From positions 62,001 through 126,000 of the forward strand of contig NZ_JBGCUE010000010.1 in assembly GCF_041102575.1 (NCBI RefSeq): 64,000 nucleotides of DNA. Direction: 5' to 3'. The translations under genes were made by a program, and so were the position numbers. The first letter of the stretch is position 1. Each line of letters opens with the position of its first letter. This stretch comes from Tenuifilum sp. 4138str (GTDB lineage Bacteria; Bacteroidota; Bacteroidia; Bacteroidales; Tenuifilaceae). The notes below the pieces were generated by a model. That model was not told the DNA's origin, did not search any database, and saw only the letters and a list, made by a program, of their open reading frames with translations. Positions 1-64,000 of this stretch are shown in pieces.

Positions 1-485
1 GACCCACCAAGATAATCTGATTGAAGACCAAGGTACTTTGCAACATCAGAATTTCTAATACCTTCGGGATTTGCTAAAATTAATTCCATTACGCTGGCTT
101 TAATCAACTCAAGTGCCATTTGGGCTTTTTCATAACATCCATCGGGGATATTTATTTTTGATTTAGTAGAAATTTTTTCTGGATTTGGGGAAACTTTATT
201 AGTCAAAAAACCTCCCCTATTCTTTACTCCAAAAGCAGATATTAATTCTGCTTCTATTTTAAGAGCTTGTTCTTCAGTTAAATCATCTGCAATTATTGAG
301 CAAATAACATCTTTACCCTCATCCTTAATACTTTTAATTGTTTTCCCTTTTTCAGAATCATCAATATTTAACTCATGCTCCCACGCTCTAGTCCCAGTTC
401 CTTTACCAATATAAAATGGTTTTGCAGGTTTTGTTCTCGGATCCTTCAGCAAATAAACATAAAAAGGATTTCTAGCCATTCTCAT
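1..485 (-). CDS. GIY-YIG nuclease-domain protein, 3' end cut by window edge
   Basis: Reading leftwards from an ATG at the right end gives an open frame that runs off the window without a stop (161 codons visible); a second ATG lies two codons in. The first 25 residues carry FYVYLLKDP and PFYIGKG, the two strands that define the GIY-YIG fold, followed by a conserved histidine and later EEQALKIEAELISAFG and a GGFLTN motif. This resembles the LEM-3-like/COG3680 type of GIY-YIG protein. The last 40 visible residues (NPEGIRNSDVAKYLGLQSDY) look like a helix-turn-helix, so a nuclease plus winged-helix arrangement is likely. Substrate and biological role are unknown; some relatives are restriction-like or repair nucleases. 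The right-hand neighbour faces the other way, so this gene is not in its operon. Confidence 0.75.
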   Translation of the reverse strand, partial: MRMARNPFYVYLLKDPRTKPAKPFYIGKGTGTRAWEHELNIDDSEKGKTIKSIKDEGKDVICSIIADDLTEEQALKIEAELISAFGVKNRGGFLTNKVSPNPEKISTKSKINIPDGCYEKAQMALELIKASVMELILANPEGIRNSDVAKYLGLQSDYLGG

Positions 486-588
486 AAGTTTTTTTGTTTA
501 TTCTTTGCTTATATTGAAATTTATTACTTTTCATAACTATCTAATACGCTTTACCTCTTTAACTATTTATAATTTCCTTTAGTACTAA

Positions 589-596
589 CAAAAATA
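589..596 (-). promoter_or_regulatory. Bacteroidota -7 element (TATTTTTG) for the GIY-YIG gene
   Basis: The minus strand reads TATTTTTG, a match to the TAnnTTTG consensus of the Bacteroidota primary sigma factor, about 100 nt upstream of the GIY-YIG start. No convincing -33 element is visible at the right spacing. Confidence 0.4.
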
Positions 597-841
597 GCAA
601 ACTTTAACTTATTCTATATCAATTACAGATTCTTATTACACCAATCTAAAAATAAGTCGCGATTATCAGGTTTAAACAATTAAACTTGCTACAGACTAAT
701 ACATACATATTGATAAAAGCATAAGGTCTCAGAAGTAGAATTCTAACAATATATAAGCTTATATCCCACTGATTTTAAATATTGTAGACTCTATTCAGGA
801 CGGGTCATTCTTTATCCTTTACCCTTTATCCATGTATTTAC
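597..841. other. Gene-free AT-rich spacer
   Basis: This stretch between divergent genes has no open frame with coding character, no strong hairpin and no repeat that I can see. It holds only the promoter-like elements listed at either side. Confidence 0.6.
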
Positions 842-849
842 TATCTTTG
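842..849 (+). promoter_or_regulatory. -7 element (TATCTTTG) for the gldB-like gene
   Basis: TATCTTTG fits TAnnTTTG exactly and lies 24 nt before the chosen ATG, which supports that start over the upstream TTG. Confidence 0.5.
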
Positions 850-873
850 TTCTGCTTTTAAAACTTGAACACA

Positions 874-1881
874 ATGAGGAACAAATGGATAGTAGTAGCC
901 ATTACTGTTTTGGCAGTTCATGGCTGTAAGGAAAACCGATTCGACTCAATTCAAACCCCTAGAGATGTTGAACCTGTTTCCATTACCAGGTTCGAGAAAG
1001 AGCTGTTTAGCCTTAATCCTGACAGCATTGAGAAAGCCTTCCACATTGTTTATCAAAAGCACACAAGTTTCACAAAACTGTTTACTGAGGGCATTATACG
1101 AATTGGGAAGAGCGATTCCCCCGATTTTTACAGGTACTTAGGGTTATTCCTCACCGATACCATGGTGCAAAACGCCAACAGAATGGTTGACAGTGTATTC
1201 CCAGCCAATGCTCCATTTGAAAAGGAGATTAGCAATGCGTTCGCGAGGTACTCTTTCTTTTTCCCAAACAAACCACTACCAAAGGTTTACACCTATATTT
1301 CAGGTTATAACCTATCATTGGCAATAGATGATAGTTTGGTGGCCGTAGGGCTTGACCGCTATTTGGGTAAAAATACCATACAGTATTCCCTGCTTGGCAT
1401 ACCTGTTTACCAGCAACGTAAGATGCACCCAGGTAAAGTTCCATCGGATGTTATGCGGGCCTGGCTGTACAGCGCTTTCCCTTTCCACGATTCAATCAAC
1501 AACCTACTAAGTAACATGATTTACGAAGGGCAAATCATGTACCTAACCAAGCGGATGCTCCCACATCAACCCGACTCCCTTATTTTTGGTTTTACACCAC
1601 AGCAGTACAAGTGGTGCCTAAATAACGAGTCTGCCATGTGGACTCACCTTATTGAAAATAAGCTGCTCTTTACCACCAATACTGTTGACATCAACAAGAT
1701 GATAAACGATGCTCCATTTACATCGGGGTTTCCACAGGAATCGCCCGGAAGGGCTGCAGTTTGGATAGGCTACCGAATTGTTGAGCGCTTTATGGAGCGA
1801 AACAAAAATATCGATCTTCAGAGGCTAATGCTTATAAAGGATTATCAGGAAATCCTTACCCTGGCAAGATATAAACCGTAA
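874..1881 (+). CDS. gldB: GldB-family lipoprotein
   Basis: The protein opens with a charged N-terminus, a short hydrophobic stretch and a cysteine at residue 18 (LAVHGC), as in a lipoprotein signal. The body matches the GldB family by its early ITRFEKELF motif, the FYRYLGLFLTDT region, the YNLSLAIDDSLVAVGLDRYLG segment and the C-terminal RAAVWIGYRIVERFM helix. GldB is an outer-membrane-directed lipoprotein required for gliding in Flavobacterium johnsoniae; homologues also occur in non-gliding Bacteroidota, where their role is not settled. No other gld gene is present here, so motility cannot be inferred. I chose the ATG rather than a TTG three codons upstream because it gives a cleaner signal peptide and good promoter spacing. 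Confidence 0.8.
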   Translation: MRNKWIVVAITVLAVHGCKENRFDSIQTPRDVEPVSITRFEKELFSLNPDSIEKAFHIVYQKHTSFTKLFTEGIIRIGKSDSPDFYRYLGLFLTDTMVQNANRMVDSVFPANAPFEKEISNAFARYSFFFPNKPLPKVYTYISGYNLSLAIDDSLVAVGLDRYLGKNTIQYSLLGIPVYQQRKMHPGKVPSDVMRAWLYSAFPFHDSINNLLSNMIYEGQIMYLTKRMLPHQPDSLIFGFTPQQYKWCLNNESAMWTHLIENKLLFTTNTVDINKMINDAPFTSGFPQESPGRAAVWIGYRIVERFMERNKNIDLQRLMLIKDYQEILTLARYKP

Positions 1882-1934
1882 GCAAAGTTGCCCATAAACA
1901 AATTTTGCTGTAACTTGTTATTCATAATTGGCAA

Positions 1935-1962
1935 AACTTATATGATGAAATCTATATAAGTT
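1935..1962. promoter_or_regulatory. Perfect 9-bp inverted repeat upstream of fhs
   Basis: AACTTATAT and ATATAAGTT face each other across a 10-nt spacer, 38 nt before the fhs start. It could be an operator for a dimeric regulator or a hairpin in the 5' leader. No T-run follows, so it is unlikely to be a terminator of the gene before it. Confidence 0.35.
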
Positions 1963-2000
1963 AATAACACTTTTCCTGAATAACCTAAATCATTTTTACT

Positions 2001-3671
2001 ATGAAAAGCGATATTGAAATTGCACACGAAGCTAAAATGAAGCCCATAACCGAGATAGCCGGAATTCTGGGCATCAATCCTGACGATTTAATACCTTACG
2101 GTAAGTATAAAGCCAAAATTCCCTTGAGCTACATCGACAAGGAAAAGTATCAGCAAAACAAGTTGATACTGGTATCGGCCATTTCACCAACACCTGCCGG
2201 AGAGGGGAAAACAACAGTATCAATTGGCTTGGCGCAAGGCCTTAACCGAATTGGTAAACAAACCACAGTGGTTCTCCGTGAACCCTCGCTAGGCCCTGTG
2301 TTCGGTATAAAAGGAGGAGCAACCGGTGGTGGATACTCACAGGTTCTCCCCATGGAAGATATTAACCTCCATTTTACAGGCGATTTCAACGCCATTGAAA
2401 AGGCACACAACCTTCTTGCTGCGCTAATAGACAATAATTTACAAAGCAAAAAGCGTTCGTTAGGCATTGACCCCCGAACCGTAAAGTGGAAAAGGGTGAT
2501 GGACATGAACGACAGATCGTTGCGCCACATCATTGTTGGGCTGGGTGGTACAACCCATGGGGTACCCCGCGAAACCGGATTTGATATAACAGCTGCTTCG
2601 GAGGTTATGGCAATACTCTGCCTTGCCGAAAACATGGAAGACCTGAAGCAGAGGTTAGGGAATATCTTTGTGGGCTACACCTACGATAAAAAGCCCATTT
2701 ATGCTCGCGATTTACATGCCGAGGGTGCCATGGCAGCGCTCCTACGCGATGCCATAATGCCTAACCTAGTGCAAACCATTGAGAATACCCCTGCCATTAT
2801 TCATGGCGGACCATTCGCCAATATAGCCCAGGGTACCAACTCGGTTATAGCCACAAAAATGGGACTCTCGCTCAGTGAGTTCGTGGTTACCGAGGCTGGT
2901 TTTGGTTTCGATCTGGGAGCCGAAAAATTCATTGATATCAAGTGCCAGTATGCAGGGTTAAAACCAAGTGCAGTTGTGCTTGTAGCCACAATAAGGGCTC
3001 TTAAATACCATGGCGGAAAGCCACTTAAGGAGGTTTCACAACCCGATGTAGAGGCTCTTAAAAAGGGTATTGGCAACCTGCAAAAGCATGTGGAAAACAT
3101 GAAACTTTTTGGCATCTGCCCCGTGGTAGCCATAAATAGGTTTACAACTGACACTGATGAGGAAGTTGAATACATAAAAAGCGTTTGCAGGGAAATGGAT
3201 GTTCAGGTTGCAGAGGTTGATGTGTGGGGTAAAGGTGGCGAGGGTGCCATAGAGTTGGCTAAAATTGTTAACAAGATTGCCATGAATTGCCCATACCAGC
3301 ATAAAACCCTTTACGACTGGAACTGGACACCCGAAGCAAAAATCGAAACCCTTGCCAAGAAGATATACGGTGCTGAAGCTGTAGATTACACCGCTCAAGC
3401 AAAGGAGGATTTAAAGAAGGTATACTCACTAGGGATCGACAAACTGCCAATTTGTATGGCCAAGACCCAAAAATCGCTCTCCGATAACCCTGACCTGCTT
3501 GGCAGACCAAAGGATTTTGTGGTTACTGTTAGAGAAATTGAGGTTGCTGCTGGCGCAGGATTTATCATTCCAATTACCGGACAGATAATGCGTATGCCCG
3601 GATTACCCGATGAGCCTGCAGCCGAGCGAATTGATGTGGATAACAATGGAGTTATCAGCGGACTATTCTAA
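2001..3671 (+). CDS. fhs: Formate-tetrahydrofolate ligase
   Basis: This cytosolic enzyme makes 10-formyl-THF from formate, THF and ATP, feeding purine and fMet-tRNA synthesis. The 556-residue length matches the family. The P-loop is TPAGEGKT at residues 64-71, followed by REPSLGPVFGIKGGATGGGYSQV and the DINLHFTGDFNAIEKAHNLLAA segment, all hallmarks of Fhs. The C-terminus ends in the usual GFIIPITGQIMRMPGLP block. It is a single-gene transcription unit with its own terminator. purH and fmt, two users of the product, lie elsewhere in the window. Confidence 0.97.
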   Translation: MKSDIEIAHEAKMKPITEIAGILGINPDDLIPYGKYKAKIPLSYIDKEKYQQNKLILVSAISPTPAGEGKTTVSIGLAQGLNRIGKQTTVVLREPSLGPVFGIKGGATGGGYSQVLPMEDINLHFTGDFNAIEKAHNLLAALIDNNLQSKKRSLGIDPRTVKWKRVMDMNDRSLRHIIVGLGGTTHGVPRETGFDITAASEVMAILCLAENMEDLKQRLGNIFVGYTYDKKPIYARDLHAEGAMAALLRDAIMPNLVQTIENTPAIIHGGPFANIAQGTNSVIATKMGLSLSEFVVTEAGFGFDLGAEKFIDIKCQYAGLKPSAVVLVATIRALKYHGGKPLKEVSQPDVEALKKGIGNLQKHVENMKLFGICPVVAINRFTTDTDEEVEYIKSVCREMDVQVAEVDVWGKGGEGAIELAKIVNKIAMNCPYQHKTLYDWNWTPEAKIETLAKKIYGAEAVDYTAQAKEDLKKVYSLGIDKLPICMAKTQKSLSDNPDLLGRPKDFVVTVREIEVAAGAGFIIPITGQIMRMPGLPDEPAAERIDVDNNGVISGLF

Positions 3672-3691
3672 CCTCACCTTTAGCAAAAAAC

Positions 3692-3719
3692 AAGGTTGGC
3701 GCTTTGCCAACCTTTTTTT
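3692..3719 (+). terminator. Intrinsic terminator after fhs
   Basis: A perfect 9-bp stem (AAGGTTGGC / GCCAACCTT) with a 5-nt loop is followed by a run of seven T. An A-run on the left side means it may also serve the convergent porin gene. Confidence 0.85.
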
Positions 3720-3750
3720 ATACTTACTATGTTGAAACGGGAAGTATTTA

Positions 3751-4866
3751 CTACAAAGCCAACTCAAACATAAACTCAATAACCCCCTTACATTTTCCGT
3801 TGGAAATACTACGGTTTAAATCAATAACAAACTTATTCTTTTTGTAAATATGATAGGCTAATCCAATAATCTCACGGGTTTTCTCAATATCTGTTCCGGT
3901 ATAGTCAGTATAACGCATAACACCGTAAGCACCAAACAAGCTGAAGCGGTTTTTCAAGAACTTTACTTCTAGGAAAGCATTCAAACCCTTAGCTTTGTAT
4001 GAGTTGCCCAAAGAATCGGCCAGTGTACCCTCATGGTTTCCCAGCGAACGGAATAGCTGCCCTGTAAGAACAAGTCTGCGAGATTCATAGCTCAAGAAAC
4101 CCGTATGTGTATCCCAATCGGGGTAGAGTGCTGTATTACCCTTACCATGTGCTCCTGCATAGGAAAACTGTAAACCGGGTAAACGCTCAGGCATTGGCCG
4201 TACACTTAACCTCCACTGAAAAGTTTTATTGTTATTGAATTCAAGAGCATGGTAACCACCTCCGTTAAATACCCCCAATGCAATTGAACCAAATTTGCCG
4301 GGATAAGCATTGCTGACTGTTTTTTGGTAACCCTCATCAACCTTTCCACCCAGTAAAACCGATGTGGTAACCCCGAAATCGGCCGATGTGAGGATTTTCA
4401 TGTCATCGAGGTACTGGCTAGCAACAACTCTGTACGCGTTAACCTTTTCCTCGAAATCGATAAAAGGGGTTGGAACTTCTCCAATTAATAGTTTAGGGCT
4501 TGTGAATACCCCATAACTGCCCTCGTCCTTAAGCTCAACATAGCAATACTTTAAGCGCATTTCAAGGTCACCTTCACCATCGCCCTCCTTGTCAATTGTT
4601 AGGTCGGGAGTTATACGCCCCGATAGATACTTATTCAACGATTTCTCAAAGTTGATATAACCCCTCTTCACTGAAAACTCGTTGAAGTTACCATTGCCTT
4701 CCACATAATACCTGTAGCCAAGAAAAATTTGGGTTGAAATCTTACTGCTTTCCAAAAGCTGCAATATCCTTTGATTTTGATGGTAAATTATTGAGTCGTT
4801 TACCTCTTGCGCGTAAACAAAATGTTGCAAAACCATTAAAGCCGATAGGAAAACAATATTTCTCAT
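3751..4866 (-). CDS. Porin of the OprO/OprP (phosphate-selective) family
   Basis: A cleavable signal peptide (about residues 1-20, ending in YAQ) is followed by an alternating, aromatic-rich sequence typical of an outer-membrane beta-barrel and ending in an aromatic/hydrophobic residue pattern (FMFELAL). Segments such as GYINFEKSLNKYLSGRITPD, LLIGEVPTPFIDFEEKV and the loop-rich middle are characteristic of Bacteroidota porins of the O/P superfamily. These are trimeric 16-strand channels in Pseudomonas, but phosphate selectivity cannot be assumed from membership. I start at the ATG that gives a normal signal peptide rather than a TTG six codons upstream, which would place the -7 element within a few bases of the start. 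The TTAACAT-type direct repeats upstream suggest phosphate control. Confidence 0.75.
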   Translation of the reverse strand: MRNIVFLSALMVLQHFVYAQEVNDSIIYHQNQRILQLLESSKISTQIFLGYRYYVEGNGNFNEFSVKRGYINFEKSLNKYLSGRITPDLTIDKEGDGEGDLEMRLKYCYVELKDEGSYGVFTSPKLLIGEVPTPFIDFEEKVNAYRVVASQYLDDMKILTSADFGVTTSVLLGGKVDEGYQKTVSNAYPGKFGSIALGVFNGGGYHALEFNNNKTFQWRLSVRPMPERLPGLQFSYAGAHGKGNTALYPDWDTHTGFLSYESRRLVLTGQLFRSLGNHEGTLADSLGNSYKAKGLNAFLEVKFLKNRFSLFGAYGVMRYTDYTGTDIEKTREIIGLAYHIYKKNKFVIDLNRSISNGKCKGVIEFMFELAL

Positions 4867-4881
4867 TGCTAAAATTTTAGG

Positions 4882-4889
4882 CAAAGATA
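4882..4889 (-). promoter_or_regulatory. -7 element (TATCTTTG) for the porin
   Basis: On the minus strand TATCTTTG matches TAnnTTTG, 15 nt before the ATG of the porin, implying a very short leader. Confidence 0.45.
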
Positions 4890-4909
4890 GTTACGTCTAT
4901 GTAAACTAT

Positions 4910-4947
4910 ATGTTAAGGTTTAAACGGTATGTTAAGTTAATGTTAAG
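4910..4947 (-). promoter_or_regulatory. Pho-box-like direct repeats (CTTAACAT x3)
   Basis: Three exact copies of CTTAACAT (minus strand) start 11 and 19 bp apart, just upstream of the porin promoter. The first two are separated by three bases, the pattern of the cyanobacterial Pho box (CTTAACCT with 3-nt spacers) and close to the 11-bp repeat period of E. coli PhoB sites. Their position about 20 bp before the -7 element is suitable for an activator. That a PhoB-like protein binds here is inference. Confidence 0.4.
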
Positions 4948-4973
4948 TTTAACCCAAGTAACATGAATTTAGA

Positions 4974-5052
4974 GGAATGAATCGGAATGAGTCGGAATTA
5001 TTCGGAATCAAAAGAATATGACGGAGTTAGAAGAAGTTAGAAGGAAAGTGAA
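4974..5052. repeat. 10-bp tandem repeats (GGAATnAnTC and GrAGTTAGAA)
   Basis: Three and a half units of a 10-bp motif (GGAATGAATC, GGAATGAGTC, GGAATTATTC, GGAAT) are followed, after a short gap, by three units of a second 10-bp motif (GGAGTTAGAA, GAAGTTAGAA, GGAAAGTGAA). Both have a period near one helical turn. No open frame crosses them. Confidence 0.6.
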
Positions 5053-5117
5053 CAGTTAAACCCAACAATAATATGGCGGATAGAGCTAGCAAAGTTGGCT
5101 GCCACATTAGGTGTAAT

Positions 5118-5147
5118 GAGATGTTTCGCTAACGCTCAACATGACAA
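5118..5147. repeat. Single arm of the GTCAT hairpin repeat
   Basis: A 30-bp copy beginning GAGATGTTTCGCT and ending CAACATGACAA. It matches the right arm of the complete hairpin element that starts 64 bp downstream, with one or two differences, and has no left arm. A more diverged copy lies at 5481-5509. Confidence 0.6.
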
Positions 5148-5181
5148 CATTTTTACATGCAACATTCAACGGACAACATCC

Positions 5182-5258
5182 TTGTCATCCTGAGCGCAGC
5201 GAAGGATCTCCCTATTAAGTGCAAAAATGAGATGTTTCGCTATCGCTCAACATGACAA
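5182..5258. repeat. Complete GTCAT hairpin repeat element
   Basis: The left arm starts TTGTCATCCTGAGCG and the right arm ends CGCTCAACATGACAA. The two 29-30-bp arms are imperfect reverse complements around an 18-bp centre. Elements with these end sequences (GTCATCCTGAGC...AAGGATCT) are, from memory, scattered between genes in many unrelated bacteria; their function is unknown. Confidence 0.65.
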
Positions 5259-5261
5259 TAT

Positions 5262-5443
5262 TCCTACGAACAACGGAAAACGCTTCCAGCCCCGTAGGGG
5301 CAAATCAACTAAGCCCAGGGTTTTAACCCTGGGTATTGTGGTATTCAAAATTATTGGCGATGCACGCAACACATAATCCAAAGAGCAAGGGTGAACCGTT
5401 GCATCGCAACTGAATGGTATTGCAAAGAACAATTTCAGGAAAC
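5262..5443. repeat. Intergenic repeat element, copy 1 (with extra palindrome)
   Basis: This copy contains the palindrome GCCCCGTAGGGGC, then arms GCGATGCA (5357-5364) and TGCATCGC (5400-5407) separated by exactly 35 nt. Unlike the other two copies it has a perfect CCCAGGGTT/AACCCTGGG palindrome (5314-5333) inserted between the two parts. Short open frames across it match the repeat and have no independent coding support. Confidence 0.65.
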
Positions 5444-5510
5444 CCAATCAAAAGAGATAAAAGATTAGAAGGTACGAAAAGATGTTTCGGCTAGCTCAGC
5501 ATGACAATTG

Positions 5511-5677
5511 TTTCACGAAAAACGAGCAACAAACAACGTTTCCAGCCCCATAGGGGCTAAATATTTGTAACTCTAGGGCAATTCCCCTCATATGGCGATG
5601 CAGGCCATGCATAAGCCAAAGAGCAACGGTGAAGTTTTGCATCGCAAAGGAAAAACATCGCAAAGAGTGATTTTCAT
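5511..5677. repeat. Intergenic repeat element, copy 2
   Basis: It has the same order as the other copies: ACGAAAAACGAGCAAC lead-in, GCCCCATAGGGGC palindrome, ATATTTGTAAC, then GCGATGCA and TGCATCGC arms with a 35-nt spacer that keeps CCAAAGAGCAA. Confidence 0.7.
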
Positions 5678-5678
5678 G

Positions 5679-5706
5679 TTCTTTCTTGTCTTGATACAAG
5701 AAAGAA
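5679..5706. repeat. Perfect 11-bp inverted repeat (TTCTTTCTTGT)
   Basis: TTCTTTCTTGT and its exact reverse complement ACAAGAAAGAA flank a 6-nt loop. It sits directly after repeat copy 2 and before a longer palindromic element. No gene ends here, so a terminator role is not obvious. Confidence 0.55.
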
Positions 5707-5725
5707 TCAAAGAAAATCAAGGCTG

Positions 5726-5866
5726 AAAAGCCCAACCCGATGGGTACCCCGCGGGTGGAACTGCCACGCGATACAATTCGCCACGCCTGTGGCGTGATTC
5801 ATGTGGTATCGCTTACTAAGCCCACCGCCACGTTCCACCCCCGACCCATTGCCGGGTCTGGCTTTT
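5726..5866. repeat. Large imperfect palindromic element, ~140 bp
   Basis: Nested inverted segments centre near 5786: AAAAGCC...GGCTTTT at the ends, then ACCCG/CGGGT, ATGGGT/ACCCAT, GGGTGGAAC/GTTCCACCC, GCGATAC/GTATCGC and CGCCAC/GTGGCG inside. The arms are about 60 nt each with small bulges, so the transcript of either strand should fold into one long stem. It carries no transposase and is the right size for a MITE or REP-type element. Confidence 0.55.
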
Positions 5867-5939
5867 ATGCCTCTGCCTGCTTCTTCCGCTTCATTCCCTC
5901 TCAGGAATAAAGTCTGGGATGAAGCCGTTTTCCACAAAC

Positions 5940-6048
5940 AACCCAGATGACCCCTCTAAATCTCCCCTGAGAGGGGAGACTTTAGCCCTGCAATAAGGTC
6001 TCCTAATTGCTTCCCCCTCTCCTGTCAGGAGAGGGGTGGGGTGAGGTC
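5940..6048. repeat. GC-rich hairpin pair (CCCCTCTCC type)
   Basis: Two strong hairpins lie close together: TCTCCCCT/AGGGGAGA with a 3-nt loop (5961-5979) and CCCCTCTCCT/AGGAGAGGGG with a 3-nt loop (6014-6036). Sequences of this CCCCTCTCC type are common short intergenic repeats in many genomes. Confidence 0.5.
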
Positions 6049-6221
6049 GTTTTTTACGAAAAACGAACAACGAGTTACTAGCAACGCTTCCCACCCCGTA
6101 GGGGCGTAATATTTGTAACACCATGATTATTCCCACATGTATAGCGATGCACGCAATACCTTTTCCAAAGAGTAACACTGAAACGTTGCATCGCAATAGA
6201 ACAGCATGGCTAAGAGCAGCT
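6049..6221. repeat. Intergenic repeat element, copy 3
   Basis: ACGAAAAACGAACAAC, a CCCCGTAGGGG palindrome, ATATTTGTAAC, and the arms GCGATGCA (6144-6151) and TGCATCGC (6187-6194), again exactly 35 nt apart, are present in the order seen in copy 2. Confidence 0.7.
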
Positions 6222-6416
6222 TCCAAAAAAACAACAAGGATTAAAGGTTAAGGGATGCTTCGGAGGAGTCTATCCCGATATAGCGGGACTCAGCACGACG
6301 GGGAGCTATTTCGGCAGTAATTATCCTGTAAATTGGAAATCAAAATGACAAAAATCCCTAATTAAACGGTATTGGCGGTATTATTAATAATTCAAAAATA
6401 TTGAAGGGGTGTGCTT

Positions 6417-6446
6417 TTTGAAGATCAGCGCTAAATTGTATTTTTG
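6417..6446 (+). promoter_or_regulatory. Promoter for the transglycosylase gene (TTTG, TATTTTTG)
   Basis: TTTG is followed 18 bp later by TATTTTTG. Both elements fit the Bacteroidota -33/-7 consensus with near-standard spacing. The start codon lies 55 nt downstream of the -7 element. Confidence 0.6.
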
Positions 6447-6501
6447 TAGATTAAGTTAACAAATTGGTTCGGGTAACGTTAAATGGTAAAACTTCGTTTA
6501 C

Positions 6502-7461
6502 ATGATTAATAGAAAAATCGTTTTAATAGGATTGGTTGTAACTGCCATATGCTTTTTTGTTTTAATGCTATCGTTCATTCCAAGGCCAAATTCGGGATTT
6601 GAGAGGTATAAATCGTTAAACCCTTGGAGCGACTCGGTTTACCAATCGTCGCTTATTTTTGCAATCCCCATACCTGAGAAGTTGAGTTTTGCCGGTGAGG
6701 AAGTTCCCCTTCAGCATTTCGATGTTCGTGAATCGCTTGACCGTGAACTACATGTTAACACCTTTTGGCACTCGCAAACGGTTCTTCTGCTAAAGCGAGC
6801 AAACCGCTACTTCCCAATTATTGAGCCAATACTCAAAAAAAACAATATACCTGACGATTTTAAATACCTTGCTGTTGCAGAGAGTGGCCTTACCCAGGCA
6901 GTATCACCTTCCAAAGCAGTTGGATTCTGGCAGATACTTGAGGGTACAGCTAAAGAATACGGGCTTGAGATTAGTAAAGAGGTGGATGAGCGGTACCATA
7001 TTGAAAAGTCAACTGAGTTAGCCTGCCAGTACTTTAAAAAAGCTTTTGAGAAGTATGGTACATGGACCATGGCAGCAGCATCGTACAACTTTGGCATGAA
7101 CGGTATTACAAAGCAAATTGACCGGCAGGATAGTAATTCGTATTACGATATGGTTTTGGGCGACGAAACCGGCAGGTATGTGTACCGTATATTAGCGCTT
7201 AAGGTGATTTTTGAGAACCCCAAGCAGTACGGTTTCTTTCTGGATAGCACTGACCTTTATCCACCACTTGAGTACACTGAGGTTAAAGTTGACAGCACCA
7301 TTACCAGCATTGCTAGTTTTGCAAGGCAGTACGGCGTTAACTATAAACTCATCAAACTCTTTAATCCCTGGCTTAGGGAAAATTACTTGCCAGGCAAGCA
7401 AGGCAAATCGTACCTTATAAAGATACCACGTAAAGGTTTCCGTGAGGAGGCATATAAATAG
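6502..7461 (+). CDS. Membrane-anchored lytic transglycosylase (SLT/MltD-like)
   Basis: It should cleave the MurNAc-GlcNAc bond of peptidoglycan in the periplasm. A membrane segment at residues 5-26 anchors the protein. The SLT (GH23) domain spans about 98-205: AVAESGLTQAVSPSKAVGFWQI holds the catalytic glutamate (E127) and is followed by DERYHIEKSTELACQYF and the AAASYNFGMNGI substrate motif. The C-terminal 55 residues (ITSIASFARQYGVNYKLIKLFNPWL ... YLIKIP) look like a LysM-type peptidoglycan-binding fold. uvrA follows after only 8 bp, so the two are probably co-transcribed, though functionally unrelated. Confidence 0.9.
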   Translation: MINRKIVLIGLVVTAICFFVLMLSFIPRPNSGFERYKSLNPWSDSVYQSSLIFAIPIPEKLSFAGEEVPLQHFDVRESLDRELHVNTFWHSQTVLLLKRANRYFPIIEPILKKNNIPDDFKYLAVAESGLTQAVSPSKAVGFWQILEGTAKEYGLEISKEVDERYHIEKSTELACQYFKKAFEKYGTWTMAAASYNFGMNGITKQIDRQDSNSYYDMVLGDETGRYVYRILALKVIFENPKQYGFFLDSTDLYPPLEYTEVKVDSTITSIASFARQYGVNYKLIKLFNPWLRENYLPGKQGKSYLIKIPRKGFREEAYK

Positions 7462-7469
7462 GTTTTAGC

Positions 7470-10322
7470 ATGTTTCAGGATATTGATAAATCGGCCTTAA
7501 CCGATGAGGGTGAAATTGTTGTTGAGGGTGCACGCGTGCATAACCTGCGGAATGTTGATGTTACAATTCCACGGCAAAAGCTGACGGTAATTACTGGCCT
7601 GAGCGGCAGCGGAAAATCATCATTAGCATTTGATACCATATATGCTGAGGGTCAGCGCCGCTACATGGAAACCATGTCGGCCTACGCCCGGCAATTCCTG
7701 GGTACTCTTGAGCGACCTGATGTTGATAAGATTTCAGGGCTTAGCCCTGTGATTTCCATTGAGCAGAAAACCACCAGCCAAAATCCCCGCTCCACTGTGG
7801 GGACAATTACAGAAATCTACGATTTCCTCCGTCTGCTTTACGCCAGAGCGTCAACAGCCTACTCATACCAAACCGGGGAGGAAATGGTTCGTTATACCGA
7901 TGAGCAAATCATTAACCTGATAAACGAAAGGTTTACGGGTAAACGAACCGCAATCCTAGCCCCTGTGGTTCGTGGACGCAAGGGGCACTACAAGGAACTT
8001 TTTGACCAGCTAAGGCGCAAGGGTTACCTCAACGCCCGTATCGATGGGGAAATAACGGAGCTACGACCGGCCATGAAGCTCGACCGCTATAAAACTCACT
8101 ACATTGAACTTCTTGTTGACAAATTCCGTGTAGGCGAGGGCGATTTAAAAAGGTTAAGCCAGTCGGTGGCTACAGCAATGAACATTGGCAAGGGAATCAT
8201 CATGGTGCTTGATATGGATAACGGTGAATACCGTTACTTTAGCCGCAACCTGATGTGTCCTACAACTGGCATATCGTACGATGAGCCTGAGCCATACACA
8301 TTTAGCTTTAACTCTCCCAAAGGGGCATGCACACACTGTAATGGATTGGGTTACATAAACCAAGCCGATATTGAACGAATTATCCCCGACCCACAGCTGA
8401 GCATTAAACGAGGTGGTATTCAACCCTTGGGACCATATAAAAACTCGCTGATATTCTGGCAACTGGAAGCAATTGCCTCAAAGTACGATTTTTCACTTTC
8501 CGATCCCATTGGACAAATCCCTGAAGAGGCACTAAACGTGATTCTTTACGGTTCCGAAGAACAGTTTAAGCTAAAACACCCAAGCATTGGGGTAAACAGC
8601 TCATACTTCCTGAGCTTTGAAGGAGTAATCAGCTACATCCAAAACCATCAAACCAACGATGAGCTGAATGGCAAGGGCGACCGGTGGGCAAACCAGTTCA
8701 TCAAACAGGTAACCTGCCCAACCTGCAAGGGAACAAGGCTGAAAGAAGAATCGCTATGGTTCAAGGTTGATGGCAAAAGCATAGCCGATGTTTCAGCCAT
8801 GGACATTGAAACACTCTGGCATTGGCTTCAGGGTCTTGAGAATCGTCTTGGCAGCAGGCAAAAGGCAATAGCCACCGAAATACTTAAAGAGATCAGGGAG
8901 CGCGTACGCTTTTTGCTCGACGTAGGATTGGGTTACCTTTCGTTAAACCGCGGTTCTTCAACCCTATCGGGTGGCGAGAGCCAACGCATCAGGCTGGCCA
9001 CCCAAATTGGTTCAAAACTGGTTAATGTGCTTTACATACTCGATGAGCCAAGTATTGGGCTTCATCAGCGCGATAACATCAAGCTCATAAACTCGCTTAA
9101 GCAGCTGCGCGATGCAGGCAACTCCGTGATAGTGGTTGAACACGATGAGGAGATGATACGCTCAGCCGATTACGTGGTAGATATTGGCCCACGCGCCGGC
9201 AGGCATGGCGGGAAAATAGTTGCAACAGGCACTCCCTCGGAAATACTGATGTCCAACTCGCTTACCGCTCAGTACCTCAATGGTCAACTTAAAATTCCTA
9301 TTCCTAAAGAGCGGCGCAAGGGTAACGGAAAATTCCTAACCGTAAAGGGAGCACGAGGCAATAACCTGAAAAATATCACCGTGAAATTTCCTTTAGGTAC
9401 ATTTATCTGTGTAACGGGCGTATCGGGTAGCGGTAAATCAACCTTAATAAATGAAACGCTATACCCTGCCCTCAGCCGCCATTTGTACCGTTCATATGCT
9501 CAACCGTTGGAACACGATGGGATAGAAGGAATTGAAAACATTGACAAAGTGATTGATGTTGACCAATCGCCCATTGGACGCACGCCCCGTTCGAACCCAG
9601 CAACATATACTAACGTATTTACGGATATTCGCAAGCTCTTTGAGTTAACCCCCGATGCAAAAATAAGGGGATACAAGGCTGGACGCTTCTCATTCAACGT
9701 TAAGGGCGGACGATGTGAAACCTGTAAGGGCGGTGGCGTTCAGGTAATAGAGATGAATTTCCTCCCCGACGTTTACGTAAAGTGTCCCGACTGTTTTGGA
9801 CGTCGGTATAACCGCGAAACGCTTGAGGTAAAGTACAAAGGTAAAAATATCAGCGAGGTGCTGGACATGACCATTAACCAGGCCGTGGAATTCTTTGACA
9901 GCATACCGCAAATCCATCAGAAGTTAAAAACGCTCCAGGACGTTGGACTGGGCTATATAACATTGGGGCAACAATCCACTACCCTATCAGGGGGTGAAGC
10001 CCAGCGTGTGAAGCTGGCCACAGAATTAGCCAAACGCGATACCGGGAAAACCCTCTACATTCTGGACGAGCCCACTACAGGTTTACACTTTGACGATGTA
10101 CGCATTCTGCTTGAGGTGCTCAACAAACTCGTTGACCGTGGTAACACGGTTATAGTAATTGAGCATAATTTGGATGTAATTAAATCGGCCGACTACATTG
10201 TTGACCTTGGCCCCGAGGGAGGAGCCGCAGGAGGCCAAGTGGTATGCTCTGGCACCCCCGAAGATATTGCAAAATCGGGTTGTGGTTTCACTTCGGAATT
10301 TTTAAAGAAATGTATTATATGA
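7470..10322 (+). CDS. uvrA: Excinuclease ABC subunit A
   Basis: UvrA is the damage-sensing ATPase of nucleotide excision repair and works as a dimer with UvrB. The 950 residues match the family. It shows two ABC ATPase halves: the first P-loop GLSGSGKSS lies at residues 43-51 and the second, GVSGSGKST, near 650; each half has its signature ([14 protein letters not shown] and [14 protein letters not shown]) and Walker B (ILDEPS, ILDEPT). The zinc modules are [17 protein letters not shown] in the first half and CETCKGGG...[10 protein letters not shown] in the second. The stop overlaps the next start as ATGA. Confidence 0.98.
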
Positions 10323-11842
10323 ACGAAAAGAGAAAGAGAAGTTTTAGCGACAAGGTTTTACATGGTATAGAGGTTGCAGGGAATGCCTTGCCCCACCCTG
10401 CTGCACTTTTTGGACTATTCGGACTAGTTACAATACTGTTTTCATATATCGGTTTCCTACTCGATTGGCAAGGGGTTAATCCTGCCAACGGGGAAACAGT
10501 TAGGGTCATAAACCTACTATCCAAGGAAGGGTTACATCGGATTATACTGGGAATGGTTGATAACTATACCGGATTTGCCCCCCTAGGAATTGTTATGGTA
10601 GCCATGCTTGGGCTTGGAGTTGCTGAGAGCAGCGGTTTAGTAAAGGCTGGTATCAATGAACTTCTGCTAAAAGCGCCCAAGAAATGGATTACCTTTATGA
10701 TTGTGCTTACGGGTATTCTTTCGAACATAGCATCTGACCTGGGCTACATACTTATTATACCCCTTGCAGGCGTTATTTTTCATACCCTAGGTAGAAATCC
10801 ACTTGCGGGAATGTCGGCTGCTTTTGCAGGGGTAAGCGGAGGCTTTAGTGCAAACCTTTTAATTGGCACAATCGATCCTTTACTGGCAGGCTTATCAACC
10901 GAAGCTGCACGCATTATTGACCCAAACTACTACGTAATGCCTACAGCCAACTACTACTTTATGGCTGTATCAACCATTTTAATTGCAATTGTTGGAACTT
11001 GGGTTACTCACAAGTGGATTGAGCCACGCCTAGGTAGCTACAAAGGAAGTGTTGAGCCCGAAAAAATCGAAAAGCTATCAAAGGGTGAAATAAGAGGCCT
11101 TAAAGGAGCTTTGGTAACATTAATTATTTGGCTATTGCTATTTGCCATCGGGTTGATTCCTCAAAATGGTTTGCTCAGGGGAGCCGATAACAGCATTTTG
11201 CATTCCCCTTTGCTTAAGGGTTTTATTGCTATTCTTTTTTTAATGGCCTCATCAATGGGAATAGTTTACGGCTACCTGGCAGGCACATTTAAAAAGCACG
11301 ATGACATATTTAAGGGGATGAGTACAAGCTTTAAGAGTATGGTTGCTTTTTTGGTTCTAGTTTTTTTTGCAGCGCAGTTTGTAGCCTGGTTTAAATGGAG
11401 TAATTTGGGATTACTTATTGCAATTAAGGGAGCAACACTACTGCATAGCATTGACATAGGGCTTATACCCCTTGTAATTCTTTTCATCATTTTTTCAGGC
11501 TTCATAAATCTTTTCATGGGAAGTGCATCGGCCAAGTGGGCGATTATGGGACCTGTGTTTATACCTATCTTCATGCTTTTAGGTTACTCCCCAGAGCTTT
11601 CACAGGCAGTTTTCAGAATAGGCGATAGCATAACCAATATTATCTCGCCCATGATGAGTTTTTTTGCACTAATCATTGTTTACTACCAAAAATACGATGA
11701 TAGAGCAGGGATTGGCACCATTATTTCCACCATGCTGCCATACACCATTGCATTCTTTATTTCATGGGCCCTATTACTAATAGCATGGATTTTACTGAAA
11801 TTGCCTCTGGGGCCCGAAGCCAGCCTTTTATATCCTGCGTAG
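10319..11842 (+). CDS. AbgT-family transporter
   Basis: This is a roughly 507-residue inner-membrane protein with many hydrophobic helices. NASDLGYILIIPLAGVIF-like and GSASAKWAIMGPVFIPIFMLLGYSPELSQAVFRIGDSITNIISPM segments identify the AbgT family. Its members import p-aminobenzoyl-glutamate (E. coli AbgT) or export sulfonamides (MtrF, YdaH). A folate link would fit fhs nearby, but the substrate cannot be read from sequence. The chosen ATG forms an ATGA overlap with the uvrA stop, which suggests translational coupling; an ATG three codons upstream inside uvrA is an alternative. Confidence 0.85.
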   Translation: MNEKRKRSFSDKVLHGIEVAGNALPHPAALFGLFGLVTILFSYIGFLLDWQGVNPANGETVRVINLLSKEGLHRIILGMVDNYTGFAPLGIVMVAMLGLGVAESSGLVKAGINELLLKAPKKWITFMIVLTGILSNIASDLGYILIIPLAGVIFHTLGRNPLAGMSAAFAGVSGGFSANLLIGTIDPLLAGLSTEAARIIDPNYYVMPTANYYFMAVSTILIAIVGTWVTHKWIEPRLGSYKGSVEPEKIEKLSKGEIRGLKGALVTLIIWLLLFAIGLIPQNGLLRGADNSILHSPLLKGFIAILFLMASSMGIVYGYLAGTFKKHDDIFKGMSTSFKSMVAFLVLVFFAAQFVAWFKWSNLGLLIAIKGATLLHSIDIGLIPLVILFIIFSGFINLFMGSASAKWAIMGPVFIPIFMLLGYSPELSQAVFRIGDSITNIISPMMSFFALIIVYYQKYDDRAGIGTIISTMLPYTIAFFISWALLLIAWILLKLPLGPEASLLYPA

Positions 11843-11899
11843 CCATTTTGGAACTTTTGCCGTCCTAAGTTCGTTAAATAAAAAGTTAATGCTAGCGGT

Positions 11900-12277
11900 A
11901 TGGATACACTAAAAATTGAGAAACGAATCGACTCACCCATGGTGCTGGCCGATGGTGAATCGGGATACTTTGAGGTGAATGGCAAATCGTTGCCCGAAGA
12001 TGCCATTGAATTCTATAAACCCCTTGAAAAATACGCCCAGGAGTACGTAAAATCACCAAAGCAAAAAACAACCATTAACCTAAAGCTGGAGTACCTCAAC
12101 ACCTCGTCGTCAAAAAAACTACTCGATATCATAGGTTACTTTGAAGCATTGCCATCGCAGGGGTACGAGGTGGTGCTTAACTGGTATCACCGCGATGAGG
12201 ACCAGGATATGATTGATGAGGGTATTGAGTTTGCCCACATGACTAGCCTTAAAGTTAACTTTATAGTGGAGCAATAG
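11900..12277 (+). CDS. siaC: SiaC-family regulatory phosphoprotein (DUF1987)
   Basis: The family is known from Pseudomonas aeruginosa, where SiaC is phosphorylated on Thr68 by SiaB, dephosphorylated by the PP2C-type SiaA, and activates a diguanylate cyclase when unphosphorylated. This 125-residue protein has the family core INLKLEYLNTSSSKKLLDII, and the threonine of LNTSSSK falls at position 68. The next gene, 8 bp downstream, encodes a PP2C-type phosphatase, so a SiaC/SiaA-like pair is very likely. No SiaB-type kinase and no GGDEF protein is in the window, so kinase and output are unknown here. Confidence 0.85.
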   Translation: MDTLKIEKRIDSPMVLADGESGYFEVNGKSLPEDAIEFYKPLEKYAQEYVKSPKQKTTINLKLEYLNTSSSKKLLDIIGYFEALPSQGYEVVLNWYHRDEDQDMIDEGIEFAHMTSLKVNFIVEQ

Positions 12278-12285
12278 AACTAAGT

Positions 12286-14187
12286 ATGTTTAGGTTTGTT
12301 CAATACTATGTTTTATTGGTTTTGGTTGCATTTGCAAATTTTACTGCGCAATCGCAAACAACCCCGCTAGGCAGCAGTAAGGAACTCCAAAATAGCTTAC
12401 AGCAAGCCAAGGAGCTTGAAAGTAATGGCGACCTAAACGGTGCACTATCAATTTACAACAAAACCGCAACAGCTTACTGGGTTAATGGAAAGCTTACCGA
12501 GGCTCGCGACATTTTCTTAAAAGCAGCATCGGTTGCCGAAAAACTTGGAAACCAAAATGCACTCAAGGTAATTTACACCAACCTTGGGATGGTTTTTGTT
12601 GATTTGGAACAGTATAGCGAGGCCATTGCGCAGTTCGAAAAAAGTTTAGCCATAAACCGCTCACAGAAAAATAAAGCGGAAACAACGGCTACCCTTATTA
12701 ACATAGCAAATGCCTACAAAGAATTGGGCAAGTACCCAAAAGCCCTTGATTACGCTGAACAGGCCAATACCATTGCACTTGAGATTAACGATGCAAAGCT
12801 TCTGAGGAACACATACTCGCTACTGGCTGAAATACACGAGGCGCTTGGAAATTCTGAAAAATCGTCGGAGTACTTCTCCCTCTATACAGCCTTTTCCCGT
12901 AAAATTCAACGCGAGGAACAGCTCAAAAAGGAAGCAGAGGCACAGAAAATTGTTGAGGAAGCAAAGGGGCAACTCCAGGTAATAAAAAGCGAAAAGGAAC
13001 TCACTGAAAAGGAACTTAGCGAAAAACAGAGAGTACTTGAAACCGTAAAGGATAGTCTCGATAAAGTGGAGCAGCTAACGCAAGAGCAAAAGTTACAGAT
13101 AGACCTACTAAATAAGGAGAATGCACTGCGCGAGGAAAAAATCAAAAATCAGATTCTGGTTCGCAACATCTTTATTGTAATCATAGCGGCTACCATAGGC
13201 ATGCTTGGCCTAATATCCCATTACTACCTTCAAAAGAAACGCTCCAACGAGGAACTTGCACGCCAAAAAGCCATGGTTGAGGCCAAAAGCCAGGAACTGA
13301 TGCAAGCCCTCCAACAGATTAAAAAACAAAACCGCGATATAACCAGCAGCATTAACTACGCGCAGCGAATCCAGCAAGCCCTACTACCCACATACGACCA
13401 ATTGGTCAGCTACATACCCAATGCTTTTATCATGTTCCGTCCGCGGGAGATTGTAAGTGGCGATTTTTACTGGTTTGCAGCTTATGGCGGCCAGGAAATA
13501 GCCGCCAGTAAGCAAAACCGACACATGATAGCTTTGCCCAACATTCCCAAGAACGACTTTGGCTTTCTGATTGCAGCGGTTGACTGCACAGGTCACGGTG
13601 TACCCGGAGCATTCATGTCCATGATTGGGCTAAACCTACTTGATGTGATTATACGCAGTGGGTTAACACAACCCAACCTGATACTTAATGAGCTGCATAA
13701 GCAGGTGCGTTACCTGCTTAAACAGGAAAATAACGATAGCCGCGATGGCATGGACATGGCCCTAATCCGAATAAATGGCGATGGCCGAACAATTGAGTTT
13801 GCCGGAGCCAAAAACCCTATTGTTTACATAACTAACAACCAGTGTTTCACCATTAAAGGCGACCCTGTACCCATTGGCGGTTTACAGAAAGAAGAAAAAC
13901 GAGAGTTTACCCTACATACCATCACTATCGATTCGCCTACCAGCCTATACCTGTTCTCCGATGGATATATCGACCAGTTTGGCGGACCTGAAAACCTTAA
14001 GTTTACATCCAAACGATTCAGGGAGATGCTCCTTGAAAACCATAACATGCCTATGGTAGCCCAACAGGAACAACTTGAAACAGCTCTTGATGAATGGATT
14101 GGCTCGGAAAATAACCAAATTGACGATGTTCTTGTCATTGGACTTCACCTAACAGGTAAACCTTTTAAAATAGATAGCCAAACTTAA
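12286..14187 (+). CDS. TPR-containing membrane PP2C/SpoIIE-type protein phosphatase
   Basis: A signal peptide (1-23) leads into about four tetratricopeptide repeats (residues 35-205), a long coiled coil (205-290), one membrane helix (about 293-315), a second short coiled coil, and a cytoplasmic SpoIIE-type PP2C domain (about 375-625). Metal-binding aspartates are in SGDFYW (D393) and AAVDCTGHGVPGAF (D433); DGMDMALI and LFSDGYIDQFGG follow in the right order. The layout suggests that the periplasmic TPR part senses something and controls dephosphorylation of SiaC, encoded just upstream. This architecture is common in Bacteroidota; the signal is unknown. Confidence 0.88.
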   Translation: MFRFVQYYVLLVLVAFANFTAQSQTTPLGSSKELQNSLQQAKELESNGDLNGALSIYNKTATAYWVNGKLTEARDIFLKAASVAEKLGNQNALKVIYTNLGMVFVDLEQYSEAIAQFEKSLAINRSQKNKAETTATLINIANAYKELGKYPKALDYAEQANTIALEINDAKLLRNTYSLLAEIHEALGNSEKSSEYFSLYTAFSRKIQREEQLKKEAEAQKIVEEAKGQLQVIKSEKELTEKELSEKQRVLETVKDSLDKVEQLTQEQKLQIDLLNKENALREEKIKNQILVRNIFIVIIAATIGMLGLISHYYLQKKRSNEELARQKAMVEAKSQELMQALQQIKKQNRDITSSINYAQRIQQALLPTYDQLVSYIPNAFIMFRPREIVSGDFYWFAAYGGQEIAASKQNRHMIALPNIPKNDFGFLIAAVDCTGHGVPGAFMSMIGLNLLDVIIRSGLTQPNLILNELHKQVRYLLKQENNDSRDGMDMALIRINGDGRTIEFAGAKNPIVYITNNQCFTIKGDPVPIGGLQKEEKREFTLHTITIDSPTSLYLFSDGYIDQFGGPENLKFTSKRFREMLLENHNMPMVAQQEQLETALDEWIGSENNQIDDVLVIGLHLTGKPFKIDSQT

Positions 14188-14208
14188 CTGCAAATTGATA
14201 AAAACTTT

Positions 14209-14216
14209 TATTTTTG
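14209..14216 (+). promoter_or_regulatory. -7 element (TATTTTTG) for the OmpA-like gene
   Basis: TATTTTTG matches TAnnTTTG 20 nt before the start codon. It starts a new two-gene unit after the phosphatase gene. Confidence 0.5.
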
Positions 14217-14236
14217 TGTATACATCACATTAAACC

Positions 14237-15166
14237 ATGAGTAAGCAATATTTTGGGGTTTTAGCTTTTTTGTTTCTTTGTTCATCGGTATTGGCTCAAG
14301 AAAATGCCAACAATGTTTATGTGAATGACAATGGCGATGTTTTTGTAAAAGCCGATGCGCCTATATACTTTTTCATCAGCCCCGAGAACCAGCCCTCCCA
14401 GAAAGTGCTCATTCCCAGTACCGACAAGGCCGCTAACCCGATGTATTTTGATGGCGATGGTAAACACTACCTGGTGTATGAGAGTAAGGGTGAAAAGGTA
14501 CGCTTCCTAATTTGGGCCGATGGAGTGGGTCCTAAATCAAGCTTAAGAGTTGAAAAAGGACTTCTCTTTAACTACAACAACAGGGTTTATGTGGAGGACA
14601 GGGCATCATATACGCCCAGTGCGATCGATTCAAAATCGGGTGTAAAGCAATCGTACATTGCCGTTGATAACCAACCGTTTGTTCCTTTTAAGGAAAATAT
14701 TGATATTGAGCGAACCGGCGAGTACTCAATTAAGATTTACTCAACCGACAATGTAGGCAATGTTGGCGATACTGCGGTTTATAAAATTGTAGCAGCCCCC
14801 GACGTAACCTTTAAAGCTGATAATATCTACTTTGAGACCGCTAGTGCACGTATTACTGGCAACTCAATCGATAACCTAAAAGAGGTGCTCGAAATCCTTA
14901 TAAACTACCCTGAGCTCTATGTTGAAATTAAAGCCCATGCCGATAGCCGTGGTTCAAGCGAGTATAACCTTGAATTATCGCAACGAAGGGCCCAGTCGGT
15001 GGTGAACTACCTAACATCGAAAGGAATTGAAGGTTACCGTTTAAAAGCCAAAGGTTATGGCGATACCCAACCGGTTAACGAGTGTGTCAAGGGAATTAAA
15101 TGCCCCGATAGCAAGCTCCGTGAAAACCGTCGCGTGGAATTCCGCTTTTACTTACCAAAAAAATAA
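14237..15166 (+). CDS. OmpA-family outer-membrane/peptidoglycan-binding protein
   Basis: A signal peptide ends at LAQ (residue 21). The middle (about 25-185) is an extracytoplasmic beta domain with the KSGVKQSYIAVDNQPFVPF...GEYSIKIYSTDNVGN unit that is also repeated in the next gene. The C-terminal OmpA domain (about 195-305) has IYFETASARI, the peptidoglycan-contact motif IKAHADSRGSSEYNLELSQRRA and LRENRRVEFRF. It should bind meso-diaminopimelate in the wall from the periplasm or outer membrane. No barrel domain is visible, so attachment to the outer membrane may depend on its partner encoded 2 bp downstream. Confidence 0.85.
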   Translation: MSKQYFGVLAFLFLCSSVLAQENANNVYVNDNGDVFVKADAPIYFFISPENQPSQKVLIPSTDKAANPMYFDGDGKHYLVYESKGEKVRFLIWADGVGPKSSLRVEKGLLFNYNNRVYVEDRASYTPSAIDSKSGVKQSYIAVDNQPFVPFKENIDIERTGEYSIKIYSTDNVGNVGDTAVYKIVAAPDVTFKADNIYFETASARITGNSIDNLKEVLEILINYPELYVEIKAHADSRGSSEYNLELSQRRAQSVVNYLTSKGIEGYRLKAKGYGDTQPVNECVKGIKCPDSKLRENRRVEFRFYLPKK

Positions 15167-15168
15167 CC

Positions 15169-16863
15169 ATGAGTATGAATAGGTTTGCTCAAATACTTCT
15201 TATAGCCCTTACCGGATTTGCTTTTGGTAGCTTTGCCCAAGAAACCGAGAAAAAAACATTTTATATTGATTCAACCGGAAATCTTTACGTTTCGCCCAGC
15301 CAACCTGCTCAAATATACATGGGCACAAAACCCGATGGCTCCAATGCAGTATTGCTTCGAAATATCAATAAAAACTCAACCTCGTTAACGTGGAATGGGT
15401 CAGGTCCGCAGCTAATGACCCACCTGGACCTCTACAAAGGCCGGAAAATCCGATTTGAACTTTACGCCGATGGTATTCCACCCCAAACATCCATAAACCC
15501 CAAAAGTCTAAATGTACTGGAGCAAAAAGATGCCATTATCATCCGGGGTGGGTCAATAATTGAGCTAAACGCTACTGATGAAGAAGCTGGTGTTGATAAA
15601 ATATTCTACTCAATTAATGGTAGCAACTTTGCTCCGTACAACACCCCCATAAACCTTACCGATGATGGCGAATATGAGATTAAGGTATACTCAACCGATA
15701 AACTCGGTAACAGTGAACCGGTAGTATCCCAAAAAATTATTGTGGACGCCACCCCACCCCAAACCGAAATCTCGTTTAAAGGCGATAAGTACGAAGATGT
15801 TTTCTCAGCAAGAGCAGCACTTACCCTAACAGCAAGCGACAGATTTGGTGTAGAATCAACAAAAGTTATGATTGACTCATCGGGCAAATGGACTGATTAC
15901 AAACTACCCATACAAACCAATACGTTAAATGAGGGATATCATACTCTAACCTGGTACTCAACCGATAGAGCAGGAAATATTGAAGAGCATAGGAGTTACA
16001 GATTTTTTGTTGATAAAACACCACCAGTTGTGGTTGAGGAAATTGAAGGAAACTCGTACATGATAGGTACCCGTGAATTCTCATCGGGAAGGAGCCGCTT
16101 AAAGGTTATGGCAGTTGACAATAAGGCAGGCGTGAAAGAAATTTTCTACTCATTGAACAACAAGGAATTTCAACTTTACGAAAAACCAGTACTACTGGCC
16201 GATATTCTAGGTACGGTAAAACTAAAAACATACGCCATCGATAGGGTTAATAACCGCAGCAACTCCGAAGCTAAAGCTCAGAGCTTTACCATGCCCACCA
16301 TCGATATCTCTGGGCCTGAACTTGGACACCGCTTTATTGGTCCAAAAGTCATTATCCGCGATACACTTTGGATTGGGCCAGCAACCAAAATTGAACTACT
16401 TGCCACCGACAAGGAGGCTGGCGTAAACCGCATTGAATACTCAATCAATCAAGCGCAAAACAGCCAGTACTTTGACCCATTTGTTTTAACCGACGATGGA
16501 TTCTATAAACTTGAGTTTACCGGTTACGACAATGTGGAAAACGTGAACGTTTCGGGCTTCACCTTCAAGGTTGATACCCAAGCCCCCGAAATATTCTGGC
16601 ATTTCAGCGTTAAACCTATTGGCTTTGAACAAATTGAAAATCATGACCTTCCGGTTTATCCTGCAAATGTTAGGATTTACGTTGGCGAATCGGATAACCT
16701 GACTGCCTCAAATACAATTAAGTATTCCATAAACGGCAATAAAAGTCAGGACTACTCCACACCCATTACAAACCTCAAAGCTGGAATTAATGAGCTAATA
16801 ATTTGGGCCACCGATGCGCTTGGCAACACACGCATGGAAGCTGTGAGGTTTATTGTAAAATAA
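15169..16863 (+). CDS. Secreted protein with repeated OmpL47-type beta domains
   Basis: After a signal peptide (ending FAQ, residue 24) comes an N-terminal segment like that of the preceding OmpA protein, then at least five repeats of about 90-100 residues built on the pattern 'D.EAGV..I.YSING..F..Y..P..L...G...IK.YS.D..GN', near residues 140, 235, 325, 420 and 520. This matches the OmpL47/chitobiase-like Ig-fold repeats that NCBI calls OmpL47-type beta-barrel domains. The start lies 2 bp after the ompA-like stop; a second ATG two codons in is possible. The shared N-terminal domain suggests the pair arose by duplication and acts together at the cell surface. Function is not known. Confidence 0.75.
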   Translation: MSMNRFAQILLIALTGFAFGSFAQETEKKTFYIDSTGNLYVSPSQPAQIYMGTKPDGSNAVLLRNINKNSTSLTWNGSGPQLMTHLDLYKGRKIRFELYADGIPPQTSINPKSLNVLEQKDAIIIRGGSIIELNATDEEAGVDKIFYSINGSNFAPYNTPINLTDDGEYEIKVYSTDKLGNSEPVVSQKIIVDATPPQTEISFKGDKYEDVFSARAALTLTASDRFGVESTKVMIDSSGKWTDYKLPIQTNTLNEGYHTLTWYSTDRAGNIEEHRSYRFFVDKTPPVVVEEIEGNSYMIGTREFSSGRSRLKVMAVDNKAGVKEIFYSLNNKEFQLYEKPVLLADILGTVKLKTYAIDRVNNRSNSEAKAQSFTMPTIDISGPELGHRFIGPKVIIRDTLWIGPATKIELLATDKEAGVNRIEYSINQAQNSQYFDPFVLTDDGFYKLEFTGYDNVENVNVSGFTFKVDTQAPEIFWHFSVKPIGFEQIENHDLPVYPANVRIYVGESDNLTASNTIKYSINGNKSQDYSTPITNLKAGINELIIWATDALGNTRMEAVRFIVK

Positions 16864-16885
16864 TTGGCTCACAAAAGGATATAAT

Positions 16886-16918
16886 AAAAAGGCTGCCCAA
16901 GGTGCAGCCTTTTTGGTT
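16886..16918 (+). terminator. Intrinsic terminator after the OmpL47-repeat gene
   Basis: A perfect 11-bp stem (AAAAAGGCTGC / GCAGCCTTTTT) with a 7-nt loop, ending in T residues, lies 23 nt past the stop codon. Confidence 0.85.
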
Positions 16919-16973
16919 ATCGCACGTTTTCATTCTTAGATTTTCATTGCAAATGCAACTTTTGGGAGTAAAC

Positions 16974-17071
16974 ATTAAACATTAAACTTTGAACATTGAA
17001 CATTAAACTTTGAACATTAAACTTTGAACATTGAACATTAAACTTTGAACATTAAACATTGAACAGTTAAC
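16974..17071. repeat. Heptanucleotide tandem repeat ([A/T]TT[A/G]AAC)n
   Basis: Thirteen perfect 7-bp units follow each other without a break, six ATTAAAC, four TTTGAAC and three ATTGAAC, then one degenerate unit AGTTAAC. The stretch lies between a terminator and a gene remnant, outside any gene. Copy number probably varies by slippage. Confidence 0.85.
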
Positions 17072-17085
17072 CCGGAGTACCATGA

Positions 17086-17181
17086 ATTAACAAATTCAAC
17101 GGAGCCAATATAAATGGGGATGCGGAAACATTTTTAGAAGAAATCCATCAATTTAAAAAATCAATTGACGCTTTGGGCTAA
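17086..17181 (+). pseudogene. Possible C-terminal remnant of a lost gene
   Basis: One frame here reads 31 codons to a TAA with a protein-like composition (NGANINGDAETFLEEIHQ, then FKKSIDALG) and is closed by a stop just upstream, with no start codon. A strong hairpin follows 23 nt later, as would a terminator for a former gene. I do not recognise the family. It could also be a chance frame. Confidence 0.3.
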
Positions 17182-17204
17182 TTGGTTCTATACCCTATGG
17201 AAGC

Positions 17205-17241
17205 CAAGAGCCAAACCCTTAAAGGTTTGGCTCTTGATTAT
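17205..17241 (+). terminator. Strong hairpin between convergent units
   Basis: A perfect 13-bp stem (CAAGAGCCAAACC / GGTTTGGCTCTTG) with a 6-nt loop is followed on the plus strand by ATTATTTTG. The weak T-run fits termination of rightward transcription, and it may also block read-through from the leftward efflux operon. Confidence 0.6.
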
Positions 17242-17259
17242 TTTGTCAGGAATGAGGAA

Positions 17260-17553
17260 TTAAACCATCTTCTCAATATTCCATACAAAGGCATGAATAC
17301 CTTGTTCCTCTGCAACCTTGTTAATTTGGTTGATATGTACAAGAAGTTTATCAACCTTGTCGTCATCAACAATGGTAAGGATTCCTGAGTTCATCGATGG
17401 CCAAGTATGGGTTCCCAAATGGGGTTCACCCTTATCGCTACCAGCGCCAAGCATATCGGCCCATTTGCTGTACCCTTTAACTCCAGCAACCTTTAATGCA
17501 TTATCAACCTTTTGGGTTAAAGCCTGATTGTATGCTATGAATACTGCTTTCAT
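17260..17553 (-). CDS. PG0541-type small transporter-associated protein
   Basis: This 97-residue soluble protein is the last gene of an RND efflux operon, 17 bp after the pump gene. The sequence (MKAVFIAYNQALTQKVDNAL near the start, GEPHLGTHTWPSMNSGILTIVDDDKVDKLL in the middle) fits the family NCBI calls PG0541 transporter-associated protein; the beta-alpha-beta spacing and the loop around residues 40-55 suggest a P-II-like ferredoxin fold. Similar small P-II-like proteins follow heavy-metal and other RND pumps and are suspected sensors or modulators, but no function is proven. I start at the first ATG, three codons inside a TTG-initiated frame. Confidence 0.65.
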   Translation of the reverse strand: MKAVFIAYNQALTQKVDNALKVAGVKGYSKWADMLGAGSDKGEPHLGTHTWPSMNSGILTIVDDDKVDKLLVHINQINKVAEEQGIHAFVWNIEKMV

Positions 17554-17570
17554 TTCAATCAATTATTTAG

Positions 17571-20500
17571 TTAGTCTTCAAAAGATATTTCTCCAGCCGC
17601 TGCCTGAAGTTTTTTCCTTTCACGTTTTATACGTGCATTGGCAAAAAGGGCGTAAATAATTGGTACAATTATTAGCGAAATCATCATGGAGAAGAAAAGA
17701 CCACCAACAATAGATATACCAAGAGGACGCCATATTTCTGAGCCTTCACCAGTAGAGAGTGCCATGGGCAGCATGCCTAAAAGGGTAGTAAACGATGTCA
17801 TAAGAATAGGACGTAAACGCGATTTACCCCCCTCCAGAATTGACTGGGTAACCGATTTACCCCTATCAACCAAAAGGTTGATAAAATCGACTAGCACGAT
17901 GGAGTTCTTAACGGCGATGCCAACAAGCATCACAATGGCTATTCCAGAAATCAGATTAATGGTTGATCCGGTTACCCAAAGCGCAATGAACACACCAGTT
18001 AAAGCAAAGGGAACAGAGAACATGATTATGAAAGGTTCACGAAGCGACTCAAACTGCGATGCCATAACAATGTAAGTAAGTATCAAAATTAGAACAAATA
18101 GTAGCATAAGGTCCTTGAATGTATCGGCCATATCCTTGGCTGCACCGCCAATCTCAACTATTACATTGTTTGGAATATTCATGGTGGCCAACTTGGCATT
18201 GATAATATTTGTTGCTGATCCAAGGTCGGTTCCTGAGAGCGCACTTACCACCTTTACAACACGAATTTTATTCTCATGCTCGATGTTGGGAGTAGTATAA
18301 ACCTGTTTAATTTTAGCCACGTCGCCAACCCGAACCATATTCCCCATAGGTCCTTTGAAAGTGATATTCTCGATATCAGTTACCGATGTGAGGTTGGCAT
18401 CGTTGTACTTGAGGATTACATCATACTCGGTACCCTCTTCTCTATACTTGGTAGCCGTAAGCCCATACACACGGTTACGAACAGCCGATGCCAACATGGA
18501 AGTATTAAGTCCAAGTTGAGCCAATTTATCACGGTCGGGGAAAATTTGTAGCTCCATTCGCTCCTTATCGCGACTAATTGAAACATCGCGGAATCCCTTT
18601 TCGGATTTAAGGGTATTGGCTATTTGTTCAGCAATGTAATTGGTTTGGTTAATATCGTAGCCCAGGACTTTAACTTCCATATTGTTACCACCGCCTCCAC
18701 TAAACGCTGCTGACATAGCGTTTCGTGTCCCACCCGGGTCAACATACGACGATGATATTTGGGAATAATCCTTAATATCGTTGCGAATGCTATCAGCTAT
18801 TTCAAAAATACTTCTTGAACGATTTTCGACACTGGTGAGCATAAGGCTGTAGTTAACAATATACGAAGCAGCCTTTTGGAAAGCGCTCATCAGTGAGCCA
18901 CCCTCATCGGTACCAATGCTTGTGGAAACAAGAACTATTTCAGGATACTTTTGACGAACCTTTTGCTCAAAATCGCGCGCAAGCGCCTTGGCCTCATCAA
19001 TTCGTAAACCTTGGGGAATTTCCATATTTACATTTATTCGACCATTATCTTGAGCAGGGGTAAACTCCTTACCAATTACGCTAAACAAACCAATGCTTCC
19101 TAAAAAAATGAAACCAGCTACAATTAGAGTAACCGTTTTGTGTTTAAGCACCCAAGCTAACGCTTTCACGTAAATATCATCGAAAAAGCTCCAGAAACGG
19201 TTAACTGCCTCCAAAAACCTATTGCGATGATGCTTGTAGTAAGTCCTCCCCTTGAGAATTCGCGATGAAAGCATGGGCGTTAATGTAAGAGCTGCCAATG
19301 TGGAAAGCGTAATGGTAATGCTAACGATCCACCCCAGCTGACGGAAGAAAACACCTGTAAGTCCACCCACAAGAGTTAATGGGAAGAATACGGCAACGAT
19401 AACAAGGGTTGTGGCAATTACTGCTAAACCCACCTCACGGGTTGCAAATACGGCTGCTTCCATGGGGCTACTCCCTCGCTCAATATGGGTGGTAATATTC
19501 TCTAACACAACAATAGCGTCGTCAACAACCATACCAATGGCAATAGCCAATGCCGATAGCGATACAATATTGATTGAGTTCCCTGAAATAAAGAGGTAAA
19601 TGAATGCTCCAATAAGCGATACAGGTATTGTCAACAAGATAATAATGGTAGAACGCCAACGCCCAAGGAATAAAATTACTACCAAAGCAACAAAAACAAA
19701 GGCGTAAATAAGTGTCTCGGAAAGGTTATTGATAGAACTCTGAATGAATTCAGAGGAATCGAGGATCTTTACCACCTGCACATCCGACGGAAGTTCTTTT
19801 TTAATTTCATCAAACTTATTTCGAACCTCTCTTGCTATTTTAACAGTATTGGCACCGCTTTGCTTTTGAACCATAAGCCTAACGCCCATACTGCCATTAA
19901 TTCGCTCGTCAACCAAAACGTGCTTAAGGGTATCCTTAACAGTGGCAATATCCCTTAGGTAAACTAATTTACCGCCATTGTTGGCCACAACCAGGTTCTT
20001 AACAACATCGCTGCTGCTAAACTCCCCATTTGTACGAACCGGAAACTCCATCCTGCCTACCTCAATACGCCCAGCAGGTAACGAAATGTTCTCGGCGCCA
20101 ATTGCTGCACCAACCTGTTCAAGAGTAAGGTTATATGAGTCGAGCTTACGCGGATCAACCTTAACATCGATAATACGAGTGGGTTTACCAATAATATTAA
20201 CGGTACCCACCCCATCGATACGGCTTAGCTTTTCGACAATTCGCTCATCTATAATTTTTTCGAGTGCGGCATAACTCTTATCGGCCTGAATGCCATAAAT
20301 AAGAACGGGTATCATGGATGAGCTGAATTTGAAAATGGATGGTTTTTCGCATCCATCGGGTAAAGTCTTTTCAACAAGGCCTATCGCATCTCGAATGTTA
20401 TTACTTGCCTCATCAAGGTTAATACCATACTCAAATTCACAGATTATAAACGAGATATTATCCTTGCTCGACGATGTTACCTTTTTAAGGTTTTGAAGAG

Positions 20501-20717
20501 CATTAAGTTGATTCTCGAGCGGTTTAGTTACGTTCACTTCAATATCCTCGGCACTAGCACCGGGATAAAAGGTGATAACGCTTATGCTAGGAATATCCAT
20601 GTCGGGCATCAGATCTACCGGTATATATAATAGCGAGTAGAAGCCCATAACGATCACCCCAATGAAAACCATCAAGGTAGTAATCGGTTTTTTTACGGCT
20701 GAACTGTAAAGGCTCAT
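17571..20717 (-). CDS. RND efflux pump, inner-membrane permease
   Basis: The 1048 residues have the standard RND layout: TM1 (about 12-30), a large periplasmic loop, TM2-6, linker, TM7 (about 535), a second loop, and TM8-12. The proton-relay pair sits in IGMVVDDAIVVLENI near residue 400. VYGLTATKYREEGTEYDVILKY and the FDEIKKELPSD region are typical of the AcrB/MexB-like (HAE1) class. It exchanges protons for substrates and works with the MFP and TolC-like proteins encoded upstream. Substrates cannot be predicted. It follows the MFP gene by 18 bp. Confidence 0.95.
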   Translation of the reverse strand: MSLYSSAVKKPITTLMVFIGVIVMGFYSLLYIPVDLMPDMDIPSISVITFYPGASAEDIEVNVTKPLENQLNALQNLKKVTSSSKDNISFIICEFEYGINLDEASNNIRDAIGLVEKTLPDGCEKPSIFKFSSSMIPVLIYGIQADKSYAALEKIIDERIVEKLSRIDGVGTVNIIGKPTRIIDVKVDPRKLDSYNLTLEQVGAAIGAENISLPAGRIEVGRMEFPVRTNGEFSSSDVVKNLVVANNGGKLVYLRDIATVKDTLKHVLVDERINGSMGVRLMVQKQSGANTVKIAREVRNKFDEIKKELPSDVQVVKILDSSEFIQSSINNLSETLIYAFVFVALVVILFLGRWRSTIIILLTIPVSLIGAFIYLFISGNSINIVSLSALAIAIGMVVDDAIVVLENITTHIERGSSPMEAAVFATREVGLAVIATTLVIVAVFFPLTLVGGLTGVFFRQLGWIVSITITLSTLAALTLTPMLSSRILKGRTYYKHHRNRFLEAVNRFWSFFDDIYVKALAWVLKHKTVTLIVAGFIFLGSIGLFSVIGKEFTPAQDNGRINVNMEIPQGLRIDEAKALARDFEQKVRQKYPEIVLVSTSIGTDEGGSLMSAFQKAASYIVNYSLMLTSVENRSRSIFEIADSIRNDIKDYSQISSSYVDPGGTRNAMSAAFSGGGGNNMEVKVLGYDINQTNYIAEQIANTLKSEKGFRDVSISRDKERMELQIFPDRDKLAQLGLNTSMLASAVRNRVYGLTATKYREEGTEYDVILKYNDANLTSVTDIENITFKGPMGNMVRVGDVAKIKQVYTTPNIEHENKIRVVKVVSALSGTDLGSATNIINAKLATMNIPNNVIVEIGGAAKDMADTFKDLMLLFVLILILTYIVMASQFESLREPFIIMFSVPFALTGVFIALWVTGSTINLISGIAIVMLVGIAVKNSIVLVDFINLLVDRGKSVTQSILEGGKSRLRPILMTSFTTLLGMLPMALSTGEGSEIWRPLGISIVGGLFFSMMISLIIVPIIYALFANARIKRERKKLQAAAGEISFED

Positions 20718-20735
20718 GGTTTACTGTTTTAACGG

Positions 20736-21779
20736 TTACTTTTTAACCACTGCTTGGCCGTCGGCAACAATGGTATGTCCTTCAATAATAATTTCTTCAC
20801 CGGCGGATAGCCCTTTCACTATTTCTACATTATCGTCAAAAACATCGCCCTGCTCCACAGGACGACGAACGGCTCTGCCATTCTGGTAAACAAACACGTA
20901 CCTCTCGTTTGTCCCCGATTGTTTTAATATAGCAAAGGCAGGAACCAGCAAGGCCTCGCCTTTGCCTACATTGATAATTGCGGTTGCAAACATACCGGGC
21001 CTTAGCTTCATATCTGGATTTGCAACCACTACCTCAACCGTAAAGGTTTTGGTCATGTTGTCAATAGTAGGGTAAATCTTTTCAATGTTGCCTGTAAATT
21101 CCTTATCGGGGTAAACCTCGGTTTTAACAGTAACCTTCATGCCAGGCTTAATGCTATTTAAATAGGTTGATGACACACCAACCAAAAGCTTTAGCTTATC
21201 GAGCTGCATGATTGAAACCACCGCTGGTTTACCAACGCCGGGTGCAGGCGACATGACAAACATCTCTCCATCGTTTATGTATTTACCGGTTATAATCCCA
21301 TCAATTGGCGATTTTAACGAGGTGTTTTCGTCCAAAAACTCAAGGTTGGTTTTTGCAATATCGTACTGCATCTTAACAGCATCGTACTGCTGTTGCGGAA
21401 TTGCACCAACTTTAAGCAGGGAATCGACACGCTGAAGGTCAATCTTAACCTTATCGAACTGTATTTTGGCTTGCATGTAATTGGTGCGATCGAGCATGGC
21501 AACAAGTTGCCCTGCCTTTACCCTGTCGCCAACATCAACCATAACTTTCTCTAGCCTACCGGCAGTGGCTGGTGCCAAATGGTTCTCCTTGTAGGCCTGA
21601 ATGGTTGCAGGATACCTAAGCTGACGTTCGATACTAACGGGCTGAATGAGCTGGGTTACCACTTTAGCCTCTACTAAGGCAACGGGTTGAGCATCTTCTG
21701 CCTTATTACCCTGACACGAGGCAAGGAAGATCACCACAGAGGCAAATGCAATTGTTTTAATGTTGATAAGTGTTCTCAT
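20736..21779 (-). CDS. RND efflux periplasmic adaptor (membrane fusion) lipoprotein
   Basis: A lipoprotein signal ends at LASCQG, so the adaptor is lipid-anchored. A biotinyl-lipoyl-like half-motif (LAPATAGRLEKVMVDVGDRVKAGQLVAMLD, about residues 67-96), a hairpin of coiled coil (about 100-150), the second lipoyl half (TSLKSPIDGIITGKYINDGEMF) and a beta-barrel/membrane-proximal part follow in the family order. It links the RND permease to the TolC-like channel. It sits between both partner genes with 18-26-bp gaps. Confidence 0.93.
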   Translation of the reverse strand: MRTLINIKTIAFASVVIFLASCQGNKAEDAQPVALVEAKVVTQLIQPVSIERQLRYPATIQAYKENHLAPATAGRLEKVMVDVGDRVKAGQLVAMLDRTNYMQAKIQFDKVKIDLQRVDSLLKVGAIPQQQYDAVKMQYDIAKTNLEFLDENTSLKSPIDGIITGKYINDGEMFVMSPAPGVGKPAVVSIMQLDKLKLLVGVSSTYLNSIKPGMKVTVKTEVYPDKEFTGNIEKIYPTIDNMTKTFTVEVVVANPDMKLRPGMFATAIINVGKGEALLVPAFAILKQSGTNERYVFVYQNGRAVRRPVEQGDVFDDNVEIVKGLSAGEEIIIEGHTIVADGQAVVKK

Positions 21780-21805
21780 GGTAATATATGTTTAAATGTT
21801 TTGTT

Positions 21806-23167
21806 TTACTTTTCAAATGGCTCACCTAAAATTTTTTCGTAATCGGTTTTAGCAGTGAGATACTCCAGCTGTGCCTGAATAAGATTTAACTTGGCCTGAA
21901 GCATTGCATTTTCGGCATCGTTCAACTCCAAAAGCGTTGCTTGTCCGGTATTGTAGCGGGTTTGAGCAATAGTATATCCTTTTTCCGCCAGGTCAACATT
22001 ACCTTTTGCCGAGTTCACCTTTTTTACTGCAGCATTCACAGCATTCACAGCATTTTGAACCTGAACCGTCAGGTTGTTTTGCGTAAACTGCGCTTGCATA
22101 TCAACTTGATGCTGGCTTATGCGTACTTGACTGAGCTGTTTACGAACCGAAAAACCACTAAAAATTGGCACATTGAGTTGCAAACCAACCATCGATGTTG
22201 GCACCCAATTGTAGTTGCTGAATTTGTAATCGTTTGCCTGGGTTTGATACTGGTAATTACCAATTGCCACCAGGCTTGGGTAATTTGCACCCTTTACCAT
22301 TTTCTCCTGAATGGATAGCATTTGTCGGGTAAGGGTAAGTTGCCTTAGGGTTGAGTTACTGCTCAACCAGCTGGAATCGGCAAGTGCCATCTCACTGAAA
22401 TTGTAGTTGGTAAGTTCCTTTTCGTCGAGTTCAACTGGGGTATTTATGTCGATATTGAGTAACACCTTGAATATATTAAGTAAGTTGGTGTAGGCATTCT
22501 CGGTTTGAACCAGATTGGGATAAATATTATCAACCTGAACCTTAATGCGGATAAAGTCGTAGTCGGAAACCATGCCATTGGCATTAAGCTTTTGGATATT
22601 ATTAAAGTTTGCAACGGCATTCTGGTAACTTTGGTTAATCACATCGCGTGTTCGGCGAAGCAACAGAACATTGTAATACGTTGTTTTGATGTTAGCGGCC
22701 AGGTTAATTTTGCTCTCGCGCAACTTTTCCTGACTTATTTCAACATCCTTTTGTCCTAACCGAATCGACTCAAATACATTGTAAACAAACAATGGCATCG
22801 ATGCGCTAATTGAAGCAGAATAACTATTTGCGCTAATTGAAGCAGAATAACTATTATCGGAGCCAATGGTTAAGGTGGACCCAAAGGGCGAACCTTCAGG
22901 CATAAATATTACAGGGAGTTTGAGATTTCGCGTGTAACTAGCCGATGCCTTAATGTTTGGATAAAGAGCAGCCATATACTCTTTTACCTTTTCCTGTTTC
23001 TTTTGCAGTTCAAGTTCAGTTACCTTATGCATTAGGTTTTGCTGAATAGCAAGGTCAACCGCCTGCTTAACAGTTAAATGCAATGTGTCGGGCTTTTGCT
23101 GCCCAAGGGCTAGGCTTGTTGAAAGGACAAAGCCTGCAAAAGAAAAAATTGTTATTAGCTTACGCAT
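21806..23167 (-). CDS. TolC-family outer-membrane efflux channel
   Basis: A signal peptide (1-22) precedes two repeated outer-membrane-factor halves rich in long amphipathic helices (LTVKQAVDLAIQQNLMHKV near residue 31; KGYTIAQTRYNTGQATLLELNDAENAMLQAKLNLIQAQLEY near the C-terminus). It forms the trimeric exit duct of the RND pump encoded downstream. Residues 105-113 and 114-122 are the same nine amino acids (NSYSASISA), the product of a 27-bp tandem duplication in what should be a surface beta-strand region; the frame is kept. Confidence 0.92.
   Translation of the reverse strand: MRKLITIFSFAGFVLSTSLALGQQKPDTLHLTVKQAVDLAIQQNLMHKVTELELQKKQEKVKEYMAALYPNIKASASYTRNLKLPVIFMPEGSPFGSTLTIGSDNSYSASISANSYSASISASMPLFVYNVFESIRLGQKDVEISQEKLRESKINLAANIKTTYYNVLLLRRTRDVINQSYQNAVANFNNIQKLNANGMVSDYDFIRIKVQVDNIYPNLVQTENAYTNLLNIFKVLLNIDINTPVELDEKELTNYNFSEMALADSSWLSSNSTLRQLTLTRQMLSIQEKMVKGANYPSLVAIGNYQYQTQANDYKFSNYNWVPTSMVGLQLNVPIFSGFSVRKQLSQVRISQHQVDMQAQFTQNNLTVQVQNAVNAVNAAVKKVNSAKGNVDLAEKGYTIAQTRYNTGQATLLELNDAENAMLQAKLNLIQAQLEYLTAKTDYEKILGEPFEK
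22803..22856. repeat. 27-bp in-frame tandem duplication within the TolC-like gene
   Basis: Two adjacent 27-bp copies (22803-22829 and 22830-22856) differ only at their last base, so the duplication is recent. It adds nine residues to the outer-membrane channel. Confidence 0.95.
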
Positions 23168-23188
23168 ACTGTTAATGTTTAAAGTTTA

Positions 23189-23815
23189 TTATCGAATTTG
23201 TTTGTGTTTTTCGTAGTAATAATCAACCAGTTCAATTCCTTTTGAAGTGGCAAGCCCGCGAATAAAATTTACGGCCATGTGTTCAAAAACTTCGGCCAAA
23301 GGAAAATCGTTTAAGGAGTTGGAGCCCGGTTCAAATCCGCTACGAAGGAGTTTTGTAAATTCAAAAACCACGCTGGCCACGATTTGTGGATTTACTTCAG
23401 CTCTAAAAAGATTATCGGCCTTACCCTTTTCAATAAACTCAACCATTCTCTCCTTCAAGTAATGGTCAAACTCTCCTGCTTGCTTACAAATGGTTTTGGG
23501 GTAATTTTTTTTTAAATCGTACATGAAAAGTGGGCTAACATTGCGTAACTTATTGATATGCGACCACATGAACATGATATAGGTCTCAATGTAATGCTCA
23601 CTTTTGTTCAAAATGCTTTGGACCATGGCCTGCATACTTTCATTCTCGAGTAAAACACAGGCCTCAACTATTTCATCCTTGTTCTGGAAATTTTCATAGA
23701 TGGTTCGCTTGGAAATTCCTAGGTGCTCTGCCAGCATGTCCATGGTAACCCCACGAATTCCCATTCGCTTGAATAGTTCCAGTGCCCCTTCTACTATCTG
23801 CTCCTTAACCGCCAT
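23189..23815 (-). CDS. TetR-family regulator of the RND efflux operon
   Basis: The first 50 residues form the TetR helix-turn-helix (VTMDMLAEHLGISKRTIYENF, residues 23-43), followed by an all-helical ligand-binding and dimer domain with no clear relation to TetR or AcrR beyond the fold. It is the first gene of the five-gene leftward operon, 21 bp ahead of the tolC-like gene, so it is transcribed with the pump. Two AAACTA/TAGTTT inverted repeats flank its own promoter, the pattern expected for an autorepressor controlling the whole operon. The inducer is unknown. Confidence 0.9.
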   Translation of the reverse strand: MAVKEQIVEGALELFKRMGIRGVTMDMLAEHLGISKRTIYENFQNKDEIVEACVLLENESMQAMVQSILNKSEHYIETYIMFMWSHINKLRNVSPLFMYDLKKNYPKTICKQAGEFDHYLKERMVEFIEKGKADNLFRAEVNPQIVASVVFEFTKLLRSGFEPGSNSLNDFPLAEVFEHMAVNFIRGLATSKGIELVDYYYEKHKQIR

Positions 23816-23825
23816 AAAACTATTT

Positions 23826-23840
23826 AAACTATTTTAGTTT
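23826..23840. promoter_or_regulatory. Operator-like inverted repeat 1 (AAACTA-3-TAGTTT)
   Basis: A perfect 6-bp inverted repeat with a 3-bp centre lies between the tetR -7 element and its start codon. The 15-bp length is typical of TetR-family sites. Binding is inferred. Confidence 0.5.
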
Positions 23841-23848
23841 TCTGATGG

Positions 23849-23856
23849 CAAAAGTA
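23849..23856 (-). promoter_or_regulatory. -7 element (TACTTTTG) of the tetR-efflux operon
   Basis: The minus strand reads TACTTTTG, matching TAnnTTTG, 33 nt before the tetR start and between the two operator-like sites. Confidence 0.55.
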
Positions 23857-23863
23857 AAACAAA

Positions 23864-23887
23864 AAACTAAATAAAGGAGAATAGTTT
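23864..23887. promoter_or_regulatory. Operator-like inverted repeat 2 (AAACTA-12-TAGTTT)
   Basis: The same half-sites as operator 1 recur here with a 12-bp centre, covering the expected -33 position. The spacing differs, so it may be a weaker or differently bound site. Confidence 0.4.
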
Positions 23888-23955
23888 TGTTAATTTACCT
23901 GAAAACATGTTTTTGATAATTCAAAGAGTTAAAGTGTCGATTAGCAAAATTCTTG

Positions 23956-23963
23956 TATTTTTG
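23956..23963 (+). promoter_or_regulatory. -7 element (TATTTTTG) for lysS
   Basis: TATTTTTG matches TAnnTTTG and lies 26 nt before the lysS start. Confidence 0.5.
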
Positions 23964-23989
23964 CAAGTTGCAAAAAATCAGATAAAACA

Positions 23990-25714
23990 ATGGCTTTATA
24001 CGAAGAACTTAGCGAACAGGAAATATTTCGCCGACAAGCGCTTGATGAATTACGAAGTCTAGGGATTGAACCCTACCCTGCCGCCATGTATCCCGTAACC
24101 CATTCCACTGCCGATATCCTATCGGATTTTGAGAACATGAGCCAAAACCGGGCAGAGGTTTATATTGCGGGTAGAATTATGGCTCGCCGTATCATGGGAA
24201 GCGCATCCTTTTTTGAATTACAGGACGAGAGGGGTAAAATACAGGTTTACGTGAAACGCGACGATATTTGCCCCGGCGAGGATAAAACCATGTACAACAC
24301 TGTTTTCAAAAAGCTACTCGATATAGGTGATATTGTAGGCGTTAAGGGATTTGTATTCCGAACCAACATGGGTGAGGAATCGGTACATGCCCTGGAGCTT
24401 ACACTGCTCGCCAAATCAATACGGCCGCTCCCAATAGTTAAAGAAAAGGACGGCAAGGTGTTTGACGCCGTTACCGACCCCGAACTCCGGTACCGCCAAC
24501 GCTACGTCGACCTAATTGTCAATCCGGGTGTGCGCGATGTTTTCCGCAAGCGGGCTACCATAATAAACACCATGCGCGAGTTTTTTAATTCCAAGGGATA
24601 CCTTGAGGTAGAAACACCCATTCTTCAACCCATACCGGGTGGTGCAGCAGCCCGTCCGTTTGTTACGCATCACAATGCACTTGATATCCCCTTATACCTC
24701 CGCATAGCCAATGAACTTTATCTTAAAAGATTGATTGTAGGCGGCTTTAATGGAGTATATGAGTTTGCAAAAGATTTCCGAAACGAGGGAATGGACAGGA
24801 CCCATAACCCTGAGTTTACCGTTATGGAAATTTACGTAGCCTACAAGGACTACTTTTGGATGATGGAATTCACCGAGGAGATGCTTGAGCTTGTAGCCGT
24901 TGCCATTCATGGCACGACCAAGGTAACCTTTGGCGATAAGGAGATTGACTTTAAGCGCCCATTCCGCCGTATGACCATGTCCGATGCCATTAAGCAGTAT
25001 GCTGGCGTTGATATTACTGGCAAGTCCGAAGATGAACTCCGTGCCATTTGCAAGCAGATGGAGATTGAGATTGACGATACCATGGGGAAGGGAAAACTGA
25101 TTGATGCCATTTTTGGCGAAAAGTGCGAGGAGCATCTTGTTCAGCCAACCTTTATAATGGATTACCCCATTGAGATGTCGCCGCTGTGCAAGCGCCACCG
25201 CAACAACCCCGAGCTAACCGAGCGCTTTGAACTTTTTGTCGCCGGCAAGGAACTTTGCAATGCCTACAGCGAGCTCAACGATCCCATCGATCAGCTGGAG
25301 CGTTTCCAGGAGCAACTCCGCCTAAGCGAACGCGGCGACGATGAGGCTATGTATATCGATATGGATTTTGTGCGTGCATTGGAGTATGGTATGCCAACCT
25401 GCTCGGGCATGGGTATTGGAATCGACCGTCTTACCATGTTCATGACCAACCAACAATCCATACAAGATGTGCTATTCTTCCCGCAAATGCGCCCCGAAAA
25501 GAAACCGCAGAAGGATACTGCAGAAGCTTACGCCCAAAAAGGCATTCCTGCCGATTGGGTTCCAGTACTCCAAAAAATGGGTTTTAACACCGTGGCCTCA
25601 CTGAACGGAGTGGCAGCAGGTAAACTTTTTAACGACCTTTGCGGATACAACAAAAAGAATAAACTTGGACTCCCCAACCCCACCATGGACGATGTGAAAC
25701 GATGGGTGGAATAG
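23990..25714 (+). CDS. lysS: Lysyl-tRNA synthetase, class II
   Basis: It charges tRNA-Lys in the cytoplasm. An N-terminal anticodon-binding OB fold (about residues 55-165) precedes the class II catalytic domain with motif 1 near [22 protein letters not shown], motif 2 in [21 protein letters not shown] and motif 3 in [14 protein letters not shown]. After the catalytic domain it has an extra tail of about 65 residues ending in [16 protein letters not shown], which resembles the C-terminal extension I associate with Bacteroidota LysS and is absent in E. coli. It is a single-gene unit with its own promoter and terminator. Confidence 0.97.
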
Positions 25715-25739
25715 AGATATTACTTTAAGTAAACTTTTT

Positions 25740-25763
25740 AAGGCCTAGCCAACTAGGCCTTTT
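25740..25763. terminator. Bidirectional terminator between lysS and the ABC permease gene
   Basis: A perfect 9-bp stem (AAGGCCTAG / CTAGGCCTT) with a 4-nt loop and T-runs on both sides serves both convergent genes. The right arm includes the TAG stop codon of the leftward permease gene. Confidence 0.85.
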
Positions 25764-26943
25764 CTATTTCCCGGGGGTCTAAGGCATCGCGGAGACTGTT
25801 ACCCAGCAGGTTAAAGGCCAGCACCAAAAGCATCATGGCAAAGCCAGGTATCAGGGCAAGGTAGGCCTTATCCATAATGATGTAGCCGTAATGGTCGCGA
25901 ATCATGGTTCCCCACGAGGGAGCCGGGGGCTGCACGCCAATCCCCAAGAAACTTAATCCTGCTTCAAGCAGTATGGCTGTTGAAAAGTTGCTTGCCGAAA
26001 CTATGATAACCGGTGCCATAATATTAGGTAGAACGTGCCTGAAAATGATACGCCACGGGCCGTAACCCAAAACCTTAGCAGCTTCAACATACTCCTTTTC
26101 CCTAACGCTAAGCACTTGACCGCGTACAACACGTGCCATATCAACCCACATGGTTAAACCAACAGCAACAAATATTTGCCAGAAACCCTTACCTATCACC
26201 ATGGTTAGGGCAATTACCATTAACAGAGTAGGAACTGACCAAACCACGTTCACCAGCCACATAATGGCATCGTCAATAAATCCACGGGCAAAACCGGCAA
26301 TGGCACCCAGAACAATACCAATTATTAGAGCAATGCCCACGGCAATAAAACCTACTGAAAGCGAAATGCGTGCACCAATAACCAAGCGACTTAAAAGGTC
26401 GCGCCCAAAACGATCGGTTCCAAGAAGGAATCGGCGCGTTACAAGGTTTTGATTTAAAACCCTTTGCTGTGCTTCAGCTACAGCCAAAATTGCTTGCTGC
26501 CCATTGAACAGAAATGCTGTGATTGTATCGTTCTCAAGTAAGTATTTTTTTTGGGGGTTCAACCTGAAGAGGATTTCGGGGAGTGTTAATTCAGTAACAA
26601 TGGCATCGCCTTCGGGAATTGGGTTGTACTCACGGACATATACCTTAATACCATCAAAGTAGATTGAATCAACAGGTATTTCGTTGTAATCTTGCTCCTG
26701 TCCATAAAACATTCGGCCCAGAATGTTCCGCCTTTTAACCTCGTGCTGCATAGCAACACGCAGGAATTTGACTTTACTACCAGGCTTAAGCGTTGCCAGC
26801 TGTAAATGCTGACCATTTGCATATGGCGAACTATCGGGTGTGATTAGGTATCCAAGAAACGCTATAAAGGCAATAAAAACTATAAGCAATAGCGATGCTA
26901 CGGCCATACGGTCGGCAAGTAACCTACGTATGGCTATTCGCAT
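25753..26943 (-). CDS. DppC/OppC-type ABC transporter permease with large periplasmic insert
   Basis: One membrane helix near the N-terminus is followed by about 120 extracytoplasmic residues and then the permease core with LLGTDRFGRDLLSRLVIGARISL (DppC/OppC entry motif), further helices, and the EAA loop EYVEAAKVLGYGPWRIIFRHVLPN that contacts the ATPase. The family imports peptides or nickel. The E. coli members are about 300 residues; this one is about 396 because of the insert between helix 1 and the core. No partner permease, ATPase or binding protein is nearby. A TTG 17 codons upstream would overlap the previous gene by 25 bp; I prefer the ATG of MRIAIRRLL. Confidence 0.85.
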   Translation of the reverse strand: MRIAIRRLLADRMAVASLLLIVFIAFIAFLGYLITPDSSPYANGQHLQLATLKPGSKVKFLRVAMQHEVKRRNILGRMFYGQEQDYNEIPVDSIYFDGIKVYVREYNPIPEGDAIVTELTLPEILFRLNPQKKYLLENDTITAFLFNGQQAILAVAEAQQRVLNQNLVTRRFLLGTDRFGRDLLSRLVIGARISLSVGFIAVGIALIIGIVLGAIAGFARGFIDDAIMWLVNVVWSVPTLLMVIALTMVIGKGFWQIFVAVGLTMWVDMARVVRGQVLSVREKEYVEAAKVLGYGPWRIIFRHVLPNIMAPVIIVSASNFSTAILLEAGLSFLGIGVQPPAPSWGTMIRDHYGYIIMDKAYLALIPGFAMMLLVLAFNLLGNSLRDALDPREIEKA

Positions 26944-26969
26944 TGGGGAACCGCTTCGGGCTAACTCCG

Positions 26970-28082
26970 CTAGCTGTTTATTCTTCCTTTCCAAGTTGTT
27001 CCTTTAATTAATCCTAGAATGGCTGCAAATGTTATATAAAAGGGATAAAGGATTTGTAAAGGTATAAAAACCGCCAATAGGTTTTGCTGTTTGGTTTTAA
27101 AAAGGTAATATGCCAAGAAAGGTAAATCTACTATTGCTTTGGCAGCAAGGAGTGAAATTGGAAGGTTAAAAGCAATTACACCCAAAACTGACAGTACTGC
27201 CAAAAGAACAATCCAAAAATTTAGGGTAAAAACCTGGAGCGATAATAGAAGCGTTAGGGAATCGGTATATGCAGTTGCCTTTGATGCCCAACGGCTTCGG
27301 CGCAAAACAAAACCCTTTACCCCGCCACTAAAACTTGTGTAGGCAGCAACCCTAGGCGATGCTATGAACTTAAACCGTAAACCAGTGATGGTTTTGGCAT
27401 GATGCAGCAGAAACATATCGTCGCCTGAGGCTATATCGGTGCGCAATACCTTTCCATCTATATTAACCTTGCTTCGCCTGAAAGCCAAATTAGCCGATGA
27501 GGCTATAACCGGTTTGCCAACAGCAAAACTTGCCGCTGAAACGGCCATAAGCGATAGGTAATCGAGTGCCTCGAACATGGAAACAATACTGCCCTTTTCA
27601 AACTGGGGTTTTACCTCACCCTGTAAAAAATCAGTATTTTCCATGCATTCACGAATAGAGCTTAGCCACTGAGGGGTGTGGGTGCAATCCGCATCGGTGA
27701 ATACAACAGTATCAAAACTGGCTGCTGATAGTCCATAAAGTAATGCCTGTTTTTTACCCGCCTGCCCATTAGGTAAAACCAAAGGTTTTAAAGGTAATTG
27801 GCTTTTGCATGACATTACTAGGTCAAAACCGCTATCGGTTGAGCCATCATCAACTAAAATAACTTCCCAAAACTCATGCGGTAAATCCTGAGCCTCAAGC
27901 GAAGCAATAAGTTTAGGTAGATTTTCGCGCTCATTCCTGAATGCCACTATCACCGAAATGCCATTAACAGTTTGACCGGGGGCTCCATTGGATTCCAACC
28001 AGTTATTGGTCAACAAGCCTTTTAACAACCATAGAATGGCTATAGTGTAAATAGCAATCAGTATGGTTGAGATTATAATCAT
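26970..28082 (-). CDS. Membrane glycosyltransferase, family 2
   Basis: An N-terminal membrane helix (about 1-22) leads into a GT-A domain: VIVAFRNERENLPKLIASLE, the nucleotide-binding VDDGSTDSGF, the metal-binding DADCTH (DxD-like), and GDDMFLLHHAK. Two or three C-terminal helices (from about residue 275) would anchor a processive or lipid-linked transferase. Acceptor and sugar are unknown. Its ATG overlaps the stop of the upstream aminotransferase gene (ATGA), so the two are translated together. Confidence 0.85.
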   Translation of the reverse strand: MIIISTILIAIYTIAILWLLKGLLTNNWLESNGAPGQTVNGISVIVAFRNERENLPKLIASLEAQDLPHEFWEVILVDDGSTDSGFDLVMSCKSQLPLKPLVLPNGQAGKKQALLYGLSAASFDTVVFTDADCTHTPQWLSSIRECMENTDFLQGEVKPQFEKGSIVSMFEALDYLSLMAVSAASFAVGKPVIASSANLAFRRSKVNIDGKVLRTDIASGDDMFLLHHAKTITGLRFKFIASPRVAAYTSFSGGVKGFVLRRSRWASKATAYTDSLTLLLSLQVFTLNFWIVLLAVLSVLGVIAFNLPISLLAAKAIVDLPFLAYYLFKTKQQNLLAVFIPLQILYPFYITFAAILGLIKGTTWKGRINS

Positions 28083-29200
28083 TGCTTGCTCATAAAATCA
28101 GCAATTCTGTTACTGGCTAAATCTATCTCCTCTAAAGGTCGAGCCACATTAAAGCGCAACCAGTTTACCTTTGTGCTGCTAAAATGCTCGCCCGGAATAA
28201 CAGCCACGCCAGTAGCATCGTAAAGGTCAGAAGCAAACTCAAAGCCATCGGTAAAGGGTTGAGGCAACTTAGCCCAGATAAAACAACCGCCATCAATTCT
28301 GGGAACCGTAAAGTTTAAACGGTGAAGCATGCCACTTAAGCTGTCGAAGGAACTCTTAACCCTTTGCCTTAGCACATCCATAAAAGCTTTACCGTTTTGG
28401 AACTGTGCAAGGTAAACCGCAAGCGCTTGTTGCATAACGCTTGGTGCACACAGCCCGATATAGTCGTGAATGGCCCTAATGGCCTTGGTGTGACTGGGAT
28501 GATGGATTACATAACCCACACGCCATCCGGTAATACACAACGATTTTGAAAAACTGCTAACAATGAATAATCTTTCGGAGATATTATCCAAAGGAATATA
28601 GGGTTTTTGTGAAAAGTATAGCTCCTCATAAACCGAATCGAAAACAACAAAAAAATTTAGCTCGTTAGCAAGTTCGAGAAGTTTACAGGTTTCTGCTTTT
28701 GTCCAAACTTTGCCGTAGGGATTACCGGGTGAACTAATGAATATCAACTTTACTTTATTTCCCTCAATGCATCTTTTAAGTTCGTCGAAGTCAACAAACT
28801 CTTCATTAATCAAAGGAAAGGGAACAAATTTTTGGTTGAAGATTTGAGGCAGCCGACTGTAGCTTTCGTAAGCGGGGTCAAAGGAAAGGGTTACCAGATT
28901 TTCTCCAAGCATTCGAAAAAGATAGGTGTAAACCAACGAAAGGCCTTCGGTTGCACCCTGAACTACCAGAAGCTCATCGGGTTCAACTCCATAGCGATTC
29001 TCAATTAGCGCTCTAAGCTGTAGATTACCAATTCCAGGCGCATACTGGTGATGCTGCGAATTAGCAATATCTTTTAAAATATTAACGAGTTCAGTGGGAG
29101 GCTGAAAGCCTGGAATGCCCTGTGCAAGGTTGATACCTCCATTTACTTTTACCAGGTTACTGAAATAGCTTATATATGAACCATCGGGTTTTGCTCTCAT
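28079..29200 (-). CDS. PLP-dependent aminotransferase, class I/II
   Basis: This cytosolic, fold-type I enzyme has the PLP lysine in SSFSKSLCITGWRVGY (K219), the cofactor-binding aspartate and tyrosine in FVVFDSVYEEL (D188, Y191) and the conserved SSPGNPYGKVW loop. The N-terminal GGINLAQGIPGFQPP and the 373-residue length resemble the methionine/kynurenine aminotransferase group (YbdL-like), but substrate assignment is only tentative. It is the first gene of a leftward unit with the glycosyltransferase and ABC permease. Confidence 0.85.
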   Translation of the reverse strand: MRAKPDGSYISYFSNLVKVNGGINLAQGIPGFQPPTELVNILKDIANSQHHQYAPGIGNLQLRALIENRYGVEPDELLVVQGATEGLSLVYTYLFRMLGENLVTLSFDPAYESYSRLPQIFNQKFVPFPLINEEFVDFDELKRCIEGNKVKLIFISSPGNPYGKVWTKAETCKLLELANELNFFVVFDSVYEELYFSQKPYIPLDNISERLFIVSSFSKSLCITGWRVGYVIHHPSHTKAIRAIHDYIGLCAPSVMQQALAVYLAQFQNGKAFMDVLRQRVKSSFDSLSGMLHRLNFTVPRIDGGCFIWAKLPQPFTDGFEFASDLYDATGVAVIPGEHFSSTKVNWLRFNVARPLEEIDLASNRIADFMSKQ

Positions 29201-29289
29201 AAACCAAGAGTTTAAGCAAAATATCTACAAAAATGCAATTAAAAAAGCATTAGATAGACATAGGGTAAGCCAAAATTGTAAAGTTTGGC

Positions 29290-29297
29290 TAAATTTG
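29290..29297 (+). promoter_or_regulatory. -7 element (TAAATTTG) for the thioredoxin-fold lipoprotein
   Basis: TAAATTTG fits TAnnTTTG, 23 nt before the chosen ATG, and it overlaps the TTG-led extension, which argues against that upstream start. Confidence 0.45.
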
Positions 29298-29320
29298 CAT
29301 GTAACCAAAATTTAAACAGC

Positions 29321-30475
29321 ATGCGTTTTAGGTATTTTGTTTCAATAGTTTTAATAGTGTTTTTGGCGGGATGCAGCAGCAAAGATGCGGTTGTTATTAG
29401 CGTAAAAGTAAAGAGTCCTGAAAAAACTACACTTTTCTTAAGTAAAATTGATTTCAATAAAACCATAAAGCTTGACTCGGTTAGGATTTCGGCTGGCGAA
29501 AGTGTAAAAAAGTTTAAGGTAAAACAGGGCGAAGAACCGGAGTTTTACTCCCTTAGCACTAGCAAAGGGATTGCCATTACCCTATTAGCTTCAAAAGGTG
29601 AAAAAATCAACGTGATATTAGACCTTAACAATGCCATCGACTATCAGGTTTCGGGTTCAGAGGGTTCTGAAAAGGTTCGTTGGGTTACAAGAACATTTGC
29701 CAAGTCAAAAACCACAGTTGACGAGCTATCAAAACGATACCTGAACGCCGAGAGTAACTCGGAACGTGAATTAATAAACAACCAATTTGAGCAGGAACGC
29801 AAGCGGGTAAAGGACGAACTCACCAAATTTGTTTGGGAGAACCCCATGAACAAAGCCAGCATAATGGCTTTATACCAAAAATATAACGAGAACCTTTACA
29901 TATTTGACAGCTCCGACGATTTACTGCTAATAAAAATGGTTGCCACCGCATGGAAAGCACTTTACCCGGAATCGAGTTACACCAAAGGGATGCTTGAGGA
30001 TATCAAGAATATTGAAAATCGCATTGCCAATGCTAAAATGCAGCAGCTAATCCAGAATGCAGAGATGCCTATTCCTGACCTAAGCATTCCTGATAGGAAT
30101 GGGCGTAATATTAAACTATCATCACTTAAAGGCAAGGTTATACTTCTCGACTTTTTTACCAGCGAGAACACAGCAAGCTTGCTGGATAATCGTGAACTAT
30201 TGGAAATTTATAAGAAGTATAAAAGCAGAGGGTTTGAGGTTTACCAGATATCGTTCGATGCTACCCGTGAGGGTTGGATTAACTACATTGAGAACGCCGG
30301 ATTACCATGGATCAGTGTAAGGGAGGATGATCCATCGGCTTCAAATGCAGCATTATTCTACAACGTAAAACAACTACCTGCCAATTACCTTATTGGTAAA
30401 GATTTCAATATCATTGGCAAAAATCTATACGGCGCAAACCTGCAAAAGGCCTTGGATAGCTACCTGAACAAGTAA
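29321..30475 (+). CDS. Thioredoxin-fold lipoprotein lacking the CxxC motif
   Basis: A lipoprotein signal ends at LAGCSSK. Residues about 25-130 look like the DUF4369 domain that precedes TlpA-type domains in Bacteroidota (SPEKTTLFLSKIDFNKTIKLDSVRIS). The C-terminal AhpC/TlpA-like part (about 255-384) has IPDLSIPDRNGRNIKLSSLKGKVILLDFFTS, the fold's usual entry, and VKQLPANYLIGKDFNII with the cis-proline. Where the active CxxC should stand it reads SENTAS, so it cannot act as a classical thiol oxidoreductase. lpxH follows after 8 bp. Confidence 0.8.
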   Translation: MRFRYFVSIVLIVFLAGCSSKDAVVISVKVKSPEKTTLFLSKIDFNKTIKLDSVRISAGESVKKFKVKQGEEPEFYSLSTSKGIAITLLASKGEKINVILDLNNAIDYQVSGSEGSEKVRWVTRTFAKSKTTVDELSKRYLNAESNSERELINNQFEQERKRVKDELTKFVWENPMNKASIMALYQKYNENLYIFDSSDDLLLIKMVATAWKALYPESSYTKGMLEDIKNIENRIANAKMQQLIQNAEMPIPDLSIPDRNGRNIKLSSLKGKVILLDFFTSENTASLLDNRELLEIYKKYKSRGFEVYQISFDATREGWINYIENAGLPWISVREDDPSASNAALFYNVKQLPANYLIGKDFNIIGKNLYGANLQKALDSYLNK

Positions 30476-30483
30476 AAAACATT

Positions 30484-31269
30484 ATGAGCCAGGGTAAAAA
30501 GATATACTTTGCATCGGATCTGCATTTGGGCTTGCCCAACCTTGAGCAGAGCCTACCCCGTGAAAAGCTTTTCAATACCTGGCTCGATACCATTAGCCAC
30601 GATGCTGAGGAAGTATACCTTTTAGGCGACATTTTTGACTTTTGGTTTGAGTATAGGCGGGTTGTTCCCAAAGGATATACGCGGTTCCTGGGAAAAATTG
30701 CCCAGCTTACCGATAGCGGCATTCCCGTTCACTTTTTTACTGGCAACCACGATGTATGGATGTTCGACTATTTTGAAAAGGAACTAGGGGTTCAAATTCA
30801 CCGCGAACCAATTGTTCGGGAACTTTATGGTGCAAAGTTCCTGCTTGCCCATGGCGATGGCCTTGGCCCTGGCGATCCCGGCTACAAACTGCTTAAACGA
30901 ATCTTTACCAGCCCTACCCTACAATGGATGTTTGCCAAACTCCACCCTAACTTCTCGTTATGGTTTGGTAACCAGTGGAGTGTAAGCAGTAGATACTCCA
31001 AGGAAATAACCCATGTTTTCAGGGGCGAGGATGAGCAAATAACCAAGTTCTCAAGGCATAAACTCCAGGACGATCATATTGATTTTTTTATTTACGGGCA
31101 CTGGCATTCACCCATAATATATCCGCTTTCAGAAAAATCGAACCTTGTAGTGCTAGGTGATTGGTTAGTAAGCAACACCTACAGTGTTTGGGATGGCAAG
31201 GAGCTAAAGCTTATGCGCTACCAACCACCCAAAGCCGATGAGGTTTTGGCTACTACATCTTTCTTATAA
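30484..31269 (+). CDS. lpxH: UDP-2,3-diacylglucosamine diphosphatase
   Basis: It hydrolyses UDP-2,3-diacylglucosamine to lipid X in the fourth step of lipid A synthesis, at the inner face of the inner membrane. The calcineurin-like metal motifs are all present: SDLHLG (D12, H14), GDIFDFWFEY (about 48-57), GNHD (87-90), AHGDG (122-126) and GHWHSP near residue 205. Its 261 residues match Bacteroidota homologues. It lies in a short operon with a lipoprotein and acpH. Confidence 0.92.
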   Translation: MSQGKKIYFASDLHLGLPNLEQSLPREKLFNTWLDTISHDAEEVYLLGDIFDFWFEYRRVVPKGYTRFLGKIAQLTDSGIPVHFFTGNHDVWMFDYFEKELGVQIHREPIVRELYGAKFLLAHGDGLGPGDPGYKLLKRIFTSPTLQWMFAKLHPNFSLWFGNQWSVSSRYSKEITHVFRGEDEQITKFSRHKLQDDHIDFFIYGHWHSPIIYPLSEKSNLVVLGDWLVSNTYSVWDGKELKLMRYQPPKADEVLATTSFL

Positions 31270-31280
31270 CAAGCTACTTA

Positions 31281-31907
31281 ATGAATTTTTTGGCTCATTT
31301 ATACCTTTCGGGGAGCAACATCGATATTCGGTTGGGCAATTTTATAGGCGATCATGTAAAAGGGAAACAAATCCTTGCCTACCCGCAGGGTATTCAAACT
31401 GGCATAAAGCTTCACCGCAAAATCGATCAGGTTACTGATAGGCACGAGGCATGGAAAAGCTGTAGGGAGAAATTGCGCCCCAGCTATGGGCGATGGTCGG
31501 GTGTTGCTACAGATGTGATGTTCGATTACATCCTGGCAAAAGAATGGAGCACATACTCAAACAGGCCTCTTAAAGGCTTTACAAGAACTTTCTACTTTCA
31601 GATGCTTCAGCGCTACCACATGCTACCCCCAGCAGTAAGGGGATTCTTACCATTTATGATTCAAAGTAACAGACTCTACTCCTACAGCACCGATGAGGGT
31701 GTAACCAGAGCCCTTGAGATAATGGGTAACTACACCACAATGAAAGGGAACCCAAGCCTTGCTCTGCAAATAGTGAAGGAAAACTATATTGCGTTCAGTG
31801 CTGGGCTTCAGGAATTGCTTTACGCATTAATACAGGTTGCAGAAAAAGAGTACGGTATTCCTATTAGTATGCCCCATAGCGTGAAGCATCGAACCGAAGG
31901 AGAATAA
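31281..31907 (+). CDS. acpH: Acyl carrier protein phosphodiesterase
   Basis: It removes the phosphopantetheine arm from acyl carrier protein. The start MNFLAHLYLSG, then GNFIGDHVKG, HRKIDQVTDRH and the ATDVMFDYILAKEW motif are characteristic of AcpH; the histidines and aspartates form the metal site of this HD-like family. The 208-residue length is normal. The last 44 bp overlap the end of the oppositely oriented rodA gene. Confidence 0.85.
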   Translation: MNFLAHLYLSGSNIDIRLGNFIGDHVKGKQILAYPQGIQTGIKLHRKIDQVTDRHEAWKSCREKLRPSYGRWSGVATDVMFDYILAKEWSTYSNRPLKGFTRTFYFQMLQRYHMLPPAVRGFLPFMIQSNRLYSYSTDEGVTRALEIMGNYTTMKGNPSLALQIVKENYIAFSAGLQELLYALIQVAEKEYGIPISMPHSVKHRTEGE

Positions 31908-33285
31908 ATACCAGGATTGTAAACGCCCATAGCGACGAGCCCCCATAGCTAAAGAACGGCAGGGGAATCCCAATAACAGGAACCAGCCCAATGGTCATGC
32001 CAATATTAACCGCAGCGTGGAAAAACAGGATGGAAACTACTCCATATCCGTATATACGGGCAAAATGTTCGGTTTGACGCTCGGCAATTTTTAGTAACCT
32101 TAACAGGAAAAGCGCTATAAGCAAAACCACAACAGTAGAACCCAAAAAGCCCCACTCCTCACCCACTGTGCAAAAAATAAAATCGGTGCTTTGCTCGGGC
32201 ACAAAGTTGAATTTGGTTTGAGTGCCCGAAAGGTAACCTTTACCCCAGAAACCGCCAGAGCCAATGGCAATCTTTGATTGGTTAACATTGTAACCCCACC
32301 CTAACGGATCATCTTCAATACCAAGTAAATCGTTAATACGCTTTTGGTGATGAACATCTAGCACACGCTCAAAAACGTAATCGGCCGACATTGAAAAACC
32401 TATGGTTGCAATAAGAAAGAATGAAATAGCATAAACCTGCCTTAACCTGTTCTTGTAGGCATAAAAAAAGCCTAAAACAGCACTAATTAGTACTGGGATA
32501 AGAAAGATCAATGCATTAGATAGCCTTAAATGGAATAGCTCCGATGAAATGTAGAGCAACAGACCTATTCCTGCTGCGCCAATGGATATTCTGAACGCAT
32601 CGCGGTGCTGGCGAGTAAATACTACAAAAAGTGTTACTGCCACAACAAAAATGAAAGTAATTAAAACAGGGGTGCTATAAACGAGCGTTAAAATGAAAAC
32701 AATTACCAGAAAAACCAGGTACGATAATATCCATGCAGGCAAACCCTCACGGTATAAAACCAAAATCAAAGCGCCAAAAACCAAGGCCGAGCCAGTGTCG
32801 TTCTGCAAAAGTATAATGCCAACAGGCAACCCTATAATAACTGCCACCTTAACGTACGACCAAAACCCTGAAAGCTTAAAACCATAGCTACTCATGAGCT
32901 TTGCAAGAGCAAGGGCAGTGGCAATCTTAGCAAACTCAGCCGGTTGTAAACCGAATGAACCTATGGGTATCCACGATTTTGAGGCATTAACCACACGGCC
33001 AAAAAGCAACGTTGAAATCAATGTTAAAAGAATAATCCCATAAAAGATATAAGCAAATGCCGGGTATATTCTATCGTTGGAGAAAAGAATAACAATAGCC
33101 ATAATGAATGCAAAGAATATCCAAACCAGCTGTTTACCGTAGCGCTGACTGAAATCAAGAATATTTCTGTGCTCATCGCTATAAACAGCGGCATAAATAT
33201 TTAACCAACCCATCAGCACCAGAACAACGTACAGGATGGTTGCAACCCAATCGAGGTTTCGTAGTATGTTATTTCGCCTTTGCAC
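31864..33285 (-). CDS. rodA: Rod-shape peptidoglycan glycosyltransferase
   Basis: RodA is the SEDS-family polymerase of the elongation complex. The 473-residue protein has about ten membrane helices and SEDS motifs: LQPAEFAKIATALALAKLM, LLQNDTGSALVFGALI (with the essential aspartate), EQSTDFIFCTVGEEWGF and GLVPVIGIPLPFFSYGGSS near the C-terminus. It starts with GTG inside the end of mrdA (17-bp overlap), the usual gene order for its transpeptidase partner. Its 3' end overlaps acpH tail-to-tail. Confidence 0.95.
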   Translation of the reverse strand: MQRRNNILRNLDWVATILYVVLVLMGWLNIYAAVYSDEHRNILDFSQRYGKQLVWIFFAFIMAIVILFSNDRIYPAFAYIFYGIILLTLISTLLFGRVVNASKSWIPIGSFGLQPAEFAKIATALALAKLMSSYGFKLSGFWSYVKVAVIIGLPVGIILLQNDTGSALVFGALILVLYREGLPAWILSYLVFLVIVFILTLVYSTPVLITFIFVVAVTLFVVFTRQHRDAFRISIGAAGIGLLLYISSELFHLRLSNALIFLIPVLISAVLGFFYAYKNRLRQVYAISFFLIATIGFSMSADYVFERVLDVHHQKRINDLLGIEDDPLGWGYNVNQSKIAIGSGGFWGKGYLSGTQTKFNFVPEQSTDFIFCTVGEEWGFLGSTVVVLLIALFLLRLLKIAERQTEHFARIYGYGVVSILFFHAAVNIGMTIGLVPVIGIPLPFFSYGGSSLWAFTILVFILLRFDASRYGAY

Positions 33286-35119
33286 GTCTATCTAATAGGT
33301 TTGCGTCAAGTATATATCGTTCCAGATCAGGACGGGAGATAGAATCCTTTAGGTACTTCTCAATCATCAAACTTGCAATAGGTGCAGCCCATGTGGCACC
33401 AAAGCCAGCATTCTCAATATAAACCGAAATTGCAATTTTGGGATCGTCCTTAGGGGCAAAGGCAAAGAATACGGAGTGATCCTTACCATGTGGGTTTTGG
33501 GCTGTTCCGGTTTTACCGCAAATACGAATATCGGGCAAAGCAGCTATTCGCGCAGTGCTTCCGCTACCCGGCGCTCCGTTTACTGCCAAATCCATTCCCT
33601 CAATAATGTAATCAAAGTACTTTGGCTCAATTGAGGTGATATGCTTTTCCCGATACAGGGAGTTTAAGGTATCGCCCTCTATTGACTTTACCACATGGGG
33701 TGCAATGTAGTATCCCTTGTTGGCAATTGTTGCCACAAGGTTTGCCATTTGTAAGGGTGTAACGGAAAGTTCACCCTGCCCAATTGCAAGCGAAATGATG
33801 GTAAGCGAATTCCAGCCTCCCTTTCTAAAGTACTTATCGTAAAATGAAACCGAAGGTACAATACCCTTTAGCTCATGCGGTAAATCGATATTCAGCTTGT
33901 TGCCGTAACCAAACGATTCCACATGCCTTTTCCATACCGAGAATCCATTTTCAACCGAACCAAATTCCCTTTTGTCGATAATGTTTCGGAAAACATGGCA
34001 GTAATAGGTATTACACGAAACCTGTATGGATTGTATCAGGTTGGTAGGCGATGGATGGTTATGGCAACCAACACCACGTCCCACGGTGTATCCTCCATAG
34101 CAGCTATATCGGGTTTCAGGCGTAACAACCCCTTCCTGTAATCCGATTAACGCATTTACCACCTTGAAAGTTGAACCGGGCGGGTATAGCGCCATGATTG
34201 AACGGTTGAATATTGGCTTTAACGAATCCTGTTGGAGAACCTTGAAGTTAGCAGTCCTTTGCCTTCCAACCAACAGGTTGGGATCGTATGTTGGGCTCGA
34301 TATCATAGCCAGCACCTCGCCGGTTTTGGGTTCAATGGCAACAATGCTGCCTATTTTATTTTGCATTAAGCGTTCGCCATACTCCTGAAGCCTTGCATCA
34401 ATAGTACTGGTAATGTTCTTACCGGGTATTGCTAACGTATCAAATTTCCCCTGCTCGTATGAACCCTTGATACGGTTATGAACATCGACCATGAAGATTT
34501 TTACACCCTTTTTCCCACGTAGAATATGTTCATAGGAGCGCTCAATACCACTTATACCAATGTAATCGCCCTGTTGGTAGTATGGGTTATTCTTAATATC
34601 GCGATCATCAACCTCACCTACATACCCTAGCAGATGCGCCGCAATGGGTGGATTATATGAACGCACCGTACGGGGTTGAATTTCAAAACCCTGATACTTA
34701 TACATCACCTCCTGGAAACGGGCAAAATTCTCTGCAGATATTTGCTTAAGCAAAACCACGGCTTTACGGGGGGAATAGCCTTTTTGTTTTGTTGCCTGAA
34801 TAAATGCATCGCGAACCTGTTCAACCGTAAGCCCAAGCATGGTGGCAAACTCAAGGGTATCAAATGGTTTTACCTGCCTCTTTACCATTAAAATATCAAA
34901 AACCGGCTTATTGGATACCATGGGCACTCCATGCCGATCGAGAACTAGTCCTCGGGCAGGATACTGTGTGATGTAGCGGAGCACGTTATTTGCTGCCGAG
35001 AACTTGTAGGAACTATCAATTACCTGAATATAAAATAACTTGCCAATTATGGCAGCAAAAACAAGCATTATGATTACCGACACTACAACTCGTCTGCTAC
35101 TTTCAGCTCGTAACACCAC
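33269..35119 (-). CDS. mrdA: Penicillin-binding protein 2
   Basis: This is the transpeptidase of the rod complex. A single membrane helix (residues 11-33) anchors it; the pedestal domain (about 45-230) has the PARGLVLDRHGVPMVSNKP opening. The catalytic domain holds PPGSTFK (S316, K319), SCNTYY (SxN) and GKTGTAQNP (KTG). 616 residues is usual for the family. It starts with GTG, overlapping the mreD stop by one base, and lies between mreD and rodA, its functional partner. Confidence 0.96.
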   Translation of the reverse strand: MVLRAESSRRVVVSVIIMLVFAAIIGKLFYIQVIDSSYKFSAANNVLRYITQYPARGLVLDRHGVPMVSNKPVFDILMVKRQVKPFDTLEFATMLGLTVEQVRDAFIQATKQKGYSPRKAVVLLKQISAENFARFQEVMYKYQGFEIQPRTVRSYNPPIAAHLLGYVGEVDDRDIKNNPYYQQGDYIGISGIERSYEHILRGKKGVKIFMVDVHNRIKGSYEQGKFDTLAIPGKNITSTIDARLQEYGERLMQNKIGSIVAIEPKTGEVLAMISSPTYDPNLLVGRQRTANFKVLQQDSLKPIFNRSIMALYPPGSTFKVVNALIGLQEGVVTPETRYSCYGGYTVGRGVGCHNHPSPTNLIQSIQVSCNTYYCHVFRNIIDKREFGSVENGFSVWKRHVESFGYGNKLNIDLPHELKGIVPSVSFYDKYFRKGGWNSLTIISLAIGQGELSVTPLQMANLVATIANKGYYIAPHVVKSIEGDTLNSLYREKHITSIEPKYFDYIIEGMDLAVNGAPGSGSTARIAALPDIRICGKTGTAQNPHGKDHSVFFAFAPKDDPKIAISVYIENAGFGATWAAPIASLMIEKYLKDSISRPDLERYILDANLLDRRAKAK

Positions 35120-35640
35120 TACCTTGACATTTTATTGGGAGCCCGTAAAAGCTCAATGATCACTATAAAAAACGTTGAAACAGCAGTACTGAGTATAATT
35201 CGAACCAGCGTTAACCAGAAGTGTTTAAACGTAAATACTTCCAGAACGAATAGAGTAAAGTGATGAACTAGCACAGCAATTAGGGCATATACAACAAACC
35301 ACTCCAGTGAGGTGTTCGTAACATCGGGGACCCCCCTGATATCCTGAACCGATTTAAAACTCCACCGGTTTAGGATTACCGGACGGAAATAGGCAATAAC
35401 CAGCGAGGCGGTGGTATGGAGTCCAAGTGTATTGGAAAAATAATCGACAGCAAATCCTAGTGCAAAACCAATAATAAGCAACATCCAGCGGGTAATTCGG
35501 TAGGGAAGCAATAATATAATAAGTATGTAGATATACGGGTTTACATAACCCATGAAATTGATGTTATTAAGCACCAGAAACTGCAGTAAAAGCAGTATTA
35601 CCGTTAAACCTAAATATTTTAGAATATCGCTGTACATCAC
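35119..35640 (-). CDS. mreD: Rod-shape determining protein MreD
   Basis: A 173-residue inner-membrane protein with about five hydrophobic helices and little polar sequence. Primary sequence is poorly conserved, but its position between mreC and mrdA and the HTTASLVIAYFRPVILNR and ITRWMLLIIGFALGFAVDYFSNT stretches fit MreD of Bacteroidota. It links the periplasmic MreC to the transmembrane complex. Its ATG overlaps the mreC stop (ATGA). Confidence 0.85.
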   Translation of the reverse strand: MMYSDILKYLGLTVILLLLQFLVLNNINFMGYVNPYIYILIILLLPYRITRWMLLIIGFALGFAVDYFSNTLGLHTTASLVIAYFRPVILNRWSFKSVQDIRGVPDVTNTSLEWFVVYALIAVLVHHFTLFVLEVFTFKHFWLTLVRIILSTAVSTFFIVIIELLRAPNKMSR

Positions 35641-36461
35641 TCCATTGTTTGCAAACGATCAACCTCGCTTTTCACCTTTGAATCGACTAAGTACACATAG
35701 TCGAGGGTTTTAAAATCGGCGAAGAGTTCAACCGTAATTTGTAGGAAACTGCCATCCTTATTGTAAAAATCAACTACACGACCTATTGGGATATCCCTAG
35801 GGAAGATGGTTGAAAAGCCACTGGTTACAATGGTATCGCCAACTGCCACATTTACATGAAGGGGAATTTCATCAAGTACAACACGCCTGTAATTCATGCC
35901 ATCCCACGAAACCGCTCCAAACGCGCCCGACTTCTTATGCATAGCCGAAACCCTTACATCGGTATTTAACAGTGAAATGACTGAGGCAAAATGTTTAGTG
36001 GTAGCCGATACAATGCCAACAACGCCGTTCTTACATATAACGCCCATCTCCTTGTAAGCACCATCATTAGATCCCGCCGCATCGAGGATGATGTAGTTAT
36101 GGCGGCTGTTAATTGAGTTATCAATAACCCTGGCTGGAATATACCGGAATAAACCGGAAGTGTCCTCAATTCTCATGAATGAATCCTGAAGCATTTGCAG
36201 CTTAAGCCTGTACCCCTCTATTTCGTTTCGGAGCTTGACGTTTTCCAGTAGCAGTAATACGTTTGAACGCTGCAATTGGAAAAGGCCTGTTACCTGTGAT
36301 GCTTGCTTATGCCAGAATCCGGAAATTGATTTTGTTACTGCTCCAACCTGCGATTTCTGGTAGTATGTGGTGTTAAAGTATAGCGAAAGCGATATCCCTA
36401 ATAGAATTAGGAATATCAGATGAATGTAAAGGCGCTTTAAAATCTCGTACAGGTTATTCAT
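35637..36461 (-). CDS. mreC: Rod-shape determining protein MreC
   Basis: An N-terminal membrane helix (about 8-27), a periplasmic coiled coil (about 60-95) and two beta-barrel modules with IPARVIDNSINSRHNYIILDAAGSNDG, VICKNGVVGIVS and VTSGFSTIFPRDIPIGRVVDF define MreC. It scaffolds the elongation complex from outside the inner membrane and binds PBP2. It follows mreB by 19 bp. Confidence 0.93.
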   Translation of the reverse strand: MNNLYEILKRLYIHLIFLILLGISLSLYFNTTYYQKSQVGAVTKSISGFWHKQASQVTGLFQLQRSNVLLLLENVKLRNEIEGYRLKLQMLQDSFMRIEDTSGLFRYIPARVIDNSINSRHNYIILDAAGSNDGAYKEMGVICKNGVVGIVSATTKHFASVISLLNTDVRVSAMHKKSGAFGAVSWDGMNYRRVVLDEIPLHVNVAVGDTIVTSGFSTIFPRDIPIGRVVDFYNKDGSFLQITVELFADFKTLDYVYLVDSKVKSEVDRLQTME

Positions 36462-36480
36462 CGCAAAAGCATCGCTTGGG

Positions 36481-37500
36481 TTACCTCATCAGGAATGGGA
36501 ACGACAAATTTTTCAATGCTATACTGGTACCCCTTGCAACCGCATGTAAAGGATCCTCAGCAACGTGGAAAGGAATGTTCACTTTCTCGGTTAAACGCTT
36601 ATCGAGGCCACGTAGTAATGCTCCACCACCAGCCAAGTATATACCCTTTTGAACAATATCGGCATAAAGTTCAGGTGGGGTTTGTTCTAGCACGTTAAAA
36701 ATAGCCGATTCAATTTTTGAAAGCGATTTATCCAAACAGTAAGCTATTTCCTGATAAGAAACAGGTACCTCAATGGGTAATGCTGTCATTAGGTTTGGCC
36801 CACGAACAATAAAGTCAGCCGGAGGGTTGTCCAGGTCAGGAAGAGCTGAACCCACATTTATCTTGATATCCTCAGCGGTACGCTCACCAATTTTAACATT
36901 GTGCTGCTGACGCATGTATGCCTGAATGTCGGCTGTAAAGCCATCGCCCGCAATACGAACCGACTTGTTGCATACAATACCCCCCAAGGCAATAACCGCA
37001 ATTTCGGTGGTACCACCACCTATGTCCACCACCATGCTACCCTCAGGAGCCATAACATCGAGCCCGATACCAAGGGCGGCTGCCATGGGTTCGTAAATCA
37101 GGTAAACATCACGACCACCAGCATGTTCGGCGGAGTCGCGTACAGCACGAATTTCAACTTCAGTACTGCCACTCGGAATTCCTATAACCATGCGGAGCGA
37201 TGGGGTAAAAATTGGGTTTTTGGTATTAATCATGCTAATCATACCACGAATCATTTGTTCAGCCGCATTAAAATCGGCAATTACTCCATCCCTGAGCGGG
37301 CGAATGGTTCTGATGTTCTCGTGGGTTTTACCATGCATAGCCCGGGCCTGTTCTCCTATGGCTATCATTTTCCCGGTGGAGTGATCAATTGCCACTATGG
37401 AAGGCTGATCGACAACTATTTTATCGTTAAAAAGAATGATAGTGTTAGCCGTTCCTAAATCGATTGCCAACTCCTGAGTTAAAAACGAAAAAAGTCCCAT
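36481..37500 (-). CDS. mreB: Actin-like rod-shape protein MreB
   Basis: A 339-residue bacterial actin that polymerises under the membrane and guides wall elongation. The ATP-binding motifs are DLGTANTIIL (phosphate 1), MVVDIGGGTTEIAVIA (phosphate 2) and GIYLAGGGALLRG (adenosine). The N-terminal MGLFSFLTQELAID helix probably touches the membrane. It starts 20 bp after purH in the same direction, with no promoter-like element seen between them. Confidence 0.97.
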   Translation of the reverse strand: MGLFSFLTQELAIDLGTANTIILFNDKIVVDQPSIVAIDHSTGKMIAIGEQARAMHGKTHENIRTIRPLRDGVIADFNAAEQMIRGMISMINTKNPIFTPSLRMVIGIPSGSTEVEIRAVRDSAEHAGGRDVYLIYEPMAAALGIGLDVMAPEGSMVVDIGGGTTEIAVIALGGIVCNKSVRIAGDGFTADIQAYMRQQHNVKIGERTAEDIKINVGSALPDLDNPPADFIVRGPNLMTALPIEVPVSYQEIAYCLDKSLSKIESAIFNVLEQTPPELYADIVQKGIYLAGGGALLRGLDKRLTEKVNIPFHVAEDPLHAVARGTSIALKNLSFPFLMR

Positions 37501-37520
37501 ATCGAATTAATATTTATTTT

Positions 37521-39047
37521 CTAATGTTTAAAGTGTCGAATTCCAGTAAAAATCATGGCAATGCCATTGGCATTGCAGAAATTGATGCTCTCCTGATCCT
37601 TGATTGACCCACCAGGTTGAATAACAGCCCTCACCCCTGCCTCGTAGGCAAGCTGAACGCTATCCGGGAATGGGAAAAAGGCATCGGAGGCCATTACAGC
37701 CCCATTCAGGTCAAATCCAAAACTATGTGCTTTTGCAATAGCCTGTTTTACAGCATCAACCCTTGATGTTTGCCCCACGCCACTCCCTACAAGCTGAAGG
37801 TTTTTAACCAAAACTATGGCGTTCGATTTGGTATGCTTTACAATTTTATTGGCAAAAAGCAAATCGCTAACCTCGTTTGGCTTGGCCGATTTTTGGGTAA
37901 CCAGCTGCAGCATCGAATCGGATTCGGTAACCGAATCGCGCTCCTGCATTAAAACTCCATTTAAGGCAGTTCGGTAAACCTGTTGCGGCAGTTTAAAATC
38001 CTTCATCCTCAGAATTATCCTGTTCTTCTTGGCTTGTAGCACTTCTAGAGCAGCATTATCAAAGTTGGTAGCAATGAGAACTTCAAAGAAGATTTTATTA
38101 ATCTCCTTAGCAGTAGTCTCATCAATTGACCGGTTGGATATGATAATGCCACCAAAGGCCGAAACAGGATCACCAGCAAGTGCATCGGCCCAAGCCTGAA
38201 GGATACTGGGGCGCGAAGCAACGCCACAGGCGTTATTATGCTTCAAAATGGCAATGGTTGGCTCTTCAAACTCCCTGATAAGGTTAACCGCCGCATCGAT
38301 ATCCAATAGGTTATTGTAGGAGATTTCTTTACCGCAATGCTGTTCGAACATTTCATCGAAATTGCCGTAATAAACCCCTTTCTGATGGGGATTCTCACCA
38401 TACCTCAATCCCCTAACACCCTTTAAGCTTTTACGGAAGAAGCTCTGAGGAAACTCAGGGCTAAAATAGCCGTAAATGGCCGTATCGTAATGCGAAGATG
38501 TGGCAAATGCCTCGGCTGCAAATACCCTACGTTGCTCCAGCGATGTGGCACAATCTTGCCCCGTGAGCATTTCGTAAACCCTTTCATATTGCTCCCGATT
38601 CGATACTATTAAAACATCCCTGAAATTCTTGGCAGCTGCCCTGATGAGTGAAATTCCGCCAATATCAATCTTCTCAATTACCTCAGGTTCGGATGCGCCG
38701 GATTCAACAGTCTTTTCAAAAGGGTAAAGGTCTACAATAACCAAATCAATCTCAGGAATGCTATACTCCTGGAGCTGAAAAAGATCGTTCTCGTTATCGC
38801 GTCTGGCAAGAATCCCTCCAAAAACTTTTGGGTGTAATGTTTTCACCCTGCCTCCAAGAATTGAAGGATAGCCTGTGAGCTCCTCTACCGCTAAAACCGG
38901 AACACCCAACCCCTTGATGAAATCCATTGTTCCACCAGTTGAGTATATGGTAACATTTTTTTTCCCTAAATACTTTACAATTTTATCGAGGTTATCCTTG
39001 TGGTAAACCGATATTAAGGCAGTTTTAACAACTTTATAACTATTCAT
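37521..39047 (-). CDS. purH: Bifunctional AICAR transformylase/IMP cyclohydrolase
   Basis: It performs the last two steps of IMP synthesis, using 10-formyl-THF (the product of Fhs). The N-terminal IMP cyclohydrolase domain (about 1-195, MGS-like) shows YSTGGTMDFIKGLGVP, GRVKTLHPKVFGGILARR and IDIGGISLIRAAAKN; the C-terminal transformylase domain has LRYGENPHQKGVYYG, KHNNACGVASR and a final ASDAFFPFPDSVQLAYEAGVRAVIQPGGSIKDQE block. The 508-residue length is normal. It heads the leftward operon that continues with mreB. Confidence 0.96.
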   Translation of the reverse strand: MNSYKVVKTALISVYHKDNLDKIVKYLGKKNVTIYSTGGTMDFIKGLGVPVLAVEELTGYPSILGGRVKTLHPKVFGGILARRDNENDLFQLQEYSIPEIDLVIVDLYPFEKTVESGASEPEVIEKIDIGGISLIRAAAKNFRDVLIVSNREQYERVYEMLTGQDCATSLEQRRVFAAEAFATSSHYDTAIYGYFSPEFPQSFFRKSLKGVRGLRYGENPHQKGVYYGNFDEMFEQHCGKEISYNNLLDIDAAVNLIREFEEPTIAILKHNNACGVASRPSILQAWADALAGDPVSAFGGIIISNRSIDETTAKEINKIFFEVLIATNFDNAALEVLQAKKNRIILRMKDFKLPQQVYRTALNGVLMQERDSVTESDSMLQLVTQKSAKPNEVSDLLFANKIVKHTKSNAIVLVKNLQLVGSGVGQTSRVDAVKQAIAKAHSFGFDLNGAVMASDAFFPFPDSVQLAYEAGVRAVIQPGGSIKDQESINFCNANGIAMIFTGIRHFKH

Positions 39048-39354
39048 CTTGTTGTTTGTCAGTTGCTTACGAATAAAATAAATATTCAGTAACTAGCCAT
39101 AAAATTGGTTAAATCCTTTGAAAAACCAATACTTAGCAACTACTTTTTTTCAACAAACCTGAAAATATTAACCAAATAAAAGCTACTTAAAGTAATATAT
39201 CAAGGCAAACCCATTAAACCTTGTAAACAATAAATGCTCAAAAAAGATAGGAATATTTAACAGTTTATGTTAGCTGAAAAGTTAACGAATAGGTATATTT
39301 GTTGAATGAGCACAAACTATCGGTTTCCATTTTTGACTAAAATTACCTGCATTA
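39048..39354. other. Intergenic region between purH and the ABC permease gene
   Basis: This divergent AT-rich spacer holds one clear rightward -7 element and a short TACTT-A-AAGTA palindrome near 39184. No leftward TAnnTTTG for purH was found, and no small gene is evident. Confidence 0.6.
39294..39301 (+). promoter_or_regulatory. -7 element (TATATTTG) for the MacB-like permease gene
   Basis: TATATTTG matches TAnnTTTG, 53 nt before the start codon. Confidence 0.5.
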
Positions 39355-40620
39355 ATGAAAGCATTACGACCATTTATCATTCTACTCAAGCTTGCACGCG
39401 AAAGCATGCAGTTTGCATACCAATCAGTAAAAGCAAATAAGCTTAGAACCTTTCTGTCGCTGTTTGGCATCACTATTGGCATTTTTGCCATTATATCGGT
39501 TTTTACCATGATTGACAGCTTAGAGAAGAATGTGCGCGACAGCCTACAGGCGCTTGGGAAAAAGGTTGTATACGTTCAAAAGTGGCCTTGGGGAGGCAAT
39601 GAGGAATACCCATGGTGGAAATACCTCAATAGACCAGAACCAACCCTAAGTGACCTTGAGGAGATACGCAGGAAAAGCTTACTAACCGATGCTGCATGCT
39701 TTAATGTAGCATACAATAAGCAGCTAAAGTATAATGGCAACAATATCCCCGATGCTACCATTTACGGCATTAGCACCGATTTTGATAAAATTCGAACTTT
39801 CGACTTAAGCGAAGGCCGATTCTTTAACCAGTTTGAGATTAACTCAGGAAGACCATATGCTGTAATTGGCAGCGATATTGCCAAAGACCTTTTTCAAGGT
39901 GCAAATCCATTGGATAAAACCATCAAAATTGGCGGGCAAAAAGTTACAGTAATAGGAGTATTTGCCAAGGAAGGGAAATCGGCCATTGGGGAAAACAGCC
40001 TCGATAACATGGTAATTATTCCGCTTAACCTTGCTCGAACCATGGTCGACCTAAGGAATTCCGGCCCGTGGATAATGGTTAAAGCAAAAGATGATACTAG
40101 CGTGGAGGATTTAATTGATGAGTTACGTGGCATACTCCGCGCCCACCACCGGCTTAAACCCCTGGATGAGGATGACTTTGCGCTTAACCAAATTGACCTG
40201 TTGAAGGATAGCCTCGACTCCATTTTTGCATCAATCAACTTTGCCGGAGGATTCATTGCATTTTTCTCCATAATTGTTGGAGGATTTGGAATAGCCAATA
40301 TCATGTTTGTCTCGGTTAAGGAGCGCACAAGCCAAATTGGTGTTCAAAAAGCACTAGGGGCAAAACGATACTTCATACTAATCCAGTTCCTCTACGAGGC
40401 GGTTCTATTGGCTGTGGCTGGTGGAGTTATTGGCTTACTGCTTATTTTTATTGGAACACTTGCAGTAACCCATGGGTTGGATTTTAACGTGTCGCTTACC
40501 CTGTCAAACATAATCCGGGGCTTACTCATATCGGCGGTTATTGGAATAGTATCGGGATTTGTGCCCGCATGGGTGGCATCACGTCTAAGTCCTGTTGAGG
40601 CAATAAATACAAAGGCTTAG
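39355..40620 (+). CDS. MacB/FtsX-like ABC transporter permease
   Basis: An N-terminal helix (KANKLRTFLSLFGITIGIFAIISVFTM, about residues 24-50) is followed by a MacB-type periplasmic core domain (about 55-280) and a C-terminal FtsX domain with three helices, including GGFGIANIMFVSVKERTSQIGVQKALGAK, the family signature. Members export peptides, lipoproteins or lipids or transmit force across the membrane; the substrate is unknown here. No ATPase gene is next to it, so the partner is encoded elsewhere. Its stop overlaps that of rsmA on the other strand by 4 bp. Confidence 0.9.
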   Translation: MKALRPFIILLKLARESMQFAYQSVKANKLRTFLSLFGITIGIFAIISVFTMIDSLEKNVRDSLQALGKKVVYVQKWPWGGNEEYPWWKYLNRPEPTLSDLEEIRRKSLLTDAACFNVAYNKQLKYNGNNIPDATIYGISTDFDKIRTFDLSEGRFFNQFEINSGRPYAVIGSDIAKDLFQGANPLDKTIKIGGQKVTVIGVFAKEGKSAIGENSLDNMVIIPLNLARTMVDLRNSGPWIMVKAKDDTSVEDLIDELRGILRAHHRLKPLDEDDFALNQIDLLKDSLDSIFASINFAGGFIAFFSIIVGGFGIANIMFVSVKERTSQIGVQKALGAKRYFILIQFLYEAVLLAVAGGVIGLLLIFIGTLAVTHGLDFNVSLTLSNIIRGLLISAVIGIVSGFVPAWVASRLSPVEAINTKA

Positions 40621-41387
40621 CCAAGCAAACGTTCCACCTCTAAGGTTAACTCCACAAAGTTATCAACTGAAAGCTGCTCGGCTCGCTTAGTACCGTATTT
40701 ATCGCTAATCTCAATGCCGTTAAATGCTGAACGGATGGAGTTCCTTAAGGTTTTACGCCGTTGGTTAAAGGCAGCTTTCACAACCCGTTCAAAAAGGGTG
40801 TAACTACAGCCTAAGTCATTTACACTATTTCGTGTTAAACGGATTACTGCCGATTTTACCTTGGGCGGTGGGGTAAAGCATCCCTCGCTTACAGTGAACA
40901 GATACTCTATATTGTAAAAGGCTTGTAGAAGCACACTAAGTATCCCGTAAGTTCTGGAACCAGGCTTTTCGGCAATTCGCTGGGCAACCTCGCGCTGAAC
41001 CATTGCTACAACCTCAGGAACAAAATCGCGCTGCTCAATTACTCTAAAAAAGATTTGCGATGAGATATTGTAGGGTAGGTTTCCTATTACAGCAAATTGC
41101 CCTTTCAGCAATTCCTTAACATCTACCTGCAAAAAATCGGCCTCAACCACTTTTAAGTCAGGCAGGTTCCTTTTAAGGTAGCTGACCGATTCACTATCAA
41201 CCTCAACTGCTACAAGTCTACTACCAAACCTTTGGTAAAGATCGAATGTAAGAACGCCCATTCCCGGGCCAATCTCAAGCACTGCATCACAACCATCGGC
41301 TCTCAGGCTTTCGGTAATGCGTTGGGCAACACGTTTGTCGTTCAGAAAATGTTGACCTAAATGCTTTTTGGGGCGCACTTCGGGCAT
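40617..41387 (-). CDS. rsmA: 16S rRNA dimethyladenosine transferase
   Basis: RsmA (KsgA) dimethylates two adjacent adenosines in the 3' hairpin of 16S rRNA late in 30S assembly. The 256 residues include the N-terminal KKHLGQHFLNDK, the SAM loop EIGPGMGVLTFDL, the VEVDSE acidic residue and the catalytic NLPYNISSQIFF (NLPY). It begins 1 bp after the upstream lipoprotein gene, so both are co-transcribed. Confidence 0.96.
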   Translation of the reverse strand: MPEVRPKKHLGQHFLNDKRVAQRITESLRADGCDAVLEIGPGMGVLTFDLYQRFGSRLVAVEVDSESVSYLKRNLPDLKVVEADFLQVDVKELLKGQFAVIGNLPYNISSQIFFRVIEQRDFVPEVVAMVQREVAQRIAEKPGSRTYGILSVLLQAFYNIEYLFTVSEGCFTPPPKVKSAVIRLTRNSVNDLGCSYTLFERVVKAAFNQRRKTLRNSIRSAFNGIEISDKYGTKRAEQLSVDNFVELTLEVERLLG

Positions 41388-41388
41388 G

Positions 41389-42615
41389 TTACTGGGGGGT
41401 ATTTGTTAAAACGGAATCAATTCTTGGCCTTAGCACAGGTTTTGGCTTGAGTACTCTAGTCAAGGAATCGAGCTTTAAGCCTAAAGCATTTACGGTTAAA
41501 TGTTTTGCAATCACTTTCCCCGATTTATCGATAAATAAACTGCCGGGTAAGCGTGCTATTCCATAAAGTTGAAGTTTGTTGATGCTGTACGTGTCGTTTA
41601 GTGAAACCTGGTACCAACCCAGGGTATCGGACTTAGCGAGGTTGTCCAACATTAATGAATCCACCTTTACTCCAAAACTCACCACTTCAAAACCCAAAGG
41701 TTTGTAGGTGGAGTAAAGATTTTTTAAGTTTTTGCTATTGCCTATTGATTCTTTGTCCCAGAAACAAAGCAGAATCCATTTTGCCCATATTCCCGGAATG
41801 GAAATATATTTCCCGTCTAATGTTTGGAACTGAAGGGGTGGTACAACCATGCCCGGCCTTAATGAATTTTCAATTTGTGAAATACTATCGTTAAGCCTAT
41901 GGTATTCAATGGTTTTCTTGTAATCGAAAACTACTTGTTTTTTAGGGTAAAGCAAGGTTAAGCAGCTATCAACCTTCCTATATAGCCTGGAATAGCTGGT
42001 GTAGGGTAATAGTTGCTCAGAATCTAATGTTGCATTTACAATGAAAACAGATGTAAGCTCAAAGGGATTAGATGCCACAAACATGTATGCATCGCTCTGC
42101 AAGCCATTTCTCAACGAATCCTTTAACTGAGTGTAAACCTTAACGAGCGAATCTTTTACCAAGATTTCAGTACTATCAATGGCATCAATTTTTGCCTGAA
42201 AATTCTTTAGGGTCTGCGAAACCTTATTAATATTATTCTGAAAATTGACTACCTGAATCGTTTCGGGCGAACCATCGGCTTGCCAACCATTACTATAGGT
42301 AAGTGTTATTTTTTCACCCGGCTTTGCCGATACTATCAACGGGTAATCCTTTTTATCCGTTGTAATTGCTATTACTTGAGGTTCTTTGGTGTTAAAAGTT
42401 ATTTTCCCTTCACCTTTAGAGTTAAGCAACACTGAGTCGGCAAAACTGCTTCCAAAATCTGGCACTCTAAAGTAAACCCAACCCTCTGTCCATTGGGGGG
42501 CTTTAAATGTAATTTCAATCCTATCGTAATGGTTTGAGCATGCCGTAGCAATAAAAACCAAAATCGAAACCTGAAGAAGAAAGATGATTTTTTTTGAAAA
42601 AAAATTTATGGGCAT
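41389..42615 (-). CDS. Thioredoxin-fold lipoprotein lacking the CxxC motif (second copy of type)
   Basis: A lipoprotein signal ends at IATACSN. The order is the same as in the lipoprotein upstream of lpxH: a beta-rich DUF4369-like part (about 30-135), a helical linker (about 140-265), and a TlpA-like C-terminal domain (about 272-395) with VVPPLQFQTLDGKYISIPGIWAKWILLCFWDKES and LYGIARLPGSLFIDKSGKVIAK. The expected CxxC is replaced by WDKES, with one cysteine two positions earlier, so thiol-disulfide exchange of the usual type is not possible. Sequence identity to the other copy is low. Confidence 0.75.
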   Translation of the reverse strand: MPINFFSKKIIFLLQVSILVFIATACSNHYDRIEITFKAPQWTEGWVYFRVPDFGSSFADSVLLNSKGEGKITFNTKEPQVIAITTDKKDYPLIVSAKPGEKITLTYSNGWQADGSPETIQVVNFQNNINKVSQTLKNFQAKIDAIDSTEILVKDSLVKVYTQLKDSLRNGLQSDAYMFVASNPFELTSVFIVNATLDSEQLLPYTSYSRLYRKVDSCLTLLYPKKQVVFDYKKTIEYHRLNDSISQIENSLRPGMVVPPLQFQTLDGKYISIPGIWAKWILLCFWDKESIGNSKNLKNLYSTYKPLGFEVVSFGVKVDSLMLDNLAKSDTLGWYQVSLNDTYSINKLQLYGIARLPGSLFIDKSGKVIAKHLTVNALGLKLDSLTRVLKPKPVLRPRIDSVLTNTPQ

Positions 42616-42656
42616 CGCAAACGAATTATATCTGACAACTCTTAAAAATCAACTTC

Positions 42657-42664
42657 CAAAATTA
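42657..42664 (-). promoter_or_regulatory. -7 element (TAATTTTG) for the lipoprotein-rsmA unit
   Basis: The minus strand reads TAATTTTG, matching TAnnTTTG, 41 nt before the lipoprotein start. Confidence 0.45.
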
Positions 42665-42813
42665 ACAAAAAGCTAAACCAAAATTGGGCTTAAGTCATCT
42701 TTTTTTGCTAACTTGTAACGAGATTTTTTACAAAAAATAATGGGATGGCTGGAGCTGTAAATATGCTTATAGCTATACTAAAAGCAACTGCCAACCGCAT
42801 TTTACTTATGTTA

Positions 42814-42832
42814 TGTCATGTTTAATATGACA
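42814..42832. promoter_or_regulatory. Operator-like inverted repeat upstream of the glycogen cluster
   Basis: TGTCAT and ATGACA face each other across a 7-nt spacer, 57 nt before the first gene of the glycogen cluster. No TAnnTTTG was found beside it, so its role is open. Confidence 0.3.
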
Positions 42833-42889
42833 ACTCATAGTTAAAGGAAAGTATTGAAAGTTTAAAGTATAATTAAAAATTTTTGAGCC

Positions 42890-44845
42890 ATGAAATACCT
42901 TTCATTTGACAAAGAGCAGCTGGTTAACCTGGAGTACTCGCTAAACCGGGAGATTCTAAGCACAAACCGTGCAGGTGGATATTTCAGCACAACAATTATT
43001 CTTTGCAATACACGTAAGTACCATGGCTTGATGATTTTACCAATTGATGAGTTTGATGGTGAAAATCACGTTTTGCTTTCGTGCGTTGACGAAACAGTAA
43101 TACAGCACGGACAAACGTTTAACCTGGGTATTCATCGTTACCCCGGCATTTACGAGCCTCGTGGCCATAAATACATAATCGATTTTACCTACGAGCCAAC
43201 ACCTACCCTTACTTACCGGGTTGGTGGCGTAATCTTTAAGAAAGAGTTGCTGTTTGTACACAACGAGGAGCAGTTCATGATTCGCTACACCTTGGTCGAT
43301 GCGCATAGCTCAACACACCTGCGAATTAAACCTTTTCTTGCCTTCCGCAATGTACATAATGTTTCAAAGGCCAATATGTGGGCTAACACAAAATTTCAAC
43401 CATGTGCCAATGGGGTTAAGTATAAGCTATACACAGGGTTCCCTACGCTACACCTCCAGCTGAACAAGAAAAACGAATTTGTAGCTTGCCCTGATTGGTA
43501 CTACAACATTGAGTACATGGAGGAGCTGAAACGTGGATACGAGGGGCACGAGGACCTTTTTGTTCCAGGCTACTTCGAGATTCCAATAAAAAAGGGCGAA
43601 AGCGTAATCTTTTCAGCCGCCACCGAGGAGCAAACACCCTCGACCTTACTTAAAAAGTTTAATGCGGAAATACTCCGGCGCCCTGCCAAGGATAGCTACA
43701 AAGCTTGCATAGAAAACTCTGCCCGACAGTTTATTGTTCATAAAGGGAAAAGCTGGGATATAATTGCTGGTTACCCATGGTTTGGAAGTTGGGGGCGCGA
43801 TTCATTTATATCGCTGCCGGGACTAACATTAGGCATTGACGATCCTAAAATGTGCAAAACACTGCTGGACTCGCTAAGCGCAAAGCTTAAAAATGGACTC
43901 TTCCCCAACATGGGAAATGCCACATCGCAGGCCTTTAACTCGGTTGATGCGCCTCTTTGGTATTTCTGGGCTATTCAGCAATACTACCTATATACAAACG
44001 ACCACAAGGAGGTATGGCACGATTATGCCAAGAAGATGAAAACCATCCTCAAAGGATTCAGGGATGGATTACCCTTTAACATTAAGATGCACGACAACGG
44101 CCTTATTTGGGCAGGAGAGCGGGGTTATGCACTTACATGGATGGATGCCGTGGTTTATGGCAAACCCGTCACACCCCGAATTGGCTATCCGGTTGAAATC
44201 AATGCCTTATGGTACAACGCCATAATGTTTACCATTGACCTTGCCACCAAGAACAAGGATTACCGTTTTGTAAAGGAATGGCTACCTATTGCCGAAAGGG
44301 CAAAAGCATCGTTCAACAATCTTTTCTGGCTAGCCGAGAAGGGCTACTTGGCCGATTATGTTGATGAGGAAGGCCCTAATACCGATATTAGGCCTAATCA
44401 AATCTTTGCCATTTCGCTACCATACACACCACTCGATGAAGATAAAATGCCAAGTGTGCTTAAGATTGTCGATAAGGAGCTATATACACCCAAGGGACTA
44501 CGAACACTCTCGCCAAACAATCCGCATTATAAGGGGAGATACGAGGGCGACCAACCCACACGCGACTCAGCCTACCATCAGGGTACGGCATGGCCATGGC
44601 TCTTAGGAGCCTATGTTGAGGCTCATTTCCGCCTTAACCCCGAACACGCCATTAATGTGGCTGAAAATATTCTTGAATCGTTCCAGGAAGATATTAATAT
44701 TCACGGTATTTGCACCATTTCCGAGGTTTACGATGGCGATCCCCCTCAACGTCCAAACGGCTGCATTTCGCAGGCATGGAGCGTTGCTGAACTTACAAGA
44801 ATATATCAAATGGTTGAAAAACATAAATCAGGAAAGGGTAAATAA
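42890..44845 (+). CDS. Glycogen debranching enzyme (amylo-alpha-1,6-glucosidase type)
   Basis: The first 240 residues match the bacterial/archaeal GDE N-terminal beta domain (REILSTNRAGGYFSTTIILCNTRKYHGLMI is a typical opening). The rest (about 270-640) is the (alpha/alpha)6 GH133 catalytic domain with YPWFGSWGRDSFISLPGLTL, ALTWMDAVVYGKPVTPRIGYPVEINALWYNA and a final GCISQAWSVAELTRI. It removes alpha-1,6 branches left after phosphorylase action. It heads a four-gene unit with 1-11-bp gaps that also encodes a GT4 enzyme, a GH57 enzyme and the synthase-phosphorylase fusion. Confidence 0.92.
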   Translation: MKYLSFDKEQLVNLEYSLNREILSTNRAGGYFSTTIILCNTRKYHGLMILPIDEFDGENHVLLSCVDETVIQHGQTFNLGIHRYPGIYEPRGHKYIIDFTYEPTPTLTYRVGGVIFKKELLFVHNEEQFMIRYTLVDAHSSTHLRIKPFLAFRNVHNVSKANMWANTKFQPCANGVKYKLYTGFPTLHLQLNKKNEFVACPDWYYNIEYMEELKRGYEGHEDLFVPGYFEIPIKKGESVIFSAATEEQTPSTLLKKFNAEILRRPAKDSYKACIENSARQFIVHKGKSWDIIAGYPWFGSWGRDSFISLPGLTLGIDDPKMCKTLLDSLSAKLKNGLFPNMGNATSQAFNSVDAPLWYFWAIQQYYLYTNDHKEVWHDYAKKMKTILKGFRDGLPFNIKMHDNGLIWAGERGYALTWMDAVVYGKPVTPRIGYPVEINALWYNAIMFTIDLATKNKDYRFVKEWLPIAERAKASFNNLFWLAEKGYLADYVDEEGPNTDIRPNQIFAISLPYTPLDEDKMPSVLKIVDKELYTPKGLRTLSPNNPHYKGRYEGDQPTRDSAYHQGTAWPWLLGAYVEAHFRLNPEHAINVAENILESFQEDINIHGICTISEVYDGDPPQRPNGCISQAWSVAELTRIYQMVEKHKSGKGK

Positions 44846-44846
44846 T

Positions 44847-46130
44847 ATGAGAGTTCTGATGTTCGGTTGGGAGTTTCCCCCTCACATTACTGGAGGTTTA
44901 GGAACCGCTTGCTATGGACTTACCCGGGCATTGGCTAAACAGGGCACTGAAATTATTTTTGTTGTGCCCAAAGCTTTTGGCGATGAAGACCAGCGTAGGG
45001 TCCGCCTTGTTAGCGCCGAAGATATTGAGGTGTCGCACTCATCCAAAAACCTTGAAGAGTTCTGGAAACATATTAAATACCTAGAGATCAGTTCAAACAT
45101 AGTTCCCTATGTTGATCCTGAGGAATTTAGTAAAATTGTTGAGTACGCTGAAAACGAGAGCGTTGAATACAACATAAACACATTTAAAAGAAAATTTAAG
45201 TTCACAGGAAAGTACGGCCCTAACCTAATGACCGAGGTTACCCGCTATGCAATTACTGCTGCATCGGTGGCTTGGCGGGAAACGTTTGATGTAATTCATG
45301 CTCACGACTGGCTTACCTACCCTGCTGGCATTGCAGCCAAAATGGTATCGGGAAAACCCTTGGTTGTTCACGTTCACGCAACCGAATTCGACCGCAGTGG
45401 CGAGAATGTAAATCAAGCGGTTTACGATATTGAGCGCCGAGGCATGGAAGTTGCCGACATGGTTGTTACCGTTAGCAACCTAACCCGTAACATCGTGATA
45501 AACCGTTATGGTATTCCCGAACATAAGGTGGTAACAGTTCACAACGCCGTTCATTTTAAGGGTGATATAGAGCAAGAATTTGAGCGAGGGGTTGATGAAA
45601 AAGTGGTTACATTCCTAGGAAGGGTTACTTTTCAAAAAGGCCCCGACTACTTTGTGGAGGCGGCCAACAAGGTGCTCAAACGCACCCAAAATGTTAGGTT
45701 TGTTATGGCTGGCAGCGGCGATATGCTAAACCGAATGATAAGGCGTGTTGCGCAACTTGGCATTGCCCCAAGGTTTCACTTTACAGGCTTCCTCAAGGGA
45801 AACGAGGTAAATCAAATGTTCCAGCTATCGGACGTTTATGTTATGCCATCGGTATCGGAACCATTTGGGATAAGCCCGCTTGAGGCCATGCGTTCAAGCG
45901 TTCCGGTTATTATATCTAAACAATCGGGTGTTGCCGAGGTGCTTAAGTATGCCATTAAGGTCGATTTTTGGGATATCGATGCCCTTGCCGACAGTATTTA
46001 CGGGCTACTCCACTACCAAGCCCTTTCAAACTTCTTTATCAAATACGGACAGGAGGAGGTTAACAGCCTTAAGTGGGATGGTGCAGCCACCAAGATTATT
46101 GAAATATACAACAAACTAGCTAACAGGTAA
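44847..46130 (+). CDS. Glycosyltransferase family 4, glycogen/maltodextrin-associated
   Basis: A two-domain GT-B protein of 427 residues. The N-terminal MRVLMFGWEFPPHITGGLGTACYGL and FDVIHAHDWLTYPAG, and the C-terminal VVTFLGRVTFQKGPDYFVEA and PSVSEPFGISPLEAMRSSVPVI (the E...E nucleotide-sugar signature) place it in GT4. The frame is open further upstream inside the debranching gene, but the ATG 1 bp after that gene's stop gives the family's normal start. It may elongate or prime glucan chains; donor and acceptor cannot be read. A debranching-GT4-GH57 neighbourhood also occurs in Bacteroides as far as I recall. Confidence 0.88.
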   Translation: MRVLMFGWEFPPHITGGLGTACYGLTRALAKQGTEIIFVVPKAFGDEDQRRVRLVSAEDIEVSHSSKNLEEFWKHIKYLEISSNIVPYVDPEEFSKIVEYAENESVEYNINTFKRKFKFTGKYGPNLMTEVTRYAITAASVAWRETFDVIHAHDWLTYPAGIAAKMVSGKPLVVHVHATEFDRSGENVNQAVYDIERRGMEVADMVVTVSNLTRNIVINRYGIPEHKVVTVHNAVHFKGDIEQEFERGVDEKVVTFLGRVTFQKGPDYFVEAANKVLKRTQNVRFVMAGSGDMLNRMIRRVAQLGIAPRFHFTGFLKGNEVNQMFQLSDVYVMPSVSEPFGISPLEAMRSSVPVIISKQSGVAEVLKYAIKVDFWDIDALADSIYGLLHYQALSNFFIKYGQEEVNSLKWDGAATKIIEIYNKLANR

Positions 46131-46141
46131 ATTGGAATACT

Positions 46142-47743
46142 ATGAAGACCATTTGCTTTTACTTCCAGGTTCATCAACCTTTCAGGTTGCGTAGGTATCG
46201 CTTTTTCGATATCGGAAAAAACCATAATTACTTTGACGAGTTTGCCAATAGGTCGATAATGCGAAAGGTTGCCGAGAAATGCTACCTACCTACCAACAAG
46301 CTGATGCTGGACCTCATAAAAGAATACGGTTCAAGGTTTAAAATATCCTACTCCATTTCTGGTACTGCGCTCGACCAGTTTGAGATGTATGCTCCCGATG
46401 TGCTTGAAACATTCCAGAAGCTAGCCAAAACCGGTAGTGTTGAGTTTTTGGCTGAAACATACTCGCACTCCCTATCGGCCTTAAAAAGCAGGGAGGAGCT
46501 TACTCGCCAGGTAAAGGCGCAAATGGCTAAGGTTGAAAATCTTATTGGGTATAAGCCCAAAAGTTTCCGTAATACAGAGCTCATATATTCCGATGAGATA
46601 GGTGCAATGGTCGCCGACCTGGGTTTCAACACCATGCTAACCGAGGGCGCTAAACACATCCTGGGTTGGAAGAGCTCAAACTTTGTTTACTCCAATGCCA
46701 TCAACCCAAAACTTCGATTACTACTAAAGAACTTTAGGCTAAGCGATGATATCGCCTTTAGGTTCTCCAACCGCGACTGGAGCGAATGGCCACTTACAAC
46801 CGAAAAGTACGTGCACTGGTTGAATAATATCAACCCAAATGAGGAAATTGTAAACCTTTTCATGGATTACGAAACCTTTGGTGAGCACCAGTGGGCTGAA
46901 ACTGGTATTTTCGACTTTATGCGTGCTTTACCCGGTAGGGTTTTTGCCAATACCAACTTTGAATTTCTTACCCCCTCGGAGGCTGCCCAAAAACATCAAC
47001 CCGTAGCATTACTTCACGTGCCACATCCTATTTCTTGGGCCGATGAGGAACGTGACCTTACGGCATGGCTTGGTAACGAGTTACAGGATAGCGCCTTTAA
47101 TGAGCTTTACAACCTTGCCGATATGGTTGAAAAAATTGACGACCCTAACATCAAGCGCGACTGGCTTTACCTGCAAACCAGCGACCACTTCTACTACATG
47201 TGTACCAAATGGTTTAGCGATGGCGACGTTCATAAATACTTTAATCCATACGACACCCCCTACGAGGCGTTCATCAACTTTATGAATGTTCTTAGCGACT
47301 TTACCATCAGGCTTAAAAGTAAACTAATTGAAGAACCAGCAGAAGTTGAAAAGGTTGAGGATCCTGAACAGGCCGTTAAGCTCATTGAGATGTATCAGGA
47401 AAAAATTAATGAGTTACAATCCAAGCTAAAAACCACCAAGGTTAAATCATCTGCTAAAGAAACTGCTAAGTCCAGATCCACCAAAAAGGCAACTGCAACC
47501 AAAACTGCTGCTAAAAAAACTACAGAAAAAACTGCAAAGGCTAGCTCTAAACCGAGCAAAACCATTGCTAAAACAAAGAAGGTAGAGCCTGACGAAAAAG
47601 ATAAGAAAGTTAAGGCATCAACCCCAAATGCTAAGCCAACCTCGGCTAAGGGTAAAGCACCGGCGGCTAAAACAAAAGCAGTAAAGGAAAAGAAAGAGAC
47701 TTCGGCCACAAAAAAAACAACCGGAAAAAGTAAAACTAAATAA
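46142..47743 (+). CDS. GH57 alpha-amylase-like enzyme with lysine-rich C-terminal tail
   Basis: The catalytic part (about residues 1-400) fits GH57: FYFQVHQPFRLRRY at the start, the nucleophile region KSFRNTELIYSDEIG (E146 likely), the acid/base region NLFMDYETFGEHQ, and DLTAWLGNELQDSAF. GH57 members hydrolyse or transfer alpha-1,4-glucans; some act as branching enzymes. A helical segment (about 405-432) then leads to 101 residues (433-533) of very simple composition, about one third lysine with Ala, Thr and Ser, like histone H1 or AlgP tails. The tail is in frame with no sign of frameshift and ends just before the fusion gene. What it binds is unknown. Confidence 0.85.
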   Translation: MKTICFYFQVHQPFRLRRYRFFDIGKNHNYFDEFANRSIMRKVAEKCYLPTNKLMLDLIKEYGSRFKISYSISGTALDQFEMYAPDVLETFQKLAKTGSVEFLAETYSHSLSALKSREELTRQVKAQMAKVENLIGYKPKSFRNTELIYSDEIGAMVADLGFNTMLTEGAKHILGWKSSNFVYSNAINPKLRLLLKNFRLSDDIAFRFSNRDWSEWPLTTEKYVHWLNNINPNEEIVNLFMDYETFGEHQWAETGIFDFMRALPGRVFANTNFEFLTPSEAAQKHQPVALLHVPHPISWADEERDLTAWLGNELQDSAFNELYNLADMVEKIDDPNIKRDWLYLQTSDHFYYMCTKWFSDGDVHKYFNPYDTPYEAFINFMNVLSDFTIRLKSKLIEEPAEVEKVEDPEQAVKLIEMYQEKINELQSKLKTTKVKSSAKETAKSRSTKKATATKTAAKKTTEKTAKASSKPSKTIAKTKKVEPDEKDKKVKASTPNAKPTSAKGKAPAAKTKAVKEKKETSATKKTTGKSKTK

Positions 47744-47754
47744 AGGTTCAGTGT

Positions 47755-50700
47755 ATGAAGGAAAAATTACTGAAGCCCGACTACCTATTTGAGGTAAGCT
47801 GGGAGGTTTGTAACAAGGTAGGTGGAATCCACACTGTTGTTTCCACTAAGGCTTCGTTGCTGGAGAATGAACTTAAAAATAACTACATAACCATTGGGCC
47901 CGACATAATTAAGGACACCGAACATAACTTTGAGTTTATTGAGGATCCAAATCTCTTTAAAGCTTGGAGAAACCAAGCTTTATCCGAAGGGATTTCGGTA
48001 AGAGTGGGACGATGGAATATACCGTGTAAACCGGTTGCAATACTGGTGAACTTTTCAGGGCTAATATCACATAAGGATGAGATTTTTAAACTGCTTTGGG
48101 AACGTTTTAAACTCGATTCAATTACCGGACAATGGGACTACATTGAGCCAGCACTTTTTGGTTACGCAGCCGGGAAAGTAATTGAGAGTTTCACAAACTT
48201 CAACCTTAGCCTACGTCACAGAGTGGTAGCCCAATTCCATGAGTGGATGACTGGAACCGGATTGCTATACCTGAAACAAAACATGCCCCAAATAGGGACA
48301 GTATTTACCACCCACGCTACAGTTTTGGGCCGCAGCATTGCGGGCAACGGTATTCCGCTTTACAGCAATATTGACAAGTATAACACCGATCATAAAGCCA
48401 AGGAATTTAACGTTGTTGCCAAACACTCCCTTGAATCGATTGCTGCCAAGGAAGCCGACTGCTTTACCACAGTAAGTGAAATTACAGCTCAGGAATGCAA
48501 GTATTTTCTTGGTAATGAGGTTGATCTTATCACCCCAAACGGTTTCGATGGCTCCTTTATTCCTAAACCCGAAGAGGAATTTAAACTTAGGAAGCTTGAA
48601 GGAAAGATTAAGTTTTACGAGGTTGCCGAGGCTATGCTATCGCACGATGTGGCAAAGGATAGCTTAGTAATTGGCATTAGCGGCCGCTACGAGTTCAAGA
48701 ATAAAGGTATTGATGTTTTCCTGGAAGCGCTAGCAAAGCTAAATCGTGAAAATAACCTTGAAAAAGAGGTGCTTGCATTCCTATTAATTCCCGCAGGACA
48801 CCACGGCCCTAGGAAGGATGTATTCCATAACCTACGCGATGCCAAGGAAAGCGATAGCTACATCATTCTTGATGATACACACGTTACGCACTACCTAAAC
48901 GACCCTGAATCCGAGATTATACTAAAACGGATTCGAGCACTCGGACTAAACAACGCTTCAACCGATAAGGTTAAAGTATTCTGGGTTCCATGTTACCTCA
49001 ACGGAAACGATGGAATATTTAACAAACCATACTACGACTTACTTATTGGTATGGATATCACTGTTTTCCCATCGTACTATGAACCTTGGGGTTACACTCC
49101 ACTTGAAAGTTTGGCCTTTAGAGTTCCTACAATCACAACAACCCTGGCGGGTTTTGGCGATTGGATTAATAAGCATTACAATAACCCCAAGGATGCCATA
49201 AGAATAATTCACCGCACCGACGATAACGACCCCGAAGTGGTTGAGCAAATTGCATTAACCATCGATTACAATATAAAACTCGACAACAATAAGAAGCTGA
49301 ATCTTGCCCATAATGCTGACGAGATATCGCGGGTTGCCCTTTGGGAAAACTTTATTGACTACTACTTCCAAGCTTACGATAAAGCACTTAAGGTAGTTGG
49401 CGACCGCACGCAAATGTACATGGAGGTTGAACGGCAAGAGGTATTGCCAACAGTTGAACGGAAATTCAAACAGTATCAACCCAACTGGGTTAGGTTGATA
49501 ATCCAAAAACGTTTGCCCGAAAAGCTAAAACCCCTCGATGAGATTTCACGTAACCTTTGGTGGTCATGGAATACTGACTCAAAGGAAATATTTGAATCTA
49601 TTGACAAGGACCTTTGGGATCAGTGCGAGCATAACCCCATTCAGTTTCTCGAAAGGATAAGTTTACCCCGCTTTCAGGAACTTGAGAACGACACAGCGTT
49701 TGTGGATAAACTCCAATCGGTTTACCTGAGGTTTACCTCTTACATGATGAAACGCTATGAACGGAAAGGTCCCCGAATTGCATACTTCAGCATGGAGTTT
49801 GGCTTACATAGCTCCCTTAAACTTTACTCGGGAGGCTTGGGTGTGTTGGCTGGCGACTACCTGAAAGAAGCTTCGGATCGCAATGTTGATATGGTTGGTA
49901 TCGGACTTTTATACCGGTATGGATATTTCACTCAAAACCTTTCAGCATCGGGCCAACAGGTTGCTGTTTACGATCAGCAAAACTTTACCCAGAGTGTTGC
50001 TACTCCTGTGCGTAACGAAAACGGCAAGTGGATCACTGTTAAGGTGGCATTTCCCGGACGCGATGTTTACGCCCGGGTATGGAAGGTTGAAGTTGGCAGA
50101 ACCGACCTTTACCTTTTGGATACTGACTTTGAGGATAACCAACCCCTTGACCGTACCATCACTCACCACCTTTACGGTGGCGACCTGGAGAACCGGTTTA
50201 AACAGGAAATGATTCTTGGCATAGCCGGCATACGAGCCTTGAACGAATTAGGAATTACCCCCGATATTTACCATATAAACGAGGGTCATGCCGCATTTAT
50301 CGGGCTGGAACGTTTACGCCGTTACATCCAAGAAGAAAAACTATCGTTTCCTGAAGCTTTGGAACTTGTTAGAGCATCGAGCCTTTTCACTACCCACACC
50401 CCTGTCCCTGCCGGCCACGATGCCTTCCCTGAAGAATTAGTCCGAACCTACATGGCTCATTACCCTGAAAGGTTAAAAATAAGCTGGGATCAATTCATGG
50501 ATTTAGGCCGAATGAGTCCTGGTGATTCAACTGAACGATTTTCAATGAGCCATTTGGCTATAAAGCTCTCGCAAGAAGTTAACGGGGTTAGCTGGCTCCA
50601 TGGTGAGGTTAGCCGAAAAATGTTTGCCGGCATGTGGCCCTGCTACTTCCCCAATGAACTTCATATAAGCTATGTAACTAACGGGGTTCACTTCCCTACA

Positions 50701-52008
50701 TGGACTGCCCGTGAATGGAAAGCAATACTGGAAGATAGCTCTGACAGCTCTGAATTGGGTTACACACTTCCTAACTGGAGCGCTATTGAGAACTTGCCCG
50801 ATAATAAAATATGGGATATTCGGAACAAACTAAGGAAACGCCTTGTCAAGCTAATTAACAAGCGGTTAAATAATCCGAACCTGGTTAGGTTTGAAAGCCC
50901 ACGTCAGGTTATTGAGATACAAGAAAAGCTGAACGACAAGATACTTACCCTTGGTTTTGCCCGCCGATTTGCCACCTACAAAAGGGCATGGTTGCTATTT
51001 AAGGATCAGGACAGGTTAGCGGAACTAGTCAACAACCCCCAACGACCTGTTCAAATCTTTTTTGCTGGTAAAGCCCACCCACACGATAAAGCCGGCCAGG
51101 ATTTAATCAAGAAGATTATTGAAATATCCAAGCAACCACGTTTCCTTGGCAGAATAATCTTCCTGCAAAACTACGATATGGAACTGGCCCGACGCATGGT
51201 ACAAGGTGTTGATGTTTGGCTTAACACCCCCACCCGTCCCATGGAAGCTTCAGGAACTAGCGGTCAAAAGGCCGTAATGAATGGAGTGCTTCACTTTAGC
51301 GTTCTGGATGGATGGTGGGTTGAAGGCTACCGCGAGAATGCCGGTTGGGCACTACCAATGGAACCCACATACCCCCAAGAGGAGTTCCAGGACGAACTCG
51401 ATGCTGAACTCATCTATACCATGCTTGAGAATGAGGTTGTACCCGCATTCTATGAGCGCACCGCCGACGATGTCCCTCAAAAGTGGATTTCGTTTATCAA
51501 AAAGTCCATGACCCAAGTGGCATCGAACTTTACAACTCTTAGAATGATAAACGACTACCAAAACCGGTTTTACAACAAGCTTTACTATAGGTTTAATGAG
51601 CTATCCGAGAACGATTTTGAGGAAGCCAAACAGATTTCCGCATGGAAACGCCGCATTACTCGTAGCTGGGACGAGATTGAAGTGATACGGGTTAAACAGT
51701 TTGACATGAACCGTGAACCCATATTACTGGGTAATGAGTATGAGGCTGAAGTTGTTCTCGATTTGGGATCACTTGCCCCCGATGAAATAGGGGTAGAGCT
51801 TGTGGTTGCCGACCTTATTGAGAACCAACAAGTAACCGTTAAGCGTGTTCATGAATTTGAACTTGCTGGAATTGAAGGCTCAAGAGCTACTTTCCGGTTA
51901 AAACTGATCCCCGTTGAACCCGGTGCGTTTGAGTGTGGTATTAGAATATTCCCCAAAAACCCACTACTGCCCCACCGCATGGATTTTTGCTTGGTTCGAT
52001 GGATATAA
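47755..52008 (+). CDS. Fused GT3 glycogen synthase and GT35 alpha-glucan phosphorylase
   Basis: The 1417 residues contain two complete enzymes with opposite reactions. Residues about 1-575 are a GT3 (eukaryote-like) glycogen synthase: FEVSWEVCNKVGGIHTVVSTKA at the start, QFHEWMTGTGLLYLK, TTHATVLGRSIAGNG and SYYEPWGYTPLESLAF. Residues about 590-1417 are a short-type glucan phosphorylase: a DUF3417-like segment (LWWSWNTDSKEIF), YFSMEFGLHSSLKLYSGGLGVLAGD, NGVHFPTWTAREW, and EASGTSGQKAVMNG with the PLP lysine at K1172. No stop or frameshift separates them. It is the last gene of the glycogen cluster. Confidence 0.93.
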   Translation: MKEKLLKPDYLFEVSWEVCNKVGGIHTVVSTKASLLENELKNNYITIGPDIIKDTEHNFEFIEDPNLFKAWRNQALSEGISVRVGRWNIPCKPVAILVNFSGLISHKDEIFKLLWERFKLDSITGQWDYIEPALFGYAAGKVIESFTNFNLSLRHRVVAQFHEWMTGTGLLYLKQNMPQIGTVFTTHATVLGRSIAGNGIPLYSNIDKYNTDHKAKEFNVVAKHSLESIAAKEADCFTTVSEITAQECKYFLGNEVDLITPNGFDGSFIPKPEEEFKLRKLEGKIKFYEVAEAMLSHDVAKDSLVIGISGRYEFKNKGIDVFLEALAKLNRENNLEKEVLAFLLIPAGHHGPRKDVFHNLRDAKESDSYIILDDTHVTHYLNDPESEIILKRIRALGLNNASTDKVKVFWVPCYLNGNDGIFNKPYYDLLIGMDITVFPSYYEPWGYTPLESLAFRVPTITTTLAGFGDWINKHYNNPKDAIRIIHRTDDNDPEVVEQIALTIDYNIKLDNNKKLNLAHNADEISRVALWENFIDYYFQAYDKALKVVGDRTQMYMEVERQEVLPTVERKFKQYQPNWVRLIIQKRLPEKLKPLDEISRNLWWSWNTDSKEIFESIDKDLWDQCEHNPIQFLERISLPRFQELENDTAFVDKLQSVYLRFTSYMMKRYERKGPRIAYFSMEFGLHSSLKLYSGGLGVLAGDYLKEASDRNVDMVGIGLLYRYGYFTQNLSASGQQVAVYDQQNFTQSVATPVRNENGKWITVKVAFPGRDVYARVWKVEVGRTDLYLLDTDFEDNQPLDRTITHHLYGGDLENRFKQEMILGIAGIRALNELGITPDIYHINEGHAAFIGLERLRRYIQEEKLSFPEALELVRASSLFTTHTPVPAGHDAFPEELVRTYMAHYPERLKISWDQFMDLGRMSPGDSTERFSMSHLAIKLSQEVNGVSWLHGEVSRKMFAGMWPCYFPNELHISYVTNGVHFPTWTAREWKAILEDSSDSSELGYTLPNWSAIENLPDNKIWDIRNKLRKRLVKLINKRLNNPNLVRFESPRQVIEIQEKLNDKILTLGFARRFATYKRAWLLFKDQDRLAELVNNPQRPVQIFFAGKAHPHDKAGQDLIKKIIEISKQPRFLGRIIFLQNYDMELARRMVQGVDVWLNTPTRPMEASGTSGQKAVMNGVLHFSVLDGWWVEGYRENAGWALPMEPTYPQEEFQDELDAELIYTMLENEVVPAFYERTADDVPQKWISFIKKSMTQVASNFTTLRMINDYQNRFYNKLYYRFNELSENDFEEAKQISAWKRRITRSWDEIEVIRVKQFDMNREPILLGNEYEAEVVLDLGSLAPDEIGVELVVADLIENQQVTVKRVHEFELAGIEGSRATFRLKLIPVEPGAFECGIRIFPKNPLLPHRMDFCLVRWI

Positions 52009-52023
52009 TGGAAAAAACGCATT

Positions 52024-52055
52024 GGGGAAAAGGTTAATGCAAGCCTTTTCCCCTT
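52024..52055 (+). terminator. Hairpin after the glycogen cluster
   Basis: A perfect 10-bp stem (GGGGAAAAGG / CCTTTTCCCC) with a 10-nt loop lies 16 nt past the stop. The T-run is short, so termination may be partial. Confidence 0.5.
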
Positions 52056-52184
52056 ACCAAAAGTTTACGTCGGTTCGTCAATGCTTTTTATACTTTAGTC
52101 AACAAGAAAAATATCATGAACAATAATATTACTTTGAAACAATAAATTTTTGCAAATTAGCATGTGAGTAAGCACAAGCCCAAC

Positions 52185-53174
52185 ATGATTATTATTCAAC
52201 GTCCAAATCAAACGCGCCGCAAGGAATTAGCACTTACCTTAGGCTTTTTTGATGGCGTTCACCTTGGACACCGCGAGCTAATCCAAACAGTAGCTCACGA
52301 TGCTGAAATCATGGGTTTGGAATCGGCTGTGCTAACTTTCTGGCCACACCCCAGACTTGTCCTCCATAAAGATCCTGAGAAACTTCGTTTCCTTAACACG
52401 CTTAACGAGAAAGCTAAAATAATTGCCAAGTTTGGAATAGACTATTTTATTGTTCAGGAATTTTCCCGGGATTTTTTCAATTTGGATGCCACCGATTTCA
52501 TCAAATTGCTGGTTTACGAATATAAGGTTAAGCATTTTGTTATTGGTGCCGATCATCGCTTTGGGAAAGGAGGATCGGGCGATTCAGACCTTTTGAATAA
52601 ACTTTCCGGCGAAATGGGTTTCACCGTGAAAGTGATCCCCTCGCAAAAAATTGAAGGAATTGATGTAAGCTCCACAAAGATACGCGAAGCGCTCCTAACT
52701 GGAAACCTTGAGCTGGCAAACCAGATGCTGGGTTACCCATACCTTATAACCGGTGCTGTTCAATCCGGCAATCAGCTTGGACGAAGAATCGGTTTCCCCA
52801 CTGCCAACATTCGTCCTAACGATCCACTTAAACTTATTCCCAAGGAAGGGGTATATGCAGTGGTTGTTAACGCCAACGACACCATTTACAAGGGAATGCT
52901 TAACATCGGTTTTAGACCAACAGTTGGAACTGACAACAAGCAAACCATTGAAGTAAACATTTTCGATTTTGAGGAAGACCTTTACAATTCAGGCATTGAG
53001 GTTGCCCTTGTCGCCCGGTTACGGGACGAAAAACGTTTTGCCTCCGTTGAGCACTTGAAAGAGCAACTTGTTATTGATAAACAGAATGCCCTGGAAGCCT
53101 TAAAGAACGAAAAAGTTGAACGTTATCAAAACTTATTCCTAACTTTACGGCCCGAAAGGAATAATAACCAATAA
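52185..53174 (+). CDS. ribF: Bifunctional riboflavin kinase/FAD synthetase
   Basis: It phosphorylates riboflavin to FMN and adenylylates FMN to FAD. The N-terminal FAD-synthetase part has [28 protein letters not shown]-like and the [25 protein letters not shown] segment; the C-terminal kinase part has [32 protein letters not shown] and [12 protein letters not shown] start at an ATG that puts the GFFDGVH motif about 20 residues from the N-terminus, as usual; a GTG seven codons upstream is possible. ahcY follows after 11 bp. Confidence 0.95.
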
Positions 53175-53185
53175 AATCAATATTA

Positions 53186-54604
53186 ATGGAACAAGTAATT
53201 CAGGCTACCTTACCCTACAAGGTTAAGGATATCGCATTGGCAGAATGGGGAAGGAAAGAAATCACTATTGCCGAAAAGGAAATGCCGGGACTAATGTCGC
53301 TTCGTAAGAAGTACGGTCCTCACAAGCCCCTTAAAGGGGCACGCATTACCGGTTCGCTCCACATGACCATACAAACCGCTGTACTTATTGAAACCCTTGT
53401 AGAACTGGGAGCACAGGTTCGTTGGGCAAGCTGCAACATTTTCTCAACTCAGGATCATGCTGCAGCAGCCATAGCAGCTGCAGGCATACCTGTATTTGCA
53501 TGGAAAGGAGAAACCCTTGAAGAGTACTGGTGGTGTACCGCGCAGGCTCTTTCGTTCCCCGAAGGTAAAGGCCCAAACCTCATTGTTGACGATGGTGGCG
53601 ATGCTACACTCCTTGTGCATTGGGGTTACAAAGCCGAGAACGACAAGTCGTTCCTGGATAGGGTGCCGTCGTCGCACGAAGAAAAGGTTATACTCTCACT
53701 ACTCAAAGATATTTTGGCTAAAGAGCCTAACAAGTGGCATAACCTGGTGAAGGAACTTAAAGGTGTTTCGGAAGAAACTACTACCGGGGTTCATCGCCTT
53801 TACCAAATGCTTGAACGTAAAGAGTTACTTATACCTGCCATAAATGTTAACGACTCGGTTACCAAGAGTAAGTTCGACAACCTTTATGGATGCCGCGAAT
53901 CGCTTGCCGATGGCATTAAGCGGGCAACCGATGTTATGATTGCCGGTAAGGTTGTTGTGGTATGCGGTTACGGCGATGTGGGAAAGGGTTGTGCACACAG
54001 CATGCGCTCCTACGGCGCCCGTGTGATAGTAACTGAAATTGATCCCATATGCGCCCTTCAGGCTGCCATGGAAGGTTTTGAGGTGAAAACCGTTGAGGAC
54101 ACTCTCGATGAGGGGAATATCTACGTTACCGCCACCGGCAACTGCGATGTTATTACCCTTGAACACATGCAACGCATGAAGGATCAAGCCATTGTTTGCA
54201 ATATCGGCCATTTTGACAACGAGATTCAAATGGATAGGCTCAACTCCCAAAAGGATGTTAAGCGCATCAATATTAAGCCACAGGTGGATCAGTACACATT
54301 CCCCGATGGCCACTCCATTTTTATCCTGGCCGAAGGCCGACTGGTTAACCTTGGCTGCGCCACAGGCCATCCCAGCTTTGTGATGAGCAACAGTTTCTCC
54401 AACCAAACCCTTGCACAAATTGAGCTCTGGACTAAAAATCTACCCGTTGATGTGTACCGACTCCCCAAACACCTCGACGAGGAGGTTGCTCGCTTGCACC
54501 TTGAGCAAATTGGTGTTAAGCTTACCCAGTTGAGTTCAAAACAAGCGGAGTACATTGGTGTAAAACCCGAAGGGCCATACAAACCCGAACATTACCGTTA
54601 CTAA
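53186..54604 (+). CDS. ahcY: S-adenosylhomocysteine hydrolase
   Basis: It splits S-adenosylhomocysteine into adenosine and homocysteine using bound NAD, removing the inhibitor of methyltransferases. The 472 residues show the substrate regions [18 protein letters not shown] and [15 protein letters not shown], the NAD-binding [10 protein letters not shown] (about 261-270), [25 protein letters not shown] and the C-terminal [10 protein letters not shown] that reaches the neighbouring subunit. It forms a unit with ribF and has a strong terminator. Confidence 0.97.
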
Positions 54605-54612
54605 ACAATAAG

Positions 54613-54639
54613 AACTGCCGGAAACCTCCGGCAGTTTTT
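54613..54639. terminator. Terminator between ahcY and queG
   Basis: A perfect 10-bp stem (AACTGCCGGA / TCCGGCAGTT) with a 4-nt loop is followed by five T. It ends one base before the stop codon of the convergent queG gene and may serve both. Confidence 0.9.
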
Positions 54640-55563
54640 CTATCCTTTTGCTCTACCAATTAACTTTATTGCTCCCATAATTTTTTCATATCCTGCGCGT
54701 ACTAGTGGAGTATTGCCAAATTTATGAGTAAACTCACTCTCGCTAAGACTTGCAAGTTCGGCAGCTTTAATCCCACTAAAAACATGGGTTTCCTGATCAA
54801 CTCCATTAACCCGCACAGCCTTGCTGTTCCATGGGCAAACCTCCAGACAGATGTCGCAGCCAAAACACCATCCTTTTAGGTTGCTCACCTCATCATCGGC
54901 AATCACCTGTTTACGCTCAATAGTTAAGTATGATATGCACTTCCGTGCATCTACAGTACCCGGGGCAACTATAGCATTATTGGGGCAGGCATCCATGCAT
55001 CGGGTACAAGAGCCACACCCATTTCGCTCCAGGTGAATGGTTGGCTCAATTTCAATATCAACAATAAGTTCCCCAATAAAAACGTAGGAACCTAAGTTCC
55101 TGTTAATAAGGTTCGAGTTCTTCCCAATCCATCCCAACCCAGCACGAACGGCCCACTCTCGCTCCATTACCGGCGCAGAATCAACAAATGCTCGCCCATT
55201 TATTTCACCATGGCTTTTCCGCATTCTGTTCAACATCTCCCAGAGCATTTCTTTCATCAGAGAATGGTAATCAACCCTGCAGGCATAACGGGCAATTCGG
55301 GGGGATTGAATGTTAACAGGCACATCGCCTGTATTGTATGAAAGTAAAACGCTTATCACCGATTTCGCCCCTGGAACCAACTTGGTAGGATCAAGCCTAA
55401 CATCAATATTCCGCTCCATGTAGGCCATGGTTGCATGGTACTGATTATGCAACCACTTGAAGTATACCCCTTCAAGATTATTCAAGCGTTCGGCCCGGCT
55501 CACCCCACAAGCATGAAAACCAACATCTAGCGCAATACTGATAATATCTTCAGTCTTTACCAT
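54640..55563 (-). CDS. queG: Epoxyqueuosine reductase
   Basis: QueG reduces epoxyqueuosine to queuosine in the wobble base of Asp, Asn, His and Tyr tRNAs, using cobalamin and two [4Fe-4S] clusters. The clusters are bound by CGSCTRCMDAC (C183, C186, C189, C193 region) and CFGCDICLEVC (C233, C236, C239, C243 region). FVDSAPVMEREWAVRAGLGWIGKN holds the probable catalytic aspartate (D128). The 307-residue length is at the short end of the family. It stands alone and faces ahcY. Confidence 0.94.
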   Translation of the reverse strand: MVKTEDIISIALDVGFHACGVSRAERLNNLEGVYFKWLHNQYHATMAYMERNIDVRLDPTKLVPGAKSVISVLLSYNTGDVPVNIQSPRIARYACRVDYHSLMKEMLWEMLNRMRKSHGEINGRAFVDSAPVMEREWAVRAGLGWIGKNSNLINRNLGSYVFIGELIVDIEIEPTIHLERNGCGSCTRCMDACPNNAIVAPGTVDARKCISYLTIERKQVIADDEVSNLKGWCFGCDICLEVCPWNSKAVRVNGVDQETHVFSGIKAAELASLSESEFTHKFGNTPLVRAGYEKIMGAIKLIGRAKG

Positions 55564-55650
55564 CGGTATTTATTTGCAAATACAAAGATTGTTAAATAGA
55601 ATCGAAATTTAGCTTTTTTACTTAACTTGGTAAAAATTTGACATAATAGT

Positions 55651-55866
55651 ATGATTGAGTTTGATATTGAAACGGAATATATTCAGCTGGATAAGCTACT
55701 CAAGGCATGCCGCCTTGTTTATAGCGGTGGCGAAGCCCACCAGCTTGTTGACGAAGGTCTTGTTAAGCTTAACGGGACAGTTGAAACCCGGCGGAGAGCA
55801 AAAATAAGACCTGGCGACAAGGTTCAGGTTGGTTCTGAAACAATAGTGGTAAAAACAAAAAAATAG
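55651..55866 (+). CDS. Small S4-domain RNA-binding protein (YbcJ-like)
   Basis: A 71-residue protein consisting only of an S4 fold: YIQLDKLLKACRLVYSGGEAHQLVDEGLVKLNGTVETRRRAKIRPGDKVQV is the classic alpha-L motif. Such proteins (E. coli YbcJ type) are thought to bind structured RNA; no target is known. It starts 87 bp from the divergent queG and is followed after 5 bp by the DUF4349 gene, so both may be co-transcribed. Confidence 0.85.
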   Translation: MIEFDIETEYIQLDKLLKACRLVYSGGEAHQLVDEGLVKLNGTVETRRRAKIRPGDKVQVGSETIVVKTKK

Positions 55867-55871
55867 ATGTT

Positions 55872-56789
55872 ATGGAAAAAAGAGTATCTTTTCTTTTGCT
55901 GGTAATGCTGGTAATATCAGTTATTGGCTGTGGCACAAAAAAGTCAAATGATTACGCAAATCTCGAATCGATTAGTTCAAATCGGAGTGAAGCCTTTACC
56001 GAAACGGTTGTTGATGATATTGCAGCTCCTGTAGCAAAAAGTGTTGCTGCGGTTGATATTGAGCCAAAAGTAATTAAAACAGCCAATGTGAGCATTGAGG
56101 TAGCCGATTACCTAAAATCGCGCCAAAAAGTAGATTCAATTGTGGCCAAGCATAAAGGCTTTGTAACTAACGAAGCATTCCAAGAAACCGATACCCAAAA
56201 AAGTAACAGCATAACCATTAGGGTACCGGCTCAAAACTTTGACCATCTACTTAGCGATATTGCTACTATTGCCAAAAGAGTCGATTACCAGAATATTTAT
56301 ACCCAGGATGTAACCGAAGAGTATATCGATGTTAAAACACGCTTGGAGAACAAGCAGGAAGTTGAAAGAACCTACAGGAAACATCTTCGCGAGGCAAAGA
56401 ACATTGAGGATATTCTGAAGATTGAGAACAAGTTGGCCGAAATCCGTTCCGAAATTGAATCGGTTCAGGGAAGGTTAAAGTATATCGACAATCAGGTTAA
56501 CCTAAGCACCGTGTCGTTATATCTGTACCAGAAATTGGAATACAAATATATCCCTGAGCAACTGCCTGGGTTCTGGCAAAGGGTAAAAGAAGGATTCCAT
56601 TGGGGATGGAAAGGTTTTCTTTGGTTCCTAATCCTTCTGGTTAAGCTTTGGCCACTCTGGCTAGTTGGTGCTATTGCATATTTTGCAGTTATTCTGATTG
56701 AAAAGCAGATAAAAAGTCGCAAAAAGAAGGAAAAGAAGGCTAAGAAACTGCAAAAAAAGGCCAAGCAAACCGATAAAACCGTTATGTAA
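55872..56789 (+). CDS. DUF4349 lipoprotein with C-terminal membrane helix
   Basis: A lipoprotein signal ends at VIGCGTK. Residues about 65-225 form the DUF4349 domain (VIKTANVSIEVADYLKSRQKVDSIV ... NSITIRVPAQNFDHLLSDIA ... ENKLAEIRSEIESVQGRLKYIDNQV) with a coiled coil at 150-200. A membrane helix (about 253-280) follows, and the last 25 residues are strongly basic (KSRKKKEKKAKK). The lipid anchor and a second membrane segment would tie the protein to the membrane at both ends. Function is unknown. Confidence 0.8.
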   Translation: MEKRVSFLLLVMLVISVIGCGTKKSNDYANLESISSNRSEAFTETVVDDIAAPVAKSVAAVDIEPKVIKTANVSIEVADYLKSRQKVDSIVAKHKGFVTNEAFQETDTQKSNSITIRVPAQNFDHLLSDIATIAKRVDYQNIYTQDVTEEYIDVKTRLENKQEVERTYRKHLREAKNIEDILKIENKLAEIRSEIESVQGRLKYIDNQVNLSTVSLYLYQKLEYKYIPEQLPGFWQRVKEGFHWGWKGFLWFLILLVKLWPLWLVGAIAYFAVILIEKQIKSRKKKEKKAKKLQKKAKQTDKTVM

Positions 56790-56868
56790 CGGGTAACCCT
56801 TTTGGCTTGAAATACAGCGTTGAATTAAACTGCCCTGCAGAAAAAATTGCAAATAACCTTAAAACTAT

Positions 56869-56897
56869 TTTGCGAATAAAAAATTTACTTATTTTTG
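56869..56897 (+). promoter_or_regulatory. Promoter for the tRNA region (TTTG, TATTTTTG)
   Basis: TTTG and TATTTTTG are 17 bp apart, close to the Bacteroidota -33/-7 pattern, 82 nt before the first tRNA-like sequence. Confidence 0.5.
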
Positions 56898-56978
56898 CAG
56901 TGCTAAAAAAAATGCATTACCTGCTGAAACATGCTAGAATGCTGCATATTGAAGCAAGTGGCAATTTAAAATTGTGAT

Positions 56979-57039
56979 GGCGAGGTAGTTCAGTTGGTTA
57001 GAGCGTCCCGATTTTATCGGGAAGGTCGCCAGTTCGAAA
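56979..57039 (+). pseudogene. tRNA-like fragment 1 (5' part, altered anticodon arm)
   Basis: It has the acceptor 5' strand GGCGAGG, D-arm and a D-loop identical to the tRNA-Met copy that follows (one change in the D-stem). The anticodon arm is different: TCCCG-ATTTTAT-CGGGA. After TTCGAA the sequence breaks off; the T-stem does not pair and there is no 3' acceptor strand, so it cannot be a working tRNA. Confidence 0.75.
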
Positions 57040-57071
57040 TGTAAACGTTCTTTTTGAGATATTAGTTTGTT

Positions 57072-57145
57072 GGCGAGGTAGCTCAGTTGGTTAGAGCGCA
57101 TGATTCATAATCATGAGGTCGCCGGTTCAATCCCGGCTCTCGCTA
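57072..57145 (+). tRNA. tRNA-Met (CAT)
   Basis: A full 74-nt cloverleaf: acceptor GGCGAGG with TCTCGCT (one G-T pair at position 1), D-stem GCTC/GAGC, anticodon stem CATGA/TCATG with loop TTCATAA (anticodon CAT), variable AGGTC, T-arm GCCGG-TTCAATC-CCGGC, discriminator A then CA. The paired first acceptor base argues for elongator rather than initiator tRNA; a tRNA-Ile modified with lysidine also has CAT and is not excluded. Confidence 0.9.
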
Positions 57146-57153
57146 CAAAGCCG

Positions 57154-57188
57154 AAAAGCCCGTAAACATTGAGTTTGCGGGCTTTTTT
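57154..57188 (+). terminator. Terminator after tRNA-Met
   Basis: AAAAGCCCGTAAAC pairs with GTTTGCGGGCTTTT (one T-G pair) around a 5-nt loop, then T-run. The same terminator recurs unchanged 152 bp downstream. Confidence 0.9.
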
Positions 57189-57223
57189 ATTTTTAACCTT
57201 TACCAATAATAACCTAGTTCCCC

Positions 57224-57297
57224 CTCTGGGTAGCTCAGTTGGTTAGAGCGTCCCGATTTTATCGGGAAGGTCGCCGGTTCAATCCCGGCTCTCGCTA
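57224..57297 (+). pseudogene. tRNA-like sequence 2 (acceptor stem broken, anticodon-loop TTT)
   Basis: D-arm, anticodon arm (TCCCG-ATTTTAT-CGGGA, formal anticodon TTT) and T-arm all fold, and the 3' half is identical to tRNA-Met. The 5' acceptor strand CTCTGGG does not pair with TCTCGCT, so the stem cannot form. The D- to variable-arm part is identical over 40 bp to fragment 1. A tRNA finder might call it tRNA-Lys with a low score; I regard it as a defunct chimaera. Confidence 0.7.
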
Positions 57298-57305
57298 CAA
57301 AGCCG

Positions 57306-57340
57306 AAAAGCCCGTAAACATTGAGTTTGCGGGCTTTTTT
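57306..57340 (+). terminator. Duplicate copy of the tRNA terminator
   Basis: It is identical in stem and loop to the terminator after tRNA-Met, lying within the exact 73-bp repeat. Confidence 0.85.
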
Positions 57341-57380
57341 GTTTTCAACCTTTACCTAAAATAACTCATTTACCCCTTAA

Positions 57381-57440
57381 AGTAACTTAACTGGTTAGCG
57401 CGTCCTGATTTCATCGGGAAGGTCGCCGGCTCAATAGGAG
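57381..57440 (+). pseudogene. tRNA-like fragment 3 (decayed)
   Basis: A more diverged copy of the same unit: the D-arm is degraded (GTAACTTAACTGGTTAGCGC), the anticodon arm reads TCCTG-ATTTCAT-CGGGA, then AGGTCGCCGG. The T-arm is broken and no acceptor strand follows. Confidence 0.6.
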
Positions 57441-57657
57441 TCATAGAGGTTATAATATCACTTACTTTAACATCAAGGTACCTAGCCACAACGGATTGCG
57501 CCCTCTTAAATAGGCTAACAATCTCTTTGTTTATTAACAACCTATTGTTAATAAATACCTTCAAAACATTGGCATAAGTATTGCATTTTATTTTTAAATT
57601 GCTTATGCTAAGTTCAAGAATTGGTATGAGCAGAGCGTAAATTTAAAACATTCAAGT

Positions 57658-58059
57658 ATGAAAGGGACAGTAAGTACTAATCAAAAGGTTGAACTTGAGT
57701 ATCAGGTTAACACCTCTCCCGGTGTGCTTTTTAAAAGGTTAAGCACCCCCCATGGTTTATCGGAATGGTTTGCGAACGATGTAAACCTTTCAGGGAATGT
57801 GTTCACTTTCATCTGGGACGGAGATACCCAAAAAGCTGAATTGGTTGATAAAAAGGAAAATAAGTTTGTTAAGTTTCGATGGATTACTGAGCAGAATGAG
57901 GCTGGCCACCATTTTGCTTTTAAACTTACGAAAGATGAACTTACCGGCGAGGTATCGCTTACCGTAATTGAAGAGGTTAATGAGGAGGAGGATATCGATG
58001 AGGTTGTTTCACTCTGGAACTACCAAATTGGTGAACTCAAACGGCTGATTGGGGCATAA
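57658..58059 (+). CDS. START-like domain protein
   Basis: A 133-residue cytosolic protein. VELEYQVNTSPGVLFKRLSTPHGLSEWFANDVNLSGNVFTFIWDGD is the start of a helix-grip fold as in Aha1/START-like (SRPBCC) proteins, and the C-terminal LWNYQIGELKRLIGA is the closing helix. The family (START-like in Bacteroidota) has no known ligand. It stands alone between the tRNA region and the lptF-type gene, whose promoter lies 40 nt after its stop. Confidence 0.75.
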   Translation: MKGTVSTNQKVELEYQVNTSPGVLFKRLSTPHGLSEWFANDVNLSGNVFTFIWDGDTQKAELVDKKENKFVKFRWITEQNEAGHHFAFKLTKDELTGEVSLTVIEEVNEEEDIDEVVSLWNYQIGELKRLIGA

Positions 58060-58099
58060 GCTAAATATAAAAGCATCTGTCACTTTCAAGGAAAAACAT

Positions 58100-58107
58100 T
58101 ACATTTG
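58100..58107 (+). promoter_or_regulatory. -7 element (TACATTTG) for the LptF/LptG-like gene
   Basis: TACATTTG matches TAnnTTTG, 26 nt before the GTG start and so in favour of that start. Confidence 0.45.
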
Positions 58108-58133
58108 TGATGTTTTTCCTTAATTTTTAATCC

Positions 58134-59612
58134 GTGAAAACACTTCATCGTTTTATCCTGAAATCGTATATTGGCCCGCTAGTAATGACATTTTTCATTA
58201 CAATGTTCGTGCTGCTCATGCAGTTTCTCTGGAAGTATATCGACGATTTGGTTGGGAAAGGGCTGGGCTGGGATGTTATTGCAGAGCTTCTTTTATACGC
58301 ATCGGCAGGACTTTTGCCCATGGCATTGCCACTTGCAACCCTACTCGCCTCGCTTATGACCATGGGCAACCTAGGGGAGAATAATGAGCTGCTCGCCATG
58401 AAATCGGCAGGAATCTCACTGCCCCGGATACTTACTCCACTTATAGTTCTTACCATTTTTATTAGCGTTGGAGCATTCTTTTTCTCAAACAATGTTCTGC
58501 CCTACACAAACCTTAAAATATCAACACTGCTCTACTCGGTTAAACAACAAAAACCAGAACTTATAATAAAGGAAGGGGTTTTTACCAACCTGATTGAAGG
58601 ATACAGTATAAAAGTAGGCGACAAAGACCCAAATACCGGATTAATGCGCCGTATCCTTATTTACGATCACAGCAAGGACGAAGAAAACACTACCGTTACC
58701 TACGCCGATTCCGGTTACATGAAACCCACTGCCGATCAAAAGTTTTTGGTAGCCACACTCTATAGCGGTAATAGCTACAAGGAGGTTAGGGATAATCGAA
58801 AGCCCCGTTACAGCTATAAGGAAAAACTCCCAGCCCAGAAGCAAACCTTTGAAAAGGAAGTAATCATATTTGAACTAAAAGGTTTTGAGCTTCAGCGTGC
58901 CGATGAGAGTTTTTTCAAGGACAGCTACCAAACCCAAAATATTGCCCAGCTAGAAAAAACGGAGGATTCACTTTCCAAAGCATTTAACACTCAAATAGAA
59001 TCATTCTCGCAACATGTAATCAGGAGTAGTATCTTCCGAAATCCATACTGGGGCCGTCGCCAAAACGATGTTAAAGTCACACGTAGTTTGAATGTTGATT
59101 CCCTTTACAATACACTACCTCCCGTAGAAAAAATTTCGGCACTGGAGCGAGCCATGGAATTTGCCCGCTCAACCAAGAGCTATGTCTCATCGTCAAAGGA
59201 TGAATTTTTCTATAAACAAAAGTATATTGCCCGGCATATGATTGAATGGCACCGAAAATTCACCCTTGCATTTGCATGCTTTGTATTCTTTTTCATAGGA
59301 GCACCACTTGGGGCCATAATCAGGAAGGGAGGCTTGGGTACACCTGTTGTGATTTCGGTTCTTTTCTTCATTATCTACTACATCATAAACATTACCGGCG
59401 AAAAGTTTGCTCGCGAACTTTACTGGACCCCCTTTGTGGGCATGTGGATTTCATCGTTTATTCTTCTTCCCCTAGGGATATTCCTCTCTTACAAGGCAAC
59501 AACCGATTCAGTGATCATGAATGCAGATTTCTACATTGAAAAGGTTAAAAAGCTGTTTAGCTTTAGCACGACAAGAAAAAAGCATACCGAATTATCGCCT
59601 AAAACCGAATAA
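58134..59612 (+). CDS. LptF/LptG-family lipopolysaccharide export permease
   Basis: The YjgP/YjgQ family proteins pair with LptB2 in the inner membrane to extract LPS for transport. The sequence has three N-terminal helices (about residues 13-35, 60-80, 98-120), a large periplasmic beta-jellyroll region (about 125-370), and three C-terminal helices (about 378-470). LLASLMTMGNLGENNELLAMKSAGISLPRIL is the conserved coupling region. It begins with GTG. At 492 residues it is longer than E. coli LptF (366); the excess is in the periplasmic part. I cannot tell F from G. Two glycosyltransferase genes follow. Confidence 0.88.
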   Translation: MKTLHRFILKSYIGPLVMTFFITMFVLLMQFLWKYIDDLVGKGLGWDVIAELLLYASAGLLPMALPLATLLASLMTMGNLGENNELLAMKSAGISLPRILTPLIVLTIFISVGAFFFSNNVLPYTNLKISTLLYSVKQQKPELIIKEGVFTNLIEGYSIKVGDKDPNTGLMRRILIYDHSKDEENTTVTYADSGYMKPTADQKFLVATLYSGNSYKEVRDNRKPRYSYKEKLPAQKQTFEKEVIIFELKGFELQRADESFFKDSYQTQNIAQLEKTEDSLSKAFNTQIESFSQHVIRSSIFRNPYWGRRQNDVKVTRSLNVDSLYNTLPPVEKISALERAMEFARSTKSYVSSSKDEFFYKQKYIARHMIEWHRKFTLAFACFVFFFIGAPLGAIIRKGGLGTPVVISVLFFIIYYIINITGEKFARELYWTPFVGMWISSFILLPLGIFLSYKATTDSVIMNADFYIEKVKKLFSFSTTRKKHTELSPKTE

Positions 59613-59619
59613 ATTTTAA

Positions 59620-60828
59620 ATGCGAATCCTTATAATTTCACACAAACCACCCTACCCCAGTGTTGACGGAGGAACACTGGCAACCCTTAATATGTGCCTA
59701 GGACTAGCCAAAGCAGGCAATAATGTAACCGTACTAACCTTAAGTACCCAAAAGCACCCCAGCTCACTGGAAATAATTCCAAATGAGATTAAAGCTCTTA
59801 TTAACTTTGAAATACTACACGTTAATATTAAAACAACCCTTTTAGGGTACATACTCAACTTCATTTTTTCGCTTCGCCCCTATAACATTGAGCGATTCAT
59901 AAGTACCCCCTTTAAAAGGTTAATAAGAAAAATTCTTTTGAACGAGTATTTTGATGTTGTTCAGCTTGAGGGTTTATACCTTTACCCATACATTAGTACC
60001 ATTCGCAGTCATTTTAGGGGAACCCTTTCGCTTAGGAGCCATAATGTGGAGCATCATATTTGGCTAAAACTTGCCGAAAACGAAACCAATAAGCTCAAAA
60101 GGTTCTATTTTAGGATTCTTGCCAAACGTTTGGCCAGGGTTGAATCGAACATTTCAAGTAAGGTTGATGCCCTTGTAGCCATAGCTGAGCCCGACAGGCA
60201 ATGGTTTGTGGAAAATAATTTTAACAAACCAACAATTACTATCCCTGCTGGGTACTTAAAGGAGGAGGTTGCAGAAGATATTGAACCTGTTGACTTCCCA
60301 TCAATATGTTACATAGGCGCATTGGATTGGTTGCCAAATACAGAAGGTTTAAATTGGTTTATCAACTGGGTTTGGCCACGTATTCAATCGGAAATTCCTG
60401 AGATAGAGTTTCATATTGCCGGACGAAACGCCTCAGAGGAACTGGCAGAAAGACTTATTACCGAGCGCAACATCATTTTTCATGGCCAGGTAGCCAATTC
60501 ATCTACTTTTCTGAGTAGATGCCCAATAATGGTCGTACCTCTACTCTCAGGTAGTGGAATTCGGATTAAAATTATTGAGGGCATGTACCTGCAAAGAGCC
60601 ATTGTTGCCACAAGTATGGCAGTTAAAGGTATTGATATCAAGCACAACGAGCACATTCTCATAGCCGATTCGCCCGATGAATTTGCCAAAGCGGTATGCT
60701 CGCTAATCTACAACCCCAACCTAGGAAAGAAAATTGCGCATAACGCCATGGAATTTGCTCAAAATAACCTCGATGCTATTGTGCTGGCCGAAAAACTTAC
60801 CCAGTTTTACAAACAACTTGAGGGATGA
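59620..60828 (+). CDS. Glycosyltransferase family 4
   Basis: A 402-residue GT-B enzyme: N-terminal MRILIISHKPPYPSVDGGTLATLNMCLGLAKAGNNV, a middle RSHNVEHHIWLKLA motif, and a C-terminal domain with ICYIGALDWLPNTEGLNWF, HGQVANSSTFLSRCPIMVVPLLSGSGIRIKIIEGMYLQRAIVAT as donor-sugar site. It probably acts on a cell-surface glycan. It starts 7 bp after the LptF/G-like gene and overlaps the next glycosyltransferase gene by 4 bp, which links surface polysaccharide assembly to LPS export only by neighbourhood. Confidence 0.87.
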   Translation: MRILIISHKPPYPSVDGGTLATLNMCLGLAKAGNNVTVLTLSTQKHPSSLEIIPNEIKALINFEILHVNIKTTLLGYILNFIFSLRPYNIERFISTPFKRLIRKILLNEYFDVVQLEGLYLYPYISTIRSHFRGTLSLRSHNVEHHIWLKLAENETNKLKRFYFRILAKRLARVESNISSKVDALVAIAEPDRQWFVENNFNKPTITIPAGYLKEEVAEDIEPVDFPSICYIGALDWLPNTEGLNWFINWVWPRIQSEIPEIEFHIAGRNASEELAERLITERNIIFHGQVANSSTFLSRCPIMVVPLLSGSGIRIKIIEGMYLQRAIVATSMAVKGIDIKHNEHILIADSPDEFAKAVCSLIYNPNLGKKIAHNAMEFAQNNLDAIVLAEKLTQFYKQLEG

Positions 60829-62006
60829 TGCTCCATTTTCTTTTCTGGCTAACAATTGGTATAGTTCTTTACACATACTGCATATACTTACTGGTACTTT
60901 GGATATTATGTGTAAAACGGGGAAAAAACAATTCACCTGAAAACAATATTAGTCAACTTCCAGAAGTGACCATCGTTATTGCCGCACATAACGAGGAAAA
61001 ATACATATTAGCAAAATATCAAAACACCCTAGCCCTGAACTATCCTTCCGGAAAATTATTCCAGCTCTGGGTTGACGATGGAAGTACCGACAGCACCCAT
61101 GAAACGCTAAGTAACCTTAATGGCATTACGTTCATTTCGAACCCTGAACGGTTAGGAAAAGCCCAATCCATTAACAATGCCATGAAACTGGTAAAAACTC
61201 CTTTTACTGTATTCACTGATGCCAATACATTTCTATCCCAAAACTCAATAATTGATTTGATTAAGCATCTGGAAAACCCTGAAGTGGGTTGCGTTGCAGG
61301 CCAGAAGAAAATATTGTGGAGCCACTCCGATGCCTTAGCATCGAAAGGTGAAGGATTATACTGGAGATTTGAATCGTTTGTAAAAATGGCAGAAAGCTGC
61401 TCAGGTTCAACACTTTCAGGCACAGGTGAACTATATGCTATTCGAACAAATCTATTTAGCCCCATACCAATAAACACCATACTCGACGACTTTGAAATAT
61501 CGGCAAGTATTATTAAACAGGGATATAAGGTTAAATACGATAATCGAGCAGTAGCTTCGGAAACCGGCTCCCTTACGGTAGAGGATGAGAAAAAACGAAA
61601 GGTAAGAATAGCTGCTGGGTGCTTTCAAGCACTTGGTAGGCATGCATATCTACTTAATCCATTTAAAAATACCGAAGTGGCTTTTAAGTTTTTTTCACAT
61701 AAGCTTTTACGATGGGTTTTGGTACCTCCTGCAATTGTTGGTGCACCGTTCTTAAATGCTGCCATTCTATTATTATATCCAGATAGTTCCATTATCTACT
61801 TAGCTTCCATGCTTACTATTACATTTTTTTACCTTTTAGTAGCCATAGGATACCTTTTCCGGAATCGCAGCAATGTGCATCCCATGGTTACCTTCCCATA
61901 CTATGGTTTTATGATGAATATTACCATGCTTAAAGGGTTAATTATTTTCTTAACTGGCAAACAAACACATATTTGGGAAAAGGCAAACCGAAAAGCTGAC
62001 ATTTAG
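60825..62006 (+). CDS. Membrane glycosyltransferase, family 2
   Basis: An N-terminal membrane helix (about 4-28) is followed by a GT-A domain: EVTIVIAAHNEEKYILAKYQNTLALNYP, WVDDGSTDSTHE, FTDANTF (DxD-like), GTGELYAIRTNLF and ILDDFEISASIIKQGYKV. Two to three helices at the C-terminus (from about 300) resemble poly-N-acetylglucosamine-synthase-type enzymes, but the usual QxxRW motif is not clear (RKVRIAAGCFQALGR is in its place). It starts within the stop of the GT4 gene (ATGA overlap). Confidence 0.85.
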   Translation: MMLHFLFWLTIGIVLYTYCIYLLVLWILCVKRGKNNSPENNISQLPEVTIVIAAHNEEKYILAKYQNTLALNYPSGKLFQLWVDDGSTDSTHETLSNLNGITFISNPERLGKAQSINNAMKLVKTPFTVFTDANTFLSQNSIIDLIKHLENPEVGCVAGQKKILWSHSDALASKGEGLYWRFESFVKMAESCSGSTLSGTGELYAIRTNLFSPIPINTILDDFEISASIIKQGYKVKYDNRAVASETGSLTVEDEKKRKVRIAAGCFQALGRHAYLLNPFKNTEVAFKFFSHKLLRWVLVPPAIVGAPFLNAAILLLYPDSSIIYLASMLTITFFYLLVAIGYLFRNRSNVHPMVTFPYYGFMMNITMLKGLIIFLTGKQTHIWEKANRKADI

Positions 62007-62031
62007 CAAGATATTTTTCCTTTCAAAATAC

Positions 62032-62039
62032 TAATTTTG
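62032..62039 (+). promoter_or_regulatory. -7 element (TAATTTTG) for ribBA
   Basis: TAATTTTG fits TAnnTTTG, 34 nt before the ribBA start. The leader is too short for an FMN riboswitch. Confidence 0.5.
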
Positions 62040-62073
62040 CGTCATCCTTTTTAATCATTTTATTGGCAGCACA

Positions 62074-63309
62074 ATGGCAAACAACGACGAGATTAAACTA
62101 AATACCATCGAAGAGGCAATTGAAGAGCTTCGTAATGGAAGAGTAATAATAGTAGTTGACGATGAGGATAGGGAGAACGAGGGCGATTTCATTGCTGCTG
62201 CTGAGCTAATCACACCTGAAATAATTAACTTTATGGCTAAGTATGGGCGTGGGCTAATTTGTGCATCACTGCCCGAAAAGCGCTGCGACGAGCTGGAACT
62301 TGAGCTCATGGTAGGCCGTAACACCGCTCTGCACCATACAGCCTTTACCGTATCGGTCGACCTTATTGGAAACGGATGTACAACTGGTATATCGGCAGCC
62401 GATAGAGCCAAAACCATAAAGGCACTTGTTGACCCCAATACTAAACCGGAAGACCTTGCCCGACCGGGTCATATTTTCCCACTACGTGCCAAAGAAAAGG
62501 GCGTTTTACGTCGCCCAGGCCATACCGAGGCAGCCATTGACCTTACACAGCTTGCCGGCCTAACCCCCGGTGGTGTATTGGTTGAAATAATGAACGACGA
62601 TGGCACCATGGCACGCCTTCCCCAGCTTGTTAAGGTTGCCCAGGAGTTCAACCTGAAAATTGTAACCATAAAGGACCTAATTAGCTATAGGCTGAAGTTT
62701 GAAAGTATTGTTGAGAAAGGTGTTAGGGTAAAACTCCCTACGGAGTTTGGCGATTTTGCGCTTATACCTTTCCGCCAGAAGTCGAACGGGCTTGAGCATG
62801 TTGCCCTGATTAAAGGCGAATGGGAACCCGATGAGCCCGTTCTGGTTCGCGTACACTCCTCGTGCGTTACCGGCGACATTTTTGGCTCGTACCGTTGCGA
62901 TTGCGGCCCTCAACTCCATGAGGCCATGAAGATGATTGACAATGCAGGTAAAGGGGTGCTGGTTTACCTTAATCAGGAAGGGCGTGGCATAGGCCTTTTC
63001 AATAAGATACATGCGTATAAGCTCCAAGAGGAAGGGATGGATACAGTTGATGCCAACGTGGAACTTGGATTCCAGCCCGATGAGCGCGACTATGGTGTGG
63101 GAGCAAGTATTTTACGCGAAGTTGGTGTAAAAAACATGCGGCTTATTACCAACAACCCTAAAAAGATGAGTGGGCTTGAGGGGTATGGATTACACGTAGT
63201 TGAAAATATACCTTTAGTAATACCACCAAATCCTTACAACGAATTTTACCTAAAGACTAAACACGAACGCATGGGACACATCAACCTTTTCAACCCCAAA
63301 AAGGAATAA
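62074..63309 (+). CDS. ribBA: Bifunctional DHBP synthase/GTP cyclohydrolase II
   Basis: It starts riboflavin synthesis along both branches. The N-terminal 3,4-dihydroxy-2-butanone-4-phosphate synthase domain (about 10-205) has [17 protein letters not shown] (metal and substrate residues), STGISAADR-like [11 protein letters not shown], and [11 protein letters not shown]. The GTP cyclohydrolase II domain (about 210-405) has zinc ligands C264, C275 and C277 in [19 protein letters not shown] and [13 protein letters not shown]. All catalytic residues I can check are present, so both activities are expected. fmt follows after 6 bp. Confidence 0.97.
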
Positions 63310-63315
63310 AACCCA

Positions 63316-64000
63316 ATGCCAGCAAAGGAATCACCCCGTATTGTTTACATGGGCACGCCCGAGTTTGCCGTTGAACCACTTAGGGCGATTATTGAAGCAG
63401 GGTACAACGTGTCAGCGGTAGTCACTGTTCCTGATAAACCCGCAGGCCGAGGTTTAAAACTTCAGCCCTCACCGGTTAAAGTATTTGCCGAGCAAAACCA
63501 TATTCCCGTACTTCAGCCAGAAAAGCTCAGGGATCCGCAGTTCATTCAAACACTGAAAGAGATAAATCCCGATATTACCGTAGTTGTTGCCTTTAGGATG
63601 TTACCAAGGGATGTTTGGCAAATTCCTCGTTTAGGAACCTTTAACCTTCATGCCTCGCTTTTGCCCCAGTACAGGGGTGCTGCACCCATTAATTGGGCAA
63701 TCATAAATGGTGAAAAGGAAACCGGAATTACCACTTTTTTACTTGATGAACAGATTGATACTGGTAATATCCTTCTTCAAAAGAGTGTACCCATAGGCGA
63801 AACCGAAACCGCCGGCGAACTCCACGATAGGCTAATGTATCAGGGGGCAGGACTTGTTGTTGAAACAATAAACATGCTTTATGCTGGTAACATCAATCCT
63901 ATTCCTCAAAACCAAATCAAGGTAAGTGGAGAGCTAAAACCAGCCCCAAAAATTTTTAAGGAAACCTGTCGTGTTGACTGGAACAATCCATCCCAAAAAG
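63316..64000 (+). CDS. fmt: Methionyl-tRNA formyltransferase, 3' end cut by window edge
   Basis: It formylates Met-tRNA(fMet) with 10-formyl-THF for initiation. The 228 visible codons from an ATG cover the catalytic domain and the start of the C-terminal part. RIVYMGTPEFAVEPLRAII is the usual opening; NLHASLLPQYRGAAPINWAI and the TTFLLDEQIDTGNILLQ segment carry the formyl-binding and catalytic residues. No stop is reached in the window. It is probably co-transcribed with ribBA. Confidence 0.96.
   Translation, partial: MPAKESPRIVYMGTPEFAVEPLRAIIEAGYNVSAVVTVPDKPAGRGLKLQPSPVKVFAEQNHIPVLQPEKLRDPQFIQTLKEINPDITVVVAFRMLPRDVWQIPRLGTFNLHASLLPQYRGAAPINWAIINGEKETGITTFLLDEQIDTGNILLQKSVPIGETETAGELHDRLMYQGAGLVVETINMLYAGNINPIPQNQIKVSGELKPAPKIFKETCRVDWNNPSQK

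Follow-up and report, generated by a model that had tools for sequence, protein, structure and literature searches.

The tRNA-Met array in the window, the 64,000 nt stretch of Tenuifilum sp. 4138str analyzed here, is probably the degraded remnant of a small mobile element of the Bacteroidota that occupies tRNA genes and carries a GIY-YIG nuclease gene. The window lies on contig C10 of a 3.28-Mb draft genome in 26 contigs. The array holds one intact tRNA-Met gene surrounded by three damaged copies, one 5′ half (starting at 56979) and two 3′ halves (57229 and 57381), just as the preliminary description had read it (Table 1). In all three copies the 17 nt anticodon arm is swapped for a 17 nt palindrome-like segment, TCCCGATTTTATCGGGA in two of them and TCCTGATTTCATCGGGA in the third. 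The copy at 57381 differs by one substitution in the 5′ arm of the hairpin, its T arm is truncated, and no terminator was seen after it in the window sequence. The pattern TCCCGN{3,12}CGGGA occurs three times in the window, twice in the array, against 0.39 expected; one of 100 shuffles reached three.

Table 1. Features of the tRNA-Met array and its upstream region, in positions of the window.
Feature	Position	Strand	Basis
Candidate promoter core TATTTTTGCA, Bacteroidota-type, 5′ of the broken 5′ half	56890-56899	+	read in sequence
5′ acceptor strand and D arm of the broken native tRNA-Met	56979-57005	+	sequence comparison
Hairpin TCCCGATTTTATCGGGA replacing the anticodon arm, 17 nt for 17 nt	57006-57022	+	pattern search
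Broken copy, continued: variable loop and first part of the T arm, with the end of homology	57023-57039	+	sequence
Linker from broken half to intact gene; contains a T-rich possible promoter	57040-57071	+	
Intact tRNA-Met(CAT), read as the restored ("rescue") copy	57072-57146	+	ARAGORN; Rfam 70.3 bits
Intrinsic-terminator-like hairpin and T run; inverted repeat 57154-57186	57147-57188	+	
Displaced copy 1: D-arm piece	57229-57250	+	
Displaced copy 1: hairpin	57251-57267	+	pattern search
Displaced tRNA 3′ half and terminator, identical to 57116-57188	57268-57340	+	
Displaced copy 2: diverged D arm, hairpin TCCTGATTTCATCGGGA (57403-57419), truncated T arm	57381-57440	+	

Of the checks proposed for the array, ARAGORN was run, and Rfam was searched as well. 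ARAGORN called tRNA-Met as the only tRNA gene of the window. The Rfam tRNA family matched it, and it also matched the displaced copy at 57229-57291 with 43.3 bits, above the gathering score of 29; no family other than tRNA reached its gathering score on the array stretch of the window. The acceptor stem is incomplete in the copies, and ARAGORN found in none of them the full acceptor stem and cloverleaf of a functional tRNA. An exact 73 bp duplication had been claimed and is there, base for base, with identity stopping at both edges. The block consists of 57116-57146 of tRNA-Met plus the terminator-like stretch behind it, and lies within 152 bp direct repeats. Between the 5′ fragment and the 57229 copy, 50 of 52 bases agree; the longest identical run, given as 40 bases, is 41 (56990-57030) and includes TCCCGATTTTATCGGGA. 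Another CAT-anticodon tRNA gene of the genome (L056) is not a copy of the window's tRNA-Met, and neither is the tRNA-Met(cat) at C4:229470, which reads as an initiator from its sequence. A second assembly of the species (G013, L116), which bears on the concern that the array could be an assembly artefact, contains this array as well, there with additional copies and an N gap. The array is thus not an artefact of one assembly.

The preliminary description took the 5′ fragment and the 57229 copy for one tRNA, with formal anticodon TTT, split by the tRNA-Met unit. The split stands, and the anticodon does not: the flanks are those of tRNA-Met and the 7 nt "loop" is the interior of the palindrome, so that the split gene is tRNA-Met with a recoded anticodon arm. 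A tRNA-Lys(TTT) gene split in two was ruled out, as the T arm is also that of tRNA-Met and the loop varies inside the palindrome. In G026, a genome of the same family, the flank found directly 5′ of the lone tRNA of G023, a genome of the same genus, now precedes a broken 5′ half, which fits the split-gene view. The window is parallel to G026 in that TATTTTTGCA lies upstream of the broken half. We take TATTTTTGCA to be of the Bacteroidota promoter type, and it is probably the native tRNA-Met promoter; TATTTTTGC is also found upstream of the intact tRNA-Met in three genomes of the same genus (G015, G017, and G018).

A search of the same genome, started from the 5′ copy, found the recoded anticodon arm also at a tRNA-Ala, two tRNA-Pro, and a tRNA-Val. 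Hairpin-bearing copies lie 3′ of tRNA-Ala(GGC) at a spacing of about 117 bp, and several copies lie 3′ of tRNA-Pro(TGG) at 106 or 223 bp. There are six matches at tRNA-Pro(GGG), five of which are TCCCGACTTGGGTCGGGA. At tRNA-Val(TAC) there are three units of 354 bp, with three nuclease ORFs free of stops. In five copies of tRNA-fMet the hairpin sits in the T arm, not in the anticodon arm. With arrays at Ala, Pro, Val, Met, and fMet, a 5 bp stem has thus been recoded to the same letters in unrelated isotypes. The tRNA-Val array is the one of six in this genome in which a recognizable nuclease is kept; tblastn found no trace of the nuclease ORF in the units of the window or in the Ala, Pro, and fMet arrays. 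Since the nuclease is gone from the units of the window, the link between the window and the nuclease rests on relatives. The same palindrome also stands at the center of a dispersed repeat outside tRNA genes, GTGCTGAG-TCCCGATTTATCGGGA-TAGACTTCG and variants of it (in this genome at L024, L026-L028, L030, L031 position 1501).

Relatives were searched within the window's class with a pattern made of the hairpin, the tRNA variable loop, and the T arm, and with the reversed pattern as a control. This tRNA-bound pattern matched 9 of 27 genomes of the family and 24 of the 295 class genomes sampled, the own genome being included in both counts, and the reversed pattern matched none of the same genomes. 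Several of the matches in family and class genomes are no more than 250 nt from a contig end. Upstream copies run from the tRNA 5′ half through the hairpin and the variable loop and then stop. Downstream copies consist of a D-arm piece, the hairpin, and the tRNA 3′ half, often with a terminator. Wherever a locus that we read has both, the intact tRNA lies between them. In locus L141 (about 9885-10015), a hairpin-bearing 5′ copy of tRNA-Ala is followed by a second tRNA 5′ half that breaks off in the anticodon stem, which looks like the insertion of a larger element at that point.

In the longer units the intact tRNA and the displaced half are separated by a small GIY-YIG ORF. All three unit ORFs tested contain the GIY-YIG catalytic domain (PF01541, E 5e-18 to 5e-14), and NCBIfam gave no name for any of the three. 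They are 84-98 aa long, their sole Pfam match covers residues 1-72 or 2-72, and the Pfam scan of these three ORFs found no separate DNA-binding domain beyond it. The order of restored end, endonuclease ORF, and displaced end is found at tRNA-Met in G003, at tRNA-Val in the own genome, and at the loci of named species. With one nuclease protein as the query, 42 of 119 class genomes were matched, and ARAGORN found a tRNA in 25 of the 30 loci retrieved. An alignment of 14 ORFs (A1) was used to scan genomes of named species; the scan found at least 516 relatives, of which the 80 best were kept. This sample was ranked against a tRNA-Val-type query, so the isotype shares and the confinement to Bacteroidota seen in it are biased. 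By title, these best 80 belong to Bacteroidota or its subgroups, except for one bin titled Streptomyces griseus, which we take to be misassigned. An ARAGORN tRNA lies upstream on the same strand within 400 nt in 61 of the 80 (in one, L228, of unclear isotype) and within 1500 nt in 70; a random position in a genome like this one would satisfy the 400 nt rule about 0.26% of the time. The hairpin follows the nuclease match within 140 nt in 69 of the 80 (TCCCG/CGGGA in 60, TTCCG/CGGAA in 7, and TCCTG/CGGGA in 2). The other 11 include two at a contig end and several with looser hairpins. Long runs of such genes also occur: G134 has ten tandem GIY-YIG matches at a spacing of about 457 bp (C9, 906046-910386), and four further matches at 379 bp spacing after a tRNA-Asn.

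The nucleases cluster by the isotype of their tRNA. Isotype labels change 17 times on the nuclease tree (116 labelled of 139 distinct ORFs), and the lowest values in two sets of 300 shuffles were 36 and 38. The alignment is short (78 columns) and half of the inner branches (68/136) are open, so the tree shows the isotype clustering and not the exact history, and shared host ancestry adds to the clustering, e.g., for tRNA-Arg in Chryseobacterium. The median dN/dS is 0.088 and the maximum 0.5 for 73 of the 126 same-label pairs, dS being saturated or at most 0.05 in the other 53. Such low values mean purifying selection, and thus the nuclease has been kept functional. A phage or plasmid vehicle was considered and rejected: tblastn found no plasmid match with one nuclease query, and among phages it gave four weak records for one query and none for the other. 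The viral collection had matches at four loci, two of them at contig ends, as would be expected for prophage borders beside tRNA genes.

The hairpins after the nuclease genes are strongly conserved in their outer part. Among 53 distinct hairpins the outer pairs are almost invariant, and pair 2 is T-A instead of C-G in seven. Complementarity of the inner pairs 6 and 7 stands at 98% and 91%, where shuffling gives means of 72% and 47% (kinship ignored). The palindrome looks to be constrained as pairs, in either DNA or RNA. On the nuclease tree, the pair-2 variant changes four times (shuffled minimum 5, mean 6.8) and the first inner base seven times (shuffled minimum 7, mean 9.7); this clustering is weak because 75 of 82 share one pair-2 letter and 72 of 82 one first-inner-base letter. 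Of 70 named copies, 10 have a second hairpin within or close to the T arm, as detected by a loose pattern. At tRNA-Ala(TGC) in G003 (L057/L066), the hairpins of adjoining displaced copies are exact reverse complements, as if the core had been inverted.

The locus syntenic to the window's array, marked by the gene at 57658-58059, is present in 25 of the 27 family genomes (own included). By the hairpin pattern, copies are present at some and absent at others of these 25 loci, i.e., at one fixed site among relatives: 15 have an intact tRNA-Met without a hairpin copy, seven have copies (own included), and three have neither. In G003, of the same family, the intact tRNA is followed by three units of 422 bp, each with a GIY-YIG ORF and a displaced tRNA-Met 3′ half. 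One kind of terminator follows the tRNA and the first two displaced halves, and AAAAACCCACTGATAATCAGTGGGTTTTTG follows the last. AAAAACCCACTGATAATCAGTGGGTTTTTG differs at two positions from the sequence after the tRNA-Met of G007, an empty locus in the same genus as G003. In G026, the intact tRNA behind the broken 5′ half has a different T stem. Thus, the native end was displaced on the 3′ side in G003 and on the 5′ side in G026. The tRNA-Met and the neighboring gene (57658-58059) have the same direction in G000, G013, and G016 and opposite directions in G015, G017, and G018 (window compared with L119-L121), a local inversion or rearrangement.

The flanks of the two ends could be compared at 49 of the 80 named loci (31 gave no comparison). 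Over the 40 nt that follow each end, the last displaced half and the intact tRNA agree to at least 85% in 32 of the 49, to 65% or less in nine, and to an intermediate degree in eight; the shuffled control has a median of 55%. Since the same flank follows both ends in those 32, duplication or homogenization instead of a foreign end is possible there; either recombination homogenizes the arrays, or some of them form by duplication with no foreign end. At 32 of 43 comparable loci the intact and displaced ends are identical in T arm and acceptor, and some of the 11 with differing ends are false T-arm matches. Identity at these 32 means that no protection of the restored tRNA from the enzyme is visible, and self-protection by recoding of the restored tRNA was dropped as a candidate. 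Also rejected was the native stem difference CCTGC vs. TCTGC in tRNA-Val as a marker of occupancy, with which it did not correlate. Integron attC sites, REP/IS200 hairpins, and CRISPR-like arrays were weighed as ideas only.

A complete unit consists of a tRNA 3′ half that completes a working tRNA, a terminator, the gene of the single-domain GIY-YIG endonuclease, a D-arm piece (about 6-22 nt), the TCCCG-N-CGGGA hairpin, and the displaced tRNA 3′ half. We propose that the nuclease would cut a tRNA gene that is still unoccupied, within or close to its anticodon arm, and that repair off an occupied copy would insert the unit, i.e., it would home. By bringing the missing half or an entire tRNA, the element would keep the essential gene working as the original half is displaced. 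The array could later grow or shrink through its direct repeats. The window would then retain the native 5′ half at 56979, the restored tRNA at 57072, and, at 57229 and 57381, two displaced 3′ halves, the nuclease gene having been lost. A more far-reaching reading, which we regard as possible and lean slightly against, is that the elements form a natural gene drive of the "cleave and rescue" kind, directed at essential tRNA genes throughout the phylum. Small isotype-specific GIY-YIG nucleases would break the anticodon region of one tRNA gene and would survive because each element brings along a working half, or the whole, of the tRNA it breaks, and the palindrome would be a terminal mark that immunizes the displaced half or serves integration.

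The array could instead have come from plain tandem duplication and decay via unequal recombination, the copies being ordinary pseudogenes with no mobile element involved. Unequal recombination, one of the two origins suggested in the preliminary description, fits the tandem repeats: the 152 bp direct repeats contain the exact 73 bp block, the copy number differs between the two assemblies of the species, the terminator is duplicated along with the 3′ half in 32 of the 49 named loci, and the window has no nuclease trace by tblastn. Plain duplication very probably explains the later growth of the arrays. However, it leaves unexplained one TCCCG palindrome in different isotypes and genera, as well as the nuclease genes in the units and their isotype clustering, and as an account of the whole it is unlikely. 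Integration of an element, the other suggested origin, has its counterpart in the GIY-YIG nuclease gene that recurs in the units of relatives, but not in an integrase.

It is very improbable that the copies are attachment-site remnants of integrase-type islands using the anticodon arm, a classical crossover site of integrases. Such use does seem to occur at L140 (about 9950-10260), where an apparent tyrosine recombinase gene, judged by eye, adjoins a tRNA-Val 3′ half that starts in the anticodon stem. The units that we read, however, contain no integrase, any long ORF being GIY-YIG; their spacings are just 74-457 bp, and at the 80 named loci the copies are tracked by nuclease genes and not by integrases. 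Both core arms are altered in the copies, whereas one crossover would give hybrid arms. We give as little credence to the idea that the copies function as structured RNAs or as regulatory mimics of tRNA and are retained because of the hairpin. The hairpin pairs covary (pairs 6 and 7, and T-A on both sides of pair 2 in 7 of 53, kinship ignored), but a DNA palindrome would fit this equally. Folding beats shuffles in 197 of 200 for the 57229 copy and 186 of 200 for the 56979 copy; against this, no copy has a full acceptor stem, their number varies within the species, and they are missing at 15 of the 25 syntenic loci.

The mobile GIY-YIG element preferred here has several partial parallels. Group I introns with homing endonucleases occupy tRNA anticodon loops and are likewise selfish DNA with an endonuclease at this part of tRNA genes, but here there is no intron (at gathering scores, Rfam found only the tRNA family on the array stretch) and it is an extra copy instead of splicing that restores the tRNA. 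By sequence, the closest solved structures are the small GIY-YIG proteins of UPF0213 (COG2827), namely BH0048 (1zg2, E 8e-12) and EF2693 (1ywl, E 3e-7), both filed as hypothetical proteins. The nuclease resembles the structure-specific SLX1 more weakly. The Seg proteins have a separate DNA-binding region, and SegB is larger than the proteins of the present units. I-TevI has a DNA-binding region separate from its catalytic domain (PMC2988022), and SegB is a free-standing GIY-YIG homing endonuclease of T-even phages encoded beside tRNA genes (PMC13096335, PMC2988022). SegB also cuts within tRNA genes and is needed for tandem amplification of a tRNA segment (PMC13096335). In contrast to the phage-borne SegB, the proteins described here are about 84-98 aa, chromosomal, bound to an isotype, and encoded 5′ of a displaced tRNA half.

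The mobile endonuclease ORFs (mORFs) of fungal mitochondria, known for example from Allomyces atp6 and from Glomus atp6, atp9, cox2, and nad3, are similar in plan: a free-standing endonuclease gene lies in a host gene, a substitute 3′ end is fused to that gene, and the native 3′ end is pushed downstream (PMC3630166). Here the host is a bacterial chromosomal tRNA gene, the units are smaller and occur in tandem arrays, and there is a palindrome in the displaced end. Divergence between inserted and native ends is seen here only locally (G003/G007, and on the 5′ side G026/G023).

We found no description of such tRNA-bound nuclease arrays among the papers listed in searches of open-access literature, a scope outside which most subscription journals fall. 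If the proposed origin is true, bacterial chromosomes harbor mobile endonuclease genes of the mitochondrial type, with replacement of gene ends, whose hosts are essential tRNA genes. The proposed origin would also account for odd "pseudo-tRNA" arrays, and perhaps for some contig breaks, in Bacteroidota. The units offer an isotype-bound set of nucleases for testing tRNA-gene cleavage and gene drive. Elsewhere in the window, Rfam matched an Acido-Lenti-1 RNA on the minus strand at 5288-5333, with 42.3 bits against a gathering score of 37.
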